NCBI GenBank assembly: GCA_949289215.1 | Contig: CASENC010000014.1 | Coordinates: 22,088-86,087 of the forward strand | Length of the DNA stretch: 64,000 nt | Reading direction: 5' to 3' | DNA from: an uncultured Bacteroidales bacterium | GTDB taxonomy: Bacteria > Bacteroidota > Bacteroidia > Bacteroidales > Muribaculaceae | Part shown: positions 1 to 64,000 of the stretch, piece after piece | Layout of the letters: every line of letters begins with the position of its first letter | How positions within the stretch are numbered: the first letter of the stretch is position 1 | The notes under the pieces: model-generated | What the model was told of the DNA's origin: nothing | Databases searched by the model: none | What the model saw: only the letters and a program-made list of their open reading frames with translations | Program-made: the position numbers and the translations under genes

Positions 1-236
1 TTGAAGAACGCGATGCGCTCTCGGTATTGACAATCGACAGTCGCAATATCCATTACGATGGTGATACACGGCCTCACGCACATTTCCTTTGCCGCCGGTG
101 CAAGCAAATATTTGATGTGCCCATGCCGCAAGGCAGTGCCGATGAAGTACCGGCAACACCGGCAGGCTTCAAGGTCGAGCATACACACTTGTATTACGAT
201 GGGCTTTGTGACAGGTGTAGGGCCGATGAGAACTGA
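1..236 (+). CDS. Fur-family (PerR-like) transcriptional regulator, 3' part
   Basis: This is the C-terminal part of a Fur/PerR-family repressor; the gene begins before the window and is read in frame from base 3. The visible part has the family's dimerisation and metal-binding region: a DGD-x-RPHAHF-type segment rich in His, a CRRC pair soon after it, and a second pair, CDRC, next to the C-terminus, which in the family hold a structural zinc. About 77 residues are visible, half of a typical Fur protein; the winged-helix half lies upstream. It ends 50 bases before a rubrerythrin gene. A PerR-type peroxide sensor next to a peroxide-scavenging rubrerythrin is a common pairing, so PerR is more likely than iron-sensing Fur, but the metal-selective residues cannot be fully checked from this fragment. 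Confidence 0.85.
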   Translation, partial: EERDALSVLTIDSRNIHYDGDTRPHAHFLCRRCKQIFDVPMPQGSADEVPATPAGFKVEHTHLYYDGLCDRCRADEN

Positions 237-286
237 AAACGAGATAGTTAAAGATATAAGTTTACAATTTAAAAAATTACACTACT

Positions 287-838
287 ATGGCAAAGAAATT
301 TATCTGCACAGTTTGCGGTTATGTTTATGAAGGTGAAGAAGCTCCGGCTAAATGCCCGCAATGCGGCGTTCCTGCAAGCAAGTTCAAGGAAGTTGACGAA
401 AGCGAAGAAGTAACCTTCGTTCAAGAGCACGTAATCGGCGTAGCCAAGGGTTGCGACGAAGAGATGATTAAGGACCTTAATGCTCACTTCAACGGTGAAT
501 GTACCGAAGTTGGTATGTACCTTGCAATGTCGCGCCAGGCCGACCGCGAAGGTTATCCCGAAATTGCCGAGGCTTTCAAGCGTTATGCTTGGGAAGAGGC
601 TGAACACGCTGCCAAGTTTGCCGAATTGCTCGGCGACGTGGTATGGGATACCAAGACCAACGTTTACAAGCGTATGCTTGCCGAGGCCGGTGCCAATGCC
701 GACAAGTTCCGCATTGCAAAGCGTGCAAAGGAACTCAACCTTGATGCCATCCACGACACAGTTCACGAAATGGCCAAGGATGAGGCTCGCCACGGCAAGG
801 GCTTTGAAGGCCTTTACAACCGTTACTTCAAGAAGTAA
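287..838 (+). CDS. Rubrerythrin with N-terminal rubredoxin domain (reverse rubrerythrin)
   Basis: This is a non-haem di-iron peroxidase that reduces hydrogen peroxide in the cytoplasm of anaerobes. The 183-residue protein starts with a rubredoxin-like domain (C7-x2-C10 and C23-x2-C26, about residues 1-35) that binds one iron. A ferritin-like four-helix domain follows, with di-iron ligand motifs GECTE near residue 70, EEAEH near 105 and DEARH near 165. Having the rubredoxin domain at the N-terminus is the reverse of the classical order. It follows a Fur/PerR-type gene by 50 bases with no terminator seen between them, so the two may be co-transcribed and peroxide-induced. A strong hairpin follows it. 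Confidence 0.93.
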
Positions 839-860
839 GATATAAAAAGGCAGAACAATT

Positions 861-905
861 AAATGGGCAGTTCCCGGAATTTTTTTCGGAGACTGCCCAT
901 TTTGT
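861..905. terminator. Bidirectional intrinsic terminator
   Basis: A hairpin with arms TGGGCAG and CTGCCCA (outer bases AAA/TTT also pair) lies between the rubrerythrin gene and the convergent BACON gene. It has A-rich and T-rich flanks, so it can serve both strands. Confidence 0.8.
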
Positions 906-934
906 TTATGGTGGGGATAAAATGTATGTGGCAA

Positions 935-2488
935 TTACCAGCCCGAAGTGAACGTGAATGTGTTGTTATTGTTTCGGGTGAGCTGGTTGTCGTTGTCGTC
1001 ATAAATTACCACGTCGAACGAGAGTGTGCCGTTGAAACCCGGCGCCATGTTGAGTGACGTGTACGGCAGGAATAGCGTCCATGTGCAGATGCTCGATTCA
1101 TACGACATATAATCGTCTTCGCTCACGTGTACCTGTCCGCCATAGCCGTTGTTGAGCTGGGTCACATTGTCGGCATAGTAGAACCATGCGGTTGCCGTCA
1201 CCTTGCGGCTGAGCATATTGTCAACCTGGAATTTCAGGTGTATTTTCATACCTTTTTGGTAGCCTACAAACACGTTGTGGTCAACAGTGATGCTCTGGAT
1301 TTCGGCAGCGGGGCCACCGCCATCTTGCTCTATATTGATGCGCACTTCCTCGTCGCCGCAAGTGATTTTCATCCAGTCGCTGCGTGACGATGACGATGTA
1401 TTTGGTTCGCAATACAGGGTGAACGATGTGTTGGATATGCTTGTTACGGTGCAGAATGAAGGCACTCCCCAGGTGTCCACGTCGTCACCATCGGTCGAGA
1501 TGGTGAATGTGCGCGAACCGCCATCAGAATCGAATGAGACGTCAACCGACGATGAATACCCGTCCACTCGCAGGTAGGTGGCACCGCGAGAATATATATA
1601 GGCATATCCTGAATATGCCTTGCTGCCATCAATCCAAATTTCATAGGTGTAGGTGCCGGCCGGATAAAGGCTTTGGTCGTTGTTGCCCCATCCTCCCAAG
1701 TAGGCCGTGTTGCCGGAGCCCGGTTTGAAGGTTACATCGCGCTGGCGAGTGTAGCCCGAAGGCGAACTGCTGCCGGTGTCTAATGTTCCGTCGGGTTTGT
1801 AAATTTTGATTTTCACCGTTTTCTCTACTTCCGATGCCGGGCCGTTGTAGGTTATTTTTGCCGACAGGTATCTCATGTCGGCAGAGTAGAGGGTGGAGCC
1901 ATAGCTGTTAAGGTAATCACCGTCATAATTGGTGTTGGCAAACTCGATGCCGGTGATTTCAAGCCGGGCTTGGCGACCGGCCGCCTGCGAGACGTTGACG
2001 CGCACTGTGTGGCCGCCTGCGTTGACGTTGAACCAGTCGTCGCGTCCCGACGAGTAACCATTGGCATCACACACGATGGTTATCGACGATGATGAAATAC
2101 TCCTCACCGTAATCCATGATGGCAGTGCCGTGGCAGTTGGGGTGCCTTGATTGGTAGATATCGACAAGGTGCGAGTACCGCCCGAGCCGGGGAAGCTGAT
2201 TGAAGTGGAGCTGCTGTTGCCGTTGACGGTGAGGCGTGGCGACAATTCGTTGATGCGGTTGTCGCACTTGCGTACACCCTCGTTGATGGCGGCCAGGTGC
2301 TCGGCCTCCACATAACCCACGTCAAACTTGGCCGACTGGAACTTCTTCTTGGCAGCCTGGTATTGTGCCACGGTCGAAGCCTGTTGGTACATGGCTTGGG
2401 CCTCGTTCAGGGTTTTGTTGATACCTGCAAGGCACTCGATGGTGCATAGCACCATTATAAGCAGGAATGAGGTAATGCGTTGCTTCAT
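935..2488 (-). CDS. Secreted BACON-domain protein, last gene of the kinase/FHA operon
   Basis: This is a 517-residue exported protein with a signal peptide (about residues 1-22, ending ...ECLAG). A short helical region follows (25-80). Two BACON-like beta-sandwich domains can be seen at about 85-165 and 305-390: each has an FPGSGG- or FDSDGG-type start, a TF(S)IST strand, and ends in a V(N)-I/V-x-Q strand. Between and after them are other beta-rich regions with alternating hydrophobic residues. BACON domains (Bacteroidetes-Associated Carbohydrate-binding Often N-terminal) usually accompany glycan-active or surface enzymes, but no catalytic domain is visible. The start lies 7 bases after the stop of a Ser/Thr kinase gene, so it belongs to that operon. 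Its role there is unknown; binding an envelope or host glycan is possible. Confidence 0.8.
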   Translation of the reverse strand: MKQRITSFLLIMVLCTIECLAGINKTLNEAQAMYQQASTVAQYQAAKKKFQSAKFDVGYVEAEHLAAINEGVRKCDNRINELSPRLTVNGNSSSTSISFPGSGGTRTLSISTNQGTPTATALPSWITVRSISSSSITIVCDANGYSSGRDDWFNVNAGGHTVRVNVSQAAGRQARLEITGIEFANTNYDGDYLNSYGSTLYSADMRYLSAKITYNGPASEVEKTVKIKIYKPDGTLDTGSSSPSGYTRQRDVTFKPGSGNTAYLGGWGNNDQSLYPAGTYTYEIWIDGSKAYSGYAYIYSRGATYLRVDGYSSSVDVSFDSDGGSRTFTISTDGDDVDTWGVPSFCTVTSISNTSFTLYCEPNTSSSSRSDWMKITCGDEEVRINIEQDGGGPAAEIQSITVDHNVFVGYQKGMKIHLKFQVDNMLSRKVTATAWFYYADNVTQLNNGYGGQVHVSEDDYMSYESSICTWTLFLPYTSLNMAPGFNGTLSFDVVIYDDNDNQLTRNNNNTFTFTSGW

Positions 2489-2495
2489 ATCATTG

Positions 2496-4109
2496 TTATT
2501 CTGATTGTTGACGATAGAAAGTCATGCCGTTGCAACTTAATGTGATATAACGTTGTGCTTGCCCCGGGGTGTCGTTGAGGCTTATTATTACCGATTGGCT
2601 GTTGCCGGGTTGTATGGTTATTTCGGCCTGGCCGGTGACGGCATTGCTTGTGTCGCCGGGGCTTGTGGCTATTTCATAACGTATCACGGCATGGGTGTCG
2701 GTGGTGCATAATCCGTTGTAACTTATATATAATTGCCCGTTGTCGATTTGGGTTGAGGTCACATTCATATATGCACCCGGGCAGTCGTGGCTGTTGGCGA
2801 TGTTGATGAGAGCATTCTTTACTTCATCGGTAAGGGTCAGTGCGGCTGCAATATGGTAGTAAGAGATAGCTGTACCCACATCTTCGGCCACTTCATATTG
2901 TCCACGAGCCGAGCGCATCCATGCATTGTAGGCTGAGTGGAGCTTGTCATCGAGTACACTTTGTGAGATGGGGGATACCTGCATTTCGCTTATGAAAGTG
3001 TAAGTGTCGTTGAAATACTCCAGCGAGTCAAGCAGTTCCTTGGCCTTTAGGAGCGATGCATAATTTTCGGGGCTGCCCATTTCCACATTGTTGTTGTATA
3101 GTGTTGTCAGCCTGTAGTATTGTCCTTTTATGGCTTGCTCCTCCTTGTTCTCGCCTCCGCCCAATACTTTCACGAGCACTACCACTATGGCCACTGCTGC
3201 CACCATGGCCACCATCAACGGCCATTTCTTGCGTGTGGTGACGGGGAGTGTGGCTCCGCCGTTGCCTCCGCCTTCGGTTTCACCGTTTTTCCATTGCTCG
3301 AAGGTGCGGGTATCGCCTTTCATCACGTCACGTGTGTATTCCACCAGTTGCTCGGCGGTGGGACGGTCCCATGTTTCCTTTGCAAGGCAGGCTTGCATGA
3401 GCAGGCTCAGGCGTTCGCTGAAGTTGCTTCCGAGCCCGGGGATTTCGGCACCTGCGTTAAGCATGCCGCCGCCCTGTCCCATGAACGGCAGGTCGCCGGT
3501 GGCAAGTTCGTAGATCGACACCCCGAGCGACCATATGTCGCTTGCCTTTACCGTGAGCGGGTCTTTTAGAAAACGCTCGGGGCCCATGTAGGCTATAGCC
3601 CCTGAACCCACGGCACGTTTCGACTGCTTGCGCAGCGTTGAGCGCATTTTCTTGCTTATGCCGAAGTCGGTAATGAGGAATGTGCCCAAGTCGTCGATAA
3701 GTATATTTTCGGGTTTGATGTCCTGGTGTATGATTTCGTTGCTGTGCAAGTATTTCAGTCCGGCAGCCACGTCGTGGATGAAACGCCATATATCGTCTTC
3801 GGTGGCCGACCCTGCCAATTTCGCAGCTGAGCCGCGCGAGCAATACTTCATGGTGAGGTACGGGCGGTGGTCCCACACGCTGTAGTATTGTGCCGTGAGC
3901 AGGTTCTCGTGATTCAGCCCGAATGCCACCTTGTATTCGTCCCTGAACTCGTCTTGTCCTTGCCGGTCGAGTGAGATATATAATTTTATGGCAATGTCGA
4001 TGCCGATGGTAGTGTCTTCGGCAAGCCATACTTCGCCGAAGCTTCCGCTTCCCTTGAACTCCTTGAGTACATATCGGCCATCGATTACTGTTCCTTCATT
4101 CAGTTCCAT
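2496..4109 (-). CDS. Membrane-anchored Ser/Thr protein kinase (Hanks type, non-RD)
   Basis: This protein phosphorylates Ser/Thr residues at the inner face of the membrane. The 537-residue product has an N-terminal kinase domain (about 12-265): glycine loop G20-x-G-x-F-G, lysine K42 in an IAIK motif, catalytic loop HQDIKPEN (128-135) and DFG (148-150). The arginine of the usual HRD is glutamine, so it is a non-RD kinase, while the catalytic Asp and Asn remain. A single TM segment (about 296-316) follows a glycine-rich linker. A periplasmic part of about 220 residues has no recognised domain, and no PASTA repeats are seen. It lies 9 bases after the PP2C gene, a standard kinase-phosphatase pairing. 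Alternative: a pseudokinase, which is unlikely because K, D, N and DFG are intact. Confidence 0.92.
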   Translation of the reverse strand: MELNEGTVIDGRYVLKEFKGSGSFGEVWLAEDTTIGIDIAIKLYISLDRQGQDEFRDEYKVAFGLNHENLLTAQYYSVWDHRPYLTMKYCSRGSAAKLAGSATEDDIWRFIHDVAAGLKYLHSNEIIHQDIKPENILIDDLGTFLITDFGISKKMRSTLRKQSKRAVGSGAIAYMGPERFLKDPLTVKASDIWSLGVSIYELATGDLPFMGQGGGMLNAGAEIPGLGSNFSERLSLLMQACLAKETWDRPTAEQLVEYTRDVMKGDTRTFEQWKNGETEGGGNGGATLPVTTRKKWPLMVAMVAAVAIVVVLVKVLGGGENKEEQAIKGQYYRLTTLYNNNVEMGSPENYASLLKAKELLDSLEYFNDTYTFISEMQVSPISQSVLDDKLHSAYNAWMRSARGQYEVAEDVGTAISYYHIAAALTLTDEVKNALINIANSHDCPGAYMNVTSTQIDNGQLYISYNGLCTTDTHAVIRYEIATSPGDTSNAVTGQAEITIQPGNSQSVIISLNDTPGQAQRYITLSCNGMTFYRQQSE

Positions 4110-4118
4110 TGTGTGTTA

Positions 4119-5915
4119 TTATTTATCTGGTGTTTTATTTTCGTCGGTTTTAATTTCAAGTTCTTCTCTCTTGTCTTCTTCATCTTCAGCAGGGGTAACC
4201 TCTTTGTCGGATTTCTGTTCGCCGGCCGACCCGGTTTCGTCTGATACGGTAGTCAGCTCGGTTGAGGTTATTTCTTCCTTATTCTGGAGGATTCGTTTCC
4301 CCAAGTTGTTGAGCATTTGGTCGAATGATTTGAAAGTGCCCTCATTGATGAGATTTCTCTCGTCAACTATTTTTTTGTATATTCTTGCAACCAGTTCTTT
4401 GTCTTTGCCTGAAACGCGTGATGACACATCATTAAGCCGAATGATGAAGTGTGCCCTGCGTTGTAGTTGCTTTACCCAGGTGGTCGTGAATGCCATATCC
4501 TTCTGGTCTTTGCACCTTTCTATTTTCCCTGTGACATCGTTGATAAGCCAGTTAAGGCCTGAGTTACCTTTCAGCACGGCTGCAACGGCGGCCACGGCTT
4601 TTTGTTGCTCGGCTTTCCATTCATCAAGGCTGCTTGTGGTTTTTTCCTCCTTGACAGGAGTTTCGGTCACCTTATCCGGCTTGGAGCCGGTTTCGTTTCC
4701 GACTGTTTTTTCAGTTTCAGGTTTCGCCTCGGGAGTGATGTCGGTTCCTGCAACTATGGTGGTAGAGTCTTTTTTCCCGATAGTGTCATTGGTTTGGGTT
4801 ATGCCATCGGGTTGGTCTCCGCCACTGCGTGTGCCTGCCCAGTATGCACCCGCTATGGCTGCCACAACGCACAGTGCTGCTATCCCCCAAATGAGCCACT
4901 TTTTTTTATTGTCGGGTTGTGTCGGTTGGGGGGTGCCTCCGTTATCATTGTTCCCGTTATTGCTGTTATTGTTGTCGATATTTGAGGTGACGCGTGCCAC
5001 GGTGCGCGGTTTCTTTGTTGCACGGCCTGCGCCGTTCATTATCTGGCACAGTATGACGGTCACGTTGTCATACCAGTCGGCACGTTCGGCGGCGCGCATC
5101 AGTGCCTCGCGGCAATTTGTCAGAGTGTCGCAATTGGCGGCGATTATATCTTCGATGGTGTCACCGGGGTAATAGTTGCCGTTTTCATCGAGAGTTTTGC
5201 GATCGCGCAGAACACCGCTCAGGCCGTCGCTGCACAGCAGTATTATGTCGCCGTCACACACGTCAAACTCGCGAGACTCGGGCCGTGCCGAGCCGTTGGG
5301 GTCGCCCAGGCTGCGTGTGACTATGTTCCCCTGCGGGTGCTCGAATGTATCTTCGTAACGAATAACCCCCTGGTTGGCAAGTTCCTGTACATATGAGTGG
5401 TCGCATGACAGTGGTTCGATGCCGTTGAGCGGGTTGTAGCGGTAGGCACGGCTGTCGCCGCACCAGCTCAGTGTCATGTGCCCGTCCACTATCCAAGCAA
5501 GGATTATGGTCGAGCCCATGCCATCGTGTTCGGGGCATGATTTTGCATCTTCTTTTATGCGCCGGTCGGCCTCCTTGATGGTCTGTTCAAGGTATTGGCG
5601 GCGTTTGGTGGCATCGGCGGCCATTCGTGGAGTGATTTTACCCGGGGCGAAAGCCTCTTTAACCGTTTCCACGGCTATTGCCGAGGCCACTTCGCCTGCG
5701 TTCATTCCACCCATTCCGTCGGCTACGGCCATCAGGCATCCGCAATCCGACAGCAATAATTCGGTGTCGGCCTGGCATCGTATAGGTGCGTCGTCGCTAA
5801 GGTCATCGTCGAAGTAGAAGTTGTCTTCGTTGCCATTGAGCGGTGCCGCGGGGTTGAATTTGCCTGCGGCATCGGAATAAGCGACAATGCGGAAAGTTAT
5901 ATTTTTGCTGCTCAT
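4119..5915 (-). CDS. PP2C-family Ser/Thr phosphatase with TM anchor and long periplasmic tail
   Basis: This is a metal-dependent phosphatase likely to reverse the two kinases encoded beside it. In 598 residues the PP2C domain covers about 8-292. Its motifs are intact: NEDN (metal Asp31), ADGMGG (66-70 holds DGMGG), GMGST near 133, GDSRAY near 154, LLCSDGL (D230) and DNVTVI (D283). An Asn-rich linker leads to a single TM segment (about 340-360). The extracytoplasmic tail of about 235 residues is rich in Thr, Glu and Lys with a helical middle part and an acidic end, and I do not recognise a domain in it. It is separated by 3 bases from the preceding secreted-protein gene and by 9 from the kinase gene. 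The architecture, a cytoplasmic catalytic domain with a single TM and a periplasmic tail, mirrors that of the neighbouring kinase. Confidence 0.93.
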   Translation of the reverse strand: MSSKNITFRIVAYSDAAGKFNPAAPLNGNEDNFYFDDDLSDDAPIRCQADTELLLSDCGCLMAVADGMGGMNAGEVASAIAVETVKEAFAPGKITPRMAADATKRRQYLEQTIKEADRRIKEDAKSCPEHDGMGSTIILAWIVDGHMTLSWCGDSRAYRYNPLNGIEPLSCDHSYVQELANQGVIRYEDTFEHPQGNIVTRSLGDPNGSARPESREFDVCDGDIILLCSDGLSGVLRDRKTLDENGNYYPGDTIEDIIAANCDTLTNCREALMRAAERADWYDNVTVILCQIMNGAGRATKKPRTVARVTSNIDNNNSNNGNNDNGGTPQPTQPDNKKKWLIWGIAALCVVAAIAGAYWAGTRSGGDQPDGITQTNDTIGKKDSTTIVAGTDITPEAKPETEKTVGNETGSKPDKVTETPVKEEKTTSSLDEWKAEQQKAVAAVAAVLKGNSGLNWLINDVTGKIERCKDQKDMAFTTTWVKQLQRRAHFIIRLNDVSSRVSGKDKELVARIYKKIVDERNLINEGTFKSFDQMLNNLGKRILQNKEEITSTELTTVSDETGSAGEQKSDKEVTPAEDEEDKREELEIKTDENKTPDK

Positions 5916-5918
5916 GAG

Positions 5919-6785
5919 TTATTTCTTGTTTTTCTTTTTGTTTTTCTCTTTTTTGTCGTCCTTGCTTGAACCTGTGGGGGTGAGTTCGTCTCCTTTCGGA
6001 GCTTCTTTCACCTCTTCATTCCGGCGTTTCGGGATGGCTATTTTCCACGTTCCCTCTTCACCCGGCACCATTACACCACACAGGGTGAAAGTTATTTGCC
6101 CAATGCCGGTTTGGCGCGGCACAATGTATATGCCGCCCCATATCGAGCCTTTCACTTGTGGAGCCTTGACGGCATATTCTGCCGAGTCGGGCGAAAGAGC
6201 CAGCTTGTGGCGGTATATGGTGTGGGTAACCAATGGCTGTGCCGATTGTGTATTGCAACTGTCGATGGGTTGCGGCGATGTTATCCATGCCAGCCAACCA
6301 TCGCACTCGCCGCAGGTGGCAGTGTCGGGCATGAAGCCGTTGCCGCCGAATGTGGTGCTGTCGGGAACCATATACAAGCCCTGTGCAGCCGGTTTTGCAT
6401 CGTGAATGTCGCCGGCAAGTGTTGTCAATGCCGAGTCGGTGAATTCACGATAACGGGTGGTATAGAGAGCCGGTCGGTGGCTTTCGCGGTAACGGTCGAA
6501 GTTTTCGTCATATTCCCACGGGCGTATGGCACAGTCTTGCACGAGCAGTCCGCCGGGAACTTTCACTGCCACCGAGTAGCTTTGCCCGAATTCATTGTTC
6601 CCATACCGTCCGAAGAGTTGGTGCGACACCGTGTCTTCAAGTTGGTAGGCTTGTTCCACTATTACCATTCCGCCGGTGATGGCGTCTTCTACCAATTGCT
6701 GGTTATTGCTTGAAAACATTCCTATGTCGAATTGAGCAAAAATGCTCATAGGAATTAATGTGAATAATAATGCTATCTTTTTCAT
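5919..6785 (-). CDS. Secreted protein of unknown function in the signalling operon
   Basis: I do not recognise this 288-residue protein. It has a clear signal peptide (about 1-18, ending IFAQ). The mature part is probably periplasmic and beta-rich, with a short Cys-containing stretch (TCGECDGW near residue 165) and a charged tail that ends in a run of Lys and Asn. The lysine-rich end could bind peptidoglycan, nucleic acid or membrane surface, but this is speculation. It lies between the FHA-protease gene (10 bases) and the PP2C gene (3 bases), so it is surely part of the same transcript. Confidence 0.75.
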   Translation of the reverse strand: MKKIALLFTLIPMSIFAQFDIGMFSSNNQQLVEDAITGGMVIVEQAYQLEDTVSHQLFGRYGNNEFGQSYSVAVKVPGGLLVQDCAIRPWEYDENFDRYRESHRPALYTTRYREFTDSALTTLAGDIHDAKPAAQGLYMVPDSTTFGGNGFMPDTATCGECDGWLAWITSPQPIDSCNTQSAQPLVTHTIYRHKLALSPDSAEYAVKAPQVKGSIWGGIYIVPRQTGIGQITFTLCGVMVPGEEGTWKIAIPKRRNEEVKEAPKGDELTPTGSSKDDKKEKNKKKNKK

Positions 6786-6795
6786 AAGCTTTGAA

Positions 6796-8352
6796 TTATC
6801 GAATAACGCTAATAGGAACTACGCGACCTTTCTCAAGTGTGCTGCCCGAAAGTATGCCGACAACCGTGTAAGTGTCATTTTCCCACACGAATACCGGTCC
6901 GCCCGAGTTGCCGCTTTGGGTGTCGTCGTTTGAGGTCATGATTGTACCATTCACATCCAGTCCGTCACGTGCGACTTCGGCGTGTGACGAAATCGGCGAC
7001 GGTGCCGAAGGGTCTTCTCCGCCTCGCCCGTAAGGGAAGCCCAATATTTGCAAGTTGGTGCCGATGGGAAGCTTGGTTGATAAATCGGCATCAAAAGGCA
7101 AGCCGCTTTTCGATGTGTTCACCGTTACCCAGTCGGCAGCATCCACCTCCGACTTTTTGAGAGCAACCGTCATGCCGTTTTCAAGTGTTGCGGTTGCAGC
7201 TGCGTCGCCACTGCGGTCGGCATTGCATTGCTTGTTGGTGAACTGTATTTGGTCGCCCGAATTGGATATTGCAAGGAATGTGACTTCGATGTCTCCGCCG
7301 TTATGCACAATGGCATTTTCCATCATCAGGAAGTTGCTGATACGCTCGTCGCCCCAGTTGGCATAATAATAGTACCAGGTTTCGGTGACGTGGCGTGCCG
7401 TTACGAATTTGCCGTTTGATAGCAGGAATCCGGTACCTACCGGTCCGCTCGGTTCGTCGTCAACTTGTACTTCCCCGTTTGGTTGGGTGATTACCGTCTT
7501 TAGTTGGTATATTGCGTAGGTGTAAGGGAAACACTGTTCTTTCAATGCTCCGCTCGGAACACTTCCGCCGCCACCGCCAACCTTTGCTCTTGAAGCCTCT
7601 TCACGTGCTCTGCGGGCTTGTTCCTTGGCCTCGCGAGTCTCTTGTGCCATTTGAGAAAGGCGCTCCTCGTAGCCTTCGATTTTCTTGTTTGTGGCAATCA
7701 ATTCCTGTGTCAGTTGTTCGGCTTTCTGTTGGTTGGTGGAATTTTGTTCTATCAATCCGGCTATTTCTTGTGTCTTTTGTTGCAACTGGTTGTCGAGTGT
7801 CGATATTTTCCAGGTAGCACCGGCAACACACAACACCAATACGCATGCCAGTGTAGTGATGGCTGTCTTGTAGGGGCGCAGTGCCTGCTTGCGGAACAGG
7901 TTGAGGCGCGACGTGAGTCCTATGCTCTTTACCAATCCCTTGTTGCCTTCTGGAACTATGAAGCCCATGCGAGGCCCGTTGGTGGAAAGTTGTATTTCAT
8001 CGCCGTTTTGCAAGTACCATTCGGTTTCCACGCGGTGCCCGTTGAGGTAGGTCGAGTTGGTTTTTGACAGCTGCACCAGTTTCCAGTTGTCGCCGTCCTT
8101 GACAATGGCGGCATGGCGTCGGCTCACCGTGGTAAACGACTCGTCGAAACGTACTTGGCAACTCGGGGCTCGTCCAAGTTCTATTTGGTCAACTATGATG
8201 ATTTGATTCTCTCCGGCTTTGTGGTATTTTGATGAAACTTTGTGTTCCAGCACATAATACCTGCGGCCTCCGGCTCCCATGACCGATTTCATGCCGGCTC
8301 CGATTGATCCTGCAAGCGATCTGCGATATTGGTTCGTGGTCTGTTGTGCCAT
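6796..8352 (-). CDS. FHA-TM-coiled coil-trypsin-like serine protease fusion
   Basis: This 518-residue protein joins a phosphothreonine reader to a protease across the membrane. An FHA domain covers about 52-135, with GRAPSCQVRF (60-69), SRRHA and NSTYLNG motifs intact. A TM segment lies at about 161-180 and a long charged coiled coil at about 184-257. A Gly/Ser linker leads to a chymotrypsin-fold protease domain (about 270-518) with H321 (FVTARHV), probable D407 (AADWV) and S483 (GNSGGP). Topology predicts FHA in the cytoplasm and the protease in the periplasm. I chose the ATG at 8352: the open frame runs further upstream, but only antisense-like residues lie there, overlapping the MotA-like gene. 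The likely role is a protease controlled by phosphorylation of a partner. Confidence 0.9.
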   Translation of the reverse strand: MAQQTTNQYRRSLAGSIGAGMKSVMGAGGRRYYVLEHKVSSKYHKAGENQIIIVDQIELGRAPSCQVRFDESFTTVSRRHAAIVKDGDNWKLVQLSKTNSTYLNGHRVETEWYLQNGDEIQLSTNGPRMGFIVPEGNKGLVKSIGLTSRLNLFRKQALRPYKTAITTLACVLVLCVAGATWKISTLDNQLQQKTQEIAGLIEQNSTNQQKAEQLTQELIATNKKIEGYEERLSQMAQETREAKEQARRAREEASRAKVGGGGGSVPSGALKEQCFPYTYAIYQLKTVITQPNGEVQVDDEPSGPVGTGFLLSNGKFVTARHVTETWYYYYANWGDERISNFLMMENAIVHNGGDIEVTFLAISNSGDQIQFTNKQCNADRSGDAAATATLENGMTVALKKSEVDAADWVTVNTSKSGLPFDADLSTKLPIGTNLQILGFPYGRGGEDPSAPSPISSHAEVARDGLDVNGTIMTSNDDTQSGNSGGPVFVWENDTYTVVGILSGSTLEKGRVVPISVIR

Positions 8353-8375
8353 ATTGAAAAGTGTTACGTTATGTG

Positions 8376-9116
8376 TTATTTGTAAAAACGATTTATTAAA
8401 TTGTCTATCATGTAGTTGCTCATTTGGGCAAACAGGTGGTCTTGCCGCTTGTGAGTGTAATGGATGCCCAGCATGAGGAAAATGCTCAGGAACAGTGCCA
8501 CTAGCGTGGTGTCGAATGCCACGGCGAGCATACTTGTCATCTTGTTTATGCCCTCGGTAGTGCCGGCCTCGTTGGCATATCCGAGCGATGCGGCGATGCC
8601 TATCACTGTGCCTATGAAACCCACCGATGGTATAGCCCAAGCGCAGTAGCGTATGAATTCCTGTTCGCTCTCCATGTCGGAGGCATATATCTTGACTTGA
8701 GCTTCAACCAATCCCAGCACTTCCGACGACGACTTGCTCAGGCGGTATTTCGTGCAGGCTTTTTTTATCAGGTCGGTGAGCAGGAATTTGTTGGTGTGCT
8801 CAAGTTGCTGCATATTCAGTTTTAGCTGGTTCACGTCATCGGGGCTGAGTACCCAATTCTCTTTCTCGGGCAGCAAGTGAGCCTCGAATGAGTCGTATTC
8901 GTGGGTGATTTTGCTGTTGGCATGGGCTATTTCAAGCATTCCGAAGAAAAAGAAGAAATAAGTTGCCCCTTGTATAAGCCCTTCGGGCATGGTGCCACCG
9001 AGCATAGTCAGCAGTCGTGATGGATTTTCGTCATCGTTGGCCAAGACTATCACCACCATCAGCGCGGAAGCGAATATTATGCTCAGCAGTATCCTTATGT
9101 ATCTGTTGCTTGCCAT
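8376..9116 (-). CDS. MotA/TolQ/ExbB-family proton-channel protein
   Basis: This is a 246-residue inner-membrane protein of the family that converts proton flow into mechanical work with a MotB/ExbD-type partner. Hydrophobic segments lie at about 7-26, 46-63, 158-180 and 195-218, with a charged cytoplasmic helical region between the second and third. The third segment has the family's proline and glycines (PSVGFIGTVIG, 163-173). This matches the MotA_ExbB fold rather than a transporter. It lies 14 bases after the gene for its likely stator partner and 23 before the FHA-protease gene. It is not close enough to ExbB or TolQ to suggest TonB or Tol service; Zorya ZorA is a distant analogue. Confidence 0.87.
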   Translation of the reverse strand: MASNRYIRILLSIIFASALMVVIVLANDDENPSRLLTMLGGTMPEGLIQGATYFFFFFGMLEIAHANSKITHEYDSFEAHLLPEKENWVLSPDDVNQLKLNMQQLEHTNKFLLTDLIKKACTKYRLSKSSSEVLGLVEAQVKIYASDMESEQEFIRYCAWAIPSVGFIGTVIGIAASLGYANEAGTTEGINKMTSMLAVAFDTTLVALFLSIFLMLGIHYTHKRQDHLFAQMSNYMIDNLINRFYK

Positions 9117-9130
9117 TGGTTCTTATTTAT

Positions 9131-10030
9131 TTATTTTATTACACGTCCCGAGCCCCATAAAGGTTCGCGGTGTGAAGTTATGTTGAAGCCCGAGTCAGAC
9201 AGGCGGAAAGTGACGAAGCACTTGTTGGGCCCCTTGGTGATGGTGAACGGGTCGAGTTCGACCCTTCGCTCGTCGGGTTTGCCCGGGTGGAAAATAAGCA
9301 CGCACGACACTGTGGCCGATCGGGCTACCGATGATTCGTAAATGTTGACCCAAGCGGTATATTCGCCGGGGTATATTTCGGGAACGTAGAACAGCTCGAA
9401 GCGTTCCTCGTCGCCTGCACGTCGTTCCCTCACGTCCTCGCCCAGTATGCCCCATTTCTTCGACGGGTACATACGCCAGCATTGTTCGGGGTCGGGTTCA
9501 AAACGTTGTACTCCAAGGTCAACGTCGGCATCTGTTTCGGTCCACCGGCACAGTATTCCGAAACGTGCGAATACACCCATAGTCTTCTCTATGGTGTTTG
9601 CCACCTTGCTGCGCTCGTTGGCTTCTTCAAGCTGTTGGCGCAGTTCGGCCACTTCCTGTTTCATCTTTTCCGAGGCCGAGTTGGCGTTCTCCAGCTCTTC
9701 GCGCAACCGCCGGTTTTCGTCGGCCGCCTCTCGAATGCCGCTTTCGAGTTCCGCGATGCGGTCGTTGAGGCGGTTAATGTTCTCTTTCAGCCCGTTAAGC
9801 TCATCGTTCAATTGTTCAAACACCTCTTGCGGCACACTGTTCTTGATTTTTTCTATGGCATCGTCGAGGCTTGTGGTGATTTCCTGTATTTCTTTCACCT
9901 TTTCAAGCAGTTCCACATCTTCTTTTGTCATTTTCGGAATGATTATGAACAAGATGATTACTGCCGCCAATGCTCCAGAAAGCAGGTCGAGGAACGACGT
10001 GCCGAATATGTTGATTTCCTGTCGTGCCAT
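9131..10030 (-). CDS. MotB/ExbD-like stator partner with coiled coil and beta domain, no OmpA domain
   Basis: This 299-residue protein has one N-terminal TM helix (about 13-34) starting with FLDLLSG. The Asp at residue 15 sits where ExbD and MotB carry their proton-binding Asp. A long periplasmic coiled coil rich in Glu, Leu and Arg covers about 35-160. The last 130 residues look beta-rich, with aromatic and charged residues (W-x-M-YPSKKWG, GEYTAWV). The OmpA-type peptidoglycan-binding domain found in MotB and ZorB is not visible. It is encoded directly before the MotA-like gene, as expected for a stator pair. The novel C-terminal domain probably sets what the motor acts on. Confidence 0.82.
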   Translation of the reverse strand: MARQEINIFGTSFLDLLSGALAAVIILFIIIPKMTKEDVELLEKVKEIQEITTSLDDAIEKIKNSVPQEVFEQLNDELNGLKENINRLNDRIAELESGIREAADENRRLREELENANSASEKMKQEVAELRQQLEEANERSKVANTIEKTMGVFARFGILCRWTETDADVDLGVQRFEPDPEQCWRMYPSKKWGILGEDVRERRAGDEERFELFYVPEIYPGEYTAWVNIYESSVARSATVSCVLIFHPGKPDERRVELDPFTITKGPNKCFVTFRLSDSGFNITSHREPLWGSGRVIK

Positions 10031-10042
10031 ATAAGATTTGCG

Positions 10043-11416
10043 TCAAGCGCCCTCTACGCGCAGTTTCACATCGCCTATTGAAATTATGTCGCCCGGTTTT
10101 ATGACTGCGCCGTATGTGCCCACTTCCTGTGAATTGACAAATGTGCCGTTAAGCGAATTTTTCCATTGCATGGCGTTCCGGTGGCTGCAGTGGATGTTGC
10201 ACCTGTCGCAGGGGAACAGCCTATGCTGCCGCAGCCCGTATTCGCAGTTGCACCTGAACTGGCCGTCGCGCAGCACCCACACATTGTTACCGGGGTCTTT
10301 TTCGATGGTGCAGTGCTGCCGGGAAATGAAGCAGGTTTCGGTTTCCTCGATGCTTATTGAGTTCCACGTGTCGGCCGAAGCCCGTCCTATTGTGATTATG
10401 GTGTTCCCGTCGGTAAACAGGCTGTTGAGCACGTAGGTGCGTCCAAGTTCCTCGCCTTGCATCACGCGCAACATCAGTCCGGCCGACGTGTCGCGATTAA
10501 ACCGCGTGGCATCGGGCACAGGGTCGGGTATCGATGCGCCGGGATTGGGCATCAGTTTCAGCACATCGTCGATGGTTTGCAGCCGTTGCTTGAAGTCGGG
10601 AACAAGGCACCCTTCGATAACTGGCAGCCATGTCGCGCCATCGGGTCCCGACAGTCGTGAACGGTCCCAATTGCCGCGTTGGACGTTATTGACGTATCGT
10701 GGCACGTCGGCTTCCGATTCAAGTCGGCCGAAAGGCAGGCTTCCCGTGAGCAACTGGTACATCATCACTCCAAACGAGAATATGTCGGTCGTAGGCAGCA
10801 CTGTAGCATTGCCGCGCTTTGGGTTTACTTGTTCGGGTGGCATATATGCAATGGTGCCGAAACGCTGTTGCGGCACACCTGTCCAGCCTCGTTGTGTGAG
10901 GCGGTTGTTTTGGTCGCCCGAAATGCCGAAGTCGGTGAGCACGGCGTGTGAACTGTCGCGTAGCAGTACGTTTTCGGGTTTCAGGTCGCGGTGGACTTTG
11001 CCGTTGGCGTGTAGGTCTCTCAGCCCCAGTAGCACTTGGCGTGCCATCAGTGGCAGGTTTACGCGCGTCTGTTTGAGTGCGCTGTTGAGGTCGCCGCAAG
11101 GGCAATATTCCATCACGATATAGGAATTCCCCCTTACCATGCCTTTCGCCACCGAGTGTACGAGGTAGTCGCTGGGAATTTGCCCGGTTTCATATTCCCG
11201 CTCGAAGCGCTTGAGCAGGTTTGGCCGTTCCGAGGCAATCACCTCCCACAGTTTCAGCAATTTCAGCGCATAGGGCTTGCCCATGCTGTCGGTCACGCAG
11301 AACACTTGCCCGAAGGTTCCTTCGCCCAAGAACGATTTCACTTTCCACTTTTGGTCGATGTAATCGCCCGGAGTGAAGTGGCAGCGTTCGGCGACGCAAG
11401 TTCCCTGGTGGTTCAT
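10043..11416 (-). CDS. Ser/Thr protein kinase fused to a C-terminal FHA domain
   Basis: This is a 457-residue soluble kinase. The kinase domain (about 22-285) has GEGTFG (31-36), K52, catalytic loop HRDLKPEN (142-149), DFG (162-164) and a PPE motif in place of APE. An FHA domain follows at about 325-455 (IGRAS, SRQH, SLNGTFVN, GDIISIGD). The loop between the SRQH and NGTFVN parts of this domain holds an extra stretch of about 35 residues with C389, C391, C403, C406, C410 and nearby His, which looks like a metal site. No TM segment is seen. Kinase-FHA fusions can bind their own phosphorylated form or recruit phosphorylated partners. The gene is second in the operon, 5 bases after the zinc-ribbon gene. 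Confidence 0.92.
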   Translation of the reverse strand: MNHQGTCVAERCHFTPGDYIDQKWKVKSFLGEGTFGQVFCVTDSMGKPYALKLLKLWEVIASERPNLLKRFEREYETGQIPSDYLVHSVAKGMVRGNSYIVMEYCPCGDLNSALKQTRVNLPLMARQVLLGLRDLHANGKVHRDLKPENVLLRDSSHAVLTDFGISGDQNNRLTQRGWTGVPQQRFGTIAYMPPEQVNPKRGNATVLPTTDIFSFGVMMYQLLTGSLPFGRLESEADVPRYVNNVQRGNWDRSRLSGPDGATWLPVIEGCLVPDFKQRLQTIDDVLKLMPNPGASIPDPVPDATRFNRDTSAGLMLRVMQGEELGRTYVLNSLFTDGNTIITIGRASADTWNSISIEETETCFISRQHCTIEKDPGNNVWVLRDGQFRCNCEYGLRQHRLFPCDRCNIHCSHRNAMQWKNSLNGTFVNSQEVGTYGAVIKPGDIISIGDVKLRVEGA

Positions 11417-11421
11417 GTGTG

Positions 11422-12072
11422 TTACCCTTTCTTGAATTCAAACATACGGTTGCCCAATACAATCACATCGCCGTCTTGCAGGCGCATTTTCCTGTCAACG
11501 CGTATCAGCGTGGTTTGCATCTCGCTACGGTTTTCGATGTACCATTCATCGCCTTCGCGTGTGATAACGGCTTGTACTTTCGATGTTATTGAATTGTTGT
11601 TGCTGTCGGTGTTGGCACGGTTCAGCGTGATTTCGTCGCCCGAGTAGCTTACCGGTTCGTAAGTGGCCTGCTCGGTTTGCCACGGAATGCGGCGCAATGA
11701 GCAAAAACCTTCGTTTTGAGGTGTGCTCCACGGATTGATTGTGCCTCCCACATTGTTGCCCTGCCTGCGAGGTTGAGGTTGCGGCTGTGGCTGCGGTTGG
11801 GCCTGTTTTAGCGCGTTTTGGCATCGTGGACAGAAGTTCATGCTTGGAGTTATCGGGTAACCACATCGCGGGCATTGTCCCGGCTGTGGATTTGGATTCG
11901 GCGGTGTCGGGTCGTTGGGGAAACCGCCCGGCTCGCGTATGGTAGATTTCAATTGCTCAAGGTTGTCGTGATTTGAAACATTCTCAATCATCGACCCCTC
12001 AAGCGGAGCATTGCACTTGATGCAACGAGTTGCATTAGGCTCGTTGATCCATCCACAATTTTTGCATCTCAT
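11422..12072 (-). CDS. Double zinc-ribbon protein with C-terminal FHA-like domain
   Basis: This 216-residue protein is the first gene of the minus-strand operon. Two zinc ribbons can be seen: C3-x2-C6 with C17-x2-C20, and C67-x2-C70 with C81-x2-C84. They are separated by a Pro/Asn-rich linker and followed by a PQ repeat (about 91-101). The last 75 residues resemble an FHA domain in strand pattern and end (RLQDGDVIVLGNRMFEF), but the usual GR, SRxH and NG motifs are weak (NRAN, SITSKVQAV), so phosphothreonine binding is doubtful. It may be a scaffold for the kinase encoded next to it. The ATG at 12072 fits the first ribbon starting at residue 3. Confidence 0.85.
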   Translation of the reverse strand: MRCKNCGWINEPNATRCIKCNAPLEGSMIENVSNHDNLEQLKSTIREPGGFPNDPTPPNPNPQPGQCPRCGYPITPSMNFCPRCQNALKQAQPQPQPQPQPRRQGNNVGGTINPWSTPQNEGFCSLRRIPWQTEQATYEPVSYSGDEITLNRANTDSNNNSITSKVQAVITREGDEWYIENRSEMQTTLIRVDRKMRLQDGDVIVLGNRMFEFKKG

Positions 12073-12157
12073 ATAATAGTTCCTTTCAAGTTTTAAGGTG
12101 TTAAATCATTGTCAGACATCATTGCCGTTTTGTCGTGAGACATAGGGCAAGTTGATG

Positions 12158-12165
12158 CAAAAATA
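12158..12165 (-). promoter_or_regulatory. Candidate -7 element for the kinase/FHA operon
   Basis: Read on the minus strand the bases are TATTTTTG, a full match to the Bacteroidetes TAnnTTTG element, about 85 bases before the start of the zinc-ribbon gene. No clear TTTG was found at the -33 distance, so confidence is limited. Confidence 0.4.
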
Positions 12166-12402
12166 TGAATAATTCTTGTAACATAGAAGAAGAAGTTTAA
12201 AAATTAAATCGGGTGAAAATGTGTATTTTAATAAATTGCCATGGAGCATTACTATGTGTTGAAAAATGTGTATTATTTGGCGAAAAAATCATGATGCACA
12301 GGCGCGGATTTACAAATGCAAACGCCAAAGTCGCAGATTTGTTAAAAAAATGCCATGTCGGAGGGTTGTATATGTTGTGCGGCATGGATTTTTGCTTGTT
12401 GA

Positions 12403-12410
12403 TAACTTTG
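12403..12410 (+). promoter_or_regulatory. Candidate upstream -7 element for the dcw cluster
   Basis: The sequence is TAACTTTG, a full match to TAnnTTTG, 166 bases before the chosen rsmH start. There is no TTTG at the ideal -33 spacing. It may be a second promoter for the cluster. Confidence 0.3.
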
Positions 12411-12442
12411 TGTGTTAAAGGGGGAAAAAATGCGAATTTAAG

Positions 12443-12475
12443 TTTGTAAATTATATGGATTAATTGCTAACTTTA
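12443..12475 (+). promoter_or_regulatory. Candidate promoter of the dcw cluster
   Basis: TTTG at 12443-12446 is followed after 21 bases by TAACTTTA at 12468-12475, one base off the Bacteroidetes TTTG-N(19-21)-TAnnTTTG consensus. It lies 100 bases before the rsmH start. Confidence 0.45.
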
Positions 12476-12575
12476 CAAGCGGAAAGGTACGTGCTCACAT
12501 ATAAGCTTTAATGCTGCATAGGTGTTGATTGAAATTCTTTCCAATGGTTTGAGGATTAACTTATTAAGCGTAGCG

Positions 12576-13493
12576 ATGAGTGACCAATCGATAGTTTATC
12601 ATATACCGGCTTTGCTCGAAGAAAGCATCGCAGGGTTGAATATTGTTCCCGATGGTACATACGTAGATGTGACATTCGGTGGCGGCGGACATTCTCGCGC
12701 CGTCATGTCGCACCTTGGGAAGGGTGGGCGGTTGTATGGTTTTGACCAAGACATGGACGCTTATGCCAATCGTATCGATGACCCCCGTTTTACGTTTGTG
12801 CATGGTAATTTTGCGTATTTGAAGAATTTCTTGCGCTATTATGGCGTTGAGGAGGCGGATGGCATAATTGCCGACTTGGGGGTGTCGTTCCATCATTTCG
12901 ATGATGCTTCTCGTGGTTTCTCGTTCCGGGCCGATGCGCCGCTTGATATGCGCATGAACCGCGAGGGTGGTCGCAGCGCGGCCGATTTACTTGCCGATGC
13001 CACCGAGGAGCAGATAGCCGATTGGCTGTTCAATTACGGTGAACTGAAACAGGCACGCCGCATGGCAGGTGCAATAGTGAAGTCGCGCGCGGCAGGTGTG
13101 CCGGTCGGTACCGTCGGCCGCTTGCTTGATATTGTGAAGCCCTACATAAAACCTTCGCAAGAGAAAAAAGAACTTGCCCAGGTGTTCCAGGCGTTGCGCA
13201 TTGCCGTTAACGACGAGCTTGGCGCATTGCGTTCGATGCTGGCAGGGGCATTGCAAGTGTTACGCCCTGGTGGACGGCTGGTGGTGATAACTTACCATTC
13301 CCTCGAAGACCGCTTGGTTAAGAATTTCATCAAGAGCGGTAACGTGGAAGGCAAAATCGAAAAAGATTTTTATGGCAGAGTAAGCGCACCGTTCAAAGCG
13401 GTAAATAACAAGGTTATACAACCGGGCGAAGATGAGGTGGAGCGAAATCCGCGTTCGCGCAGTGCCAAGTTGCGTATAGCCGAAAAAATATAA
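12576..13493 (+). CDS. rsmH: 16S rRNA m4C1402 methyltransferase RsmH (MraW)
   Basis: This enzyme uses S-adenosylmethionine to methylate N4 of C1402 in 16S rRNA. The protein is about 305 residues from this start, typical for the family. Signatures are YHIPALLEE at the N-terminus, TFGGGGHS near residue 50, IIADLGVS near 100, the APLDMRM motif near 130 and VITYHSLEDR near 245. I chose the ATG at 12576 (MSDQSIVYH) because family members start just before the YH-x-P-V/A-L motif; the frame stays open to a GTG at 12522, but that would add 18 unrelated residues. It is the first gene of the division cluster; the usual upstream mraZ is missing. Confidence 0.96.
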   Translation: MSDQSIVYHIPALLEESIAGLNIVPDGTYVDVTFGGGGHSRAVMSHLGKGGRLYGFDQDMDAYANRIDDPRFTFVHGNFAYLKNFLRYYGVEEADGIIADLGVSFHHFDDASRGFSFRADAPLDMRMNREGGRSAADLLADATEEQIADWLFNYGELKQARRMAGAIVKSRAAGVPVGTVGRLLDIVKPYIKPSQEKKELAQVFQALRIAVNDELGALRSMLAGALQVLRPGGRLVVITYHSLEDRLVKNFIKSGNVEGKIEKDFYGRVSAPFKAVNNKVIQPGEDEVERNPRSRSAKLRIAEKI

Positions 13494-13520
13494 GAGTAAG
13501 GTCGATAAATTACGTTTTTT

Positions 13521-13877
13521 ATGGTGAAGAAAGCTATAACAACCTGCTTTGGAGTCTTATTCGGGTGGATATGGAATTTGCTTGGCGGTAAGTTGGTTAC
13601 CGTCGATTTCCTGCGGCGGCATTTTGCCAAGGTGGCCTTGGTGCTGTTTGTCATGTTTGGCTTTATAGCCAACCGTTTTTCGGGGATGCTCGAAATGCGC
13701 CGCATCGACAACCTTGAAGGTGACTTGAAAGCAATGCAATCGGAATACATATTGTCGAGTGCCGATTATTTCTCGAAAATACGCGAGAGGACTATGAAGC
13801 AACTTGTGGATACCTTGAAACTCGACCTTGACGTACCACAACAGCCTCCTTACATATTGAAAGACGACGATGAGTGA
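13521..13877 (+). CDS. FtsL-like cell division protein
   Basis: This is a 118-residue bitopic membrane protein in the ftsL position between rsmH and ftsI. A cytoplasmic N-terminal part leads to a TM segment (about 38-56, VALVLFVMFGFIANRF). A short periplasmic helix of leucine-zipper type (about 60-105) follows. In the family such proteins form a divisome complex with FtsB/DivIC and FtsQ and help to activate FtsWI. Sequence conservation is low in this family, so the call rests on size, topology and position. Its end overlaps the start of ftsI by 8 bases, suggesting translational coupling. Confidence 0.8.
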   Translation: MVKKAITTCFGVLFGWIWNLLGGKLVTVDFLRRHFAKVALVLFVMFGFIANRFSGMLEMRRIDNLEGDLKAMQSEYILSSADYFSKIRERTMKQLVDTLKLDLDVPQQPPYILKDDDE

Positions 13878-16011
13878 AAAAAAACATAGGAAAAACAAGG
13901 AACACATACTGTGGCGTTATTTTCTTATCACCCTGGCTGTAACCATAGTCTCGGCAGTTGCCGTTTATCGTTTGGCCCAAACGACAATCTTCAAAGCCGA
14001 CCAATGGAACGAGAAAGCCATGGAGTCGTTTGGTGATGTGGTGCCGTCGATACCCGAGCGAGGGAAAATACTTGCCGATGATGGTTCGATACTTGCCGCG
14101 AATGTAGTGTTTTATGATGCTAAAATCGACTGGAAAAGCGAAGCCATAAAGCGTGATACATTCTATAAGTATCTGCCGGCATTGTGCGACAGCCTTGCCA
14201 CATTCTTCCCCGGTAGGATGACTGCCAAGCAGTGGCAGCGGGAGCTTAAGAGCAAATATGAAGCCATCAATAATCCCAAAGCTCGCGGCTTGCGTAATTA
14301 TTCGCTTGCGTCGAACTTGTCTCAGAGCCGTCGCGACCGTTTGCGCAGTTTCCCGTTTTTCAACAAGGGGCGTGCAGCATCGGGATTGGTGTTTACCGAG
14401 CAGTTGCGGCGTTGCAAGCCTTATGGGTCGATTGCCTCGCGAAGCATCGGTTCGGTTCATGCCGACAAACTTGCTTTGGGCAACAACCGTCACGACGAGC
14501 AGGTGGTGATGCATGGTGTTTCGGGACTTGAAATGTCGCTCGATTCGCTGCTTTACGGCCATGACGGTGAGATGCAGTCGATACAGTCAACCGTGCGCAC
14601 CCTGCGCTGGGAACATGTGCCTGCCGTCAACGGGTATGACATAATGACCTCGATAAACATAGGCATACAGGACATTGTTGAGCAGGAACTGTATGATATG
14701 TGCCTCGAAGCCGAACCTATGTGGTGCTCGGCAGTGGTAATGGACGTGGAGACGGGAGAGATAAAAGCGGTGTCGAACTTTGAGCGGCGTGATACATTTG
14801 ATGTGTCGAAAGGTTATGTCGAAGTGACCAACCATGCTTTTTTGCGATATGAAACCGGTTCGGTGATGAAAGTGATTTCGATGCTTGTGGCTCTTGAAGA
14901 CGGAATTGTCGATAACGTGAACGAACGTATTACCACCGGTCGCTCATGGGCTTACAGTGGTGGCCGCCCCATAACCGACGCCCATGCCAATACCGACATG
15001 AGCATAACCGATGTCATAGCCCAGTCGTCAAACATTGGCATAGCAAAAATCATAACTTCGAAATACGGGGCCAATCCCATTGCTTTTAAGAACAGGTTGA
15101 AGGAAATTGGCTTTTTTGAACCTCTTAATACCGGTATAGCCGGTGCACACACGCCTGCCGTGTGGTTTGACGGCCATGCTAATTCCGACCGTATAACACT
15201 TTCGCGCATGGCTTATGGTTATGCAATGTCAACCCCGCCCATTTACACGCTTGCAATTTACAATGCCATTGCCGGCGGGGGCAAGTTTGTGCGCCCGAGG
15301 CTTGTCAAGCAGCTTATGCACGACGGCGTGCCCGATTCGGTGATTAGTGTGAGCTATGTGAGGGAGCGCATTTGCAGCGAGGAGAATGCCCGCAAGTTGC
15401 GAGAAATGATGCACGCCGTTGTGCACGACCCGCATGGCACGGGAAAAAGTTTGCGTAACAGTGTGATAGATTTCGGCGGCAAGACCGGAACTGCATACGT
15501 TACCATAAACGGACGTTACACGGGCATGAAGCGGTATTCGTTTTGCGGATTTTTCCCGTATGACAAGCCCAAGTATTCGTGCATAGTGGTGTTTGAGCGC
15601 GGCAAGTATGGCGCGGCTCGCAGCAGCGGCAGGGTCTTCAGGGGAATAGCCATGAAGATGCACGCCCGCGGTATGCTCGACAACAGCAAGGAATATACTG
15701 CCGAGGTTGATTCGCTTGGCGGTAAGCATGGAATGATATATGCTACTTCCACGGCGGGAAGACACACGGCGCGCTCGTTTGTTGACGGCGAGGCCGCAGC
15801 CACTCTCGGACAATTGCGTCGTCCCGGTAAAATGGCTGCCGATGAGGTTCCCGACGTAATAGGCTTGGGCATACGCGATGCCATCGATGCCCTTGAGAGA
15901 GCCGGGCTGATTGTGAAGTTCTCGGGAACGGGATATGTGTATCGTCAAAGCCTTCTGCCGGGGTCGAAATTGATAAAAGGTGCCGAGATACAATTGGTAC
16001 TTCGTAATTAA
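13870..16011 (+). CDS. ftsI: Penicillin-binding protein FtsI (PBP3-type transpeptidase) with PASTA domain
   Basis: This is the septal peptidoglycan DD-transpeptidase, 713 residues. The N-terminal TM helix is at about 17-36. A dimerisation/pedestal domain follows. The transpeptidase domain has all three active-site motifs: SVMK near residue 332 (nucleophilic Ser), SSN near 386 and KTGTAY near 537. A single PASTA domain is at about 645-713 (DVIGLGIRDAIDALERAG...), as is common in Bacteroidetes FtsI. The gene sits between ftsL and murE and partners with the downstream ftsW glycosyltransferase gene. Confidence 0.95.
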   Translation: MSEKKHRKNKEHILWRYFLITLAVTIVSAVAVYRLAQTTIFKADQWNEKAMESFGDVVPSIPERGKILADDGSILAANVVFYDAKIDWKSEAIKRDTFYKYLPALCDSLATFFPGRMTAKQWQRELKSKYEAINNPKARGLRNYSLASNLSQSRRDRLRSFPFFNKGRAASGLVFTEQLRRCKPYGSIASRSIGSVHADKLALGNNRHDEQVVMHGVSGLEMSLDSLLYGHDGEMQSIQSTVRTLRWEHVPAVNGYDIMTSINIGIQDIVEQELYDMCLEAEPMWCSAVVMDVETGEIKAVSNFERRDTFDVSKGYVEVTNHAFLRYETGSVMKVISMLVALEDGIVDNVNERITTGRSWAYSGGRPITDAHANTDMSITDVIAQSSNIGIAKIITSKYGANPIAFKNRLKEIGFFEPLNTGIAGAHTPAVWFDGHANSDRITLSRMAYGYAMSTPPIYTLAIYNAIAGGGKFVRPRLVKQLMHDGVPDSVISVSYVRERICSEENARKLREMMHAVVHDPHGTGKSLRNSVIDFGGKTGTAYVTINGRYTGMKRYSFCGFFPYDKPKYSCIVVFERGKYGAARSSGRVFRGIAMKMHARGMLDNSKEYTAEVDSLGGKHGMIYATSTAGRHTARSFVDGEAAATLGQLRRPGKMAADEVPDVIGLGIRDAIDALERAGLIVKFSGTGYVYRQSLLPGSKLIKGAEIQLVLRN

Positions 16012-16046
16012 AAAATGTGACTGTTTAGAAATTATTCATATATATT

Positions 16047-17516
16047 ATGTTATTGACCGAATTGTTGAAGCCGTTGAAGGTGACTTCGTTTGCAGGCCGC
16101 TCTACCGACGGTGTTGAGATAACCGACCTGGTGTGTGACTCACGGCACATGGTGCCGGGGGCAATGTTTGTGGCTGTCAGGGGTGTTGCAGTAGATGCCC
16201 ACAAGTTTGTGCCGCAAGTGGCGGCTGCCGGTGCGGCTGCCGTGGTATGTGAGCAGTTGCCCGATGAATTATCGCCCGACGTGTGCTACATAGTTGTCGA
16301 AAACAGCACTGTTGCACTTGCGTTGCTTGCGTCAGAGTGGAACGGCAATCCATCGGAAAAACTCAGCCTGGTGGGCGTGACCGGTACCAATGGCAAGACC
16401 ACGACGGCCACGCTGCTTTATGAGATGGCCCAATTGCTGGGTTTTAAGGCCGGATTGATATCGACGGTGCGCAATATCATCGACAAGACTGTGGTTCATG
16501 CCGACCAGACGACCCCCGACCCGTTGACACTTAACCGCCTGCTTAGGCAGATGGTTGATGCCGGTTGCCGTTATGCTTTCATGGAGGTAAGTTCCCATGC
16601 TTGTGTGCAGCATCGCATCGACGGGCTGAAATTCAGCGGAGGCATTTTCACTAATCTCACTCGCGATCACCTTGATTATCATAAGACGGTTGAAAATTAT
16701 ATCAATGCAAAGAAAAGCTTCTTCGATGCGCTGCCTGCCGATGCATTTGCACTGGTTAATATCGACGACAAGGTGGGCACGGTGATGGTGCAGAACAGCC
16801 GTGCCCGCAAATACACATATTCGTTGCGTTCGATGGCCGATTTCAAGGGCAAGATAATCGAAAGCCGACTTAACGGCACATTGTTGAATATCAACGGTAA
16901 GGAGATAGAGGTGCTCTTTACAGGGCGTTTCAACGCCTATAACCTTACATCGGTGTATGGGGCATCGCTCCTGCTCGGATTCCCCGAAGATGAGGTGGCA
17001 GTGAAGATGAGCATGCTTGTGCCTGTGGCCGGACGTTTCCAGACGCTTATGTCTCCGCGCGGTTACACGGCAATTGTCGATTATGCCCACACGCCCGACG
17101 CGTTGGTGAATGTGCTTAATGCCATTCGCGAGGTTATAGGTACCACAAGGCACATTATCACCGTGGTGGGTGCCGGCGGCAACCGTGACAAGGGCAAGCG
17201 TCCCATTATGGCCAAGGAGGCAGCGATGCGCAGCGACCGCTTGATACTCACCAGCGATAATCCGCGTTTCGAGGAACCGGAGGATATATTGCGCGACATG
17301 GAGGCCGGGCTTGACGACGAGGCTCGCCGCCACACGCTCAAGATTACCGACCGCCGCGAGGCCATCAAGGCTGCAACCTGTTTTGCCGAGCCCGGCGATG
17401 TGGTGCTTGTGGCAGGCAAGGGCCATGAAGATTACCAGGAGGTGAAAGGCGTGAAGCACCATTTCGACGACAAGGAGGTGATAGAAGCGATATTTGAAGA
17501 GGAGAAAAAAGGTTAA
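16047..17516 (+). CDS. murE: UDP-MurNAc-L-Ala-D-Glu:diaminopimelate ligase MurE
   Basis: This cytoplasmic ligase adds the third amino acid, probably meso-diaminopimelate, to the peptidoglycan precursor using ATP. It has 489 residues, the normal length. Visible are the P-loop [11 protein letters not shown] near residue 112, DQTTPDPL near 153, EVSSHAC near 178 and the C-terminal [11 protein letters not shown] motif near 410; the DNPR sequence is the usual marker of meso-DAP-specific enzymes. It begins 35 bases after ftsI. Confidence 0.97.
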
Positions 17517-17533
17517 TTCGTAGATAGATAACG

Positions 17534-18787
17534 ATGCTGTATTATTTATTTCAATATTTAGAGCAAATCGACTTTCCCGGGGCGGGACTTATGAATTACC
17601 TCACTTTCCGCTCGGGGGTGGCATTGCTGTTGTCGTTGTTCATTGCCACTGTCATAGGCCGCCGCATCATCGACCGCCTGCAACTTATGCAGGTGGGCGA
17701 GATAGTGCGCGATTTGGGCCTTGAGGGGCAAATGAGCAAAAAGGGCACTCCCACGATGGGTGGCATAATCATAATAATTTCGATTCTTGTGCCTTGCCTG
17801 CTTGTTGCCCGGCTCGACAACGTATATATGATACTGATGCTTGTTTCCACAGTGTGGTTGGGGGCACTTGGTTTTGCCGATGACTACATAAAGGTTGCCC
17901 ACCACGACAAGGACGGGCTGAAGGGGAAGTTTAAAATTGTGGGCCAAGTGGGGCTTGGCCTTATAGTGGGATTGACGATGTACCTTAGCCCCGATATTGT
18001 AATGCGCGAGAATGTGGAGACCCGTGTGGCCGACCACGAGATAGTGGTAAGCCACAAAAGCGAGGATATAAAGGCTGCGCAAACCACCATACCATTTGTC
18101 AAGAATAATAATTTCGATTATGCCAGCCTTACCAAATGGCTCGGAGACAATGCCGAGACCGGCGGCTGGATTGTGTTTATCCTTGTTACCATATTCGTGG
18201 TGGCTGCAGTGAGCAATGGAGCAAACCTTACCGACGGGCTCGACGGGCTTGCCACCGGCACATCGGCGATAATAGGCGTGGCACTTGCCATAATGTGTTA
18301 CCTTGGCGGCAATGTGATATATTCGTCATACTTGAACATCATGTATATACCCGAGAGTTCCGAGCTGGTGGTGTTTGCGGCGGCGTTTATCGGTGCCACC
18401 ATAGGCTTTCTGTGGTATAATTCCTATCCCGCGCAGGTGTTTATGGGCGACACAGGCAGCTTGACGCTTGGCGGACTGATTGCGGTGTTTGCCATACTCA
18501 TACGCAAGGAATTGCTAATCCCCATCATGTGCGCCATATTCCTGGTTGAAGACTTGTCGGTGATGGTGCAGGTGGCATATTTCAAATACACTAAAAAGAA
18601 GACTGGCACGGGGCGGCGCATATTCAAGATGACGCCGTTGCATCACCATTTCCAGGTGCAAGGCAGTTCGCAGGCCTTGATAAAACGTCCGGTGAATGCC
18701 GTGCCCGAGCCTAAGATAGTGATGCGCTTTTGTATAGTTGCCATATTCCTGGCAGCATTGACTTTTGTAACGTTGAAGATAAGATGA
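17534..18787 (+). CDS. mraY: Phospho-MurNAc-pentapeptide transferase MraY
   Basis: This integral membrane enzyme makes lipid I from UDP-MurNAc-pentapeptide and undecaprenyl phosphate. It has 417 residues with about ten TM helices. Conserved motifs are KKGTPTMGG near residue 70, FADDYIK near 115, NLTDGLDGLA near 233 and the HHHFQ segment near 375. A polar insert of about 50 residues (near 155-205) makes it longer than the E. coli enzyme, as is usual for Bacteroidetes. Its stop overlaps the murD start (ATGATGA). Confidence 0.97.
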   Translation: MLYYLFQYLEQIDFPGAGLMNYLTFRSGVALLLSLFIATVIGRRIIDRLQLMQVGEIVRDLGLEGQMSKKGTPTMGGIIIIISILVPCLLVARLDNVYMILMLVSTVWLGALGFADDYIKVAHHDKDGLKGKFKIVGQVGLGLIVGLTMYLSPDIVMRENVETRVADHEIVVSHKSEDIKAAQTTIPFVKNNNFDYASLTKWLGDNAETGGWIVFILVTIFVVAAVSNGANLTDGLDGLATGTSAIIGVALAIMCYLGGNVIYSSYLNIMYIPESSELVVFAAAFIGATIGFLWYNSYPAQVFMGDTGSLTLGGLIAVFAILIRKELLIPIMCAIFLVEDLSVMVQVAYFKYTKKKTGTGRRIFKMTPLHHHFQVQGSSQALIKRPVNAVPEPKIVMRFCIVAIFLAALTFVTLKIR

Positions 18788-20154
18788 TGATAAAAAACGG
18801 TATGAAAAAACGTATTGTTGTGCTTGGTGGCGGAGAAAGCGGCGTGGGTGCCGCGGTGCTTGCCAAGGTGAAAGGTTACGATACATTCCTGTCTGATTCG
18901 GGAAAGGTCGCTCCCAAGTATGCGGCCATGCTCGATGAGCATGGTGTGGAATGGGAGGACGGCGGGCACACCGAGTCGCGCATATTGTGTGCCGACGAGG
19001 TGGTGAAAAGCCCCGGCATACCCAATGATGCACCGGTAATAGTGAAATTGCGCAGTAAGAATGTTCCTGTCATTTCGGAAATAGAATTTGCCGGGCGTTT
19101 TACCGATGCCAAGATGGTGTGCATAACAGGCAGCAATGGCAAGACTACCACGACATTGCTCACATATCACATACTGAAGGAGGCCGGGCTTGATGTGGGC
19201 CTTGCCGGTAATGTGGGGCGCAGCCTTGCTTTGCAAGTGGCCACCGAGCATCACGATGTGTATGTGATAGAATTGAGCAGTTTCCAACTTGACAATATGT
19301 ATGAGTTCAAGGCAAATATTGCCGTGCTGCTAAATATAACTCCCGACCATCTTGACCGTTACGACCATAAGATGGAAAATTATGTGGCTGCGAAATTCCG
19401 CATTTTGCAAAACCAAACTGGCGATGATTCTTTCATATTCTGGGAGAACGACCCCATTATTGCCGCACAATTGAAACGATTGAAAGTGGAAGCCCGGATG
19501 TACCCGTTCTCGGAGCAATACGACCCCGAGGCCGCTGCTTATATCGACCCCTATGGTGAAATGGTATTGCGCGGAGATGATGATAACCTTGTAATCGACA
19601 AGAACGACCTTGCCCTGAAAGGATTGCACAATGTGTTCAATTCCATGGCAGCCGGGTTGTCGGCATCGATACTTGATATAAAGAAGGATGTGATACGGCG
19701 TGCGCTCGAAGATTTTGAAGCCGTGGAGCATCGTTTGGAATATGTGCGGACGGTGGATGGCGTGCGTTACGTAAATGATTCAAAGGCGACCAACGTCAAT
19801 TCATGCTGGTATGCGCTTGAAAGCATGACGACACCGGTCGTGCTGATACTTGGCGGCAAAGACAAGGGGAACGATTATAGTGAGATTGAGAAATTTGTGA
19901 AAGACAAAGTTCATGCAATAGTGTGCCTTGGCGTAGATAACCGCAAGCTGCACTCGTTTTTCGATGGCAAAGTGCCTGTGGTGGAAGATGCCGGAAGCAT
20001 GGAAGAGGCTGTCGAAAAATGCAGGGCTCTTGCCCGTGAAGGTGATACAGTGTTGTTGTCGCCTTGTTGTGCAAGTTTCGATTTGTTTAAAAGTTACGAA
20101 GACCGCGGCCGTCAATTCAAGGCTTGTGTGAACAGTTTGAAAGAGAAAAAATAG
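18784..20154 (+). CDS. murD: UDP-MurNAc-L-alanine:D-glutamate ligase MurD
   Basis: This ligase adds D-glutamate to UDP-MurNAc-L-Ala. The product is about 456 residues. It starts with a nucleotide-binding GGGESGVGAA motif, has the ATP loop GSNGKTTTTL near residue 118, and DSKATN near 330. The chosen ATG at 18784 overlaps the mraY stop; ATGs at 18787 and 18802 are equally possible, the last starting MKKRIVVLGG. The frame is open further upstream to 18730, but this lies inside mraY and is not needed. Confidence 0.96.
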   Translation: MMIKNGMKKRIVVLGGGESGVGAAVLAKVKGYDTFLSDSGKVAPKYAAMLDEHGVEWEDGGHTESRILCADEVVKSPGIPNDAPVIVKLRSKNVPVISEIEFAGRFTDAKMVCITGSNGKTTTTLLTYHILKEAGLDVGLAGNVGRSLALQVATEHHDVYVIELSSFQLDNMYEFKANIAVLLNITPDHLDRYDHKMENYVAAKFRILQNQTGDDSFIFWENDPIIAAQLKRLKVEARMYPFSEQYDPEAAAYIDPYGEMVLRGDDDNLVIDKNDLALKGLHNVFNSMAAGLSASILDIKKDVIRRALEDFEAVEHRLEYVRTVDGVRYVNDSKATNVNSCWYALESMTTPVVLILGGKDKGNDYSEIEKFVKDKVHAIVCLGVDNRKLHSFFDGKVPVVEDAGSMEEAVEKCRALAREGDTVLLSPCCASFDLFKSYEDRGRQFKACVNSLKEKK

Positions 20155-20158
20155 CATT

Positions 20159-21457
20159 ATGGAAACAAGGAGCGGCAATACCGATAAAGTAAAGGCGCAT
20201 AACCGTTACGGCGACCCGTGGATATGGGGCGTTTATTGCACATTATGCCTTGTGTCGGTAGTCGAGGCGTTCAGCGCGTCGATACAGCAGGTGGGTACAG
20301 CCGGCCTGTACGGGCCTATAAGCAAGCATATAATAACGTTGCTGATAGGTGTGGCTGCGCTATTTGTGACTCAACTTGTTTCATTTAAGCGCAAGGTGTT
20401 CACGTGGAGTATTATAGGTTTCGCAGTGATTACGCTTGTGGCTCTTGTATATGTGATGGAGCATGGGCAGGTAATCAACGGGGCCATGCGTTCGCTGTCG
20501 TTTTTCGGCTTTTCGGTGCAACCGGCCGAGCTTGCCAAGCTTGCCACCGTGTTGCTTGTGGCGTTTATCATGTCGCGTTACCAGGAGCCCGGCGGTGTGC
20601 GCAATATCGGGGTGGTGCTAAGTGCTTTTGTTGTGTTGCTATTTGGCGGATTAACGTATAAACAAGGATTTACCAATACGGCCATTCTCATGAGCATCAG
20701 TCTCTCGATGATGCTTATAGGCGGGGTCCAGGTCAAGAAGTTTGTGGTGGTGTTGCTTGTGTATGGCGTTGTCGCCGCCGGTTATATGTCTTGGAGCAAA
20801 GGCGGTGACGACAGCGGGAGCGGCGATGACGTGGTTGCCGAGAATGTAGATGAGAAAGTTATAAGCCGCAGCACCACTCGTGAAAACCGCATAGCACGTT
20901 TCGACTGGAACGAGGATACTTGTCTCGAACACCCGTTGACCGATATGTATAAGCAGGAGCAGTATGCCTATATGGCACGTGCGCATGGCGGCTTTTGGGG
21001 CGTGTTTCCCGGTAATTCACGTGAAAGCAGTCGTTTGCCACTTGCTTTTTCCGATTATATCTATTCGATTATTATCGAGGAAATGGGCCTTTTCGGCGGC
21101 ATTGCGTTGCTCGCATTTTACCTTGCCCTGCTTGCTCGTGCCGGGCGGATAGCGCGGCGTTGCACACGGGCATTCCCGGCGTTGCTTGTGCTGGGCATGG
21201 CCGTGATGATTACCATTCAGGCATTGTCGCATATTGCCATTAATTGCGGCATGGTGCCGGTGTCTGGGCAGCCTTTGCCGCTTATTTCGGCAGGAGGCTC
21301 GTCGATAGTGGTTATCAATATAGCCTTTGGAGTGATGATAGGCGTGAGCAAGTATGCCACACAGCGTGGTGACAATGGCCGTATCGAACTCGTCGGCAGC
21401 GGCGGCGACGATCGGTCGAGAGTGCTGCAAGCCAAAAATCTTACTCAGGTAAATTAA
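20159..21457 (+). CDS. ftsW: Septal peptidoglycan glycosyltransferase FtsW (SEDS family)
   Basis: This is a multi-pass membrane enzyme that polymerises lipid II at the septum together with FtsI. It has 432 residues with about ten TM helices. SEDS features include the GAMRSL segment, the FSVQPAELAK motif near residue 120, a large periplasmic loop between helices 7 and 8 (about 215-295), and the C-terminal PVSGQPLPLISAGGSS motif near 370. It starts 4 bases after murD. The SEDS position between murD and murG indicates FtsW rather than RodA. Confidence 0.96.
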   Translation: METRSGNTDKVKAHNRYGDPWIWGVYCTLCLVSVVEAFSASIQQVGTAGLYGPISKHIITLLIGVAALFVTQLVSFKRKVFTWSIIGFAVITLVALVYVMEHGQVINGAMRSLSFFGFSVQPAELAKLATVLLVAFIMSRYQEPGGVRNIGVVLSAFVVLLFGGLTYKQGFTNTAILMSISLSMMLIGGVQVKKFVVVLLVYGVVAAGYMSWSKGGDDSGSGDDVVAENVDEKVISRSTTRENRIARFDWNEDTCLEHPLTDMYKQEQYAYMARAHGGFWGVFPGNSRESSRLPLAFSDYIYSIIIEEMGLFGGIALLAFYLALLARAGRIARRCTRAFPALLVLGMAVMITIQALSHIAINCGMVPVSGQPLPLISAGGSSIVVINIAFGVMIGVSKYATQRGDNGRIELVGSGGDDRSRVLQAKNLTQVN

Positions 21458-21465
21458 ATGCTTAT

Positions 21466-22581
21466 ATGGATAAAGAATTAAGAATATTGATAAGTGGCGG
21501 CGGTACGGGAGGTCACATCTTCCCGGCCATTGCCATTGCCAACGAGATAAAGCGTCGTTATCCCGATGCTCGATTGCTTTTTGTAGGAGCAGAAAATCGC
21601 ATGGAGATGGAGCGAGTGCCTGCTGCCGGATATGAAATAGTGGGCTTGCCGGTGTGCGGCTTCGATCGCAAGCGGTTGTGGCGTAATGTAGCGGTATTGG
21701 TGAAATTGTTCAAGAGTATGCGCCGTGCCCGTGCCATATTACGCGACTTCAAGCCTGATATTGCCATAGGCGTGGGGGGCTATGCCAGCGGGCCCATGCT
21801 CAAGGCTGCACAGAAATGCCATATTCCCACATTGATACAGGAGCAGAATTCATATGCCGGCGTAACCAACAAGTTGCTTGCTGCGCGTGCCGATGCAATA
21901 TGTGTGGCATATGACGGAATGGACAAATTTTTCCCGGCCGACAAGATTGTGATGACCGGTAACCCGGTGCGCCGCAACCTGGTGGATTGCAAACTGTCGC
22001 GTGAAGAGGCTGCGGCAAAGTTGGGGCTTGATGCTCGCCGCAAGACTATTCTTGTGGTGGGAGGAAGCCTGGGAGCGCGCACCATCAACGAGAGCATGAT
22101 TGCCGGACTTGAACTGTTGAAGTCGCATGAGGCCAATTTGCAGGTAATTTGGCAGACGGGTAAATATTACGATGAGGAAACGCGCCGTGCGCTTGAACGT
22201 TCGGGTGCGGGAAATGTGTTACGAATGCCGTTTATTGCCGACATGGAGGCTGCTTATCGTGCCGCCGACCTTGTGGTGAGCCGTGCCGGTGCAAGTTCGA
22301 TTTCCGAGCTGCAGTTGCTTGGCAAGCCATCGATACTGGTACCATCGCCCAATGTAGCCGAGGATCACCAAACCAAGAATGCGCTTGCACTTGCGGCAAA
22401 AGAAGCCGCAATAATGTTGCCTGATGCCGGTGCGGTGAAGTCGCTTGTGCCGCTCATGGTGAAAACGGTTATCGATTATAGACTTCTTTCCCATATTTCG
22501 TCTAACGTGAGCAAGATGGCATTGCGCGATGCCGATAGCCGTATTGTTGACCAGGTGGAAAAAATAATAGATAAACGTTGA
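21466..22581 (+). CDS. murG: Lipid II synthase MurG (GlcNAc transferase)
   Basis: This GT28 enzyme transfers GlcNAc from UDP-GlcNAc to lipid I on the inner face of the membrane. It has 371 residues. Hallmarks are GGGTGGHIFPA at residues 10-20, GGYASGP near 105, EQNSYAG near 126, NPVRR near 166, and the donor-site region SRAGASSISELQLLGKPSILVP near 272-293. It starts 8 bases after ftsW. Confidence 0.97.
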   Translation: MDKELRILISGGGTGGHIFPAIAIANEIKRRYPDARLLFVGAENRMEMERVPAAGYEIVGLPVCGFDRKRLWRNVAVLVKLFKSMRRARAILRDFKPDIAIGVGGYASGPMLKAAQKCHIPTLIQEQNSYAGVTNKLLAARADAICVAYDGMDKFFPADKIVMTGNPVRRNLVDCKLSREEAAAKLGLDARRKTILVVGGSLGARTINESMIAGLELLKSHEANLQVIWQTGKYYDEETRRALERSGAGNVLRMPFIADMEAAYRAADLVVSRAGASSISELQLLGKPSILVPSPNVAEDHQTKNALALAAKEAAIMLPDAGAVKSLVPLMVKTVIDYRLLSHISSNVSKMALRDADSRIVDQVEKIIDKR

Positions 22582-22588
22582 GATAACT

Positions 22589-24010
22589 ATGGAAGGTGAT
22601 TTCAAATACAATTCATTATATTTCGTGGGAGCAGGCGGCATAGGAATGGCGGCTCTTGAACGTTATTTCCTTGCCAAGGGATACCGTGTGGCAGGTTATG
22701 ACCGCACTCGCACCGACCTTACCGACGCTCTTGCCCGGGAGGGTGTGGAAATGTGCTATGACGAATCGGCTGAACTTATTCCCGAGTATTGCCGCGATCC
22801 GCAGAAGACGCTTGTGGTTTACACTCCGGCCGTTCCCGGCAGTCACAAAGGGTTGCAATACTTCCGTGCCAACGGTTTCGATGTTATGAAGCGCGCGCAG
22901 GTATTGGGGCTTATCACTCGCAATTCGCGAGGGCTGTGCTTTTCGGGAACTCATGGCAAGACTACCACGTCGAGCATGGCAGCACACATATTGCATAATT
23001 CCACCATAGGGTGCAGTGCTTTCCTTGGCGGCATAATGCGCAATTACGGCAGTAATTTCATTTCCGACGCAGGAAGCGAATATACGGTAATCGAGGCCGA
23101 CGAATATGACCGTTCGTTTCATTGGTTGCATCCTTATGTTGCCGTGGTGACGGCGACCGACCCCGACCATCTTGACATTTATGGTACCGAAGAGGCATAT
23201 TTGGAGAGTTTTTCGCGGTTTACCGAGCTTATCGACCCTGAAGGAATTTTGCTGCTTCACACCGGCTTGAAGTTCACACCGCGCCCGGCACCGGGTGTGC
23301 GTGTTTACACTTATTCCCGCTCGGAAGGAGATTTCCATGCCGCCGATGTGCGTTGCGGGAACGGAGAAATAATATTTGACCTGGTGCTGCCGTCGGGCAG
23401 GAAAATATGTGATATAAGCCTTGGTGTACCGGTGGATATAAATATCGAGAATGCCATTGCCGCAATGGCTGTGTGCTACCTTGTGGGTGCCAAAGATGAT
23501 GAGCTGCGCAATGGCATTGCCACTTATAAGGGTACCAAGCGGCGTTTTGAGTTCTGGATGAAAGAACCCGGTGAGCATGGCAATGTGGTTATCGATGACT
23601 ATGCCCATCACCCCGACGAGCTGAAGGCGAGCATCGGGTCGGTGCGCCGGTTGTATCCGGGGCGCAAGTTGACTGTGGCATTTCAGCCGCACTTGTACAG
23701 CCGCACACGTGATTTCTACCGGCAGTTTGCCGAGGCGTTGTCGATGGCCGACGAGGCTATCGTGCTGGATATTTATCCTGCCCGCGAGGAACCGTTGCCG
23801 GGAGTGACTGCCGACCTTATTTTCGATGAAATAAGGAAAACCGACGCATCGAAAGTCAAGACCAAGATAAGGTGCAGCGTGACCGACCTGGCCGACTTGC
23901 TTGCATCGCGCCGGCATGACGGTGAGCTTGATGTGTTGTTGACTGCAGGTGCGGGCGATATATGCAATTACCTGCCCGAAATATGTAAAGCAATAAAAGG
24001 TGAGATATGA
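22589..24010 (+). CDS. murC: UDP-N-acetylmuramate:L-alanine ligase MurC
   Basis: This ligase adds the first amino acid, L-alanine, to UDP-MurNAc. It has 473 residues with an N-terminal GAGGIGMAAL motif, the ATP loop GTHGKTTTSS near residue 119, EADEYDRSF near 169, and DDYAHHP near 337. It starts 7 bases after murG and overlaps ftsQ by 4 bases (ATGA). Confidence 0.97.
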   Translation: MEGDFKYNSLYFVGAGGIGMAALERYFLAKGYRVAGYDRTRTDLTDALAREGVEMCYDESAELIPEYCRDPQKTLVVYTPAVPGSHKGLQYFRANGFDVMKRAQVLGLITRNSRGLCFSGTHGKTTTSSMAAHILHNSTIGCSAFLGGIMRNYGSNFISDAGSEYTVIEADEYDRSFHWLHPYVAVVTATDPDHLDIYGTEEAYLESFSRFTELIDPEGILLLHTGLKFTPRPAPGVRVYTYSRSEGDFHAADVRCGNGEIIFDLVLPSGRKICDISLGVPVDINIENAIAAMAVCYLVGAKDDELRNGIATYKGTKRRFEFWMKEPGEHGNVVIDDYAHHPDELKASIGSVRRLYPGRKLTVAFQPHLYSRTRDFYRQFAEALSMADEAIVLDIYPAREEPLPGVTADLIFDEIRKTDASKVKTKIRCSVTDLADLLASRRHDGELDVLLTAGAGDICNYLPEICKAIKGEI

Positions 24011-24897
24011 AACGGGTGGTTCAATATATAGTGCTGGTGGTAATGGCGGTTCTGCTTGCGAGTGCCGCCCTATGGGCCGATTATTGCTCGCAACTTGAGC
24101 CGTGCAAGAGCGTCGATGTGGTGATACTTAACGATGATTCGGTAACTTTTGTCACGCCCGAAGGTATTGTCAGGGAATTTGAAATCAATAACATATATCC
24201 CGAGGGTAAGCTTGTGACAAGCCTCGACACCGATAGCATGGAGCGAGTGCTTGACCGTTGCGACTATCTTGAAAGTGCCGAGTGCTATGTGTCGAATATC
24301 AATCGCCTTGTGGTGGCAGTGCGCCAGTTTATGCCGGTGATGAGGGTGTATGACCGCGGTGACGGCAGGGTGTATTATGTAAACCGTAAAGGGAAACAGA
24401 TGGAGGTCGATGGAAGATACCACATCGATGTGCCGGTGGTTGAAGGCGATTTTACCGGCAGTTTCAAGCCGTTGCGTCTGTTGCCGTTGATAAATTACGT
24501 GGAAAGCGACACTTCGCTTGTGGGGCTTGTGTCGATGTACACGGTGCGTGATTCCAACAATGTGTGTTTCGTACCCACGATTTGCGGACATATAGTGAAC
24601 CTTGGCAGCCTCGATAATATAGAATCAAAGTTCAGAAAGCTGAAATTGTTTTACAACAAGGTTATGCCGCATAAGGGATGGGATGCCTATACCGAAGTGT
24701 CGCTTAAGTGGGATTACCAGGTTGTGGGAACTTTACGCAGTAAAAAGCAGCCGTATTTTGCTTCATATAATCCCGAAGAAGACGAGCAGGCTCCGCCGCT
24801 TGAGTCGGTGGTGGTGGGCAACGAGCCTCGGGATAAGGAGCAGAATGACAGCAGGCAGACCGATGCCGTGGTGAAAAAGGCATTTTCAAAACGCTAA
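24007..24897 (+). CDS. ftsQ: Cell division protein FtsQ
   Basis: This bitopic protein of 296 residues has one N-terminal TM helix (about 4-22) and a periplasmic POTRA-like and beta domain. It belongs to the divisome subcomplex with FtsL and FtsB. Sequence conservation is low in the family; the call rests on the position between murC and ftsA, the size and the topology. The C-terminal 40 residues are charged and likely disordered. It starts within the murC stop region, so translation is probably coupled. Confidence 0.9.
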   Translation: MKRVVQYIVLVVMAVLLASAALWADYCSQLEPCKSVDVVILNDDSVTFVTPEGIVREFEINNIYPEGKLVTSLDTDSMERVLDRCDYLESAECYVSNINRLVVAVRQFMPVMRVYDRGDGRVYYVNRKGKQMEVDGRYHIDVPVVEGDFTGSFKPLRLLPLINYVESDTSLVGLVSMYTVRDSNNVCFVPTICGHIVNLGSLDNIESKFRKLKLFYNKVMPHKGWDAYTEVSLKWDYQVVGTLRSKKQPYFASYNPEEDEQAPPLESVVVGNEPRDKEQNDSRQTDAVVKKAFSKR

Positions 24898-24920
24898 TAA
24901 AATTACACAGACAATAGGAT

Positions 24921-26363
24921 ATGATGGAAAGCAAGCAGTATGTAGTAGCATTGGAGATAAGCAGCTCGAAAATTGTGGGCGTGCTTGGCGAGCCGAGGCC
25001 TGACGGCGGTGTTGATATACTCGACATCGAAGCCGAACGCTCGTTGAATTGTGTGAGATGGGGGTGCATACAGAACGTTGAAGAGACCAAGGTGCGTGTA
25101 AACCGAGTAATTTCACGGCTTGAGGAGCGTATAGCTCCCAAGAAAATAACCGGTGTGTATGTGGGTGTGAGCGGACGGTCGTTGCACAACTATTTCATGA
25201 GTATATCCACAGCGTTCAGCGATGAAAGAATGATTACCGAGGGTGTGGTGGATGCGCTCAAAGACCGGTATTACAGTGAAGCCGAGGTGCAAGGCGGCGA
25301 CATACTTGAAGTGATACCATGCCAGTATTTTGTCGATAACAACGAGATTGGAAATCCCATAGGAGCGTATGGCACGAGTATCAAGGTGCAATTTAACGGT
25401 GTGGTGGCAAAGAAAACACTGAAGATGAACATCGACCGTGCCCGCGATTCGCAATACGAGATAAAGGGGTATGTGGTTACAGCCCTGGCAATGGGTGAAC
25501 ATATCCTTACCAACGAGGAACGCCAGCTTGGATGCATGCTTGTGGATTTCGGTGCCGAGATTACCACTGTGTCGATTTTCCGCAGGGGTGTGTTGCAATA
25601 TCTTGCCACGTTGCCCATGGGCAGCCACTTGATTACGCGAGACCTCACCAGCCTGAATGTGCTGGAAGATGCCGCCGAGGAAATAAAGAAGACTTCGGGC
25701 AATGCCATACCGTCGGATTCGGGGCGCAGCATTCTTGTCGATGGTGTGCAATCGACCGATGTGCAGAATTACGTGGTGGCGCGTTGTGAGGAGATTGTGG
25801 CCAATATAAACGAGCAGATAGCCTATTCGGGATTGTCACGCGACAAGATTGCCGCCGGAATTGTGCTTGTGGGTGGTGGCTCGCAACTTAACGGGTTTAA
25901 CCGCCTGGTGGAAGAGATGACCAAGCTGAAGGTGAGGTTTGGCAGCATTCCGGCAAGTGTGGTATTGCATGACCGTGCTGCCCGTGGCATAGAATACCTG
26001 CAAGTGATTTCGATTGTGGCGCAGGCTGCGGCTATGATGAAACCCGGCGACAATTGTGTGCAAGAGCCTGTTCCTGAAGAAGAGGTGAAACAAGAAGATG
26101 CCGTTGAGGCTGAAACCGATAATGAGCCTGTCAATGAGCCGGCAGAAGAAAAACCTATACAACTTCCAACTGAAAAGAAGAAAAGAAACGATGAGACCAA
26201 TAATGCCGGTTTTGCCGATGGCGATGATGAACAAGAAGATGACCGGCAACATGGTGGCAAATCGCTGATACAAAAATGGCATTGGCTGAAAACCAAGGTT
26301 ACCGATGTTTTCAAGGAATCGGATGATGATTTTGCCGAAGAAGAGAATCGGAATAATGGTTGA
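24921..26363 (+). CDS. ftsA: Cell division protein FtsA
   Basis: This actin-like ATPase tethers FtsZ to the membrane. It has 480 residues. Actin-fold phosphate loops are seen as ALEISSSKIVGVLGE near the N-terminus and VDFGAEITTVSIF near 195, with an adenosine motif GIVLVGGGSQLNG near 310. An acidic, likely disordered linker (about 380-440) leads to a C-terminal stretch with an amphipathic part rich in Trp, Leu and Lys (LIQKWHWLKTKVTDVF), a good candidate membrane anchor. The linker is longer than in E. coli FtsA. Confidence 0.95.
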   Translation: MMESKQYVVALEISSSKIVGVLGEPRPDGGVDILDIEAERSLNCVRWGCIQNVEETKVRVNRVISRLEERIAPKKITGVYVGVSGRSLHNYFMSISTAFSDERMITEGVVDALKDRYYSEAEVQGGDILEVIPCQYFVDNNEIGNPIGAYGTSIKVQFNGVVAKKTLKMNIDRARDSQYEIKGYVVTALAMGEHILTNEERQLGCMLVDFGAEITTVSIFRRGVLQYLATLPMGSHLITRDLTSLNVLEDAAEEIKKTSGNAIPSDSGRSILVDGVQSTDVQNYVVARCEEIVANINEQIAYSGLSRDKIAAGIVLVGGGSQLNGFNRLVEEMTKLKVRFGSIPASVVLHDRAARGIEYLQVISIVAQAAAMMKPGDNCVQEPVPEEEVKQEDAVEAETDNEPVNEPAEEKPIQLPTEKKKRNDETNNAGFADGDDEQEDDRQHGGKSLIQKWHWLKTKVTDVFKESDDDFAEEENRNNG

Positions 26364-26428
26364 ACCTGCTGTGTGAGTTAAAGGGATAGACAAAAAAGAT
26401 TTTGTTATAAGTTAAATAATTCGGAATT

Positions 26429-27754
26429 ATGTTTGAAGGATCCAACAATATAGAAGATAACGACCCTAATTTCCTTGTTGATGAAAGCAACACCATGGCA
26501 AGGATAAAAATAATAGGTGTCGGCGGTGGTGGCGGAAATGCCGTCAACAACATGTTCAGGCAAAACATCGAGGGCGTATCGTATGTGGTGCTTAATACCG
26601 ATAATCAGGCTCTGAAAAAGTCACCTGTGCCCAAGAAATTGCTGATAGGTCCTGAAACCACCCACGGCCTGGGTGCAGGCAACAAGCCTGATGTGGCACG
26701 TGCAGCCGCCGAGGAGAGCAGCAACGAAATTGCAGGCTTGTTTGACCCGCAGACCGAGATGGTTTTCATTACCGCCGGTATGGGCGGCGGAACGGGTACC
26801 GGTGCCGCGCCGGTGGTGGCACGAATTGCCAAGGAGAAAGATGTGCTCACGGTGGGCATTGTCACAATACCATTCCTGTTTGAAGGCGAGAGAAAGATAT
26901 TGAAAGCGTTGCAGGGCGCCGAAGAGATGAAGCAATATGTCGATGCCTTGATGATTATAAATAACGAGCGCCTTACCGAGATATATGAGGACTTTAGTTT
27001 CATGAATGCCATGTGCAAGGCCGATGACACGTTGACCACGGCCGCCCGCAGTATCTCGGAGATGGTAACTACTACCGATGGTTACATCAATATCGACATG
27101 AATGATGTGAAGACTACCTTGCACGATAGCGGTGTGGCGATAATAAGCACCGGATATGGTGAAGGAGACCATCGTGTCACCAAGGCTATTAACGACGCAT
27201 TGCATTCGCCGTTGTTGAAAGACCGCGACGTGTATCGCGCCACACGCATATTGCTAAATCTTTATTTTTCGCGAGAAGAAAAGGAAAATCCATTGGCCAT
27301 AAGCGAGATGGATGAAGTGCGCCAGTTTATGGCCAATTTCGACAGCTCGGTGGTGGATGTAATATGGGGTGCAGCATACGACGACACGCTGGGGGCAACT
27401 GTGAAGGTGACCATATTGGCGGCCGGATTTGAGACGACTATCGGCGCGGATGCTGTTACAAAGTCGAACAGCAGCAATAACAAGACAGCTACCGAAGATG
27501 TCAAGGCTAACAAGAAAGTGATAGAGGAGGCATATGGCAAGGACAAGGTAGCCGAGACTACGCAGATTTCCACCAAGAACAGATATATGGTGCTGAAACC
27601 CGAAGAAATGGATGACGACAATGTTATAGCGGCTTTCGGCAAGCCTACATTTAAGCGCGACCCGAAGGTGATGCACACAATGATGCCCGAAGAGCCGTCG
27701 AAAACCGAACCCGACACTTCGGGCAAGGGTAGCGGGGTGAAGATAATGTTCTGA
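26429..27754 (+). CDS. ftsZ: Cell division GTPase FtsZ
   Basis: This tubulin-like GTPase forms the division ring. It has 441 residues. The GTP-binding core has GVGGGGGNAVNNM near 28-40, NTDNQAL near 58 and the tubulin signature GGGTGTGAAPV near 120, and the T7-loop segment is present. The C-terminal linker (about 345-395) is Lys/Thr/Asn-rich. The extreme C-terminus ends in a short basic-hydrophobic KIMF sequence; a canonical DIPxFLR-type peptide is not obvious, so the FtsA-binding end may have diverged. Confidence 0.97.
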   Translation: MFEGSNNIEDNDPNFLVDESNTMARIKIIGVGGGGGNAVNNMFRQNIEGVSYVVLNTDNQALKKSPVPKKLLIGPETTHGLGAGNKPDVARAAAEESSNEIAGLFDPQTEMVFITAGMGGGTGTGAAPVVARIAKEKDVLTVGIVTIPFLFEGERKILKALQGAEEMKQYVDALMIINNERLTEIYEDFSFMNAMCKADDTLTTAARSISEMVTTTDGYINIDMNDVKTTLHDSGVAIISTGYGEGDHRVTKAINDALHSPLLKDRDVYRATRILLNLYFSREEKENPLAISEMDEVRQFMANFDSSVVDVIWGAAYDDTLGATVKVTILAAGFETTIGADAVTKSNSSNNKTATEDVKANKKVIEEAYGKDKVAETTQISTKNRYMVLKPEEMDDDNVIAAFGKPTFKRDPKVMHTMMPEEPSKTEPDTSGKGSGVKIMF

Positions 27755-27765
27755 CACGCATGATA

Positions 27766-27790
27766 TTTTTGTGCAGATAACTGCACAAAT
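27766..27790. promoter_or_regulatory. Dyad TTTGTGCAG-ATAA-CTGCACAAA between ftsZ and the yqeY-family gene
   Basis: A perfect 9-bp inverted repeat with a 4-base spacer lies 14 bases after the ftsZ stop and 15 bases before a candidate -7 element. It has no T-tract after it, so it may be an operator or a weak terminator. Confidence 0.45.
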
Positions 27791-27804
27791 AGCCGAATTT
27801 ATAG

Positions 27805-27812
27805 TAATTTTG
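27805..27812 (+). promoter_or_regulatory. Candidate -7 element for the yqeY-family gene and serS
   Basis: TAATTTTG matches the Bacteroidetes TAnnTTTG element and lies 64 bases before the start codon. No TTTG was found at the -33 distance. Confidence 0.35.
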
Positions 27813-27875
27813 CGGTGCGCTATGTGTTGGGCGTACCGCAAAATTTGTAATTAATATCAAAGAGGAGGTTTTATT

Positions 27876-28325
27876 ATGAGCTTATTTGACACTATAAACA
27901 ACGATATCAAGAAAGCCATGCTTGCTCGCGACCATGCTCGCCTTGAGGCCTTGCGCGGAATAAAGAAAGAATTCCTTGAGGCTAAGACGGCAAAGGGTGC
28001 CGATGGTGAACTTACCGATGAAATGGCAAATAAAATTCTTGCAAAGATGCTGAAACAGCGTCGTGAAAGTGCCGAAATATACCGCAGCCAAAATCGCGAA
28101 GACCTTGCCCAGGGCGAGCTTGGCGAAGCTGCTGTGATAGAAGAATACTTGCCCAAGCCGCTTACCGAGGAAGAGCTGGTGGCTGCATTGAAAGAAATAA
28201 TAGCCCGTGTGGGTGCTACTACAGCCAAGGAAATGGGTAAAGTGATGGGTGTGGCTTCCAAGGGGCTTGCAGGACGTGCCGATGGCAAAGCAATCTCGGC
28301 TAAGGTGCGTGAATTGCTGGCTTGA
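27876..28325 (+). CDS. YqeY/GatB-like domain protein
   Basis: This 149-residue protein belongs to the YqeY family, related to the tRNA-binding C-terminal domain of GatB amidotransferase subunits. Typical features are the N-terminal helix LFDTINNDIKKAMLARD, KRRESAE-like and EEYLPKPLTEEE segments near 60-100, and the end K-x-MG-x-VMG-x-ASKGLAGRADGK near 115-135. The exact role is unknown; a link to tRNA metabolism is usually assumed. It lies between ftsZ and serS. A purine-rich AGAGGAGG stretch 8-15 bases before the ATG is an unusually strong Shine-Dalgarno sequence for this phylum. Confidence 0.92.
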   Translation: MSLFDTINNDIKKAMLARDHARLEALRGIKKEFLEAKTAKGADGELTDEMANKILAKMLKQRRESAEIYRSQNREDLAQGELGEAAVIEEYLPKPLTEEELVAALKEIIARVGATTAKEMGKVMGVASKGLAGRADGKAISAKVRELLA

Positions 28326-28358
28326 TATATAGAACCGGAATAAAAATTGTAACTATAA

Positions 28359-29630
28359 ATGTTGACATTAGCTTTAATCAAGGAAAATCCCGAAGAGGTG
28401 ATTGCACGTCTTGCCGTGAAGCATTTCGACGGTCGCGGACCCATAATGCGGGTGATAGAACTTGACAAGGAACGCCGCGAAGCGCAAACCACGCGCGACA
28501 ATCAGGCAGCCCGCCTTAACAAACTGGCTGCCGAGATAGGCGCATTGATGAAACAAGGGAAGAAAGAGGAAGCCGAGCAGGTGAAAGCCGAGGTGGCCGA
28601 ACTTAAAGAGAACAACAAGGCGATAGACGAACGTGTGAAGAAGGCCGAGGCCGAAATCACCGAAATACTGTTGTCGGTGCCTAATGTGCCGTCGCCGATG
28701 GTGCCCGAAGGCAATGGTGCTGCCGATAATGTGGTGGAAAAGACCGGTGGCCCAATGCCTGAACTCCCCGAAGATGCCCTTCCGCACTGGGATCTTGCAA
28801 AAAAATACAATATAATTGATTTTGACCTCGGTGTTAAAATCACCGGTGCCGGTTTCCCAGTGTACATCGGCAAGGGTGCGCGCTTGCAACGTGCGTTGAT
28901 ACAATTCTTCCTTGACGAGGCCGGCAAGGCCGGTTACTTGGAGATTGAGCCGCCTTATGTTGTGAATGAGGCTTCGGGTTACGGTACAGGTCAATTGCCC
29001 GACAAGGAAGGGCAGATGTACCATTGCAACCTCGACAATCTTTATCTTATTCCTACAGCCGAGGTGCCGGTGACCAACCTTTATCGCGACGTAATTCTCG
29101 ACCAAAAGGAGCTGCCGAAGATGAATTGCGCTTATTCGGCATGTTTCCGCCGCGAGGCCGGTTCTTATGGCAAGGACGTGCGCGGGCTTAACCGCCTGCA
29201 CCAGTTTGACAAGGTGGAGATTGTGCGCATCGAAAAGCCCGAGAACTCTTATGCCGCATTGGAACTGATGAAGGACCATGTGCAGGGGCTGCTTGAAAAA
29301 CTTGAATTGCCGTGGCACATATTGCGCTTGTGCGGCGGTGACATGAGTTTCACTTCAGCCATAACATTCGATTTCGAGGTGTATTCGGCTGCTCAAAAGC
29401 GTTGGCTCGAAGTCAGCTCGGTATCTAATTTCGAAAGCTACCAGGCCAACCGCCTGAAGTGCCGCTACCGTGGCGACGACAAGAAGACCCACCTGTGCCA
29501 CACGCTCAACGGGTCGGCTCTTGCATTGCCGCGCATCATGGCCGCCCTGCTCGAAAACAACCAGACCCCCGAGGGCATCCGCATCCCCAAGTGCCTGCAC
29601 CGCTACACCGGTTTCGACATCATCGACTGA
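28359..29630 (+). CDS. serS: Seryl-tRNA synthetase
   Basis: This class II synthetase charges tRNA-Ser. It has 423 residues: an N-terminal two-helix coiled-coil arm (about 30-105) that grips the tRNA variable arm, then a catalytic domain with motif 1 around YLEIEPPYVV (near 195), motif 2 around CFRREAGSYGKDVRGL (near 265) and motif 3 with NGSALALPRIMAALLEN (near 387). It starts 33 bases after the YqeY-family gene and is followed by a strong hairpin. Confidence 0.97.
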   Translation: MLTLALIKENPEEVIARLAVKHFDGRGPIMRVIELDKERREAQTTRDNQAARLNKLAAEIGALMKQGKKEEAEQVKAEVAELKENNKAIDERVKKAEAEITEILLSVPNVPSPMVPEGNGAADNVVEKTGGPMPELPEDALPHWDLAKKYNIIDFDLGVKITGAGFPVYIGKGARLQRALIQFFLDEAGKAGYLEIEPPYVVNEASGYGTGQLPDKEGQMYHCNLDNLYLIPTAEVPVTNLYRDVILDQKELPKMNCAYSACFRREAGSYGKDVRGLNRLHQFDKVEIVRIEKPENSYAALELMKDHVQGLLEKLELPWHILRLCGGDMSFTSAITFDFEVYSAAQKRWLEVSSVSNFESYQANRLKCRYRGDDKKTHLCHTLNGSALALPRIMAALLENNQTPEGIRIPKCLHRYTGFDIID

Positions 29631-29652
29631 ACTGTTAAAAGATAAGAAAAAA

Positions 29653-29693
29653 GCGGCGGTAAACATTTATAGAGACGTGTTTACCGCCGTTTG
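29653..29693. terminator. Bidirectional intrinsic terminator between serS and ldcA
   Basis: The arms CGGCGGTAAACA and TGTTTACCGCCG form a perfect 12-bp stem with A-rich and T-rich flanks; the genes on either side converge. The loop contains TAGAGACG, a sequence shared with the inverted repeats near 47.5 and 52.1 kb. Confidence 0.85.
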
Positions 29694-29696
29694 TCG

Positions 29697-30620
29697 TTAC
29701 TTAATTTCATTAGTATTATTACCGTGGATATGTAGGGTAGTGGTGGAGCCGGTGGTTGTTAATGTGGCGTGGGCACCTTCCACTATCGGCAGGTTGCCAT
29801 CGATGTGGCCTATAGGGAAATCCATGGCTACGGGATAGTCGTATGGGGCTACCATGCGGGCTATCATTTGCTCCATGGTGTCTCCGTTTCGGTCGGGGGA
29901 GCGATGCCCGGTGAATTGCCCCACGATGAGACCGTGCAACTGGGCAAGAGTTCCGTTGAGGCGTAATGTGTATAACATTCGCTCCACTTTATAGATTTCC
30001 TCGTTTATGTCTTCGATGAAAAGTATGCGGCCCGGTTTTAATATGTCGTATGGCGTGGAAACAAGTGCGCTCAGGACTGCGAGGTTGCCGCCTGCAATCA
30101 TGCCCGAAGCTTTCCCGATGCGATTTAGCGGGTGTGCAGGAACGTTGTATTTGGGGAAACGGCCTTGCAGCACATCGAGCATCAGGCGGCTACACGGGTC
30201 GGTGGTTCCACCCTCGGCAAGCAGTTTTGCCATGGAACTGTGCAGGCTTGCCACGCCTGCCTGCAACCATGCAGCATGCAGTGCCGAAATGTCGCTGAAG
30301 CCGATAAGCCACTTCGGATCGCGCCGCAGCAATTCGGCAGGCAATGAGGGCAACAATTGTACTGCACCATAACCGCCGCGGCTGCACAAGATGGCTCTCA
30401 CTGCCGGTTCACGAATTGCCCACAGCAAGTCGGCAAGACGTTCCTCGACTGTACCGCTGTAAGTACCGCACACGCCTTTGCAGTGGGGGCAAATGATAGG
30501 TTCGTAACCCCATTCACGCAACACTGCGGCTGCGCCATCCACCCGTTCGGGGATTATATGTGACGACGGCGACAAGATTGCCACCTTGTCGCCGCGCCTT
30601 AATGGTTTTGGAAATATCAT
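29697..30620 (-). CDS. ldcA: LD-carboxypeptidase (peptidase family S66)
   Basis: This enzyme removes the terminal D-Ala from muropeptide tetrapeptides during murein recycling. It has 307 residues. S66 features are an N-terminal PLRRGDKVAILSPS segment, the nucleophile region ILCSRGGYGA (Ser near 113), a GGNLAVL segment near 178, and a C-terminal His in FPIGHIDGN near 275. No signal peptide is seen, so it is likely cytoplasmic. Its start is 6 bases after the metG stop, so the two may share a transcript. Confidence 0.92.
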   Translation of the reverse strand: MIFPKPLRRGDKVAILSPSSHIIPERVDGAAAVLREWGYEPIICPHCKGVCGTYSGTVEERLADLLWAIREPAVRAILCSRGGYGAVQLLPSLPAELLRRDPKWLIGFSDISALHAAWLQAGVASLHSSMAKLLAEGGTTDPCSRLMLDVLQGRFPKYNVPAHPLNRIGKASGMIAGGNLAVLSALVSTPYDILKPGRILFIEDINEEIYKVERMLYTLRLNGTLAQLHGLIVGQFTGHRSPDRNGDTMEQMIARMVAPYDYPVAMDFPIGHIDGNLPIVEGAHATLTTTGSTTTLHIHGNNTNEIK

Positions 30621-30626
30621 GCTGTT

Positions 30627-32666
30627 TTATTTTACTTGGCAGCCCGGTTTCACTTCGCCGTGGGGGCCTATCACCACCAAGCGGCCGCCCGCGTCCTCGG
30701 CACTCAATATCATGCCTTGCGAGATGATGCCTTTGAGCTTGCGCGGTTCAAGGTTGGCAATGAAGCACACCTCCTTGCCTATAAGGTCTTCGGGTGCATA
30801 GTACTTGGCAATGCCGCTCACTATGGTGCGGCCACCCAGCCCGTCGTCGATTTTGAATTGCAGCAGCTTGTCGGCCTTTGGCACTTTCTGGCAATCGAGC
30901 ACCTTGCCGACGCGAATGTCGAGCTTGCCGAAGTCATCAATCGGCACGGCTTGTGCCACCGGCTCGGGGCGGAAGTTCTTTATGATGTTCTCCTGCTTGA
31001 TGCGTTCGAGTTTTTGCATTTGTGCATCGATAACCGAATCTTCGATTTTCTCGAAGAGCAATTCGGGTTTTTCGATTGCACTGCCTGTTGCAAGTATGTC
31101 GATGCTGCCAAGTTTGTTCCAGTCGGCTTCGGGCATATTTATCATTTTGCGCAATTTCTCGGCCGAGAAGGGCAGGAACGGTTCAAATGCAATTGCAAGG
31201 TTGGCAGTGATTTGCAGGGCCATGTTTAATATGGTTGCCACGCGGCTCATGTCGGTTTTTGCAAGTTTCCACGGCTCGGTGTCGGCAAGGTATTTGTTGC
31301 CGATGCGGGCAAGGTTCATTGCATCACGCAGTGCGTCGCGGAAACGGAAATGCTCGATATTGCTGCCAAGCGTTTCTTTTACATCTTTAAATTCTTCAAG
31401 AGTTTGGCGGTCATAGTCGGTAAGTTCACCGCGTTCCGGTACACGTCCTTCAAAATACTTGTGTGTGAGAACGATTGAACGGTTCACGAAGTTGCCGAAT
31501 ATTGCCACAAGCTCGTTGTTGTTACGGGCCTGGAAGTCGCGCCAAGTGAAGTCGTTGTCTTTGGTCTCGGGCGCATTTGCCGTGAGCACATAGCGCAGCA
31601 CGTCTTGCTTGCCGGGGAACTCTTCGAGGTATTCATGCAGCCACACAGCCCAGTTGCGAGAAGTTGAAATTTTGTCTCCTTCAAGGTTCAGGAACTCGTT
31701 GGCCGGCACATTCTCGGGCAATTGGTATGACCCTTCGGCCATCAGCATGGCCGGGAACACGATGCAGTGGAACACGATGTTGTCTTTGCCGATGAAATTG
31801 ATTATGCGTGTATCATCGCGCTTCCAGTATTCTTCCCAACGGTCGGGGAGCAGTTCCTTGGTATTGGAAATGTAACCAATCGGGGCATCGAACCACACAT
31901 ACAGCACCTTCCCTTCGGCTCCTTCAACCGGCACAGGTACGCCCCAGTCGAGGTCACGGCTCACGGCACGCGGTTGCAGGCCCAGATCGAGCCACGATTT
32001 GCATTGCCCATACACGTTAGGCTTCCATTCCTTGTGGCCTTCAAGTATCCATTTACGCAACGTCGGTTCCCACTTGTCGAGCGGCAGATACCAGTGCTTG
32101 GTTTCCTTTTTCACAGGCTTGCTGCCGGTGATTGCCGAGTGGGGTTCGATGAGGTCGTTGGCACTGAGCGAGGTTCCGCACTTTTCGCACTGGTCGCCAT
32201 AGGCATGGTCGTAACCGCAATGCGGGCAAGTACCCACAATATAACGGTCGGCGAGGAATTGCCCTGCTTCTTCGTCATAGTATTGCATCGATGTCTTTTC
32301 GATAAACTCGCCTTTGTCATACAAGTTGCGGAAGAAGTCGCTTGCCGTTTTAGAATGTATCTTGCTCGTGGTACGCGAATAAATGTCGAACGAGATTCCC
32401 AGCTGTTCAAATGATTTCTTGATTATGTTGTGATAACGGTCAACTATGTCCTGTGGGCTTACACCCTCGGCGCGGGCTTTCAGTGTGATTGGCACACCAT
32501 GCTCGTCGCTGCCGCCTATCATTATCACGTCCTCGCCCTTCATTCGCAGATAGCGAGTGTAGATGTCGGCAGGAACATACACTCCTGCAAGATGCCCTAT
32601 GTGTACGGGGCCGTTGGCGTATGGCAACGCTGTGGTAACGAGAGTACGTGCAAATTTCTTTTCCAT
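30627..32666 (-). CDS. metG: Methionyl-tRNA synthetase
   Basis: This class I synthetase charges tRNA-Met. It has 679 residues. The HIGH motif is at 22-25. A zinc-binding knuckle region near 145-165 has CPHC and CEKC. The KMSKS loop appears as KISTS near residue 330, a known variant. An anticodon-binding helical domain follows, and the C-terminal 110 residues form an EMAP-II/Trbp111-like OB-fold tRNA-binding domain ([20 protein letters not shown]...). All parts are complete. Confidence 0.97.
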
Positions 32667-32689
32667 ATATCGATTTTACTTATTTCGTG

Positions 32690-32697
32690 CAAAATTA
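32690..32697 (-). promoter_or_regulatory. Candidate -7 element for metG
   Basis: Read on the minus strand the sequence is TAATTTTG, a full match to TAnnTTTG, 24 bases before the metG ATG. The -33 box is unclear. Confidence 0.45.
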
Positions 32698-32718
32698 CAA
32701 AATAAAAAACTAAAACCG

Positions 32719-32726
32719 TATATTTG
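32719..32726 (+). promoter_or_regulatory. Candidate -7 element for the beta-lactamase gene
   Basis: TATATTTG is a full match to TAnnTTTG and lies 26 bases before the ATG at 32752. No -33 TTTG is visible at the ideal distance. Confidence 0.45.
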
Positions 32727-32751
32727 CCACACAATAACCTGCCTATCGCAT

Positions 32752-33606
32752 ATGAATTTAATGGTGAATAGCATAAAATCGATTTCCACGTCGTGCCGCC
32801 GGGTCTGGGTGGTTGTGACGTGTATTTTTCTGCCTTTGATGGCAGTTTGTGCCGATGCGGGTAAATTGAGGGCGGGATTGCAACAATTGGTATCGAAGTA
32901 TAATGCCGTGGTGGGGATTGCCTTGATTACAGACCGTGGAGATACCGTCACGGTGAATAATGACGAGTATTATCCGCTTATGAGTGTTATGAAATTGCAC
33001 CAGGCCGTATATGTTGCGCATTGCCTTGATTCTCTCGGCTTGGACATGGGTTATGAGATATGTGTGAATAAAGAAGACTTGAAGCCGAATACTTACAGCC
33101 CGTTGCGTGACCGTTATCCCGATGGAGGCATAACGTTGACTGTGGGTGAATTGCTATGCTATACCTTGCAGCACAGCGACAACAATGCTTGTGACTTGCT
33201 GTTTGACCGATTTGGCCGGCCTGCGTCTGTAGATGCATATGTGCGCAGCCTTGGGTTTGCTGAATTTGCCATATCGGCTACCGAGGATGACATGCACCGC
33301 GACGCGGAATTGTGCCATTCTAATTATTCCACCCCGCTTGAGGCCGCCCGATTTATCGATTGGTTGTATAATGGTTGTTATGGCGGGGATAATTTGCAAT
33401 ATGTGAGGTGGGTATTGCTTGATTGCCGCACCGGTTTGCAGCGCATACCGGCAGGAGTGCCAGCCGATGTGAAAGTGGCACATAAGACTGGTACGAGTGA
33501 TTGCGATGCATCGGGTCGGTGGGTTGCCGTGAACGATGTGGCATATGTCATTCTTCCCGATGGTCGCAATTATTCGCTCCGTGGTGTTTGTTGGAAATGC
33601 GGGTGA
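32752..33606 (+). CDS. Class A beta-lactamase with C-terminal frameshift
   Basis: This exported serine hydrolase resembles the CfxA/CepA branch found in Bacteroidales and would hydrolyse beta-lactams. In 284 residues there is a signal region (about 15-35), the active-site SVMK (78-81), SDN (142-144), a probable omega-loop general base E178 (ATEDDMHRD), and KTG (245-247). Reading ends early after LPDGRNYSLRG with an unrelated tail VCWKCG. In the +1 frame from 33581 the expected C-terminal strand and helix continue (VVFVGNAGEDFAAVEQ...) for 33 codons to a stop at 33680-33682. One base seems to be missing near 33578-33583. The start at 32752 gives a good signal peptide (32761 is an alternative); the frame stays open upstream into metG. 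Confidence 0.85.
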   Translation: MNLMVNSIKSISTSCRRVWVVVTCIFLPLMAVCADAGKLRAGLQQLVSKYNAVVGIALITDRGDTVTVNNDEYYPLMSVMKLHQAVYVAHCLDSLGLDMGYEICVNKEDLKPNTYSPLRDRYPDGGITLTVGELLCYTLQHSDNNACDLLFDRFGRPASVDAYVRSLGFAEFAISATEDDMHRDAELCHSNYSTPLEAARFIDWLYNGCYGGDNLQYVRWVLLDCRTGLQRIPAGVPADVKVAHKTGTSDCDASGRWVAVNDVAYVILPDGRNYSLRGVCWKCG

Positions 33607-33682
33607 AGATTTTGCTGCCGTTGAGCAATTGATAGCCAATATTTCACGTGAGGTTTATATGTCGGTGAAACAATCACAGTGA
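33581..33682 (+). pseudogene. Out-of-frame C-terminal segment of the beta-lactamase
   Basis: These bases encode the missing last strand and helix of the class A fold (FVGNAGEDFAAVEQLIANI...) in the frame next to that of the main gene. It is not a separate gene. A single-base deletion in the genome or a sequencing error would both explain it. Confidence 0.75.
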
Positions 33683-34564
33683 TTGTAATTGTTCAGGTGC
33701 AAGGCCTGTCAGCTTAGCAATTTCCGATACAGGAAGTCCGGCTGCTTTAAGACTTGTAGCAATTTCCATGGCTTTCCTGGCGGCTCCTTCAGCCAAGCCT
33801 TTTTCCAACCCCTCGGCGAGGCCTTCGGCATGACCTTTCTTCTCGGCTGTGGTTATTACGCTGTACATATCGCGGAAATTCTTCAAGCTCTCTTCATAAT
33901 TGCTCAGTTCCGAGGGGGAGAACCGTGCGATTTCGGCGGCCTCGAAAAGGCGGTTGAAGATTCGCTCCTGCAAAGCGGCCGGTCGCTCAAAGAGTGAAGA
34001 CAGATTCTTTAATACAAACAGCCACTTGTCAAACATTGTCACCAACTGGTCTTCCCGTTTGTTGAACTTGGGCATTTCAAGGTAAATAAAAGTGAGCTTG
34101 TCGTAGAAAACCTCGTGGGTTTCGGTGTCGAGCAACTTTATTTCATGCTTGAAGTCGCTTCTGCCCGAGTCGGAGAAAGTGAAATTAAGGATGCCCACCG
34201 TATATACGGCTTTAAGCTCGTAATCCCAAGTTCCGCGCCTTGCTTGCTCCCGGATAGGGAATGTAGTGTAGTAAATGCTGCGGTCTTTGAAAAATTCCTG
34301 TTCACCCTTTTGCATCTCCACGAGGAATTTTTCACCACATTCGTTTTCACAATATACGTCGAATACGGCCTTACGGTCTAATTCGAGGCTTCCGAGTTGT
34401 TCGGAGTTCAGGTATGTTATATCGCGCACCACTTCTCTGCCCGAGAACAGAGCATTGAGGAAACTGATGAGCAAATCCTTGTTCATCGCCGTTCCAAACA
34501 GTTTCTTGAAGCCGAAGTCGGTATAAGGGTTGATATACCGTTCCCTCACAGTGTCGCCAATCAT
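33674..34564 (-). CDS. Rpn-family PD-(D/E)XK nuclease / transposase-like protein
   Basis: This 296-residue protein belongs to the Rpn (recombination-promoting nuclease) or PDDEXK transposase-like family, which is abundant in Bacteroidetes. The N-terminus INPYTDFGFKKLFG is diagnostic. The nuclease core shows D near 70 (AVFDVYCEN) and ExQ near 83 (FLVEMQKGE). The C-terminal 60 residues contain short AEGLAEGLEKGLAEG-type repeats and end in a leucine-rich, helix-turn-helix-like segment (GLPVSEIAKLTGLAPEQLQSL). Such genes are often multi-copy and may promote recombination. Its 3' end overlaps the frameshifted tail of the beta-lactamase by 9 bases. Confidence 0.88.
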   Translation of the reverse strand: MIGDTVRERYINPYTDFGFKKLFGTAMNKDLLISFLNALFSGREVVRDITYLNSEQLGSLELDRKAVFDVYCENECGEKFLVEMQKGEQEFFKDRSIYYTTFPIREQARRGTWDYELKAVYTVGILNFTFSDSGRSDFKHEIKLLDTETHEVFYDKLTFIYLEMPKFNKREDQLVTMFDKWLFVLKNLSSLFERPAALQERIFNRLFEAAEIARFSPSELSNYEESLKNFRDMYSVITTAEKKGHAEGLAEGLEKGLAEGAARKAMEIATSLKAAGLPVSEIAKLTGLAPEQLQSL

Positions 34565-34706
34565 AACATATTTCTTTTCCTACAAAGTAACAAAATTTTT
34601 TGCAATTCTCCATATATTGGCAGATAACTGTGCGTACTTTTTTCAATCTGACAAAATAGTGCAAAAAGCTGATATTATAGTGTAATTTTTGATGGGAAAC
34701 AGATTT

Positions 34707-34714
34707 TAATTTTG
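34707..34714 (+). promoter_or_regulatory. Candidate -7 element of the mannan locus (GH5 gene)
   Basis: TAATTTTG matches TAnnTTTG, 33 bases before the GH5 ATG. The extended context, TAATTTTGCatCCG, resembles the element before susC (TAATTTTGCttCGG). Confidence 0.45.
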
Positions 34715-34747
34715 CATCCGTAATAAACCTAAAAAGTACAACCTAAA

Positions 34748-36052
34748 ATGTCTAAACGATTTACCATATTGGCAGCTGTGGCTGCATCATTGCTATTTGT
34801 CGCAACTTCATGCGGCAATTCCGGCGATAAACAATCTGTAGAGGAGAAACCTTCGGGATTCGTGACAGTAAAAGACGGAAGTTTTTATATCGACGGTAAA
34901 CCTTATAAATACATAGGTGCGAATTTTTGGTATGGAGCAATACTGGCCTCGGAAGGCCGTGGAGGAGACCGTGGCAGGCTTGAAGCCGAACTCGACACGT
35001 TGCAGGCAATGGGTATTGACAATTTGCGCATACTCGTGGGTGGCGATGGTCCCGATGGCGTACCCACGCGCATTGAGCCTACGTTGCAGCCGCAAGCCGG
35101 TGTGTATAACGATACCATATTGCAAGGCCTTGATTATCTGCTCGACCGCCTTGAACGGCGCGGAATGAAGGCTGTGCTTTACCTGAACAATGCCTGGGAA
35201 TGGAGCGGTGGTTATGGCTGCTATCTCGAATGGGCCGGGAATGGTCCTGCTCCGATACCGAGCCGCGACGGTTGGGATGCTTATAATAATTATGTAAAGA
35301 ATTTTGTGCTAAACGACAGAGCCAAGCAGTTGTCGTATAATCATGTGCGCAATATAGTGAGTCGCGTGAACAGTGTCACCGGCAAACCATACTCCGAGTC
35401 GCCGGCCATAATGTCGTGGCAGATTGCCAATGAGCCTCGGGCTTTCAGCGATGAAGGCAAGGACTCGCTTGCCGCTTGGATAAGAAATACGGCACGGTTA
35501 ATCAAGAGCATCGATCCTAATCACCTTGTATCGACCGGCAGTGAGGGCAGGCATGGTTGCGAGACCGACATTGAACTATGGGCGCGTATCCATTCATTCC
35601 CTGAGGTTGATTATGCCAATATTCACATTTGGCCGTATAATTGGGGATGGGTGAACGAAGAAACAGTTGTTTTGGGGGTGAAGATAGCTTGTGAAAATAC
35701 TCGTGACTATATAGCCGAGCATTATAATGCCATCAAGCAGGCAGGCAAACCGCTTGTGCTTGAGGAGTTTGGTTATCCGCGTGATGAATTTTCCTTTGCT
35801 CCCGGTTCATCAACCAATGGGCGTGATACATATTATAATTATGTATTGTCGATGGTGCAAGACAGTACCGGAATGCTTGCCGGTTGCAACTTTTGGGGGT
35901 GGGGCGGATATGCAAAACCGGCGCACGAGATGTGGCAGCGCGGCGATGATTATACCGGAGACCCGGCACAGGAGGCACAAGGACTTAACTCGGTGTTCGC
36001 TTGCGACAGTTCGACAATTGCAACCATTGAACGATTGACAATCAGTGATTAA
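34748..36052 (+). CDS. GH5 endo-beta-1,4-mannanase-type lipoprotein (GH5_7-like)
   Basis: This probably cuts the backbone of beta-mannan at the cell surface or in the periplasm. The 434-residue product has a lipoprotein signal with Cys22 (VATSC). The catalytic barrel runs from about 38 to 425. The acid/base is Glu229 in an ANEPR motif and the nucleophile is Glu340 in LEEFG. GH5_7 traits are FYIDGKPYKYIGANFWYG at the start, LRILVGG near 97, and the NNAWEWSGG segment near 147. It is the first gene of the locus, followed 41 bases later by the esterase gene. The family call is firm; the exact subfamily is by eye. Confidence 0.88.
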   Translation: MSKRFTILAAVAASLLFVATSCGNSGDKQSVEEKPSGFVTVKDGSFYIDGKPYKYIGANFWYGAILASEGRGGDRGRLEAELDTLQAMGIDNLRILVGGDGPDGVPTRIEPTLQPQAGVYNDTILQGLDYLLDRLERRGMKAVLYLNNAWEWSGGYGCYLEWAGNGPAPIPSRDGWDAYNNYVKNFVLNDRAKQLSYNHVRNIVSRVNSVTGKPYSESPAIMSWQIANEPRAFSDEGKDSLAAWIRNTARLIKSIDPNHLVSTGSEGRHGCETDIELWARIHSFPEVDYANIHIWPYNWGWVNEETVVLGVKIACENTRDYIAEHYNAIKQAGKPLVLEEFGYPRDEFSFAPGSSTNGRDTYYNYVLSMVQDSTGMLAGCNFWGWGGYAKPAHEMWQRGDDYTGDPAQEAQGLNSVFACDSSTIATIERLTISD

Positions 36053-36093
36053 TAATTCGTTTTGGAAATTCTCATAAATTAAATAGGTTTTTC

Positions 36094-37368
36094 ATGTTAA
36101 GTTTTGGTAGAAGGTTTATTGTTATTTTAGTGCTGTTTGTATCGGCATTGCCCGCCGCCGTGATGGCGGGCAATGTTGAATACAACGTGCCGATGAACCA
36201 TGATTGGTGGTGGACAGCTCCCGAGTGTCCGCAAATCACGGTGAATGTGGTAAATAACGATAATGTGACTCGTAAATGTGAAGTGTGGCTCAATGTGGCA
36301 ACCGACCAACGTGTGCCGGTGACAGAGATGAGCCAGTGTGTGACGCTGCAGGCAGGCGACAGCACTGCCGTGCAATTCCTGTTTGACGTGGTTCCCGGTT
36401 TTTACCGTTGCACGGTAACCGGTGATGGAAAAGAGGTTAAGAAATTCAACATCGGTTTTGAACCTGAGAATATCGTATCGCTCCCCGATGCACAACCCGA
36501 TTTCGACGAGTTTTGGCAACGAGCCATCGATGAACTTGCCGCTGTGGAGCCCGAATATTCCATGACCGAAGAAAAAGACAAGAGCAAAAAGGGCGGGAAA
36601 GTGTATCTGGTTAAAATGAAATCGTTGGGTGGAGTCGAGGTGCAAGGTTACCTTACCATGCCGTCGGCCGCAAGCAAAAAACACCCCATGCCGGTGCTTG
36701 TGCATTACATGGGATATGGCAGTAAGCCGTGGCACGCCGAGCCTTACGAGGGTATGGATCGCATAGAATTTGTATTAAGCACTCGCGGCCAAGGACTTAA
36801 CGAGCCTGCCAATACTTATGGCGACTGGGCGGTTTACGGCCTTGGCGACCGTGACAGCTTTTATTACCGCGGGGCATTCATGGACCTTATTCGTGCAATC
36901 GATTTCGTATGCACTTTGCCCGAAGTGGATCAACGGTACATTTTTGCCGAAGGCGGCAGCCAGGGCGGGGCATTTACGCTCGTGGCTTGCTCTTTGGATA
37001 AGCGCATACGTGCAGCCGCACCGTGGATTCCGTTCCTTAGCGATTATCCCGATTATTTCAAGATAGAACATTGGCCGGCTGAAGTTATTTTGAAAAAACA
37101 ACAAGAGATAGGCCTGGCCACCGGCGACCTTTATAAGATGCTTTCGTATTTCGACGTGAAGAATTTCACACGGCGCATCACTTGTTCCATACTTATGGGC
37201 GTGGGCCTTCAAGATCCCACCTGCCCCCCTCATACCAATTTCGCCGGTTACAACCTCATTTCGTCGCAAAAGCAATTTGTAATTTATCCCGAATGCGGGC
37301 ACGACACACGCCACCCCGATTGGGATAACCGCCAGCGCGAATTTTTCCGAAAAATTACAGAAATGTAA
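36094..37368 (+). CDS. Secreted acetyl-esterase-like hydrolase (CE7/AXE1 family)
   Basis: This alpha/beta hydrolase probably removes acetyl groups from mannan. The 424-residue protein has a signal peptide (about 1-25, ...AVMAG). An N-terminal beta-sandwich (about 28-125) precedes the hydrolase domain. CE7 marks are the RGQG motif near 230, the nucleophile Ser289 in GGSQGG, a catalytic Asp in the VGLQDPTCPP segment near 370, and the His of GHDTRHPDW near 408. The nearby mannanases suggest acetylated (gluco)mannan as substrate. Family CE7 enzymes were named for xylan and cephalosporin C, so the substrate is inferred from context. Confidence 0.85.
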   Translation: MLSFGRRFIVILVLFVSALPAAVMAGNVEYNVPMNHDWWWTAPECPQITVNVVNNDNVTRKCEVWLNVATDQRVPVTEMSQCVTLQAGDSTAVQFLFDVVPGFYRCTVTGDGKEVKKFNIGFEPENIVSLPDAQPDFDEFWQRAIDELAAVEPEYSMTEEKDKSKKGGKVYLVKMKSLGGVEVQGYLTMPSAASKKHPMPVLVHYMGYGSKPWHAEPYEGMDRIEFVLSTRGQGLNEPANTYGDWAVYGLGDRDSFYYRGAFMDLIRAIDFVCTLPEVDQRYIFAEGGSQGGAFTLVACSLDKRIRAAAPWIPFLSDYPDYFKIEHWPAEVILKKQQEIGLATGDLYKMLSYFDVKNFTRRITCSILMGVGLQDPTCPPHTNFAGYNLISSQKQFVIYPECGHDTRHPDWDNRQREFFRKITEM

Positions 37369-37421
37369 TAATAGTGTAACATGAAGCTAAAATTGTGTCA
37401 TTTTTTGCCATGGGCGTGATG

Positions 37422-37429
37422 TAATTTTG
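37422..37429 (+). promoter_or_regulatory. Candidate -7 element for susC
   Basis: TAATTTTG matches TAnnTTTG 62 bases before the susC-like start; the leader is A-rich. TTTG at 37404 is too close to be a -33 box. Confidence 0.4.
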
Positions 37430-37490
37430 CTTCGGTCAAAATAAGACTTTTTACTAACTCAAATAATAACAAACACCTTAAAATTGTTTC

Positions 37491-40400
37491 ATGATGACGA
37501 ATAAATTTCCGGATTTAAGGGCTGTGCTGATGGTGCTGTTCGCCGCACTGTCAATAAGTATGGCAGCCCAGACTACTATCACGGGCGTCGTCCTTGAACC
37601 TGACGGGATACCGGCAATCGGTGCTACCGTCATGGAGAAAGGTTCTACGACCAATGGTACGGCTACCGACATCGACGGCAACTTCTCGTTGCAGGTGTCG
37701 TCGGCCCAGACAACTTTGGTGGTTTCTTACGTTGGAATGGAGACCCAGGAGGTTCCATTGAACGGGCAAACCAATGTTACTATCACACTGAAGAATTCCG
37801 ATGTCGCCTTGGATGAATTGGTGGTGGTCGGTTACGGTACTATGAAGAAGAGCGACCTTGCGGGCGCGTCGGTCTCGCTTAATGAGGACGCGCTGAAGGG
37901 TTCTGTTATCACCAACCTCGACCAGTCGCTGCAAGGACGTGCAGCCGGTGTGCAGGCCACGGCCACTTCGGGTGCGCCGGGTTCGTCGGCTACCATCCGT
38001 GTGCGTGGTCTTGCCACTGTCAATGCCAATGCCGACCCTCTGTATGTGGTGGATGGTGTGATTTGGCAAAACGGCGGCACAAGCGGCTCGTCGCTCGGTC
38101 TTGGCGACGCCCTTGGTAACGGTTCTGCTTCTACCGTATCGCCCCTTTCATCTTTGAACCCTGCCGACATCGTGTCGATGGAAATCCTGAAGGATGCCTC
38201 GGCAACCGCCATCTATGGTGCACAAGGTGCCAACGGCGTTGTGCTCATCACCACCAAGCGCGGCCAGGCAGGCGAACCGAAGTTCTCGTATGACGGTATG
38301 ATTGCCGTGAGCCAGCAAAACAAGCGGCTTGATATGCTCAACCTGCGCGAATATGCCGAGTTCTACAACGAACTTGTCGCCACAGGGCAAGCCGACGAGA
38401 ACGACTGGTATGCCGACCCGTCGCTCCTTGGCGAGGGTACAAATTGGCAGAATGGAATTTTCCAAACGGCCATACAACACTCGCACCAAGTATCGGTGCA
38501 GGGAGGTACCGAGAAAATCAAGTATTATGCTTCGGCCAACTATATGAATCAGGAAGGTACTATCATCGGTTCTAATTTCGAGCGCTATTCGTTCCGTGTG
38601 AACCTCGATGCGCAATTGAAGTCGTGGCTGAAATTCGGCATGAGCGCAAGCTACACCAATACTGCCGAAGACCTCAAGCTGGCCGACAGTAACGAGGGTC
38701 TTGTTTACTACACGCTGACATCTATCCCCGACATACCTATTTACAACATCGACGGCAGCTATGCCACAATCGTCCGCGAGGGTTACCCCAATCCTAACCC
38801 GATTGCGCTTGCCATGATGGACGAAATCACACTTAACCGTCGCAAGCTTAATGGTAACATCTTCTTCGACGTTACCCCGTGGGAAAAGCTCACTTGGCAT
38901 GCCGAACTTGGTTACGACATAGGTGCATCGGATGCCGAACGCTATGAGCCTATGGTTGATCTTGGTACATGGGTACGCGATTCAAATTACAGCTCGCAGC
39001 AGAAGAACAGCAACAGCTATTGGTCGCTGAAAAACTATGTGACTTACACTGACACTTATAACGAAAAACACGACCTCACCGTTATGCTTGGTCAGGAAAT
39101 GTGGGAATCTACTTATGATTACGCACAGGTAGTGGGGCAGTCGCTTCCGTCCGATGAGGTGCATAATCCTTCACTTGGAACTGCAACACCATCAATCAAC
39201 TCAGGCTTCGGCAGCTCGTCGATGGCATCGTTCTTCGCTCGTGGTAACTATAATTTCGATGACCGTTACCTTGCTACCTACACTTATCGTTACGATGGTT
39301 CATCGAACTTCGGCCCCGGTCGCCGTTGGGCAGGTTTCCACTCGTTTGCCGCAGCCTGGCGTTTCTCGAACGAGAAATTCATGAAGTGGTCGAACGGCTG
39401 GCTCAATAGTGGTAAGTTGCGCATTGGTTGGGGTCAGACGGGTAACTCCAATATCGGTGCCTATCGTTGGGGCGTTTCAATCACTCGTATGCCTACGGGT
39501 CTTGGTATGAGCTACAGGCCGAGCAACATTGCCAACGAAGATGTGCAATGGGAATCGCAGGAGCAGTGGAACGTGGGTCTCGACTTGAGTTTCTTGAGCA
39601 ACCGCATCAACTTCGTGTTTGACTGGTACCGCAAGGAATCGAAGGATATGCTTATGCAGATGCAGCTGCCTATGTATATGGGTTCGTCGGGCAATGCTTC
39701 GTCGGTACTCCAAGCTCCTTACGGTAACTTTGGCAATATCTTGAACCACGGTTACGAGTTCACGCTGAACACCAGGCCAATCATAGGCGAATTTGAATGG
39801 CACTCCGACCTTAACATCTCGTTCAACAAGAACGAACTGAAGAGCCTGCAAGGAACAGCCGCCGGGCAGCTTTATGGCTATGCCCTTTACGGCAATACCA
39901 ATCTTGTGAGCATTTCCGAGATAGGCAAGCCGCTCTACCAGTTCTATGGTTATGTTACCGACGGCATCTATCAAGACTTCGAGGACATACAGAACTCGCC
40001 AAAGGCCGAGACTTATCCGGCCGACGGCAAAACATTTGGCGTCAATAACGTGTGGGTGGGTGACCAGAAGTTCAAGGACTTGAACGGTGATGGCAGGATA
40101 AGCGATGCCGACCGCACTATCATCGGCGACCCGTGGCCCGACTTCACATTTGGCTGGACCAACACATTCTACTGGAAGAACTTCGACCTCTCGATATTCA
40201 TCACCGGTTCGGTAGGTAATGATGTGATGAACTACTTGAGCATAAAGTTGACCGACATGAAGTCTTCATGGTCTAATTACTCCACTGCTATCAACGACCG
40301 CGCTCGCTTGGTTGCCATCGACCCCAACATAGGGTTCTCCGACATCCGCAACGTGCGTGTGGCCAACCTCGATGCCAAGTTACCGCGTGCCACGGTCTAC

Positions 40401-40691
40401 GACCCCAACGATAACGACCGCATCAGCGACCGATACATAGAAGATGGCTCGTATGTGCGCTTGAAGAACATTTCGCTCGGTTACACATTCGACAAGAAAT
40501 TGCTCAAAAAGACCGGTCTTGAGAGCTTGCGCCTCTATGCCAACATTCAGAATGTATGCACTATCACTGGTTACGACGGCTATGACCCTGAAATCGGTGT
40601 CAATACATCGGGCAACAACGTTTATGGTTTTGATAACGGACGTTATCCTTCGCCTATCACTTATTCATTTGGTTTGAATCTCACATTCTGA
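37491..40691 (+). CDS. SusC-like TonB-dependent outer-membrane transporter
   Basis: This 1066-residue outer-membrane channel imports mannan oligosaccharides with the SusD partner. A signal peptide (about 1-26) is followed by a carboxypeptidase-D-like beta domain (about 27-100), the TonB-box-like DELVVVGYGT near 110, a plug domain (about 120-240, with the ADPLYVVDG and LKDASATAIYGAQGANGVVLITTK motifs) and the beta-barrel up to the aromatic C-terminus (GLNLTF). No N-terminal anti-sigma-interaction extension is seen. Codon use is rich in GCC and ACC, consistent with high expression. susD follows 21 bases later. Confidence 0.96.
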   Translation: MMTNKFPDLRAVLMVLFAALSISMAAQTTITGVVLEPDGIPAIGATVMEKGSTTNGTATDIDGNFSLQVSSAQTTLVVSYVGMETQEVPLNGQTNVTITLKNSDVALDELVVVGYGTMKKSDLAGASVSLNEDALKGSVITNLDQSLQGRAAGVQATATSGAPGSSATIRVRGLATVNANADPLYVVDGVIWQNGGTSGSSLGLGDALGNGSASTVSPLSSLNPADIVSMEILKDASATAIYGAQGANGVVLITTKRGQAGEPKFSYDGMIAVSQQNKRLDMLNLREYAEFYNELVATGQADENDWYADPSLLGEGTNWQNGIFQTAIQHSHQVSVQGGTEKIKYYASANYMNQEGTIIGSNFERYSFRVNLDAQLKSWLKFGMSASYTNTAEDLKLADSNEGLVYYTLTSIPDIPIYNIDGSYATIVREGYPNPNPIALAMMDEITLNRRKLNGNIFFDVTPWEKLTWHAELGYDIGASDAERYEPMVDLGTWVRDSNYSSQQKNSNSYWSLKNYVTYTDTYNEKHDLTVMLGQEMWESTYDYAQVVGQSLPSDEVHNPSLGTATPSINSGFGSSSMASFFARGNYNFDDRYLATYTYRYDGSSNFGPGRRWAGFHSFAAAWRFSNEKFMKWSNGWLNSGKLRIGWGQTGNSNIGAYRWGVSITRMPTGLGMSYRPSNIANEDVQWESQEQWNVGLDLSFLSNRINFVFDWYRKESKDMLMQMQLPMYMGSSGNASSVLQAPYGNFGNILNHGYEFTLNTRPIIGEFEWHSDLNISFNKNELKSLQGTAAGQLYGYALYGNTNLVSISEIGKPLYQFYGYVTDGIYQDFEDIQNSPKAETYPADGKTFGVNNVWVGDQKFKDLNGDGRISDADRTIIGDPWPDFTFGWTNTFYWKNFDLSIFITGSVGNDVMNYLSIKLTDMKSSWSNYSTAINDRARLVAIDPNIGFSDIRNVRVANLDAKLPRATVYDPNDNDRISDRYIEDGSYVRLKNISLGYTFDKKLLKKTGLESLRLYANIQNVCTITGYDGYDPEIGVNTSGNNVYGFDNGRYPSPITYSFGLNLTF

Positions 40692-40712
40692 CAAATAAAA
40701 AAACGCTTTACA

Positions 40713-42443
40713 ATGAAAATATCAAATATAAAATATATGGCAATTGCAGCATTGACGGCCTTCGGAGCCACCTCTTGCGACGACTTCCTCGATCGCCCGG
40801 CCGAAGACTCATACAATGTTGACAACTATTATGCCAATGACGAACAGTGCGATGCCGGCGTGTTCTACCTTTACAATTCACCGTGGAGCGACTTTACCCG
40901 CGGCGGCATAATAATGACCGAGACCATGGTAGGCAATATATACCAAAGCCAAAGTCCTTACCTCGATTTCTCGGTTAACGGTTCGGATAACGACCTTGTG
41001 TTTATGTATGAATCGCTGTGGCAGGTGATTGCTCATGCCAATACGGTTTACAACAACTTAAAGACTGCCACTTGCTCGGATGCAACCCGTGCACGCTGCA
41101 TGGGCGAGTGCCTTACATGGAAAGCTATGGCTTATTTCTACCTTGTACGCGCATTTGGCGATGTGCCAATCGTACACGACAACCAGGCCGAACTTGAAAG
41201 CGGCAACTATAACAACAAGCACAAGGTGCAGAAGGCCGACGTGTATGAATACATAATCATGACGCTCGAAAAAGCGATGGAATTGCTTCCCGAGACCAAC
41301 GACCCCGGCCGAATCGACAAGTATTGCGCCGAGGGGTTGCTTGCCAAGGTTTACTTGACACGTGCGGGCGTTACCGGTACACTTAATGCCGATGATTTGG
41401 CCAAGGCTGCGCAATATGCTAAGGACGTAATCGATAATTCGGGCCGCCACTTGCTTACCAACTATTCCGACGTGTTCCGCTTGCAGAACAATAACAGCGA
41501 GGAATCGTTGATAGGTCTCCGCTGGTATGGCTCGCGCCAAGTGTGGACGGCGCAAAACTTCCTGCAAAGCTCGCTTGCCATGGTAGGCTTTGATGAATTT
41601 GGCGACTGCTGGGGCGGCTGGACTGCACCGTCGGTCAACTTGCAAGACGCTTTCGGTGTTAACGTGCTGCAAGACCCTGCAACACGCGTCGATCCCGATA
41701 CTCGCCGCAAGGCCACTATGATGCTTCCGGGCGACGTGTATGAATATTTCTGGACCGACAAGGGCGGATTTGATTACCTGCGTTTCATGTATGACACTTC
41801 TTATGGTGTCGGCGGTCCGGGCGAATTGCAGAGCAATACCGGCAGCAACTGTGTGAAACACCTTTACGGCGACCGTGCCGACCATGAAGACGCACTCGGT
41901 TATTCGCCCGAGTCGCAGGCCAACGGCCTTGCCACCCACTTGCTCCGTCTGTCGGATGTTTACTTGGTTTATGCCGAGGCAATGATAGGCACAGGCACTT
42001 CAACAAGCGACCCGTCGGCCATCGACGCTTACTGGCAAGTGCGTCACCGTGGCCGTCCGGGCGAGACGCAGGCTCCTACTTCCATTACTTGGGAAGATGT
42101 GTGGAACGAACGCATGCTTGAACTTGCCCACGAGGGTGACCGCTGGTATGACTATGTGCGCTTGTCGTATTACAACCCGCAAAGTGCCATCGATAGAATA
42201 CGTGCGCAACGCCGCGACGCTTACTACGGACTTGGCACGGTATATGAACAATATTATGAATCGGGCGAATGGACGGTAAATCCCGATGAGACCCGTTACA
42301 ACCCCGATGCAATGGCACCCAATGTGACCGAGGCCGACTTCACCCTGCCGAAACCGGTGGATGACGTAAGTTTCAATCCCAATATGTCGGACAGCGCGCC
42401 TGCCGTTCACGAAGATGTGCGCTCGCTTTACAGTTATGATTAA
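40713..42443 (+). CDS. SusD/RagB-family surface glycan-binding lipoprotein
   Basis: This 576-residue lipoprotein forms the lid of the SusC channel and captures oligosaccharides. The signal peptide ends at a lipobox ATSC with Cys22, followed by the acidic DDFLDRPAED seen in surface-exposed SusD proteins. TPR-like helices are recognisable (AEGLLAKVYLTRAG near 210; NGLATHLLRLSDVYLVYAEA near 405). The family's conserved end region with W-E-D-V-W-N-ERMLELAHEGDRWYDYVR is at about 460-485. It directly follows susC. Confidence 0.96.
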   Translation: MKISNIKYMAIAALTAFGATSCDDFLDRPAEDSYNVDNYYANDEQCDAGVFYLYNSPWSDFTRGGIIMTETMVGNIYQSQSPYLDFSVNGSDNDLVFMYESLWQVIAHANTVYNNLKTATCSDATRARCMGECLTWKAMAYFYLVRAFGDVPIVHDNQAELESGNYNNKHKVQKADVYEYIIMTLEKAMELLPETNDPGRIDKYCAEGLLAKVYLTRAGVTGTLNADDLAKAAQYAKDVIDNSGRHLLTNYSDVFRLQNNNSEESLIGLRWYGSRQVWTAQNFLQSSLAMVGFDEFGDCWGGWTAPSVNLQDAFGVNVLQDPATRVDPDTRRKATMMLPGDVYEYFWTDKGGFDYLRFMYDTSYGVGGPGELQSNTGSNCVKHLYGDRADHEDALGYSPESQANGLATHLLRLSDVYLVYAEAMIGTGTSTSDPSAIDAYWQVRHRGRPGETQAPTSITWEDVWNERMLELAHEGDRWYDYVRLSYYNPQSAIDRIRAQRRDAYYGLGTVYEQYYESGEWTVNPDETRYNPDAMAPNVTEADFTLPKPVDDVSFNPNMSDSAPAVHEDVRSLYSYD

Positions 42444-42471
42444 TATCACCGTTTAATTCTATGTGACAACT

Positions 42472-43857
42472 ATGAAATTCAAAAATATATATAAGTCGGC
42501 CTTGCTTGCCATGACAGTTGTTATGGGATTGTCGGTTGTTTCGTGCAACGACGACCAAGGCAAGTATGAGCCTGCCGACGGTGTGCCTACCGTCAAGTAC
42601 ATCAAGGTGACGAACCCCGAATCGGGTGACTCGCTTATCACCGGCGCATATCTCGACAACCTGATATGCATAGTGGGTGACAACCTGAAAAGTATCACCG
42701 AGATTTGGTTCAACGACCAACAGGCTGTGTTGAACACAAGCTATATCACCGAGCACACGCTGCTTGTGTCGGTTCCCAGCATCATACCGGGTGAAGTGAA
42801 CAACACCATGCGCCTTGTGGCCACCGGCGGCACTGTTAATTATCCCTTTGAGGTTATCGTGCCGGGACCGTCGATGACATCGATGTCGTGCGAATATGCC
42901 ACCCCTGGCAGCGAGGTTACCATATATGGCAACTATTTCGTTGACGACCCCAATGTACCATTCACAATCGAGGTGACCGATGCCGACGGCAATCCCACCG
43001 GCGAGACTATAACCGAGTTCAGCGATTTCCAGCAGATGCAGGTATCGTTTACCCTGCCGGCAAGCCTTACCGGGAACGACTATTATTTCTCGGCAACAAC
43101 GGTATATGGCACGGCACAGTCGCAATTCCGCTACCGTGACACCCGTGGTATGCTTTTCGACTTCGACGGACAGACCGGCCTTGGCAACAACGGTTGGCAC
43201 GCACGTACAATCACCAGCGACGAGACTTCTATTACCGGTAATTTCGTGCTGCTTGGCGATGGAACCACCCAGATGGAAGAATATGGCGGTTGGCATGAAG
43301 ACCCCTACTCGTTTGAATACTGGTGCGGCGACTGGAGCGTTCCGCAAAAGTTTGAAGGCACTACTGCTCGCCTCAACGACATAGTGGATTTCTCCGACTT
43401 CGAGAACATGGTTGTGAAATTTGAGATGTATGTACCCGAAAGCAACCCGTGGAGCGCAGGTTCGCTGCAAGTGATATTTGCAGGAACCGACCTCGTGACC
43501 GGTGGTGGTAACAACCAGGGTAATGGGCTTAACGAGAGCGGCAACGCTGTGCCCAACAACACCTATTTCCGCTCGGTTGACGACAGCGGCAACGAGGTGA
43601 ACCCGGGCTACCCGCGTGCACTTTACACCCCGTGGCAGGCCGAAGGCTCGTTTGACACCGGCGGTGAATGGATTACCGTTTCATTGCCTATAGCCACGGC
43701 GTTTGTGTATGACGACAACGGTGTGACTGCCACGCAACAACTTACCGAGGACTCTTTTGCAAGCCTGCAACTGTTTGTTTGGTCGGGAGGTATGACCGGC
43801 ACACCGTGTACGCCAATCATCAAGATAGACAACATACGTGCCGTTCCCAACAGATAA
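42472..43857 (+). CDS. IPT/TIG surface glycan-binding lipoprotein (SGBP-type)
   Basis: This 461-residue lipoprotein probably binds mannan at the cell surface. The signal ends at VVSC (Cys near 26), followed by acidic NDDQG. One or two IPT/TIG-like beta-sandwiches cover about 40-215. The remaining part (about 220-461), with FDFDGQTGLGNNGWHA, EFWCGDWSVPQ-like aromatic segments and a KIDNIRAVPN end, resembles the glycan-binding C-terminal domain of SGBP proteins encoded after susD. The ATG at 42472 puts a proper signal peptide at the start; a GTG at 42463 in the same frame is less likely. Confidence 0.88.
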   Translation: MKFKNIYKSALLAMTVVMGLSVVSCNDDQGKYEPADGVPTVKYIKVTNPESGDSLITGAYLDNLICIVGDNLKSITEIWFNDQQAVLNTSYITEHTLLVSVPSIIPGEVNNTMRLVATGGTVNYPFEVIVPGPSMTSMSCEYATPGSEVTIYGNYFVDDPNVPFTIEVTDADGNPTGETITEFSDFQQMQVSFTLPASLTGNDYYFSATTVYGTAQSQFRYRDTRGMLFDFDGQTGLGNNGWHARTITSDETSITGNFVLLGDGTTQMEEYGGWHEDPYSFEYWCGDWSVPQKFEGTTARLNDIVDFSDFENMVVKFEMYVPESNPWSAGSLQVIFAGTDLVTGGGNNQGNGLNESGNAVPNNTYFRSVDDSGNEVNPGYPRALYTPWQAEGSFDTGGEWITVSLPIATAFVYDDNGVTATQQLTEDSFASLQLFVWSGGMTGTPCTPIIKIDNIRAVPNR

Positions 43858-43886
43858 CATAAATCCGTTTTTAATTTGATACTAAG

Positions 43887-45872
43887 ATGAAAAAATTCAA
43901 TATATCGTCATTTTTAATGATATGCCTGCTGGCGGTGAGCGGCATGATGTTTACCGCTTGCGACGACGACCTCGACACCAACCAGTTCCAGGAAGGTGGA
44001 GTCAAGCTGAACGTGTGGGGACCATGTCCTGTGGCACGCGGCGGTGAACTGCGTTTCATCGGTACAGGCATGGACCAGGTGTCGTCGGTAGTGTTTCCCG
44101 AGAATGTGGAGGTTTCCGAGATAAACCGTGTGAGCAGTGAGGAAATTCGCGTTACCGTGCCGCAAGAGGCCGTTGAGGGAAAGTTGGTCTTGAACACTTC
44201 GCAAGGGAAGATTGAGACTACTACCGAGATTACTTTCCTTGAACCGGTTTCAATCGATGACTTCTCGCCCAAGAGCGTGAAGGCCGGCGACGAACTTACC
44301 ATTACCGGTGAATATCTTAACCTGATGCATGGTGTGATTTTTGCCGATGGTGTGGTTGTTGACGAATTTGTAAGCCATTCGCGCAATGAAATAAAGGTTA
44401 TTGTTCCTGCCGAGGCTCAATCAGGCCGCATTGGCGTTACCGACCTTGGTATCCAAAAGGATGGCACTGTGGAGGATATTCCCAACGAGATTTATGCCGA
44501 CGTAGAGGAACTTGGCGAGCTTACCGTGACCCTGCCCGCAGTGGCACAGGTGCTCGACGTGCAGAATGTAAAGCCCGGTGATGTGATTACTGTCACAGGT
44601 ACCGACCTTGACCTTGTTACCACAGTATTGATGCCTAACGACAGCATCGCCCAGTTCACCTACGCCGACGGTGCGCTTGCCATCACCGTGCGCCAGGATG
44701 CCATCGACGGGCAGGTGCGCATTCTCCCGGCATCGGGTGTGGAGGTGCTTGCAGCCAACCTCACAATGGCTGTGCCTACCGAACTTTCAGCAAACCCGGC
44801 TACCGGTTTGCGTGAGGGCGACGTGATTACCATTACAGGTACCAACCTCGACGTGGTGACTAATGTTACTTTCCCCGGCATGACCGAGGCAACCGAATTG
44901 GCCTCGCAGTCGGCAACAGAACTGACGGTGGCAATGCCTGCCGCAGCACAGTCGGGCGACCTTATGCTCAACACTGCTGCCGGCAAGAGCGTGGTGGTAG
45001 CCATTACCACAGCAAAGCCTGAAAATGTCACTTATGCGGCATCGAGCGTGGGCGGTGGCGAAAACCTTATAATCAACGGTCAGAATCTCGACCTTGTGGC
45101 AAGTGTGACATTTACCGGTGGTGCATCGGTTGGTGACTCCACATTTGTGGCACAGTCGGCAACTCAAATCACACTTGCAGTGCCTACTGCAGGCGCTGAA
45201 ACCGGCGTGGTTACACTCGTGATGGGCAACGGTGAGAGTGTTGAGGCTCCCGAAGTAACAATCACCTCACCCAATTGCGCATACTTGCCGAGTGTTCCCG
45301 AAAGCTTTGTGCAAGGAACATCGGTTGTGCTCGACATTATTAACGGTAGTCATCTTACCAATGTTACCATTAACGACGCACAATCGCAATTCTGGTTTGA
45401 CGAAACTGCCAATACGTTGTCGATAAAGATACCTGCCGATTTAAGCGGAACTTGCACCTTGAAGTTGATTTCAGATAATGGTGAAATGGAATATGAAATC
45501 AATATCGTGGCTCTTGAAACCACCATTTGGGAAGGTTCGTTTACTTTGAGCTGGAACGCACTTGAAGATCTCTCGTGGGGCAAGTATGATTTCAGTACGG
45601 TTAAGGCCGGACAAAAGCTTATAGTGTATTTCACCGAACTCGCTGATCAAACATATTGGCAAATCCGTATTGCCAAGGGTAACGGATGGGCGGCTCTTGC
45701 CGACTGGAGTACATCAATAGGCGGTGGCGACATATTGGATTTGGAAGCCGGTGCGACATCATATTCCTACACTCTGACTGAAAATGACGTGAACGAATTG
45801 GTAAATGAAGGCGGATTGATATTGACCGGCACTAACATTACGATAACTCGTGTAGCACTCTCCAACAATTGA
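43887..45872 (+). CDS. Lipoprotein with about six IPT/TIG repeats and a C-terminal beta domain
   Basis: This 661-residue surface protein has a lipobox FTAC (Cys near 25) followed by DDDLD, an export signal typical of surface lipoproteins. About six tandem IPT/TIG-like repeats of 75-85 residues run from about 40 to 540, each with a G-D-x-I/L-T-I-T-G-x-N/D-L-D-x-V-x-x-V motif. The last 110 residues form a different domain with several Trp (TIWEGSFTLSW, YWQIRIAKGNGWAALADW), likely a carbohydrate-binding beta-sandwich. It is in the SusE/F position of the locus. The repeats probably act as an arm that holds the binding domain away from the membrane. Confidence 0.85.
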   Translation: MKKFNISSFLMICLLAVSGMMFTACDDDLDTNQFQEGGVKLNVWGPCPVARGGELRFIGTGMDQVSSVVFPENVEVSEINRVSSEEIRVTVPQEAVEGKLVLNTSQGKIETTTEITFLEPVSIDDFSPKSVKAGDELTITGEYLNLMHGVIFADGVVVDEFVSHSRNEIKVIVPAEAQSGRIGVTDLGIQKDGTVEDIPNEIYADVEELGELTVTLPAVAQVLDVQNVKPGDVITVTGTDLDLVTTVLMPNDSIAQFTYADGALAITVRQDAIDGQVRILPASGVEVLAANLTMAVPTELSANPATGLREGDVITITGTNLDVVTNVTFPGMTEATELASQSATELTVAMPAAAQSGDLMLNTAAGKSVVVAITTAKPENVTYAASSVGGGENLIINGQNLDLVASVTFTGGASVGDSTFVAQSATQITLAVPTAGAETGVVTLVMGNGESVEAPEVTITSPNCAYLPSVPESFVQGTSVVLDIINGSHLTNVTINDAQSQFWFDETANTLSIKIPADLSGTCTLKLISDNGEMEYEINIVALETTIWEGSFTLSWNALEDLSWGKYDFSTVKAGQKLIVYFTELADQTYWQIRIAKGNGWAALADWSTSIGGGDILDLEAGATSYSYTLTENDVNELVNEGGLILTGTNITITRVALSNN

Positions 45873-45920
45873 TAATAGAATAGTTCAATAGGTTCTATAT
45901 ATAAATCAACCAACCTGTGT

Positions 45921-45966
45921 GCAGGTGCCCGTTCTTGTGAAACGGGGCGGGCATTTGCTTTTTTAA
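45921..45966 (+). terminator. Intrinsic terminator after the IPT/TIG gene
   Basis: A hairpin with arms TGCCCG and CGGGCA, extended by outer GCA/TGC pairs, is followed by a run of six T. It splits the locus into an upstream susCD unit and the downstream GH26 unit. Confidence 0.75.
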
Positions 45967-46009
45967 AGAAAAAAAACAGTAACTTTCTCATTATTTTTTG
46001 ACATAGATT

Positions 46010-47446
46010 ATGAAATTCTTGAAAACTATACCGGCGGTGTTGCTCATGGCTGTTGCGCTCGTTGCTTGCGACGATGATGAAACCATGATGACGCAAACAC
46101 CCGTCACGCTGCGCTCGCAATCGATTGCCGAGGGTGCATCGGTGCTTGCCGGAATGACTACGCAACTCACACTCTCGTATAATTATCACATGGCAGTTAA
46201 TGAGGCTGCCGGTGTTACCGTTAACGGTACAGCAGTTACACCCACCATCGATGGGGCAGATGTGAAGAATGTATTGATACCCTTGGAACTTGAGGCAGGT
46301 ACCGAATATACTATTTCGGTTCCGGCAGGTGCATTTTACAATGCCGATAATTCATCGATGACTGCCGGTGCTTTTACCGTAAAGTTCTCGACTGTCAACG
46401 GTCTTGACAAGAGCCTTGTGACAACATCGCTTGTTAACGGCAATGCCACGCAACAGGCCAAGAATGTGTATAATTTCTTGCTTGAGCAATACACTACTCG
46501 CACACTCTCGGGTGTGATGGCCAATGTGGATAACGACAATGAATTTGCCGACCTTGTGAACACGACCACAGGCAAATATCCGGCACTGACAGGATATGAC
46601 TTCATCCACCTTGCTTACTCGCCTTGCGACTGGGTTGATTATAACAACATAACTCCGGCTCAGACGCAATGGAACAACAACGGACTTGTAACGTATATGT
46701 GGCATTGGAACACACCAAGCAACGAAGGTGACGCAGTGGATACTTATAATGCAAATTCCGACTTCGACATCGAGGCTGCTCTTACCGAGGGTACTTGGCA
46801 GCACGATTTCATCATGGCCGACATTGCCGAGGTGGCAGGTTACCTGAAACTGCTGCAAGATGCAGGTATCCCGGTTATTTGGCGTCCGCTCCATGAGGCA
46901 GCCGGAAATTACGACCTTTACGGCAGCATGGCCGACGGCGCGTGGTTCTGGTGGGGAAAGAAAGGCCCCGAGGCAACCAAGCAACTGTGGAAATTACTTT
47001 ATGACCAATTGGTAAATGTGCATGGGCTTAACAACCTCATTTGGGTGTGGACCGTGCAAGTGCCCACCGAGCGCACCGAAGAATACCTTGACGATGCCAT
47101 AGCCGCATATCCCGGCGACGAGTATGTTGATATTATAGGTGTTGACATCTATGCCGACAACATCGACTCGAAGAAGTTGCAATTTGACTTTGCCACTGCT
47201 GTTGCCGACGGTAAGAAGATGGTGACGCTGAGCGAATGCGGCAATGTTCCCAATCCCGAAACTTGCTTCATGAGCGGCGAGGCCTGGTCGTGGTTTATGG
47301 TTTGGTACAATACCGACGAGGATGGCAACATATTGCTCAACACCGAAGATGCCAACTATAGCCTTAATACAGCCGAATATTGGAGCGAGCTGATGGACAG
47401 CGAATATGTAATCACTCGCGACGAGATGCCCGGCGACTTGAAATAA
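46010..47446 (+). CDS. GH26 endo-beta-1,4-mannanase lipoprotein
   Basis: This 478-residue lipoprotein likely hydrolyses mannan at the cell surface. The signal ends at VAC (Cys20) followed by DDDE. An Ig-like N-terminal domain (about 35-130) precedes the GH26 barrel (about 140-470). The acid/base is Glu296 in RPLHEA and the nucleophile is Glu409 in LSECG; both GH26 motifs are intact, as is the WFWWGKKGPE segment between them. It follows a terminator, so it probably has its own promoter or depends on read-through. Confidence 0.92.
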   Translation: MKFLKTIPAVLLMAVALVACDDDETMMTQTPVTLRSQSIAEGASVLAGMTTQLTLSYNYHMAVNEAAGVTVNGTAVTPTIDGADVKNVLIPLELEAGTEYTISVPAGAFYNADNSSMTAGAFTVKFSTVNGLDKSLVTTSLVNGNATQQAKNVYNFLLEQYTTRTLSGVMANVDNDNEFADLVNTTTGKYPALTGYDFIHLAYSPCDWVDYNNITPAQTQWNNNGLVTYMWHWNTPSNEGDAVDTYNANSDFDIEAALTEGTWQHDFIMADIAEVAGYLKLLQDAGIPVIWRPLHEAAGNYDLYGSMADGAWFWWGKKGPEATKQLWKLLYDQLVNVHGLNNLIWVWTVQVPTERTEEYLDDAIAAYPGDEYVDIIGVDIYADNIDSKKLQFDFATAVADGKKMVTLSECGNVPNPETCFMSGEAWSWFMVWYNTDEDGNILLNTEDANYSLNTAEYWSELMDSEYVITRDEMPGDLK

Positions 47447-47478
47447 ACAAAGTTGAAATTTTGCCACCATTGCGTATT

Positions 47479-47506
47479 GTAGAGACGCGATTAATCGCGT
47501 CTCTAC
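47479..47506. repeat. 28-bp perfect palindrome of the GTAGAGACG family
   Basis: GTAGAGACGCGATT and its exact complement form a perfect dyad between the GH26 and GH3 genes, 31 bases before the GH3 start. A G-run follows instead of a T-run, so it is not a typical terminator. A relative lies at 52117-52147. Confidence 0.75.
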
Positions 47507-47536
47507 AGCAGGGGGGCTGGACACACGCATACAGGA

Positions 47537-49780
47537 ATGGAAACTTACAAAAATCCGGCTGCACCCATTGCCGACAGGGTGGAGGACTTGCTTGGGCGCA
47601 TGACGCTCGAAGAAAAGGTGGGGCAAACCAACCAATTGGTGGGAGTGGAACATTTCCGCCAAAACCTTGCATCGCTCACTGCCGACGACTTGTTCCGCAA
47701 CACTGCGCAGGCCATATATCCAGGGCATAAGCCCGAAGAGCTTGAGGTGTGGACGCGGCAGGGTATTGTGGGTTCGTTCTTGCACGTTATCACACTCGAA
47801 GAGGCCAATCGCTTGCAACATATTGCGATGGAAAGCCGCCTGTCCGTGCCGTTGCTTTTCGGCATAGATGCAATCCACGGCAACGCCAATTGCCCCGACA
47901 ATACCGTGTACCCGGGAAACCTGGGGCTTGCCTGTTCGTTCAATACCGGTCTTGCAAGGCGTATAGCACGGCAGACGGCTGCCGAGATGCGTGCCATGAA
48001 TATGCACTGGACGTTCAATCCCAATGTGGAAGTGGCGCATGATGCCCGGTGGGGGCGTTGCGGCGAGACTTATGGTGAAGACCGTTGCCTTGTGGAGCGC
48101 ATGGGTGTGGAGACTGTGCGCGGCTTGCAGGGCAACCTTGACAGCACGGCTGATGTGGCTGCTTGTGCCAAACACCTTGTGGGCGGCAGCCGCCCCGACA
48201 ACGGTACCAACGGCAGCCCTTGCGATGTGAGCGAGCGCACCTTGCGCACCACATTCTTCCCACCGTTCAAGGCTGCGGTGGATGCCGGTGTGGCAACCGT
48301 GATGCCGTCGCACAACGAACTTAACGGAACGCCGTGCCACAGCAGCCGTTGGCTTATGACCGACGTGTTGCGCCAGGAATGGGGGTTCAATGGATTTGTG
48401 GTGAGCGACTGGATGGACATAGAGCACGTGTACGACTTGCACGGCACTGCCGAAACTGTTGAAGATGCATACCGCCAAAGCATCATGGCCGGAATGGATA
48501 TGCATATGCATGGTCCCGATTGGGTTGATGCCGTGTGCCGCCTTGTGAAAGAAGGCGTGATAAGCGAGCAGCGCATCGACGAGAGTGTGCGCCGCATACT
48601 TGAACTGAAGTTCCGCCTTGGATTGTTCGAGCACCCGTATGCCGACCCGGAAACCACCATGCAGATGCGCTTGTGTGACGAGCATCGCTGCACTGCGCTC
48701 GAAGCTGCACGGCAGAGCATAGTTTTGTTGAAAAACGACGGACTTTTGCCGCTTGATTCAAATCGTTATCGCAAGATACTCGTCACCGGGATAAATGCCC
48801 AGGACGAAAATATCATGGGTGACTGGTCGGCAAGCCAGCGTCCCGAGAATGTGGTGACGATACTCGAAGGCATAAGCAGTTTTGTAGGTGATGGTTGCGA
48901 GGTGCTGTATGTGAGCCAGGGGTGGGACCCGCGCAACATGAGCCCCGAGCGTGTGGAACGTGCTGCCGAGGTGGCACGCGAGGCCGACCTTAACATAGTG
49001 GTTGCCGGAGAATACATGATGCGGTGGCGGTGGAACGACCGCACTTGCGGCGAGGATACCGACCGCAGCGACATCGATCTCGTGGGGTTGCAAAATGAAC
49101 TTATACGCCGTGTGGCCGAGTCGGGCAAGCCCACTATACTTGTATTGGTCAACGGTCGTCCGCTCGGAGTGGACTGGGCGGCAAGCAATTTGCCGGCTAT
49201 AGTCGAGGCTTGGGAACCGGGAATGTATGGCGGCCAGGCTGTTGCCGAAATCCTGTTTGGCAAGGTAAATCCAAGTGCAAAGCTCTCTATTACCATACCG
49301 CGGGCGGTGGGGCAGATTCATTGCCACTATGATCACAAGCCATCGCAATATTTTCACCCGTATGCCTGCTCGTCGAGCGAACCGCTTTATCCGTTTGGTT
49401 ACGGGTTGTCATACACGACTTATGCCTATTCCAAGCTTACAGCCGAGGGTGAGATATGTGCCGGCGGAACCGGAAGTATCGACGTGTCGGTCGATGTGGC
49501 CAATACCGGCAGCGTTGACGGGGAAGAAATCGTGCAGTTGTACATTCGCGATGTGTATAGCACATTCACCCGTCCGGTGAAAGAATTGAAAGACTTCAAG
49601 CGCGTGGCGTTGAAGGCAGGCGAGAGCAAGCGTGTGCATTTCACGCTTACGCCCGAAATGCTTGCTATGCTTGATGCCGATTACCATTGGGTGATAGAAC
49701 CGGGCGACTTTGTGGTTATGGTGGGTTCTTCGAGCCGTGACAATGATTTGTTGAAAATAAAAATTAATGTTAAGAAGTAA
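47537..49780 (+). CDS. GH3 beta-glycosidase without signal peptide
   Basis: This 747-residue enzyme likely removes glucose or mannose residues from the non-reducing end of (gluco)manno-oligosaccharides. The GH3 N-terminal barrel (about 1-330) has the ADRVEDLLGRMTLEEKVGQ start, KHLVGGS and the nucleophile Asp291 in VVSDW. The second domain (about 370-600) and a C-terminal fibronectin-III-like domain (about 650-740, EEIVQLYIRD...RPVKELKDFKR) are complete. It lacks any signal peptide: the protein starts METYKNPAAPIADRV, where relatives have an export signal before the YKNP segment, and an in-frame stop lies in the palindrome upstream. It could be cytoplasmic, or the 5' end was lost. Confidence 0.9.
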   Translation: METYKNPAAPIADRVEDLLGRMTLEEKVGQTNQLVGVEHFRQNLASLTADDLFRNTAQAIYPGHKPEELEVWTRQGIVGSFLHVITLEEANRLQHIAMESRLSVPLLFGIDAIHGNANCPDNTVYPGNLGLACSFNTGLARRIARQTAAEMRAMNMHWTFNPNVEVAHDARWGRCGETYGEDRCLVERMGVETVRGLQGNLDSTADVAACAKHLVGGSRPDNGTNGSPCDVSERTLRTTFFPPFKAAVDAGVATVMPSHNELNGTPCHSSRWLMTDVLRQEWGFNGFVVSDWMDIEHVYDLHGTAETVEDAYRQSIMAGMDMHMHGPDWVDAVCRLVKEGVISEQRIDESVRRILELKFRLGLFEHPYADPETTMQMRLCDEHRCTALEAARQSIVLLKNDGLLPLDSNRYRKILVTGINAQDENIMGDWSASQRPENVVTILEGISSFVGDGCEVLYVSQGWDPRNMSPERVERAAEVAREADLNIVVAGEYMMRWRWNDRTCGEDTDRSDIDLVGLQNELIRRVAESGKPTILVLVNGRPLGVDWAASNLPAIVEAWEPGMYGGQAVAEILFGKVNPSAKLSITIPRAVGQIHCHYDHKPSQYFHPYACSSSEPLYPFGYGLSYTTYAYSKLTAEGEICAGGTGSIDVSVDVANTGSVDGEEIVQLYIRDVYSTFTRPVKELKDFKRVALKAGESKRVHFTLTPEMLAMLDADYHWVIEPGDFVVMVGSSSRDNDLLKIKINVKK

Positions 49781-49781
49781 G

Positions 49782-50897
49782 ATGAATAAGTTTTTGTTAT
49801 ATATACCTGTTTTGGCCGCACTCGTGAGTTGCGGCGGTGCCAAGACCACCGAGACTGCCGTCGATGTGCAACCCACTCCCGCCGAGCAGTTGCGTGTGCG
49901 CCTTGACAGCATATCGCGGCACGGTTTTGCATTCGGAATGCATGATGCCACTGCCTACGGCCACACTTGGGTGGGCCTTGAGGACAGTTGCGACGTGTGC
50001 TCGGTGTGCGGCGATTACCCCGGTATGATGAACTGGGATTTGGGCCTGATAGAGTGGAATTGCGACAAGGAACTTGACGGCGTGCCGTTTGAGACGATAC
50101 GGCGTGAAGTAGTGAAACAAGACCGGCGAGGTGGCATAAACACATTCAGCTGGCACGCACGTAACCCGATGACGAAAGGAGATTCCTGGAATTGCGAAGG
50201 CGACTCGGTGGTGCATCGTTGTGTAACCGAGGGTGAACCGCTCAACGACACGCTGAAGGTGTGGATAGGGCGTGCGGCCGATTTCATAGGTTCGTTGCGT
50301 GATGCCGAGGGCCGTCGCATAGCCGTAGTGTTCCGCCCGTGGCATGAACATACCGGCAGCTGGTTCTGGTGGGGGCGCGACCATTGTTCGGTAGATGATT
50401 ACAAGGCACTGTGGAAACTCACATACGACATCTTTAAAGAAAAAGGCATCGACAATGTGCTGTGGGCATATTCACCCGACAAGGATTATGTAACCGACGA
50501 GGCAAGTTACCTTGAACGTTACCCGGGCGACAGCATCATCGACATTATGGGCGGTGACGTTTACCACTTTGACGGAGAAAAAGGAAAAGACACATACATC
50601 GAACGGATACATAATGTCATAGGTTCGGCTTGCGCTGTAGCCAAGGAACGTGGCAAACTCGCGGCATTTACCGAAACCGGAAGCGAAGGGTTGCCCATGG
50701 CCGACTGGTGGACCGAGGTGCTGCTGAAGAATGTGGCGCAATATCCGGTGTGCTATGTTTCGGTGTGGCGCAACGCACACGATAATCCCAAGCACTTTTA
50801 TGCGCCCTATCCGGGACAAAAATCGGTGCCATCGTTCATGGAATTTTATAACGACGACCGTACATTATTCGCACGAGACTTAGAGAAAATCAAATAA
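49782..50897 (+). CDS. GH26 beta-mannanase/mannobiohydrolase-type lipoprotein
   Basis: This is a second, shorter GH26 (371 residues) of periplasmic type. The signal peptide ends at LVSC (Cys17) with GGAK after it, which lacks the acidic residues of the surface-export signal, so the protein probably faces the periplasm. The acid/base is Glu189 in RPWHEH and the nucleophile is Glu298 in FTETGS. HGFAFGMHDATAYGHTW near 45 and the SWFWWGRDHC segment near 195 fit the Bacteroidetes branch that includes mannobiose-releasing enzymes. The product would feed the epimerase-phosphorylase pair encoded downstream. The ATG at 49782 was chosen to start at MNKFLLY; the frame is open 15 bases further, within the end of the GH3 gene. 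Confidence 0.88.
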   Translation: MNKFLLYIPVLAALVSCGGAKTTETAVDVQPTPAEQLRVRLDSISRHGFAFGMHDATAYGHTWVGLEDSCDVCSVCGDYPGMMNWDLGLIEWNCDKELDGVPFETIRREVVKQDRRGGINTFSWHARNPMTKGDSWNCEGDSVVHRCVTEGEPLNDTLKVWIGRAADFIGSLRDAEGRRIAVVFRPWHEHTGSWFWWGRDHCSVDDYKALWKLTYDIFKEKGIDNVLWAYSPDKDYVTDEASYLERYPGDSIIDIMGGDVYHFDGEKGKDTYIERIHNVIGSACAVAKERGKLAAFTETGSEGLPMADWWTEVLLKNVAQYPVCYVSVWRNAHDNPKHFYAPYPGQKSVPSFMEFYNDDRTLFARDLEKIK

Positions 50898-50927
50898 TCA
50901 CAATACTTACACACCCGAAAAATATTA

Positions 50928-52103
50928 ATGGTTATGTCAGTTTTTGAAGAAAGAAAAAGCAAGATAGAGCGTGAATACGAGGAATTAGTGAGTCGCCCTA
51001 ATGAAAAAATAGAAGACAACGGCGTTTATTGCCGTTACAAGAATCCTGTGCTTACGGCACGCATGGCACCCCCGTTTTGGCGTTACGATTACGACCCTGA
51101 AAGCAATCCGTATTTCATGGAGCGCATAGGTGTGAACGCAGTGCTTAATTCGGGAGCCATCAAGTGGAACGGCAAATATGTGCTGGTGGCACGTGTGGAA
51201 GGAGCCGACCGCAAGTCGTTTTTTGCGGTGGCCGAAAGCCCTAACGGCATCGACAACTTCCGTTTCCACGATCATCCCATCACCATGCCCGACACCGAAG
51301 ATCCTGCCGTGAACGTTTATGATATGCGCCTCACGGCACATGAAGACGGATGGGTTTACGGCCTGTTTTGTGTGGAACGACACGACCCGGCATATCCCAA
51401 CGACCTCAGTGCGGCCACTGCGGCTTGCGGTATTGCCCGTACCAAGGACCTTGTGAACTGGGAACGCCTTCCCGACTTGAAGAGCCGCAGCCAGCAACGC
51501 AATGTGGTGCTGCACCCCGAATTTGTCGATGGCAAATATGCCCTTTACACACGTCCGCAAGACGGTTTCATCGATACCGGCAGTGGCGGCGGCATAGGTT
51601 GGGCATTAATCGATGATATAACCAATGCCGAGGTCAAAGAAGAAACCATAATCGACCGCCGCTATTACCATACCATCAAGGAAGTAAAAAACGGTGAAGG
51701 TCCTCACCCCATAAAGACTCCGAAAGGGTGGTTGCACCTCGCACACGGAGTGCGCGGCTGTGCGTCGGGATTGCGATATGTGTTGTATATGTATATGACA
51801 GCCCTCGACGAGCCTTGGCGCGAGATAGCCACTCCGGGCGGTTATTTCATGGCTCCCGTAGGCGAGGAATACATGGGCGACGTGATGAACGTGCTTTTCA
51901 CCAACGGTTGGATTGCCGATGAGGACGGTACTGTGTATATATACTATGCATCGAGCGACACGCGTATGCACGTGGCAACTTCCACCATCGACCGCCTTGT
52001 GGACTATTGCATGAACACGCCGGCCGACGGACTTAGCACAGGAGAGTCGGTGAAGACACTGAACCGCCTTATCGACAAGAATTTGAAGATAATGGGACAT
52101 TAA
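50928..52103 (+). CDS. GH130 4-O-beta-D-mannosyl-D-glucose phosphorylase-type enzyme
   Basis: This cytoplasmic phosphorylase probably converts beta-1,4-mannosyl-glucose and phosphate into mannose 1-phosphate and glucose. It has 391 residues forming a five-bladed propeller. GH130 motifs include the catalytic Asp in VYDMRLT (residue 132 from this start), the phosphate-binding RSQQRN and HHTIKE-like ([14 protein letters not shown]) segments, and the [12 protein letters not shown] loop. There is no signal peptide. An ATG two codons later (50934) is also possible. The mannobiose 2-epimerase gene two genes downstream supplies its substrate, supporting the MGP assignment over mannobiose or N-glycan phosphorylases. 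Confidence 0.92.
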
Positions 52104-52116
52104 TCCCACAATGCAC

Positions 52117-52147
52117 GTAGAGACGTGGCACGGCCCCACGTCTCTAC
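52117..52147. repeat. Inverted repeat of the GTAGAGACG family
   Basis: Arms GTAGAGACGTGG and CCACGTCTCTAC enclose a 7-base loop, followed by ATTTTATTT. It lies 14 bases after the GH130 stop and may act as a terminator; its arms match those of the palindrome at 47479 over the outer nine bases. Confidence 0.75.
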
Positions 52148-52181
52148 ATTTTATTTACATAAACCTGCTGATACAATATAA

Positions 52182-53600
52182 ATGATACCATTAAAAGAGA
52201 AAATAGGATATGGATTTGGCGACATGGCATCTTCGATGTTTTGGAAGATACTGTCGTACTATCTGCCATTTTTTTATTCCAACATATTTGGACTGGAATT
52301 TAACGATGCGGCGATGCTGTTCCTTGTGACACGCATTTGGGATGCCGTGTCCGACCCTGTGATGGGCACCATTGCCGACCGCACCAAGACGCGTTGGGGC
52401 AAATATCGTCCTTACCTGTTGTGGGTGGCAGCACCGTTTGCCATTTGCGGAGTCCTTGTGTTTACCACTCCCGGATGGGAATATGGCGCAAAACTGTTTT
52501 GGGCATATTTCACCTACATACTCATGATGACTGTTTACACAGGTATCAATGTGCCGTATGGGGCAATGCTTGGTGTTATTACTGATGACTCCAACCAAAA
52601 GACTGTGTTGTCGTCATACCGTATGTTTTTTGCCTATGGCGGCAGTTTCATTGCCCTTGCTTCGTGGGAACCGTTGTCAAATTTCTTCAGCACCTCGGTT
52701 TTCGGTACCTCGGCGACTCCCGATGCCGCAGCAGGCAGCCAGTGGGCCATGATATGTATTGCCTCGGTGTGTTTTTTGCTGTTCTTGTGTTGCTTTGCCC
52801 TTACCAAGGAGCGAATAAAAAGCGTTTCGACCGTATCGGTCGGCAGCGACTTGAAAGCTTTGCTTGCCAATTCCCCATGGTGGCTGATGATAGGCGCGGC
52901 ACTCTGTACCAATTTGTTTAATACCGTGCGCGGTTCCACTGTGGCTTATTTCTTTGCCGATGTGGTTGCTCCCGGTGGCGAAGAGGTGAGTTTGCTGCTA
53001 TTCGGAATGCAGATTTTGTTTTACTCTGGATTGTTCCTGAGTGTGGGCGAGGTGGCTAATATGTTAGGCGTGTCGCTTACCGTATCCATCACCAAGGTGC
53101 TGGGCAAGAAGGGCACATTTATTTGGACCAATTTTGCACTTGTGGTGCTGAGCATAGCATTCTTTTTTGTTCCGGTGACCCAAACCGGATTTTGGCTGAT
53201 GTTGCTGTTGCAGATTGTAATATCGATATGTACGGGTATAATTTCACCGTTGATATGGAGTATGTATGCCGATGTGTCGGACTATGCTGAGCTTAAATAT
53301 AATACTGCATCGACGGGCTTGATTTTCTCGTCGTCGTCGATGGCGCAGAAGTTTGGCAGCGCATTTGGCGGTGCGGCGGTGATGTGGATATTGGGAATGT
53401 TTGGTTACGTCACCAACCTTGCCCCCGGGCAGGTGCAGCCGGCCGAGGCTGTTTCGTGCCTGTGGTGGCTTATGAGCTGGATACCGGCGATAGTGGCGGG
53501 CATAGCCATAATTGTAGCCGTATTTTATCCGTTAAATACACGACACATGGCGCAAATAGAGCAGCAATTGAAGCAAATACGCGCCAAGAGCATGGAATAA
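52182..53600 (+). CDS. GPH-family (MFS) sugar:cation symporter
   Basis: This 472-residue inner-membrane transporter probably imports mannobiose or a related disaccharide. It has about 12 hydrophobic segments. The family's motif with D-P-V-M-G-x-I-A-D-R-T-K-T-R-W-G-K-YRPY is at about 57-82, typical of the GPH (glycoside-pentoside-hexuronide) branch of the MFS. The second half repeats features such as YADVSDYAELK near 365. It sits between the phosphorylase and epimerase genes, as in known mannan loci. Confidence 0.93.
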   Translation: MIPLKEKIGYGFGDMASSMFWKILSYYLPFFYSNIFGLEFNDAAMLFLVTRIWDAVSDPVMGTIADRTKTRWGKYRPYLLWVAAPFAICGVLVFTTPGWEYGAKLFWAYFTYILMMTVYTGINVPYGAMLGVITDDSNQKTVLSSYRMFFAYGGSFIALASWEPLSNFFSTSVFGTSATPDAAAGSQWAMICIASVCFLLFLCCFALTKERIKSVSTVSVGSDLKALLANSPWWLMIGAALCTNLFNTVRGSTVAYFFADVVAPGGEEVSLLLFGMQILFYSGLFLSVGEVANMLGVSLTVSITKVLGKKGTFIWTNFALVVLSIAFFFVPVTQTGFWLMLLLQIVISICTGIISPLIWSMYADVSDYAELKYNTASTGLIFSSSSMAQKFGSAFGGAAVMWILGMFGYVTNLAPGQVQPAEAVSCLWWLMSWIPAIVAGIAIIVAVFYPLNTRHMAQIEQQLKQIRAKSME

Positions 53601-53634
53601 TGTTATAATTTTGCAAAACACATTTAGTGAAACG

Positions 53635-54834
53635 ATGGAAGCAATTAATGTTGACATAGAGCATTTCAGAGCCGAATTGCTCGACAACGTTGAAAACAAC
53701 ATATTGAATTATTGGATTGGCAAAATGGTGGATCCCCGTGGCGGATTTTATGGCCGCCGTGACGGATATGACCGCCTTGATGCCGATGCACCCAAAGGGG
53801 CAATCCTCAACGGGCGCATCTTGTGGTCGTTTGCGGCTGCTTACCGTGTGACGCGGAAGCCCGAGTACCTTGAAATGGCACAACGTGCCAAGCGATATAT
53901 AATCGACAATTTTTATGACGGTGAGTATGGCGGTATATACTGGTCGCTCAATGCCGACGGCACTCCGCTCGACACCAAGAAGCAGTTTTATGCCATCGGG
54001 TTTGTTATTTACGGGCTTAGCGAGTTGGTTCGTGCCTGCGGTGACGAAGAAGCTCTTGATTATGCCAAGCGGCTTTTCCATGATATAGAGCAGCATAGCC
54101 GCGACCGTGAGCGCGGCGGTTACATAGAGGCTTGCACACGCGAGTGGGACGAGATTGCCGATATGCGCCTGAGCGATAAGGACGAGAACGAGAAAAAGAC
54201 GATGAATACGCACTTGCATATCATTGAGCCATATACCAACCTTTACCGCGTGTGGCCCGATGCCGAGTTGCGTGATGCGATAGTTGACTTGTTGCACATC
54301 TTCTTCGACGTGATGGAAGATGGTGATAACCACCATTTGGGCTTGTTTTTCGATGAAAACTGGGTGCGTCACGACCATGAGCAATCGTTCGGCCACGACA
54401 TCGAGGCATCGTGGCTTTTGCTCGAAGCCACACAGGCACTTGGTGACAACGACCTGATAGCAAAAGCCCTGTCGCACACTTGGAATATTGCCGAAGCTGC
54501 CCTGCAGGGCAGGTGTCATGACGGGTCGATGCTGTATGAACGCCATGGCAACGGCTCATATGACAATGACAAGCATTGGTGGGTTCAGGCCGAACAGGTA
54601 GTAGGGCTTGCCTACCTGTATAAATTCCACGGTTACGATAAGGCACTCGGAATGGCAGTGGAAACGTGGGAGTACATTAAGGGCAACCTTGTTGACCGTG
54701 AAGGCGGCGAATGGTATTGGAGCCGAAAGGCCGACGGAAGCATCAACCGTGACGATGACAAAGCCGGTTTTTGGAAATGCCCCTATCACAACAGCCGTAT
54801 GTGCTTGGAAACTTATACAGTATTAGGTGAATAA
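53635..54834 (+). CDS. AGE-family mannobiose/cellobiose 2-epimerase
   Basis: This enzyme converts beta-1,4-mannobiose to mannosyl-glucose (EC 5.1.3.11) so that the GH130 phosphorylase can act. It has 399 residues forming an (alpha/alpha)6 barrel. Recognisable segments are GGFYGRRDG near 38, KKQFYAIGFVIYGLSE near 123, NTHLHIIEPYTNLYR near 195, the FGHDIEASWLLLEA segment (likely catalytic His) near 253, and HWWVQAEQVVG near 320. The ATG at 53635 starts MEAINVDIEHF; the frame is open to a TTG 24 bases earlier, which I consider less likely. Confidence 0.93.
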   Translation: MEAINVDIEHFRAELLDNVENNILNYWIGKMVDPRGGFYGRRDGYDRLDADAPKGAILNGRILWSFAAAYRVTRKPEYLEMAQRAKRYIIDNFYDGEYGGIYWSLNADGTPLDTKKQFYAIGFVIYGLSELVRACGDEEALDYAKRLFHDIEQHSRDRERGGYIEACTREWDEIADMRLSDKDENEKKTMNTHLHIIEPYTNLYRVWPDAELRDAIVDLLHIFFDVMEDGDNHHLGLFFDENWVRHDHEQSFGHDIEASWLLLEATQALGDNDLIAKALSHTWNIAEAALQGRCHDGSMLYERHGNGSYDNDKHWWVQAEQVVGLAYLYKFHGYDKALGMAVETWEYIKGNLVDREGGEWYWSRKADGSINRDDDKAGFWKCPYHNSRMCLETYTVLGE

Positions 54835-54841
54835 ATAAAAA

Positions 54842-55822
54842 ATGGATAGAACGCAGAATATAAAACCGTTTAAATTTGTTCCATACCTGAAGTCGGTGCT
54901 TTGGGGTGGAGAGCGTATAGCACCATATAAAGGTATCGATACCGACCAGCATCAAATAGGCGAAAGTTGGGAGGTGTCGGGGGTGGAAGGACACGAATCG
55001 GTGGTTGCCGAAGGTAGCGACAAAGGCCTAACGTTGCCCGAATTGATACGAAAGTATCGCGGCAATCTTGTGGGAGATGCGGTGTATGAACGTTTTGGCG
55101 ACAAGTTCCCGTTGCTCGTGAAAATTATCGATGCAAAGCGCGACCTTTCGCTTCAAGTGCATCCCGACGACGAACTTGCCCGACGCCGCCACAACAGTTT
55201 CGGCAAGACCGAGATGTGGTATATAATCGATGCCGAGGAAGGTGCACCCATTTATGCTGGACTTTCCAAGGAGATTACCCCCGAGGATTATGAGCGCATG
55301 GTGGCCGACAATACAATTATGGAAGCAGTTGCCAGGCATGACTCGCACCCCGGAGACCTGTTTTTCCTGCCTGCCGGGCGTATTCATGCCATAGGGGCGG
55401 GAAATTTGCTTGCCGAGATACAACAAACGTCGGACATAACTTATCGGGTTTATGACTTCGGACGTCTTGATGCCGATGGCAAGCCTCGCGAATTACACAC
55501 CGAACTTGCCAAAGACGCCATAGATTACCGCGTGTATGACAATTACAAGTCGGATTACAAGCACGTCGATGAGGGGGAAGCCGAATTGGTCAAGTGCCAA
55601 TATTTCGATGTGCGAAAAATCAATGTGACTTGCGTGTGGGATATAGATTCGAGCAATTGCGATTCGTTCCGCATCATTATGTGCCTTGAAGGTGCCGTGG
55701 AGATTGTTGACAATTTCTCGAATATCATTGAGATGCACCGAGGCGAAACAATACTTGTGCCTGCGGCGACATCGTCGTTGCGCATCACCGGCCGGGCCAC
55801 GTTGCTCACGGCCACAATGTAG
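54842..55822 (+). CDS. manA: Mannose-6-phosphate isomerase, class I
   Basis: This zinc enzyme converts mannose 6-phosphate to fructose 6-phosphate. It has 326 residues, the short form common in Firmicutes and Bacteroidetes. The zinc-site motifs are LQVHPDDELA near 98, GKTEMWYII near 122 and PAGRIHAIGAG near 180. It is the last gene of the mannan locus and links the mannose 1-phosphate from GH130 (after a mutase encoded elsewhere) with glycolysis. It starts 7 bases after the epimerase gene and is followed by a strong hairpin. Confidence 0.94.
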   Translation: MDRTQNIKPFKFVPYLKSVLWGGERIAPYKGIDTDQHQIGESWEVSGVEGHESVVAEGSDKGLTLPELIRKYRGNLVGDAVYERFGDKFPLLVKIIDAKRDLSLQVHPDDELARRRHNSFGKTEMWYIIDAEEGAPIYAGLSKEITPEDYERMVADNTIMEAVARHDSHPGDLFFLPAGRIHAIGAGNLLAEIQQTSDITYRVYDFGRLDADGKPRELHTELAKDAIDYRVYDNYKSDYKHVDEGEAELVKCQYFDVRKINVTCVWDIDSSNCDSFRIIMCLEGAVEIVDNFSNIIEMHRGETILVPAATSSLRITGRATLLTATM

Positions 55823-55850
55823 CGGGCAATTATAGCATCATTACTACGGT

Positions 55851-55893
55851 CATGGGGAAACATTCACGAAATGCGGTGAGTGTTTCCCCATGG
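55851..55893 (+). terminator. Intrinsic terminator after manA
   Basis: The arms CATGGGGAAACA and TGTTTCCCCATG form a perfect 12-bp stem with further CAC/GTG pairs inside. The T-run after it is weak (GCTTGTTT). It marks the end of the mannan locus. Confidence 0.75.
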
Positions 55894-56103
55894 CTTGTTT
55901 AGAGGTATATGTGTTGAGAAAAATCCGACAGATGCGACAAAATGATTAAATCTGTTGCGATTATTTGGCTTTTAATTTAAAATTGTTGCCTTCGCTGTGA
56001 GGTTTCGCTCAAATAGTATGAAAATTGCAACCTATAAATGGTTAACATTATTGTTTTTCGATGGCATATATGCCGCAGAAAATTATTTTGACTTGATTAT
56101 ACC

Positions 56104-56334
56104 ATGAGCGGATATTGTTTCATGTTTTTTTTAATTGTTGTTATGGAAAAGATGGTATTGCTCGTTTTGCTGTTGTTGGTTGTGTTGTGGAGAATTGTAT
56201 TGGTTTATTTCATGCGATTTCCCAAGATGAAAGATGGCATCAATGGTGTCGAGACGCTGAAAATGAGCCCTACATTCATATATGTGTTGTACGGGTCCAT
56301 TTTCACGGTACTGATGGCTGTGGTTTTGCTGTGA
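56104..56334 (+). CDS. Small membrane protein of unknown function
   Basis: This open frame encodes up to 76 residues with two hydrophobic segments: a long N-terminal one rich in Leu and Val (about 8-36), then a short basic loop (RFPKMKDGINGVETLK), and a C-terminal one (about 57-76). I do not recognise it. ATGs at 56122 and 56143 are also possible starts; the last gives 63 residues beginning MEKMVLL. It converges with the minus-strand operon, ending 6 bases from it. No good promoter was found. It may be real because the codon pattern and two-TM design are coherent, but this is uncertain. Confidence 0.45.
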   Translation: MSGYCFMFFLIVVMEKMVLLVLLLLVVLWRIVLVYFMRFPKMKDGINGVETLKMSPTFIYVLYGSIFTVLMAVVLL

Positions 56335-56340
56335 ACCGGT

Positions 56341-56775
56341 TCAACGCGGAGCCAGCAGTTGCCGAAGTGAAGACAAAGCCTTGTTACGTATCGATGTGCT
56401 GAGCCTAAGCTCGGGTGCAAATTGCGGTATCGATCTCAGAAAGTCGGAAATTACCGTTTGTGCGATTACGTCTTTGGCATGCAAGGCTATGAGCCGTTGC
56501 GTGGAAGATTTCATCGCAACGGGCAGGGCAAGCTCTATTGTCGCCATATTGCCGTTTGTGACATTGAATTCCGTGGTGTATCCGGCGAGGGCAGTGCTTA
56601 ACCAGATACAGGCATTTTTGGCCTTTAGGACAGTCAATTCCTTGAGGCGGCAATTGCCCGGCTGTGGTGCATCGGGGTGTCCTGCTGTGGCTATGGCAAG
56701 CTGTGCCGATATTTCTTTGGCTATTTCGGCATAGTCTATGCCTATGGTTAATGTATGATGTCGGTCGGTATTCAT
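56341..56775 (-). CDS. Unknown protein, third gene of a compact operon
   Basis: I do not recognise this 144-residue protein. It is largely helical, without a signal peptide or TM segment, with a conserved-looking LTIGIDYAEIAKEISAQLA start and a basic end (SIRNKALSSLRQLLAPR). The ATG at 56775 overlaps the stop of the preceding gene (ATGA), which decides the start: a longer frame to 56829 would overlap that gene by 58 bases. It would be translationally coupled to the lipoprotein-like gene upstream. Confidence 0.6.
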   Translation of the reverse strand: MNTDRHHTLTIGIDYAEIAKEISAQLAIATAGHPDAPQPGNCRLKELTVLKAKNACIWLSTALAGYTTEFNVTNGNMATIELALPVAMKSSTQRLIALHAKDVIAQTVISDFLRSIPQFAPELRLSTSIRNKALSSLRQLLAPR

Positions 56776-57230
56776 TTTTTGAAAATGGTTATAGTTGTCA
56801 ATAAGGTTATTATGGCTGTAATAATCCATATCAGCCGGTTGGATTGAGGTCTGTTTTGAGAGGCCTTTTTGTTTTTTCCGGTCGTGGCTGATTGGGCTTT
56901 TTTCACAATGTGAACAGTATCATCAATCGATGTTTTAGTGTGGCTGTTACGAGTCACTGTGACTCGGCGTCGGCACAATTGCGGCTTGCATGAGTCGGTT
57001 GCGCGAGGGTAAAAATACCATTCATCGATGTTTGCCAGAAAATCATCGCAGGAATCGGTGGCACGTTTGGCCGATATGGCCGTCACAATGCTGTCGGCAG
57101 TGTGTGCCGATGCTGTATAATCAACTGTGCTGCTCGTTGCACGGCATGAAGTTACAATTGCCAGACAGTTAACCGGCAAAACCCATCGGGCGACTTTCGC
57201 GACAAACCGAGTAGAGATACTTGTAGGCAT
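56772..57230 (-). CDS. Lipoprotein-like protein with C-terminal TM segment (u-spanin-like layout)
   Basis: This 152-residue protein has a basic start, a short hydrophobic stretch and a lipobox-like IVTSC near residue 29. A beta-type central region follows, then a charged Lys/Asn-rich segment and a C-terminal TM helix (about 130-148, LIWIITAIITLLTTITIF) ending in KK. An N-terminal lipid anchor plus a C-terminal TM helix is the layout of phage unimolecular spanins, but it is also seen in other envelope proteins. With the ATG at 57230 it overlaps the preceding gene by 62 bases in another frame; a later non-ATG start cannot be excluded. The function is unknown. Confidence 0.5.
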   Translation of the reverse strand: MPTSISTRFVAKVARWVLPVNCLAIVTSCRATSSTVDYTASAHTADSIVTAISAKRATDSCDDFLANIDEWYFYPRATDSCKPQLCRRRVTVTRNSHTKTSIDDTVHIVKKAQSATTGKNKKASQNRPQSNRLIWIITAIITLLTTITIFKK

Positions 57231-57618
57231 AGGCTTCGGATATAAAGTACCGCGATGCACGTTCCGTGGCAAGCACGCGTGCCAGTGCACTGCTCAGCGA
57301 CAACGACGGGCGTTTTTCTTGTTCGGCTTTTACCTTGTGGTAAATTTCCATCCACATGGCACGTTTTAATTGGGTCTTTTTCGACACTTCGTTGTGGCAA
57401 TTGATGTGCATAATCACATTATATGCGTGGTCGAAATTTACATAATACAGCGGTTTCCCATCGAGCAATACTTTCCTGATGAGTTCCCGGCGGTTGATTT
57501 CGGCATTATTGTTGAATGCTTCCTTAAGTGCACGGCGGTAGTCGCGCAGCAGCTCCCGGTTGCGTAGCCGCGTGAGGCGTTTGCGCTCTTCGGCCATTTG
57601 AGTGATTGAGTTTTTCAT
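57169..57618 (-). CDS. Basic protein of unknown function, first gene of the operon
   Basis: This 149-residue protein is rich in Arg and Lys and predicted helical (MAEERKRLTRLRNRELLRDYRRAL... then RRELIRKVLLDGKPLYYV). The end resembles the A-x-RYFISEAYAYKYLY-type segments of small DNA-associated proteins of Bacteroidales mobile elements, but I cannot name a family. The ATG at 57618 lies 33 bases from a near-ideal promoter -7 element; the frame is open upstream to 57732, but that would run through the promoter. A nucleic-acid-binding regulator is plausible. Confidence 0.6.
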   Translation of the reverse strand: MKNSITQMAEERKRLTRLRNRELLRDYRRALKEAFNNNAEINRRELIRKVLLDGKPLYYVNFDHAYNVIMHINCHNEVSKKTQLKRAMWMEIYHKVKAEQEKRPSLSLSSALARVLATERASRYFISEAYAYKYLYSVCRESRPMGFAG

Positions 57619-57630
57619 GATATATATTTT

Positions 57631-57702
57631 GGTATCGATTAATTGTGATGCAAAGATACCATCAATTATGGTGAAATGCAAATTGTGTGGGGTAAAATTA
57701 CC
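57631..57702. promoter_or_regulatory. Dyads around the promoter of the three-gene operon (candidate operators)
   Basis: GGTATC (57631-57636) and GATACC (57655-57660) bracket the start region and -7 element. ACCATCAA occurs twice in the same direction (57658-57665 and 57700-57707). GGTAAAATTACC (57691-57702) is a perfect 12-bp palindrome just upstream of the -33 box. Confidence 0.45.
57651..57682 (-). promoter_or_regulatory. Promoter of the three-gene unknown operon
   Basis: On the minus strand, TTTG (57682-57679) is followed after 20 bases by TATCTTTG (57658-57651), a full match to the Bacteroidetes promoter consensus. Transcription would start about 25 bases before the ATG. Confidence 0.7.
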
Positions 57703-57809
57703 ATCAAAATCATTTTTGCTTGTTGTCAACAACTACAGGGAAAGTTGTTTTTTAAGCCCGGTGGGGGTTCTTTTTGTTGAAATAGTCACGGAAATCGCAG
57801 ATTTTTAGT

Positions 57810-57817
57810 TAAGTTTG
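57810..57817 (+). promoter_or_regulatory. Candidate -7 element for the TPR gene
   Basis: TAAGTTTG matches TAnnTTTG and lies 36 bases before the chosen ATG at 57853. A -33 box is not evident. Confidence 0.4.
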
Positions 57818-57852
57818 CATGATGTTTTATAAAGATACTAATTGTGCGTGAT

Positions 57853-60800
57853 ATGAAGATAAGTGCAATTATACTTGCCTTGGGAATTGCGTTGCCGGTG
57901 GTTGCTGGCAACTACGGGGGGGTGAAATCGTCGTCGCCCGAGGGTTTCCGTGACCGTGGAATTCTGATGCATGACAACAACAATTACATGGGTGCAATCG
58001 ACCAAATGTCGCATCTTTACATGATGGACGGAGGCAAGCGTTACACCGAAGAGGCAGACTTTTATATAGCCCTTGCCACATATGAACATGGAGATTACAA
58101 TTGCATTGAAATGTTCAAGAAATTTATAGCGATTTATCCGGCTTCGATCCGGGTCCCGTATGCGTGGGCAAAGATAGGCGACTGCTATTTTTTCAACGGG
58201 AAATATAATGCCGCACTTGAGGCTTATGGTAACATAGAGCCGTCGGCATTTAACAACGACTACAAGCAGGACCTTACATACCGTGTCGCATACAGCCGAT
58301 TGAAGACTGGCGATCGCGACCGGGCGAAACGGTTGTTTGAGAAATTGTCATATACGCCCCGCTACCGGCTTGCCGGCTTGTTTTATGACGCGTATATCGA
58401 TTATGCCGATAAGAATTATGATTCGGCTCGGAAGAAATTTGCCCAAATACCGCCGGCAAGCGAATTAGGCCGGGCTGCAGGCTATTATGTGTGCCAAATG
58501 GATTTTGTGGCGAGTGATTATAGTGAAGTGATATCAACCGGCAGGCAATTGTTGAAAGCCGCCGAAGGGAATGAAGAGTATGAAGGCGAGATGAACCGTA
58601 TAGTGGGCGAAAGCTATTATCATAACGGCGACGATGACATGGCAGGTGAATACTTGTCGCGATACATCGAGGGGGAGGATGCTTCGCCTGTGCGTTCGTC
58701 ATCTTATATAATGGGAGTTTTGTATTACCGTAATGCCGAATGGCAAAGTGCAATTGATTGTTTTGCCGGTGTGACCGACGAGGAGGATGAGCTTGCACAG
58801 AGCGCATACTTGTATTTGGGGCAATGTTATGTTAAAACTGGCAACATGGATGGTGCGGCCATAGCTTTTGAAAAATCCCTTAACATGGATTTTAATCCTG
58901 CGATACAAGAAACGGCATTTTATAATTATGCAGTTTCGCAAAATGAAGGTGGGCGCACGCCATTTAACCGTTCGATTGACATATTCGAGACGTTCCTTAA
59001 CAGGTTCCCGTCGTCGCGGTATGCGAGCGATGTGGAGGATTACATGATAAATGCTTATCTGACAGGCAATGATTATGAACGTGCGTTGCAAAGTATTGCA
59101 CGCATAAGCCGCCCGTCGAGCAAGGTGCTTGCAGCCAAGCAGAATGTGCTGTTCCAGCTGGGCGTGCAATCGCTTTCGAATGACGATGTGGCAACAGCTC
59201 TCGATTATTTTGAACAAGCTCGTGACATGGGTGATTATGATGCCCGTGTGGCAAATGATTGCAACTTGTGGGCAGCCGAATGTCTGTATCGTCAAGGAAA
59301 TTACAGCGGGGCAGAGCGGTCGCTTAACGCATATATAGCATCGGCTACGGACAATGATGACAGTGGTAATGTGGCATTGTCGCGTTATAATCTTGGGTAT
59401 GCGCGTTTCCAGCAGCGAAAATATAGCGAAGCTCGCAAGGCGTTCAATGTGGCAATTGCCGACAAGCGGCTGCCTGGGAACTTGCGAGCCGATGCGTTGA
59501 ACCGCGTGGGCGACACTTACTATTATGCCCGAGACTATGAAACAGCCGAGGATTATTACGAGCAGGCTTATACAGGAGATAATACAGTGGGCGACTATGC
59601 CCTTTACCAGAAAGCCATGATGCTGGGGTTGCAACGCGATTATAAGGGTAAGATTAATATGCTTGACCAATTGTTGAGGCAATATCCCAAGTCGCAGCTT
59701 TGCCCGTCGGCATTGTTGCAGAAAGCCGAGTCTTATGTCAACATAGGCAACAATGCATCGGCAATAGATACTTATAAGATACTTATTTCACAATACCCGG
59801 GTTCGGTCGATGCACGGAAAGGCTTATTGCAACTGGCTATTACAGAACGTAATACCGGCAATGTAGAACGAGCTATCGAGGCTTACAAGAATGCCATAAG
59901 GCTTTATCCCACAAGCGACGAAGCCGCAGTGGCTGCCGAGGACTTGAAGCTGATTTATGCCGATGCCGGCAAGCTTGATGAATATTTGGAATTTGTAAAG
60001 ACCGTGCCTAATGCGCCCCAGGTGGATGTAGATGACATCGACCGCCTGGCTTACGAAGCAGCCGAAAAGGCATACCTTGAGCGCAAGGGTGTGGATAAAC
60101 TTGAGGATTATGTGAGGTCGTATCCACAGGGCGCGTATGTATCGAAAGCCAAATATTATATGGCAATATCCTGCTATGAGGATGGAAAATATGACGAAGC
60201 ATTGACGCTTGCCAACGAGGTACTGGAAGTGAGTGCCGATGCATCGTTTGCCGCCGATGTGCTGCGCATAAAGGGTGAAGTGCTTATGAAACAGAATCGC
60301 GCCGCTGAGGCACTTGACGCATATAACGAGATGGCTCGTAAGGTTACTACACAGGAGGCTTCGATTAATGCTAATTTGGGTGTGATGAGGGCATCGCTTA
60401 TGTTAAGCCGTTTCCAGGATATGCGTGATGCTGCCGACCGACTGATAAAATCGGGCGGATTAACGGCCGAAGAAGAAAAAGAAGCCCGATATTGCCGTGC
60501 TACCGGAAACTTGAAGCTTGGCAGCGGCAGTGCCGCCGTGGCCGATTTGGAAGCCCTTGCACGCGACCCGCGTAATGTATATGGCGCACAGGCTGCATAT
60601 GACCTTGCCAATTATTATTATACTTCAGGCGACAATGTGGCCGCCGAAGATGCGCTCAATCGCTTCATAGAAGCCGGTTCGCCGCACAGCTATTGGCTTG
60701 CTCGCGGTTTTATATTGCTTGCCGATGTTTATCATAAAGAGGGTAAGGAATTTGAAGCCGTGCAGTATTTAAAAAGCTTAAAGGATAATTATCCTGGCAA

Positions 60801-60870
60801 GGAGAGTGATATAACCGAGATGATTGATACCCGGCTTAAAGAATGGAATGTATCGGGAAAAGCCAAATAA
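57853..60870 (+). CDS. Large periplasmic TPR-repeat protein
   Basis: This 1005-residue exported protein has a signal peptide (about 1-20, ...VVAGN), then tandem tetratricopeptide repeats nearly throughout. Repeated patterns such as YAWAKIGDCYFFNGKYNAALEAY, AYLYLGQCYVKTGNMDGAAIAFEKSL and LLQLAITERNTGNVERAIEAYKNAIRLYP show the 34-residue TPR rhythm. Several repeats are of the YbgF/BamD type (N-x-FP-x-S-x-YA), suggesting a role in outer-membrane assembly or cell-envelope scaffolding. It directly precedes an outer-membrane barrel gene by 18 bases and is probably co-transcribed with it. The ATG at 57853 was preferred over a GTG at 57844 because the signal peptide then starts MKISAII. Confidence 0.88.
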   Translation: MKISAIILALGIALPVVAGNYGGVKSSSPEGFRDRGILMHDNNNYMGAIDQMSHLYMMDGGKRYTEEADFYIALATYEHGDYNCIEMFKKFIAIYPASIRVPYAWAKIGDCYFFNGKYNAALEAYGNIEPSAFNNDYKQDLTYRVAYSRLKTGDRDRAKRLFEKLSYTPRYRLAGLFYDAYIDYADKNYDSARKKFAQIPPASELGRAAGYYVCQMDFVASDYSEVISTGRQLLKAAEGNEEYEGEMNRIVGESYYHNGDDDMAGEYLSRYIEGEDASPVRSSSYIMGVLYYRNAEWQSAIDCFAGVTDEEDELAQSAYLYLGQCYVKTGNMDGAAIAFEKSLNMDFNPAIQETAFYNYAVSQNEGGRTPFNRSIDIFETFLNRFPSSRYASDVEDYMINAYLTGNDYERALQSIARISRPSSKVLAAKQNVLFQLGVQSLSNDDVATALDYFEQARDMGDYDARVANDCNLWAAECLYRQGNYSGAERSLNAYIASATDNDDSGNVALSRYNLGYARFQQRKYSEARKAFNVAIADKRLPGNLRADALNRVGDTYYYARDYETAEDYYEQAYTGDNTVGDYALYQKAMMLGLQRDYKGKINMLDQLLRQYPKSQLCPSALLQKAESYVNIGNNASAIDTYKILISQYPGSVDARKGLLQLAITERNTGNVERAIEAYKNAIRLYPTSDEAAVAAEDLKLIYADAGKLDEYLEFVKTVPNAPQVDVDDIDRLAYEAAEKAYLERKGVDKLEDYVRSYPQGAYVSKAKYYMAISCYEDGKYDEALTLANEVLEVSADASFAADVLRIKGEVLMKQNRAAEALDAYNEMARKVTTQEASINANLGVMRASLMLSRFQDMRDAADRLIKSGGLTAEEEKEARYCRATGNLKLGSGSAAVADLEALARDPRNVYGAQAAYDLANYYYTSGDNVAAEDALNRFIEAGSPHSYWLARGFILLADVYHKEGKEFEAVQYLKSLKDNYPGKESDITEMIDTRLKEWNVSGKAK

Positions 60871-60888
60871 GATAGAGATAATCACACG

Positions 60889-62640
60889 ATGTTTATGAAA
60901 CGTTACTGCATATTGATGATAGTTGCCGCTTTTGCGTGTGGCGTGGCCGTTGCGCAAGAGCAGGAGTTGAATAAGGAGATAACTGTTGACCGTGATTTTG
61001 TGCCGGTGGAGCAAAAAGCCACGAAAGCCAATTTATTGCCCGAGGTTTATTCTCCGCAATCGATTTCAAAAAACGGGAAAATAGGTTACAGCGATTGGGC
61101 TGTGCCTGCCGAAGTGCCTGCGACGGCTGTAACATTGTCGCCATACGGATATGGCGATTCGGCCGATTTCTCGGCAAATCGTGGATATTTCGAGTTTGGG
61201 ATAGGTACATGCCTTAATATGTTAGGTAGTGCCGGTTACCGACTCATAGACTTTAAAGATACCAAGATGAGCATCTGGTTGCAGCATAATTCGACATGGA
61301 CAGGAAAGAACAAGTCGGCTAATTCACTTTATGCCATCGACCAACATTGGAACGACAATGTGCTTGGCATCGATTTCAAGCATCGTTTCAACAAGGGGGA
61401 TTTGTCGGTAAATGCATTTTATCATTATGATAATTTCAATTATTTCGGGCGTATGACCAATTATTGGCCTGCCACCGATTCCACTCAATCGATTAATGAA
61501 TTTCGTATTGATGTCGGGTGGACCGGTCCGTTCAGGGAATCTGAAGGGTTGAACTATTCGTTCCACGCCATATACAATTACTTTGGTTTTTCAAATGATG
61601 TTTTCGACCCGGTGCAAGGTAACAGCGAGAATCGCCTGAAATTGACTCTTAACGGTGATTATGCAAGCAGTGAAGTCTCCCATGTGGGGGTTGACTTGGG
61701 CTTTGATTTTATAAATCATAATATCCACCATTATCACGCTATTAACGATTCGTCGTCGGTAGGGCATGAAAATCTGGGCGTGTTTAGTGTCATGCCGTAT
61801 TATGCCTATCGTAGCAATCGCATGAGCTTTAAGCTCGGGGTGAACCTCGATGTATCTTTTAACGACGGTGCGGTGTTTCGCTTTGCCCCACATGCCGAGT
61901 TCCGATATGATTTGTTGCGGGGACTCCAGTTTTATGCCGAGGCATCCGGTGGTAAGGAAATAAATACCTTGAGCCGCCTGTTTGCAACCAATCGTTATAT
62001 ATCGCCTCGCACCATACCGGTTAATTCTTATATACCGGTTGATGTGGTTGGTGGGTTTAAAGTTGGCCCGTTTGGAGGCTTCAATGCTACTGTTTATGGA
62101 GGATGGTCTAAAGTTGTGGATGCAATGATGCCGACGTTGTATGATATTCCAAATCCGAATGATGCGGCATATGCAGAAAATACGTTTAACCGCAGTATTT
62201 CGCAATATGCAATATTTGATATGAAAGGTTGGCGAGTTGGTGCTGAGTTGGCATATTCTTTCCGAACTGTAGCAGATGCATCATTGTCACTTACATATTC
62301 GCCACAAAAGGAAGATAAAGGTTGTATCATGGGTGATGATCGTGCCGAACTTGTGCTCGATACCAAGGTGGTGGTGCGTCCCATAAAGGATTTGTCGGTG
62401 ACCGTGGGTTATCAATATCGTTCAGGCCGATCGTTGATATATACCGGCGGATTGGGACAATGGCTTGAACAGGATTTGCAAGATGTCAATTACCTGATGC
62501 TTGGTGCCAATTATCGCTTAAATGATATTGTCGGATTTTTTATGGAATTTGATAATATACTTAACAAACGCTGGGATGTCCATTACGGTATGGGTACACA
62601 ACCCATAGGCATACTTGGTGGCGTGAGCTTGCTGTTTTGA
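60889..62640 (+). CDS. Outer-membrane beta-barrel protein (TonB-receptor-like barrel without plug)
   Basis: This 583-residue protein has a signal peptide (about 1-24, ...GVAVAQ). A short conserved-looking N-terminal segment EITVDRDFVPVEQKATKANLLPEVYSPQ follows. The rest alternates polar and hydrophobic residues in long strands, with many Tyr and Asn, and it ends in Leu-Leu-Phe, the usual C-terminal signal for outer-membrane insertion. There is no plug domain. The upstream TPR gene is likely its partner. The exact function is not clear; a porin or assembly factor is possible. An ATG at 60895 (MKRYCIL) is an equally good start. Confidence 0.8.
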   Translation: MFMKRYCILMIVAAFACGVAVAQEQELNKEITVDRDFVPVEQKATKANLLPEVYSPQSISKNGKIGYSDWAVPAEVPATAVTLSPYGYGDSADFSANRGYFEFGIGTCLNMLGSAGYRLIDFKDTKMSIWLQHNSTWTGKNKSANSLYAIDQHWNDNVLGIDFKHRFNKGDLSVNAFYHYDNFNYFGRMTNYWPATDSTQSINEFRIDVGWTGPFRESEGLNYSFHAIYNYFGFSNDVFDPVQGNSENRLKLTLNGDYASSEVSHVGVDLGFDFINHNIHHYHAINDSSSVGHENLGVFSVMPYYAYRSNRMSFKLGVNLDVSFNDGAVFRFAPHAEFRYDLLRGLQFYAEASGGKEINTLSRLFATNRYISPRTIPVNSYIPVDVVGGFKVGPFGGFNATVYGGWSKVVDAMMPTLYDIPNPNDAAYAENTFNRSISQYAIFDMKGWRVGAELAYSFRTVADASLSLTYSPQKEDKGCIMGDDRAELVLDTKVVVRPIKDLSVTVGYQYRSGRSLIYTGGLGQWLEQDLQDVNYLMLGANYRLNDIVGFFMEFDNILNKRWDVHYGMGTQPIGILGGVSLLF

Positions 62641-62643
62641 TTT

Positions 62644-62665
62644 AAGCACCCGGGAGGGTGCTTTA
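62644..62665 (+). terminator. Intrinsic terminator after the barrel gene
   Basis: Arms AAGCACCC and GGGTGCTT with a GGGA loop follow the stop codon by 3 bases; the T-run is short. Confidence 0.6.
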
Positions 62666-62710
62666 TAGTTATCAGGATGGTATTCAGACATGTCGTAAAA
62701 AGTAGGAAAT

Positions 62711-62761
62711 AAAAGAATAATGCGAGTGAAACTGTGCCGGGTTCACTCGCATTATTCTTTT
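62711..62761. terminator. Strong bidirectional terminator
   Basis: A 20-bp perfect stem (AAAAGAATAATGCGAGTGAA and its complement) with an 11-base loop separates the barrel gene from the convergent NlpC/P60 gene. The A-run at one side and T-run at the other serve both strands. Confidence 0.85.
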
Positions 62762-62783
62762 CGTTACGCAATACTTCTGTGAT

Positions 62784-63452
62784 TTATTTCTTTATCGGGC
62801 GACAGGCTCCAATATATCGTCGGCTGTAATAAGCATCGTCCGATTTGCTTATACACACACCTTGCGATGTGCTGGCGTGTATGAAACTGAAACCGTCACC
62901 CGTGCTATCAACTTCGGTGACAATGCCTACATGGCCTATGCGCTTGCTGTTCACCGCACGTCCGTTGAAGAATACAAGGTCTCCCGGCCGCAGATTGTTC
63001 CGCTCTATTTGTTCACCGTTGTTTATTTGTTGGTGTGAAGAGCGGTTAAGCGCATATCCGAATTGACCGAATACAAAACTTGTGAAACCGGAGCAATCGA
63101 ATGCTTTGGGGCCTGTGGCTCCATAGCGATATCGAGTACCGGTGAATGATGCTGCAAAATTCAGCAATTTAGTTATTAATCGGTGCTCGGCTATGCTGTC
63201 GCGGCTTTCAAAACTGCCCTTGAGCCCGTCTTTCCAAAAACAAGCTGTGTTGCGATATAATTGCACATAATCGGTTGCAGCCAGTACTGCTGAATCAATG
63301 GGTTGATATAGCGAGGACTGTTGCAACTGCTCAAGCACAGTGCCATATTTGCGTGTGCCAAGCATCTGCCCCCATGAAGGTGCGGATGTGGCAACCACGG
63401 CAATCACTATGGCTGCTTTTGTCAATATTTTATTAGTTAATCGCTTCATCAT
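62784..63452 (-). CDS. Secreted NlpC/P60-family peptidase
   Basis: This 222-residue exported cysteine peptidase probably cleaves D-Glu-diaminopimelate bonds in peptidoglycan. The signal peptide covers about 1-29 (...SWGQ). The NlpC/P60 domain (about 95-220) has the nucleophile Cys120 in KAFDCSGF, His174 in RIGHVG and His192 in FIHAS. No SH3 or LysM domain is seen. Starts at 63452 or 63449 (MMKR or MKR) are equivalent. A candidate -7 element lies just upstream. Confidence 0.92.
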   Translation of the reverse strand: MMKRLTNKILTKAAIVIAVVATSAPSWGQMLGTRKYGTVLEQLQQSSLYQPIDSAVLAATDYVQLYRNTACFWKDGLKGSFESRDSIAEHRLITKLLNFAASFTGTRYRYGATGPKAFDCSGFTSFVFGQFGYALNRSSHQQINNGEQIERNNLRPGDLVFFNGRAVNSKRIGHVGIVTEVDSTGDGFSFIHASTSQGVCISKSDDAYYSRRYIGACRPIKK

Positions 63453-63468
63453 TTGATTTTTCCCTATG

Positions 63469-63476
63469 CAAAAATA
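63469..63476 (-). promoter_or_regulatory. Candidate -7 element for the NlpC/P60 gene
   Basis: On the minus strand the sequence is TATTTTTG, a full TAnnTTTG match 17 bases before the ATG, giving a very short leader. No -33 TTTG is visible. Confidence 0.4.
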
Positions 63477-63669
63477 GCAAAAATTATGCGATTATGTTGG
63501 GCTGAATTTAATAATTCAAAATGTATGAGGGTGTTGAAATGCATGGGAATGTGGTTTATAATATTGGAAATCAGGGTATAATACTATGTATGTCAGTATG
63601 CGTTTTTTGGAATTTATTTGTTGTGTTTATAATATTTAAACATTTCTGTAATGGGTATAATCAACACAT

Positions 63670-63702
63670 TTTGGTTTGTTTTCATGAAAAATTTTATCTT
63701 TG
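63670..63702 (+). promoter_or_regulatory. Promoter of the AAA-ATPase-like gene
   Basis: TTTG (63670-63673), 21 bases, then TATCTTTG (63695-63702): a full match to the Bacteroidetes consensus, 23 bases before the ATG at 63725. Confidence 0.65.
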
Positions 63703-63724
63703 TGGAAATAATGCACTTTGATAT

Positions 63725-64000
63725 ATGAAATATCCCATAGGCATACAAAGCTTTGAGCAGATAACCGGTGACGGTTATGTTTATGTTGACAAGACGGCGC
63801 TGATATATGACTTGGTGACACAAGGAAAGATATATTTCCTGAGCCGTCCACGCCGGTTCGGCAAGAGCCTGCTTGTGTCCACGTTAAAGAATTATTTTCT
63901 TGGCCGCAAGGAATTGTTCCGTGGGCTTGCCATCGATTCGCTGGAGAAGGAATGGGTTGAATATCCGGTGTTCCATATTGACTTTAATGCCAGTGACTTC
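63725..64000 (+). CDS. AAA-ATPase-like protein (PF09820-type), 5' part
   Basis: The first 92 residues of a P-loop protein are visible; the gene runs past the window end. The start MKYPIGIQSFEQITGDGYVYVDKT and the Walker A region FLSRPRRFGKSLL (about 38-50) are typical of the PF09820 AAA-ATPase-like family, which in Bacteroidales occurs in many copies and carries a C-terminal PD-(D/E)XK nuclease domain. The function is unknown; links to mobile elements or defence have been suggested from its copy number and variability. Confidence 0.88.
   Translation, partial: MKYPIGIQSFEQITGDGYVYVDKTALIYDLVTQGKIYFLSRPRRFGKSLLVSTLKNYFLGRKELFRGLAIDSLEKEWVEYPVFHIDFNASDF

Follow-up and report, generated by a model that had tools for sequence, protein, structure and literature searches.

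The window, a stretch of 64,000 nucleotides from an uncultured Bacteroidales bacterium, carries nine open reading frames (g1 to g9) in a single minus-strand run that spans positions 12072 to 935. The gaps between them are 5, 12, 14, 23, 10, 3, 9 and 7 bases, with ATG 8352 taken as the start of g5, which matches the start in g5 homologues. The initial annotation of this DNA had described such a run with gaps of at most 23 bases, and the ORF coordinates agree. The Pfam matches also agree with its two kinases, PP2C phosphatase, FHA proteins, MotA/ExbB-like subunit and FHA-TM-protease, and the transmembrane (TM) segments lie where it had placed them (based on hydropathy only). The gene set, the domains, the predicted topology and the intact active-site motifs are read from the sequence itself.

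The operon is held by an extra block of 11.4 kb (839..12300), which five congeners lack between rubrerythrin and rsmH. The right edge of the block, near 12300, is given by homology; the left edge is set at the end of rubrerythrin because homology was not found there.

Kinases, phosphatase and scaffold

The gene g1 (11422..12072) encodes a double Zn-ribbon protein (Pfam Zn_Ribbon_1, 1.5e-9) with a degenerate C-terminal FHA domain (3.7e-5). Pfam FHA matches are present in g1, g2 and g5; the FHA domain of g1, judged by eye, lacks the usual R-x-H and canonical residues. T-[I/V/M] motifs sit in the variable linkers of g1 (T44 and T111 in this genome, G000). The pattern, which was picked once the alignment had been viewed, is found anywhere in linker 1 of 16/16 homologues and in linker 2 of 15/16, compared to means of 4.8 and 5.6 for shuffled linkers, and none of 5000 shuffles is as high as observed. 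The same holds when the set is thinned to 10 sequences (motif in 10/10 and 9/10; 0/5000 shuffles as high). Per alignment column, 14 and 16 of the 17 rows have the respective threonine, the paralogue from the type VI secretion system (T6SS) cluster being one row. These threonines are candidate phosphorylation sites.

The second gene, g2 (10043..11416), encodes a Ser/Thr kinase (Pkinase, 8.4e-37) fused to an FHA domain (6.8e-11), in which no TM segment is found. Its HRD, DFG and Lys motifs are intact in 14/14 homologues (G052 and G646 left out). The other kinase, g8 (2496..4109; Pkinase, 1.3e-43), is followed by a TM segment (298-316, from hydropathy) and a periplasmic domain; the H[R/Q]D, DFG and Lys motifs are intact in 13/13 homologues, and this protein has HQD. 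Similarly, g7 (4119..5915) consists of a PP2C phosphatase (PP2C_2, 5.4e-15), a TM segment (340-358, from hydropathy) and a periplasmic tail, with metal-site motifs intact in 15/15 homologues.

The protease g5 (6796..8352) has an FHA domain (3e-16), a TM segment at 164-182, a coiled coil and a trypsin-like domain (Trypsin_2, 9.4e-8). The topology predicted from hydropathy puts the FHA domain inside and the coiled coil and trypsin outside, in line with the periplasmic protease of the initial annotation. The triad H321, D407 and S483, whose Asp is assigned by position, is kept in 16/16 homologues, as in an active trypsin-like serine protease, and such an activity is predicted for g5. The FHA signature residues are invariant (8/8). 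The neighboring g6 (5919..6785) encodes an exported protein of 288 aa which matches no Pfam family; a g6-like gene is detected in 13/16 operons. The last gene, g9 (935..2488), encodes an exported BACON-domain protein (1.8e-5, 25.1 bits for a cut-off of 25), and is near-private to the congeners G000 and G006, with a weak match in G1217 (31% over 108 aa).

The g4 product (8376..9116) is a channel subunit of 246 aa of the MotA/ExbB/TolQ family (Pfam MotA_ExbB, 2.6e-14, 53.5 bits for a cut-off of 22.9), which ends about 32 residues past its last predicted TM segment, without a long tail. The g3 product (9131..10030) is MotB/ExbD-like, with an N-terminal TM segment, a coiled coil and a C-terminal domain. 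Asp15, in its single N-terminal TM segment, is invariant in 10/10 homologues. Among the 25 of 51 Pfam matches listed for g3, there is only noise of the coiled-coil type, which leaves the C-terminal domain without a credible family, and no OmpA or peptidoglycan-binding family, a remote fold being beyond the method. No such family appears either among the 25 listed of 152 matches for 10 g3 homologues. The MotB identity of g3 is therefore based on its single N-terminal TM segment, its invariant Asp and its position beside MotA. The MotA_ExbB match of g4, together with an adjacent MotB-like subunit that has a membrane Asp, assigns the pair to the MotA/TolQ/ExbB superfamily. The membrane segments of both proteins carry invariant residues, which line the channel in MotA/MotB-type pairs.

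A six-gene core with an optional MotAB pair

The genes stay together elsewhere, a check which the initial annotation had suggested: G006 has all nine in this order (54-96% identity), and G052 has eight of them, likewise in order (26-51%). This recurrence of gene order is beyond chance. With the intact kinase, PP2C, FHA and protease motifs, it bears out the idea of a single co-inherited membrane gene set. The nine genes proposed as a unit are indeed conserved in order in G006, but comparison with other genomes reduces them to a core of six: g1 (Zn-ribbon/FHA), g2 (FHA-kinase), g5 (FHA-TM-trypsin), g6 (exported), g7 (TM phosphatase) and g8 (TM kinase), with an optional MotAB cassette and the near-private g9.

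MotAB is added to the core in eight genomes, including this one, and lies immediately upstream of g5 in 8/8. Eight other genomes (G030, G1188, G1213, G1167, G1195, G1217, G1179 and G061) have core genes without MotAB. In these, g2 leads directly into g5, with MotAB neither between them nor detected nearby. All six core genes are visible in seven of the eight (the sequence of G1213 is cut after g5, that of G061 within g8). Because of these eight genomes, seven of which have the full core, MotAB looks accessory and the phospho-controlled protease looks core. The natural unit is thus the six-gene core with optional MotAB, not the nine-gene set, and the earlier claim of a proton-driven machine is not supported as to its heart. 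The g2 tree mixes genomes that have MotAB with genomes that lack it, and its well-supported branches force at least two changes of this label; those of the g5 trees force only one for the FHA half and two for the periplasmic half. The tree program flagged long branches (G062 and others). At two other MotAB loci, in G1084 and G1129, a BLAST comparison with g1-g9 detects no neighboring kinase, phosphatase or FHA gene.

The DNA of the operon is mostly 75-99% identical to that of the sister species, except in one exchanged segment (6690..7835) which comprises the periplasmic half of g5 and the signal-peptide region of g6. The identity of the g5 protein drops from 99% to 32-34% at the periplasmic half, with two sharp edges. 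At the DNA level it is 90-100% before the edge, 23-62% per 60-base bin inside, and 93% past the other edge; no comparable step occurs elsewhere in the operon. Both versions of g5 are in frame, with intact triads. No such exchange is seen in a second congeneric pair (G1026/G842), where 40-residue bins are 50-87% identical in the protease half and 80-92% in the FHA half. The presence or absence of the block, the optional MotAB and the replacement of the protease half are all seen directly. The clean replacement hints at strong selection on the protease target.

The operon is absent from most sampled relatives, even within the genus. The FHA-protease is present in 10/129 genomes of the family and MotA in 3/393 genomes of the order, the own genome being counted in both cases. 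There is no match to the MotB g3 in 50,697 phage records and no relative of the MotA g4 or of g5 in IMG/VR. Distant relatives of MotA occur on two cyanobacterial plasmids: one relative has viperin and a type III-B CRISPR locus in its vicinity, the other an N-6 DNA methylase and a SLATT protein. Next to the G062 copy of the operon is a type IIG restriction enzyme-methylase. Three loose relatives (G691, G638 and G811) keep MotA, FHA, PP2C and an exported-domain-TM-FHA protein. Profile comparison of the latter with g5 aligned only the FHA part, and the protease is therefore not extended to this wider MotA-FHA-PP2C association.

Comparison with described systems

The T6SS can be controlled by threonine phosphorylation (PpkA-PppA-Fha), through kinase, PP2C and FHA proteins whose genes lie together, as in the operon. 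The comparison with the T6SS made in the initial annotation is apt, since paralogues of g1 and g2 lie inside the T6SS cluster of the same genome. This cluster is on another contig (C35; TssC 3.5e-130) and includes paralogues of g1 (30% over 148 aa), g2 (37% over 449 aa) and g7 (31% over 241 aa). It also encodes an FHA-FHA-TM-trypsin protein whose architecture is like that of g5, with no BLAST match between the two at 1e-3. The operon itself has no T6SS genes: the sheath, tube and baseplate (Tss) genes of a T6SS have no counterpart among the nine proteins. Unlike in the T6SS, the output would be an FHA-tethered protease, whether MotAB is present or not. These related controllers suggest a single type of phospho-switch that Bacteroidota connect to more than one envelope machine.

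Zorya also has a MotA/MotB-like pair in an accessory operon, and weak ZorA2 matches are found here (best 2.9e-6, PADLOC). The g4 protein, with 246 aa, lacks the long cytoplasmic C-terminal tail of ZorA, no ZorC, ZorD or ZorE is among the PADLOC matches listed for the nine proteins (best 25 for g2, g3 and g8), and Pfam finds no helicase domain in any of them. Zorya defence, according to PMC11890865, needs both the ZorA tail and the peptidoglycan-binding domain of ZorB; the listed matches of g3 include no peptidoglycan-binding family, a remote fold being beyond the method. Tol-Pal and Ton are rejected based on scores of 21.1 bits for TolQ (cut-off 221) and 14.5 for ExbB2 (cut-off 135.35). The Agl-Glt system of Myxococcus joins the AglRQS motor to a bitopic FHA-TM protein, GltG, which g3, g4 and g5 resemble, but the C-terminus of GltG is TonB-like whereas that of g5 is a trypsin domain, and the gene table passage of PMC3169522 has neither kinase nor PP2C. 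A TonB-like end, TPR and outer-membrane parts are absent among the listed matches of the nine proteins.

Like the operon, the KKP module (PfkA-PfkB-PfpC) combines a PP2C with a pair of kinases, of which one carries FHA. According to PMC11341870, the other kinase of KKP has a cold-shock domain and the module occurs in diverse prophages. Here, g8 is TM-anchored, no cold-shock domain is found, g2 is not adjacent to g7-g8, and MotB, MotA and g5 have no phage copy in the databases searched. The MAD6 kinase of MADS is rejected at 141.2 and 105.8 bits (equivalog cut-off 460). The vWA-MoxR/ternary and peptidase-coupled conflict systems include trypsin-like peptidases, kinases, PP2C and FHA (eLife 2020, PMC7159879). 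The operon differs in having no MoxR, STAND or GAP1 component among its listed Pfam matches, and the text of PMC7159879 consulted here does not mention MotA, TolQ or ExbB. Judged by the families searched, the operon belongs to none of Zorya, Tol, Agl-Glt, KKP and T6SS, which agrees with the earlier statement that it does not fit a known set, and no description of such a gene set was found in the openly licensed PubMed Central papers searched.

Proposed mechanism and function

There is about an even chance that a cytoplasmic threonine-phosphorylation relay gates a periplasmic protease whose catalytic half is exchangeable. We infer all the phosphorylation, docking, proton-flow and cleavage steps from sequence features. 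The TM kinase g8 would sense a change in the envelope through its outer domain, perhaps along with MotA/MotB in this version of the operon. Both g8 and g2 would then phosphorylate threonines, most likely those of the T-[I/V/M] linker motifs that the g1 scaffold carries. The FHA domains of g2 and g5 may dock on these phosphothreonines, which would gather g5 in the membrane; the binding of Fha to a phosphothreonine of TssL, reported in PMC3953482, is a precedent for docking. Clustering of g5, or motion relayed from the adjacent MotAB, would activate the outer trypsin-like domain, which would cleave a periplasmic or surface substrate, and the phosphatase g7 would reset the relay. The likeliest role, as we infer it, is that of an accessory unit for envelope defence or stress, with a catalytic half that is swapped as targets change.

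A defence against phages or competitors, with the protease as effector and with MotAB and/or the TM kinase detecting envelope attack as proposed for ZorAB, is possible but doubtful. The patchy presence of the FHA-protease and MotA, the block missing in congeners, the exchangeable effector half, the neighbors of the cyanobacterial MotA relatives, the type IIG enzyme beside the G062 copy, and kinases plus PP2C as in KKP (as depicted in PMC11341870) argue for it. On the other side, the phage records and IMG/VR gave no match for MotB and for MotA or g5, respectively, and no nuclease domain is found by Pfam in the nine proteins. The flanks show no clear defence-island signal either in a partial protein list searched with PADLOC without a control set (63 proteins from 15 loci outside this window, i.e., 62 of the 67 listed flanking proteins and one inserted gene; E 1e-10). 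Within the 25 families listed (of 94), the matches are the type IIG enzyme of G062, one to PDC-S02 and one to a kinase, with each family present in one member only.

It is unlikely that the operon encodes a proton-driven envelope machine for transport, adhesion or movement that is switched by phosphorylation and uses the protease as an accessory for processing. The invariant membrane residues of the MotA/MotB-like pair and the motor-plus-GltG arrangement of Agl-Glt (as outlined in PMC3169522) would fit, but eight operons retain core genes without MotAB, no TonB-like, TPR or outer-membrane-barrel family is among the listed matches of the nine proteins, and no OmpA domain is among those of MotB. 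A housekeeping unit for envelope stress or cell-wall signalling, similar to PASTA-kinase/PP2C pairs and with its protease output in the periplasm, would account for the TM kinase, the TM PP2C and the trypsin-like periplasmic protease. This reading is improbable considering that the operon is missing from most sampled relatives, even in the same genus, that Pfam finds no PASTA domain (NCBIfam PASTA-kinase scores of 135.9 and 109.1 for a cut-off of 450), and that the protease half is replaced between sister species. It is very unlikely that this replacement reflects a chimeric assembly or fast neutral divergence in an ordinary signalling cluster: the two genomes are drafts (52 and about 50 contigs), but each encodes the protein in frame and with its triad intact, and DNA steps as abrupt as these are seen nowhere else in the operon.

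The gated protease may be taken further, as a new class of envelope immunity or surveillance in which an inside-out signalling protease is driven across the inner membrane by a phosphothreonine circuit and FHA docking, its swappable catalytic half is selected in an arms race, and an optional ion motor serves as envelope sensor or power source; this extension we consider rather unlikely. The operon, an accessory carried by some gut bacteria, is a compact case of phosphothreonine signalling that appears to reach a protease across the inner membrane, and the working half of this protease is exchangeable. Since strong selection on its target is hinted at, this target could reveal a new front between gut bacteria and phages or rivals. 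Operons with and without MotAB make a natural experiment on what an ion motor adds to signalling.

The operon and its genomic site

The window sits on contig C14 (CASENC010000014.1) of a 2.58-Mb draft genome. Nine genes (g1 to g9) run on the minus strand from 12072 to 935, with intergenic gaps of 3–23 bases; coordinates, domain matches and a hydropathy scan bear out the nine-gene run described in the initial annotation. Pfam domains identify g1 as a Zn-ribbon/FHA protein and g2 (11416–10043) as a kinase-FHA protein. MotA (g4) and an exported BACON protein (g9) are assigned from Pfam domains and the hydropathy scan, the MotB-like g3 from one N-terminal TM segment with an Asp invariant in 10 of 10 homologues and its position beside MotA, and the exported protein g6 from the scan. 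The FHA-TM-trypsin protein g5, the PP2C-TM protein g7 and the kinase-TM protein g8 are recognized by their Pfam domains, their transmembrane (TM) segments by hydropathy. The FHA domain of g2 carries a cysteine-rich insert which is present, among 14 homologues, only in this genome (G000) and in the sister species G006.

In five of the seven congeners that have no MotA match (G001, G003, G004, G005 and G007), the rubrerythrin and rsmH genes are neighbours, 345–453 bases apart. No rubrerythrin was found within the 9.9 kb read in G002, and in G008 rsmH lies 843 bases from a contig end. The operon is placed between these two genes in both G000 and G006. Similarity to the empty sites starts again at about position 12300, and at the other end no homology was found from the rubrerythrin end up to the operon; these limits define about 11.4 kb of extra DNA, for which insertion is a simpler reading than loss.

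A long palindrome whose loop is T-rich, seen by eye at 862–905 between rubrerythrin and the operon end and absent from the terminator-scan list, is perhaps a terminator shared by the two. The scan itself, which was left out of all inferences, returned promoter-like sites at the shuffled level (11 vs 10.6) and 26 terminator-like sites vs 16.9 in shuffles, nearly all on the opposite strand.

Distribution of the gene set with and without MotAB

The genome samples (61 near relatives, 393 and 99 genomes of the order, 395 of the class, 395 of the phylum and 129 of the family) overlap, redundancy was kept, and the MotAB, FHA-kinase and protease counts all include G000. The six-gene core was looked for in samples of Bacteroidota, and g5 and MotA in plasmids as well. 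With strict cut-offs, MotA occurs in 3 of the 61 near relatives. At an E value of 1e-3 the number is 33, of which 30 genomes were dropped: their weak partial matches cover only the C-terminal half of the query, at 19–30% identity among the matches listed, and are read as TolQ/ExbB-type sequences. MotA is found at 1e-12 in 3/393 genomes of the order and 6/395 of the phylum, three of the six being loose relatives (G691, G638, G811), and its profile at 1e-15 matches 5/395 genomes of the class, including two minimal loci (G1084, G1129).

MotAB accompanies core genes in eight genomes: G000, G006, G052, G062, G687, G646 (where g1 and g2 were detected by tblastn), G842 and G1026. MotA and MotB are adjacent and directly upstream of g5 in all eight. 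The nine genes, which the initial annotation treated as one machine, do stay together in the nearest relative found, G006 (identity of 54% for g5, 78% for g7, 80% for g6 and 90–96% for the others), but g9 has no match in the six other MotAB operons. In addition, g8 was not seen in the G062 stretch read, nor g6 in the G687 and G646 operons. The FHA-kinase of G052 is broken into two ORFs, and between its g6 and g7 lies an inserted gene that resembles nucleotidyltransferases (DUF6036, 5.5e-7). Directly adjoining the G062 operon is a gene for a type IIG restriction enzyme-methylase, whose reading frame contains an IS200-like transposase match (locus L046, 4330–8130).

The FHA-TM-trypsin gene is present in 10/129 genomes of the family, 4/99 of the order and 3/395 of the phylum. 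These last three are the genomes that have MotAB with this gene set in the phylum MotA sample, the two phylum samples being likely identical. Seven family hits and one order hit are operons without MotAB (G030, G1188, G1213, G1167, G1195, G1217, G1179, G061), where g2 and g5 are separated by 9–62 bases. Three MotA and two MotB queries used in tblastn detected no MotAB in the regions of the last seven and of G1204, nor did ORF-level BLAST in the G030 operon; a genome-wide MotA search of G030 gave a weak match (5.5e-4) elsewhere in the genome, while the other operons without MotAB were checked in the operon region. Seven of the eight show the six core genes (g1, g2, g5–g8), g8 of G061 being cut by the contig end; the G1213 operon is cut after g5. 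Between g7 and g8, four of them (G030, G1195, G1217, G1179) carry an additional FHA gene. In G1167, two more kinase genes downstream of the operon (L108, 11457–14000), 53–56% identical to g8 over about 260 aa, suggest duplicated sensors. The tenth family match, G1204, has g5 alone and was dropped from the operon counts; by eye, the genes around this lone protease gene (L111, 9001–10398) look like the ones that flank the complete operon of its congener G1217 (L110).

In a maximum likelihood tree of g2 (14 rows; G052 and G646 were left out of the tree and of the FHA-kinase motif count), MotAB-bearing genomes are interleaved with those that lack the pair. G062, which has MotAB, pairs with G061, which lacks it (support 100/99), and G000/G006 group with seven operons without MotAB (94/97). 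The well-supported branches force at least two MotAB changes, in a tree that drew a long-branch warning from the program. One change is forced by the tree of the g5 FHA half and two by that of the periplasmic half. MotAB was thus probably gained or lost more than once within the gene set.

Protease exchange, a candidate switch and the likely mechanism

Compared in 200-base bins, the operon DNA of G000 and G006 is mostly 75–99% identical. From about 7835 to 6690 the identity drops to 23–62% (60-base bins), with flanks at 90–100% on one edge and 93% on the other; outside this exchanged segment, a single 200-base bin of the g7 tail falls to 64%. In protein sequence, identity is 99% over the FHA half of g5 and 32–34% over its periplasmic half, a level no higher than that to operons from other genera. 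Both proteins have the His-Asp-Ser triad, which is kept in 16/16 homologues. MotB beyond its TM segment stays at 90–95%, hence the variation is not general to periplasmic domains, although the g7 outer tail (43–90% per bin) and g6 (75–100% past the signal region) are more variable than MotB. The FHA half is the slow part of g5 across the family (81% vs 36% for the periplasmic half between G000 and G1188). The second congeneric pair, G1026 and G842, shows no identity jump in g5, so that the exchange is seen in one of the two pairs examined.

Two linkers of g1, otherwise hardly alignable, each contain a T-[I/V/M] motif at some position. This pattern, chosen after viewing the alignment, occurs in 16/16 and 15/16 homologues, compared to shuffle means of 4.8 and 5.6; no shuffle out of 5000 reached these counts, the same holding for a set thinned to ten sequences, and the T6SS paralogue of g1 from the same genome was left out of the test. 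By alignment column, the two threonines are kept in 14/17 and 16/17 rows. FHA domains bind phosphopeptides, according to passages of PMC11341870 and PMC7159879, and these threonines are proposed as candidate phosphoacceptor sites.

Judging from sequence, the most likely mechanism would be a relay of threonine phosphorylation gating the g5 protease, a reading on which we are evenly balanced. A role of the operon in defence is possible, though held at less than even odds. Confidence is held down by the flanks, in which no clear defence-island signal was found among the PADLOC families listed, and by the exchange being seen in one of two congeneric pairs. Phage or prophage carriage was rejected, as MotB has no match in 50,697 phage records and MotA and g5 have none in IMG/VR. 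A MotA relative occurs in three plasmid records, all distant, and the g5 protease in none of the plasmid records searched.

Known systems, a T6SS cluster and loose relatives

Membership in Zorya, Tol/Ton, Agl-Glt, KKP, MADS and T6SS was rejected on membership tests, and the initial statement that the operon fits no known set holds for Zorya, Tol/Ton and T6SS. The gene set is not described in the accessible parts of papers on KKP (PMC11341870), Glt (PMC3169522), MotAB diversity (PMC12505986), conflict systems (PMC7159879), Zorya (PMC11890865) and Fha-TssL (PMC3953482), subscription papers and most preprints being outside this search. Passages of the MotAB survey (PMC12505986) count functionally uncharacterized proteins among the non-flagellar ion transporters, with FHA unmentioned there. 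In a PDB sequence search, the MotA profile matched MotA/PomA/TolQ weakly (best 0.0055) and the MotB profile matched coiled coils (among the best 60 of 481). By eye, the outer domain of MotB had been taken for DUF2135-like, a reading dropped because this family is not among the Pfam matches listed.

Contig C35 of the same genome carries, at about 16–50 kb (L042, L081, L043), a T6SS cluster that includes kinase, PP2C-TM and FHA-TM genes of its own. It comprises TssC (3.5e-130), two TssD, a ClpB-type ATPase, a VgrG-like protein and a weak TssK-like match below cut-off. Its Zn-ribbon/FHA gene is 30% identical to g1 over 148 aa, its kinase-FHA gene 37% to g2 over 449 aa and its PP2C gene 31% to g7 over 241 aa; its FHA-FHA-TM-trypsin gene is not matched to g5 by BLAST at 1e-3. 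Within the 19.9 kb read of the T6SS of the congener G004, BLAST matched none of these genes. Among the 61 relatives, a close kinase-FHA is found in three and TssC in four, and G000 alone has both; the kinase-FHA is therefore not generally coupled to T6SS. Phospho-control genes beside a Bacteroidales T6SS are worth attention of their own. The FHA-TM-trypsin gene is found only with the present core, alone in G1204, and in its two-FHA form in the T6SS cluster.

Besides MotA, the loose relatives G691, G638 and G811 have PP2C (by BLAST, and by Pfam for G691) and an exported-TM-FHA protein, and their MotB bears a vWA domain; kinases lie beside the G691 and G811 loci. The exported domain was taken by eye for a pseudo-trypsin, which profile comparison did not support. 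On a Rhizobium plasmid, kinase genes lie close to those for PP2C, an FHA-like protein (by reading), MotA and a MotB-like protein. Thus, the proximity of MotA to kinase and PP2C genes extends beyond the phylum.

The minimal loci of G1084 (L073, 9667–11671) and G1129 (L074, 8015–9979) consist of MotA, MotB and a protein of 102–103 aa which reads as a double zinc ribbon, and have no kinase, phosphatase or FHA neighbours by BLAST. On two cyanobacterial plasmids (L058, 9773–12352; L059, 9770–12370), the gene for a MotA relative (about 470 aa) precedes those for two small proteins which are MotB/ExbD-like by reading. One of these loci has viperin and a type III-B CRISPR locus in its vicinity, the other N-6 DNA methylase, SLATT and helicase genes, and the trio is a possible three-gene defence system.
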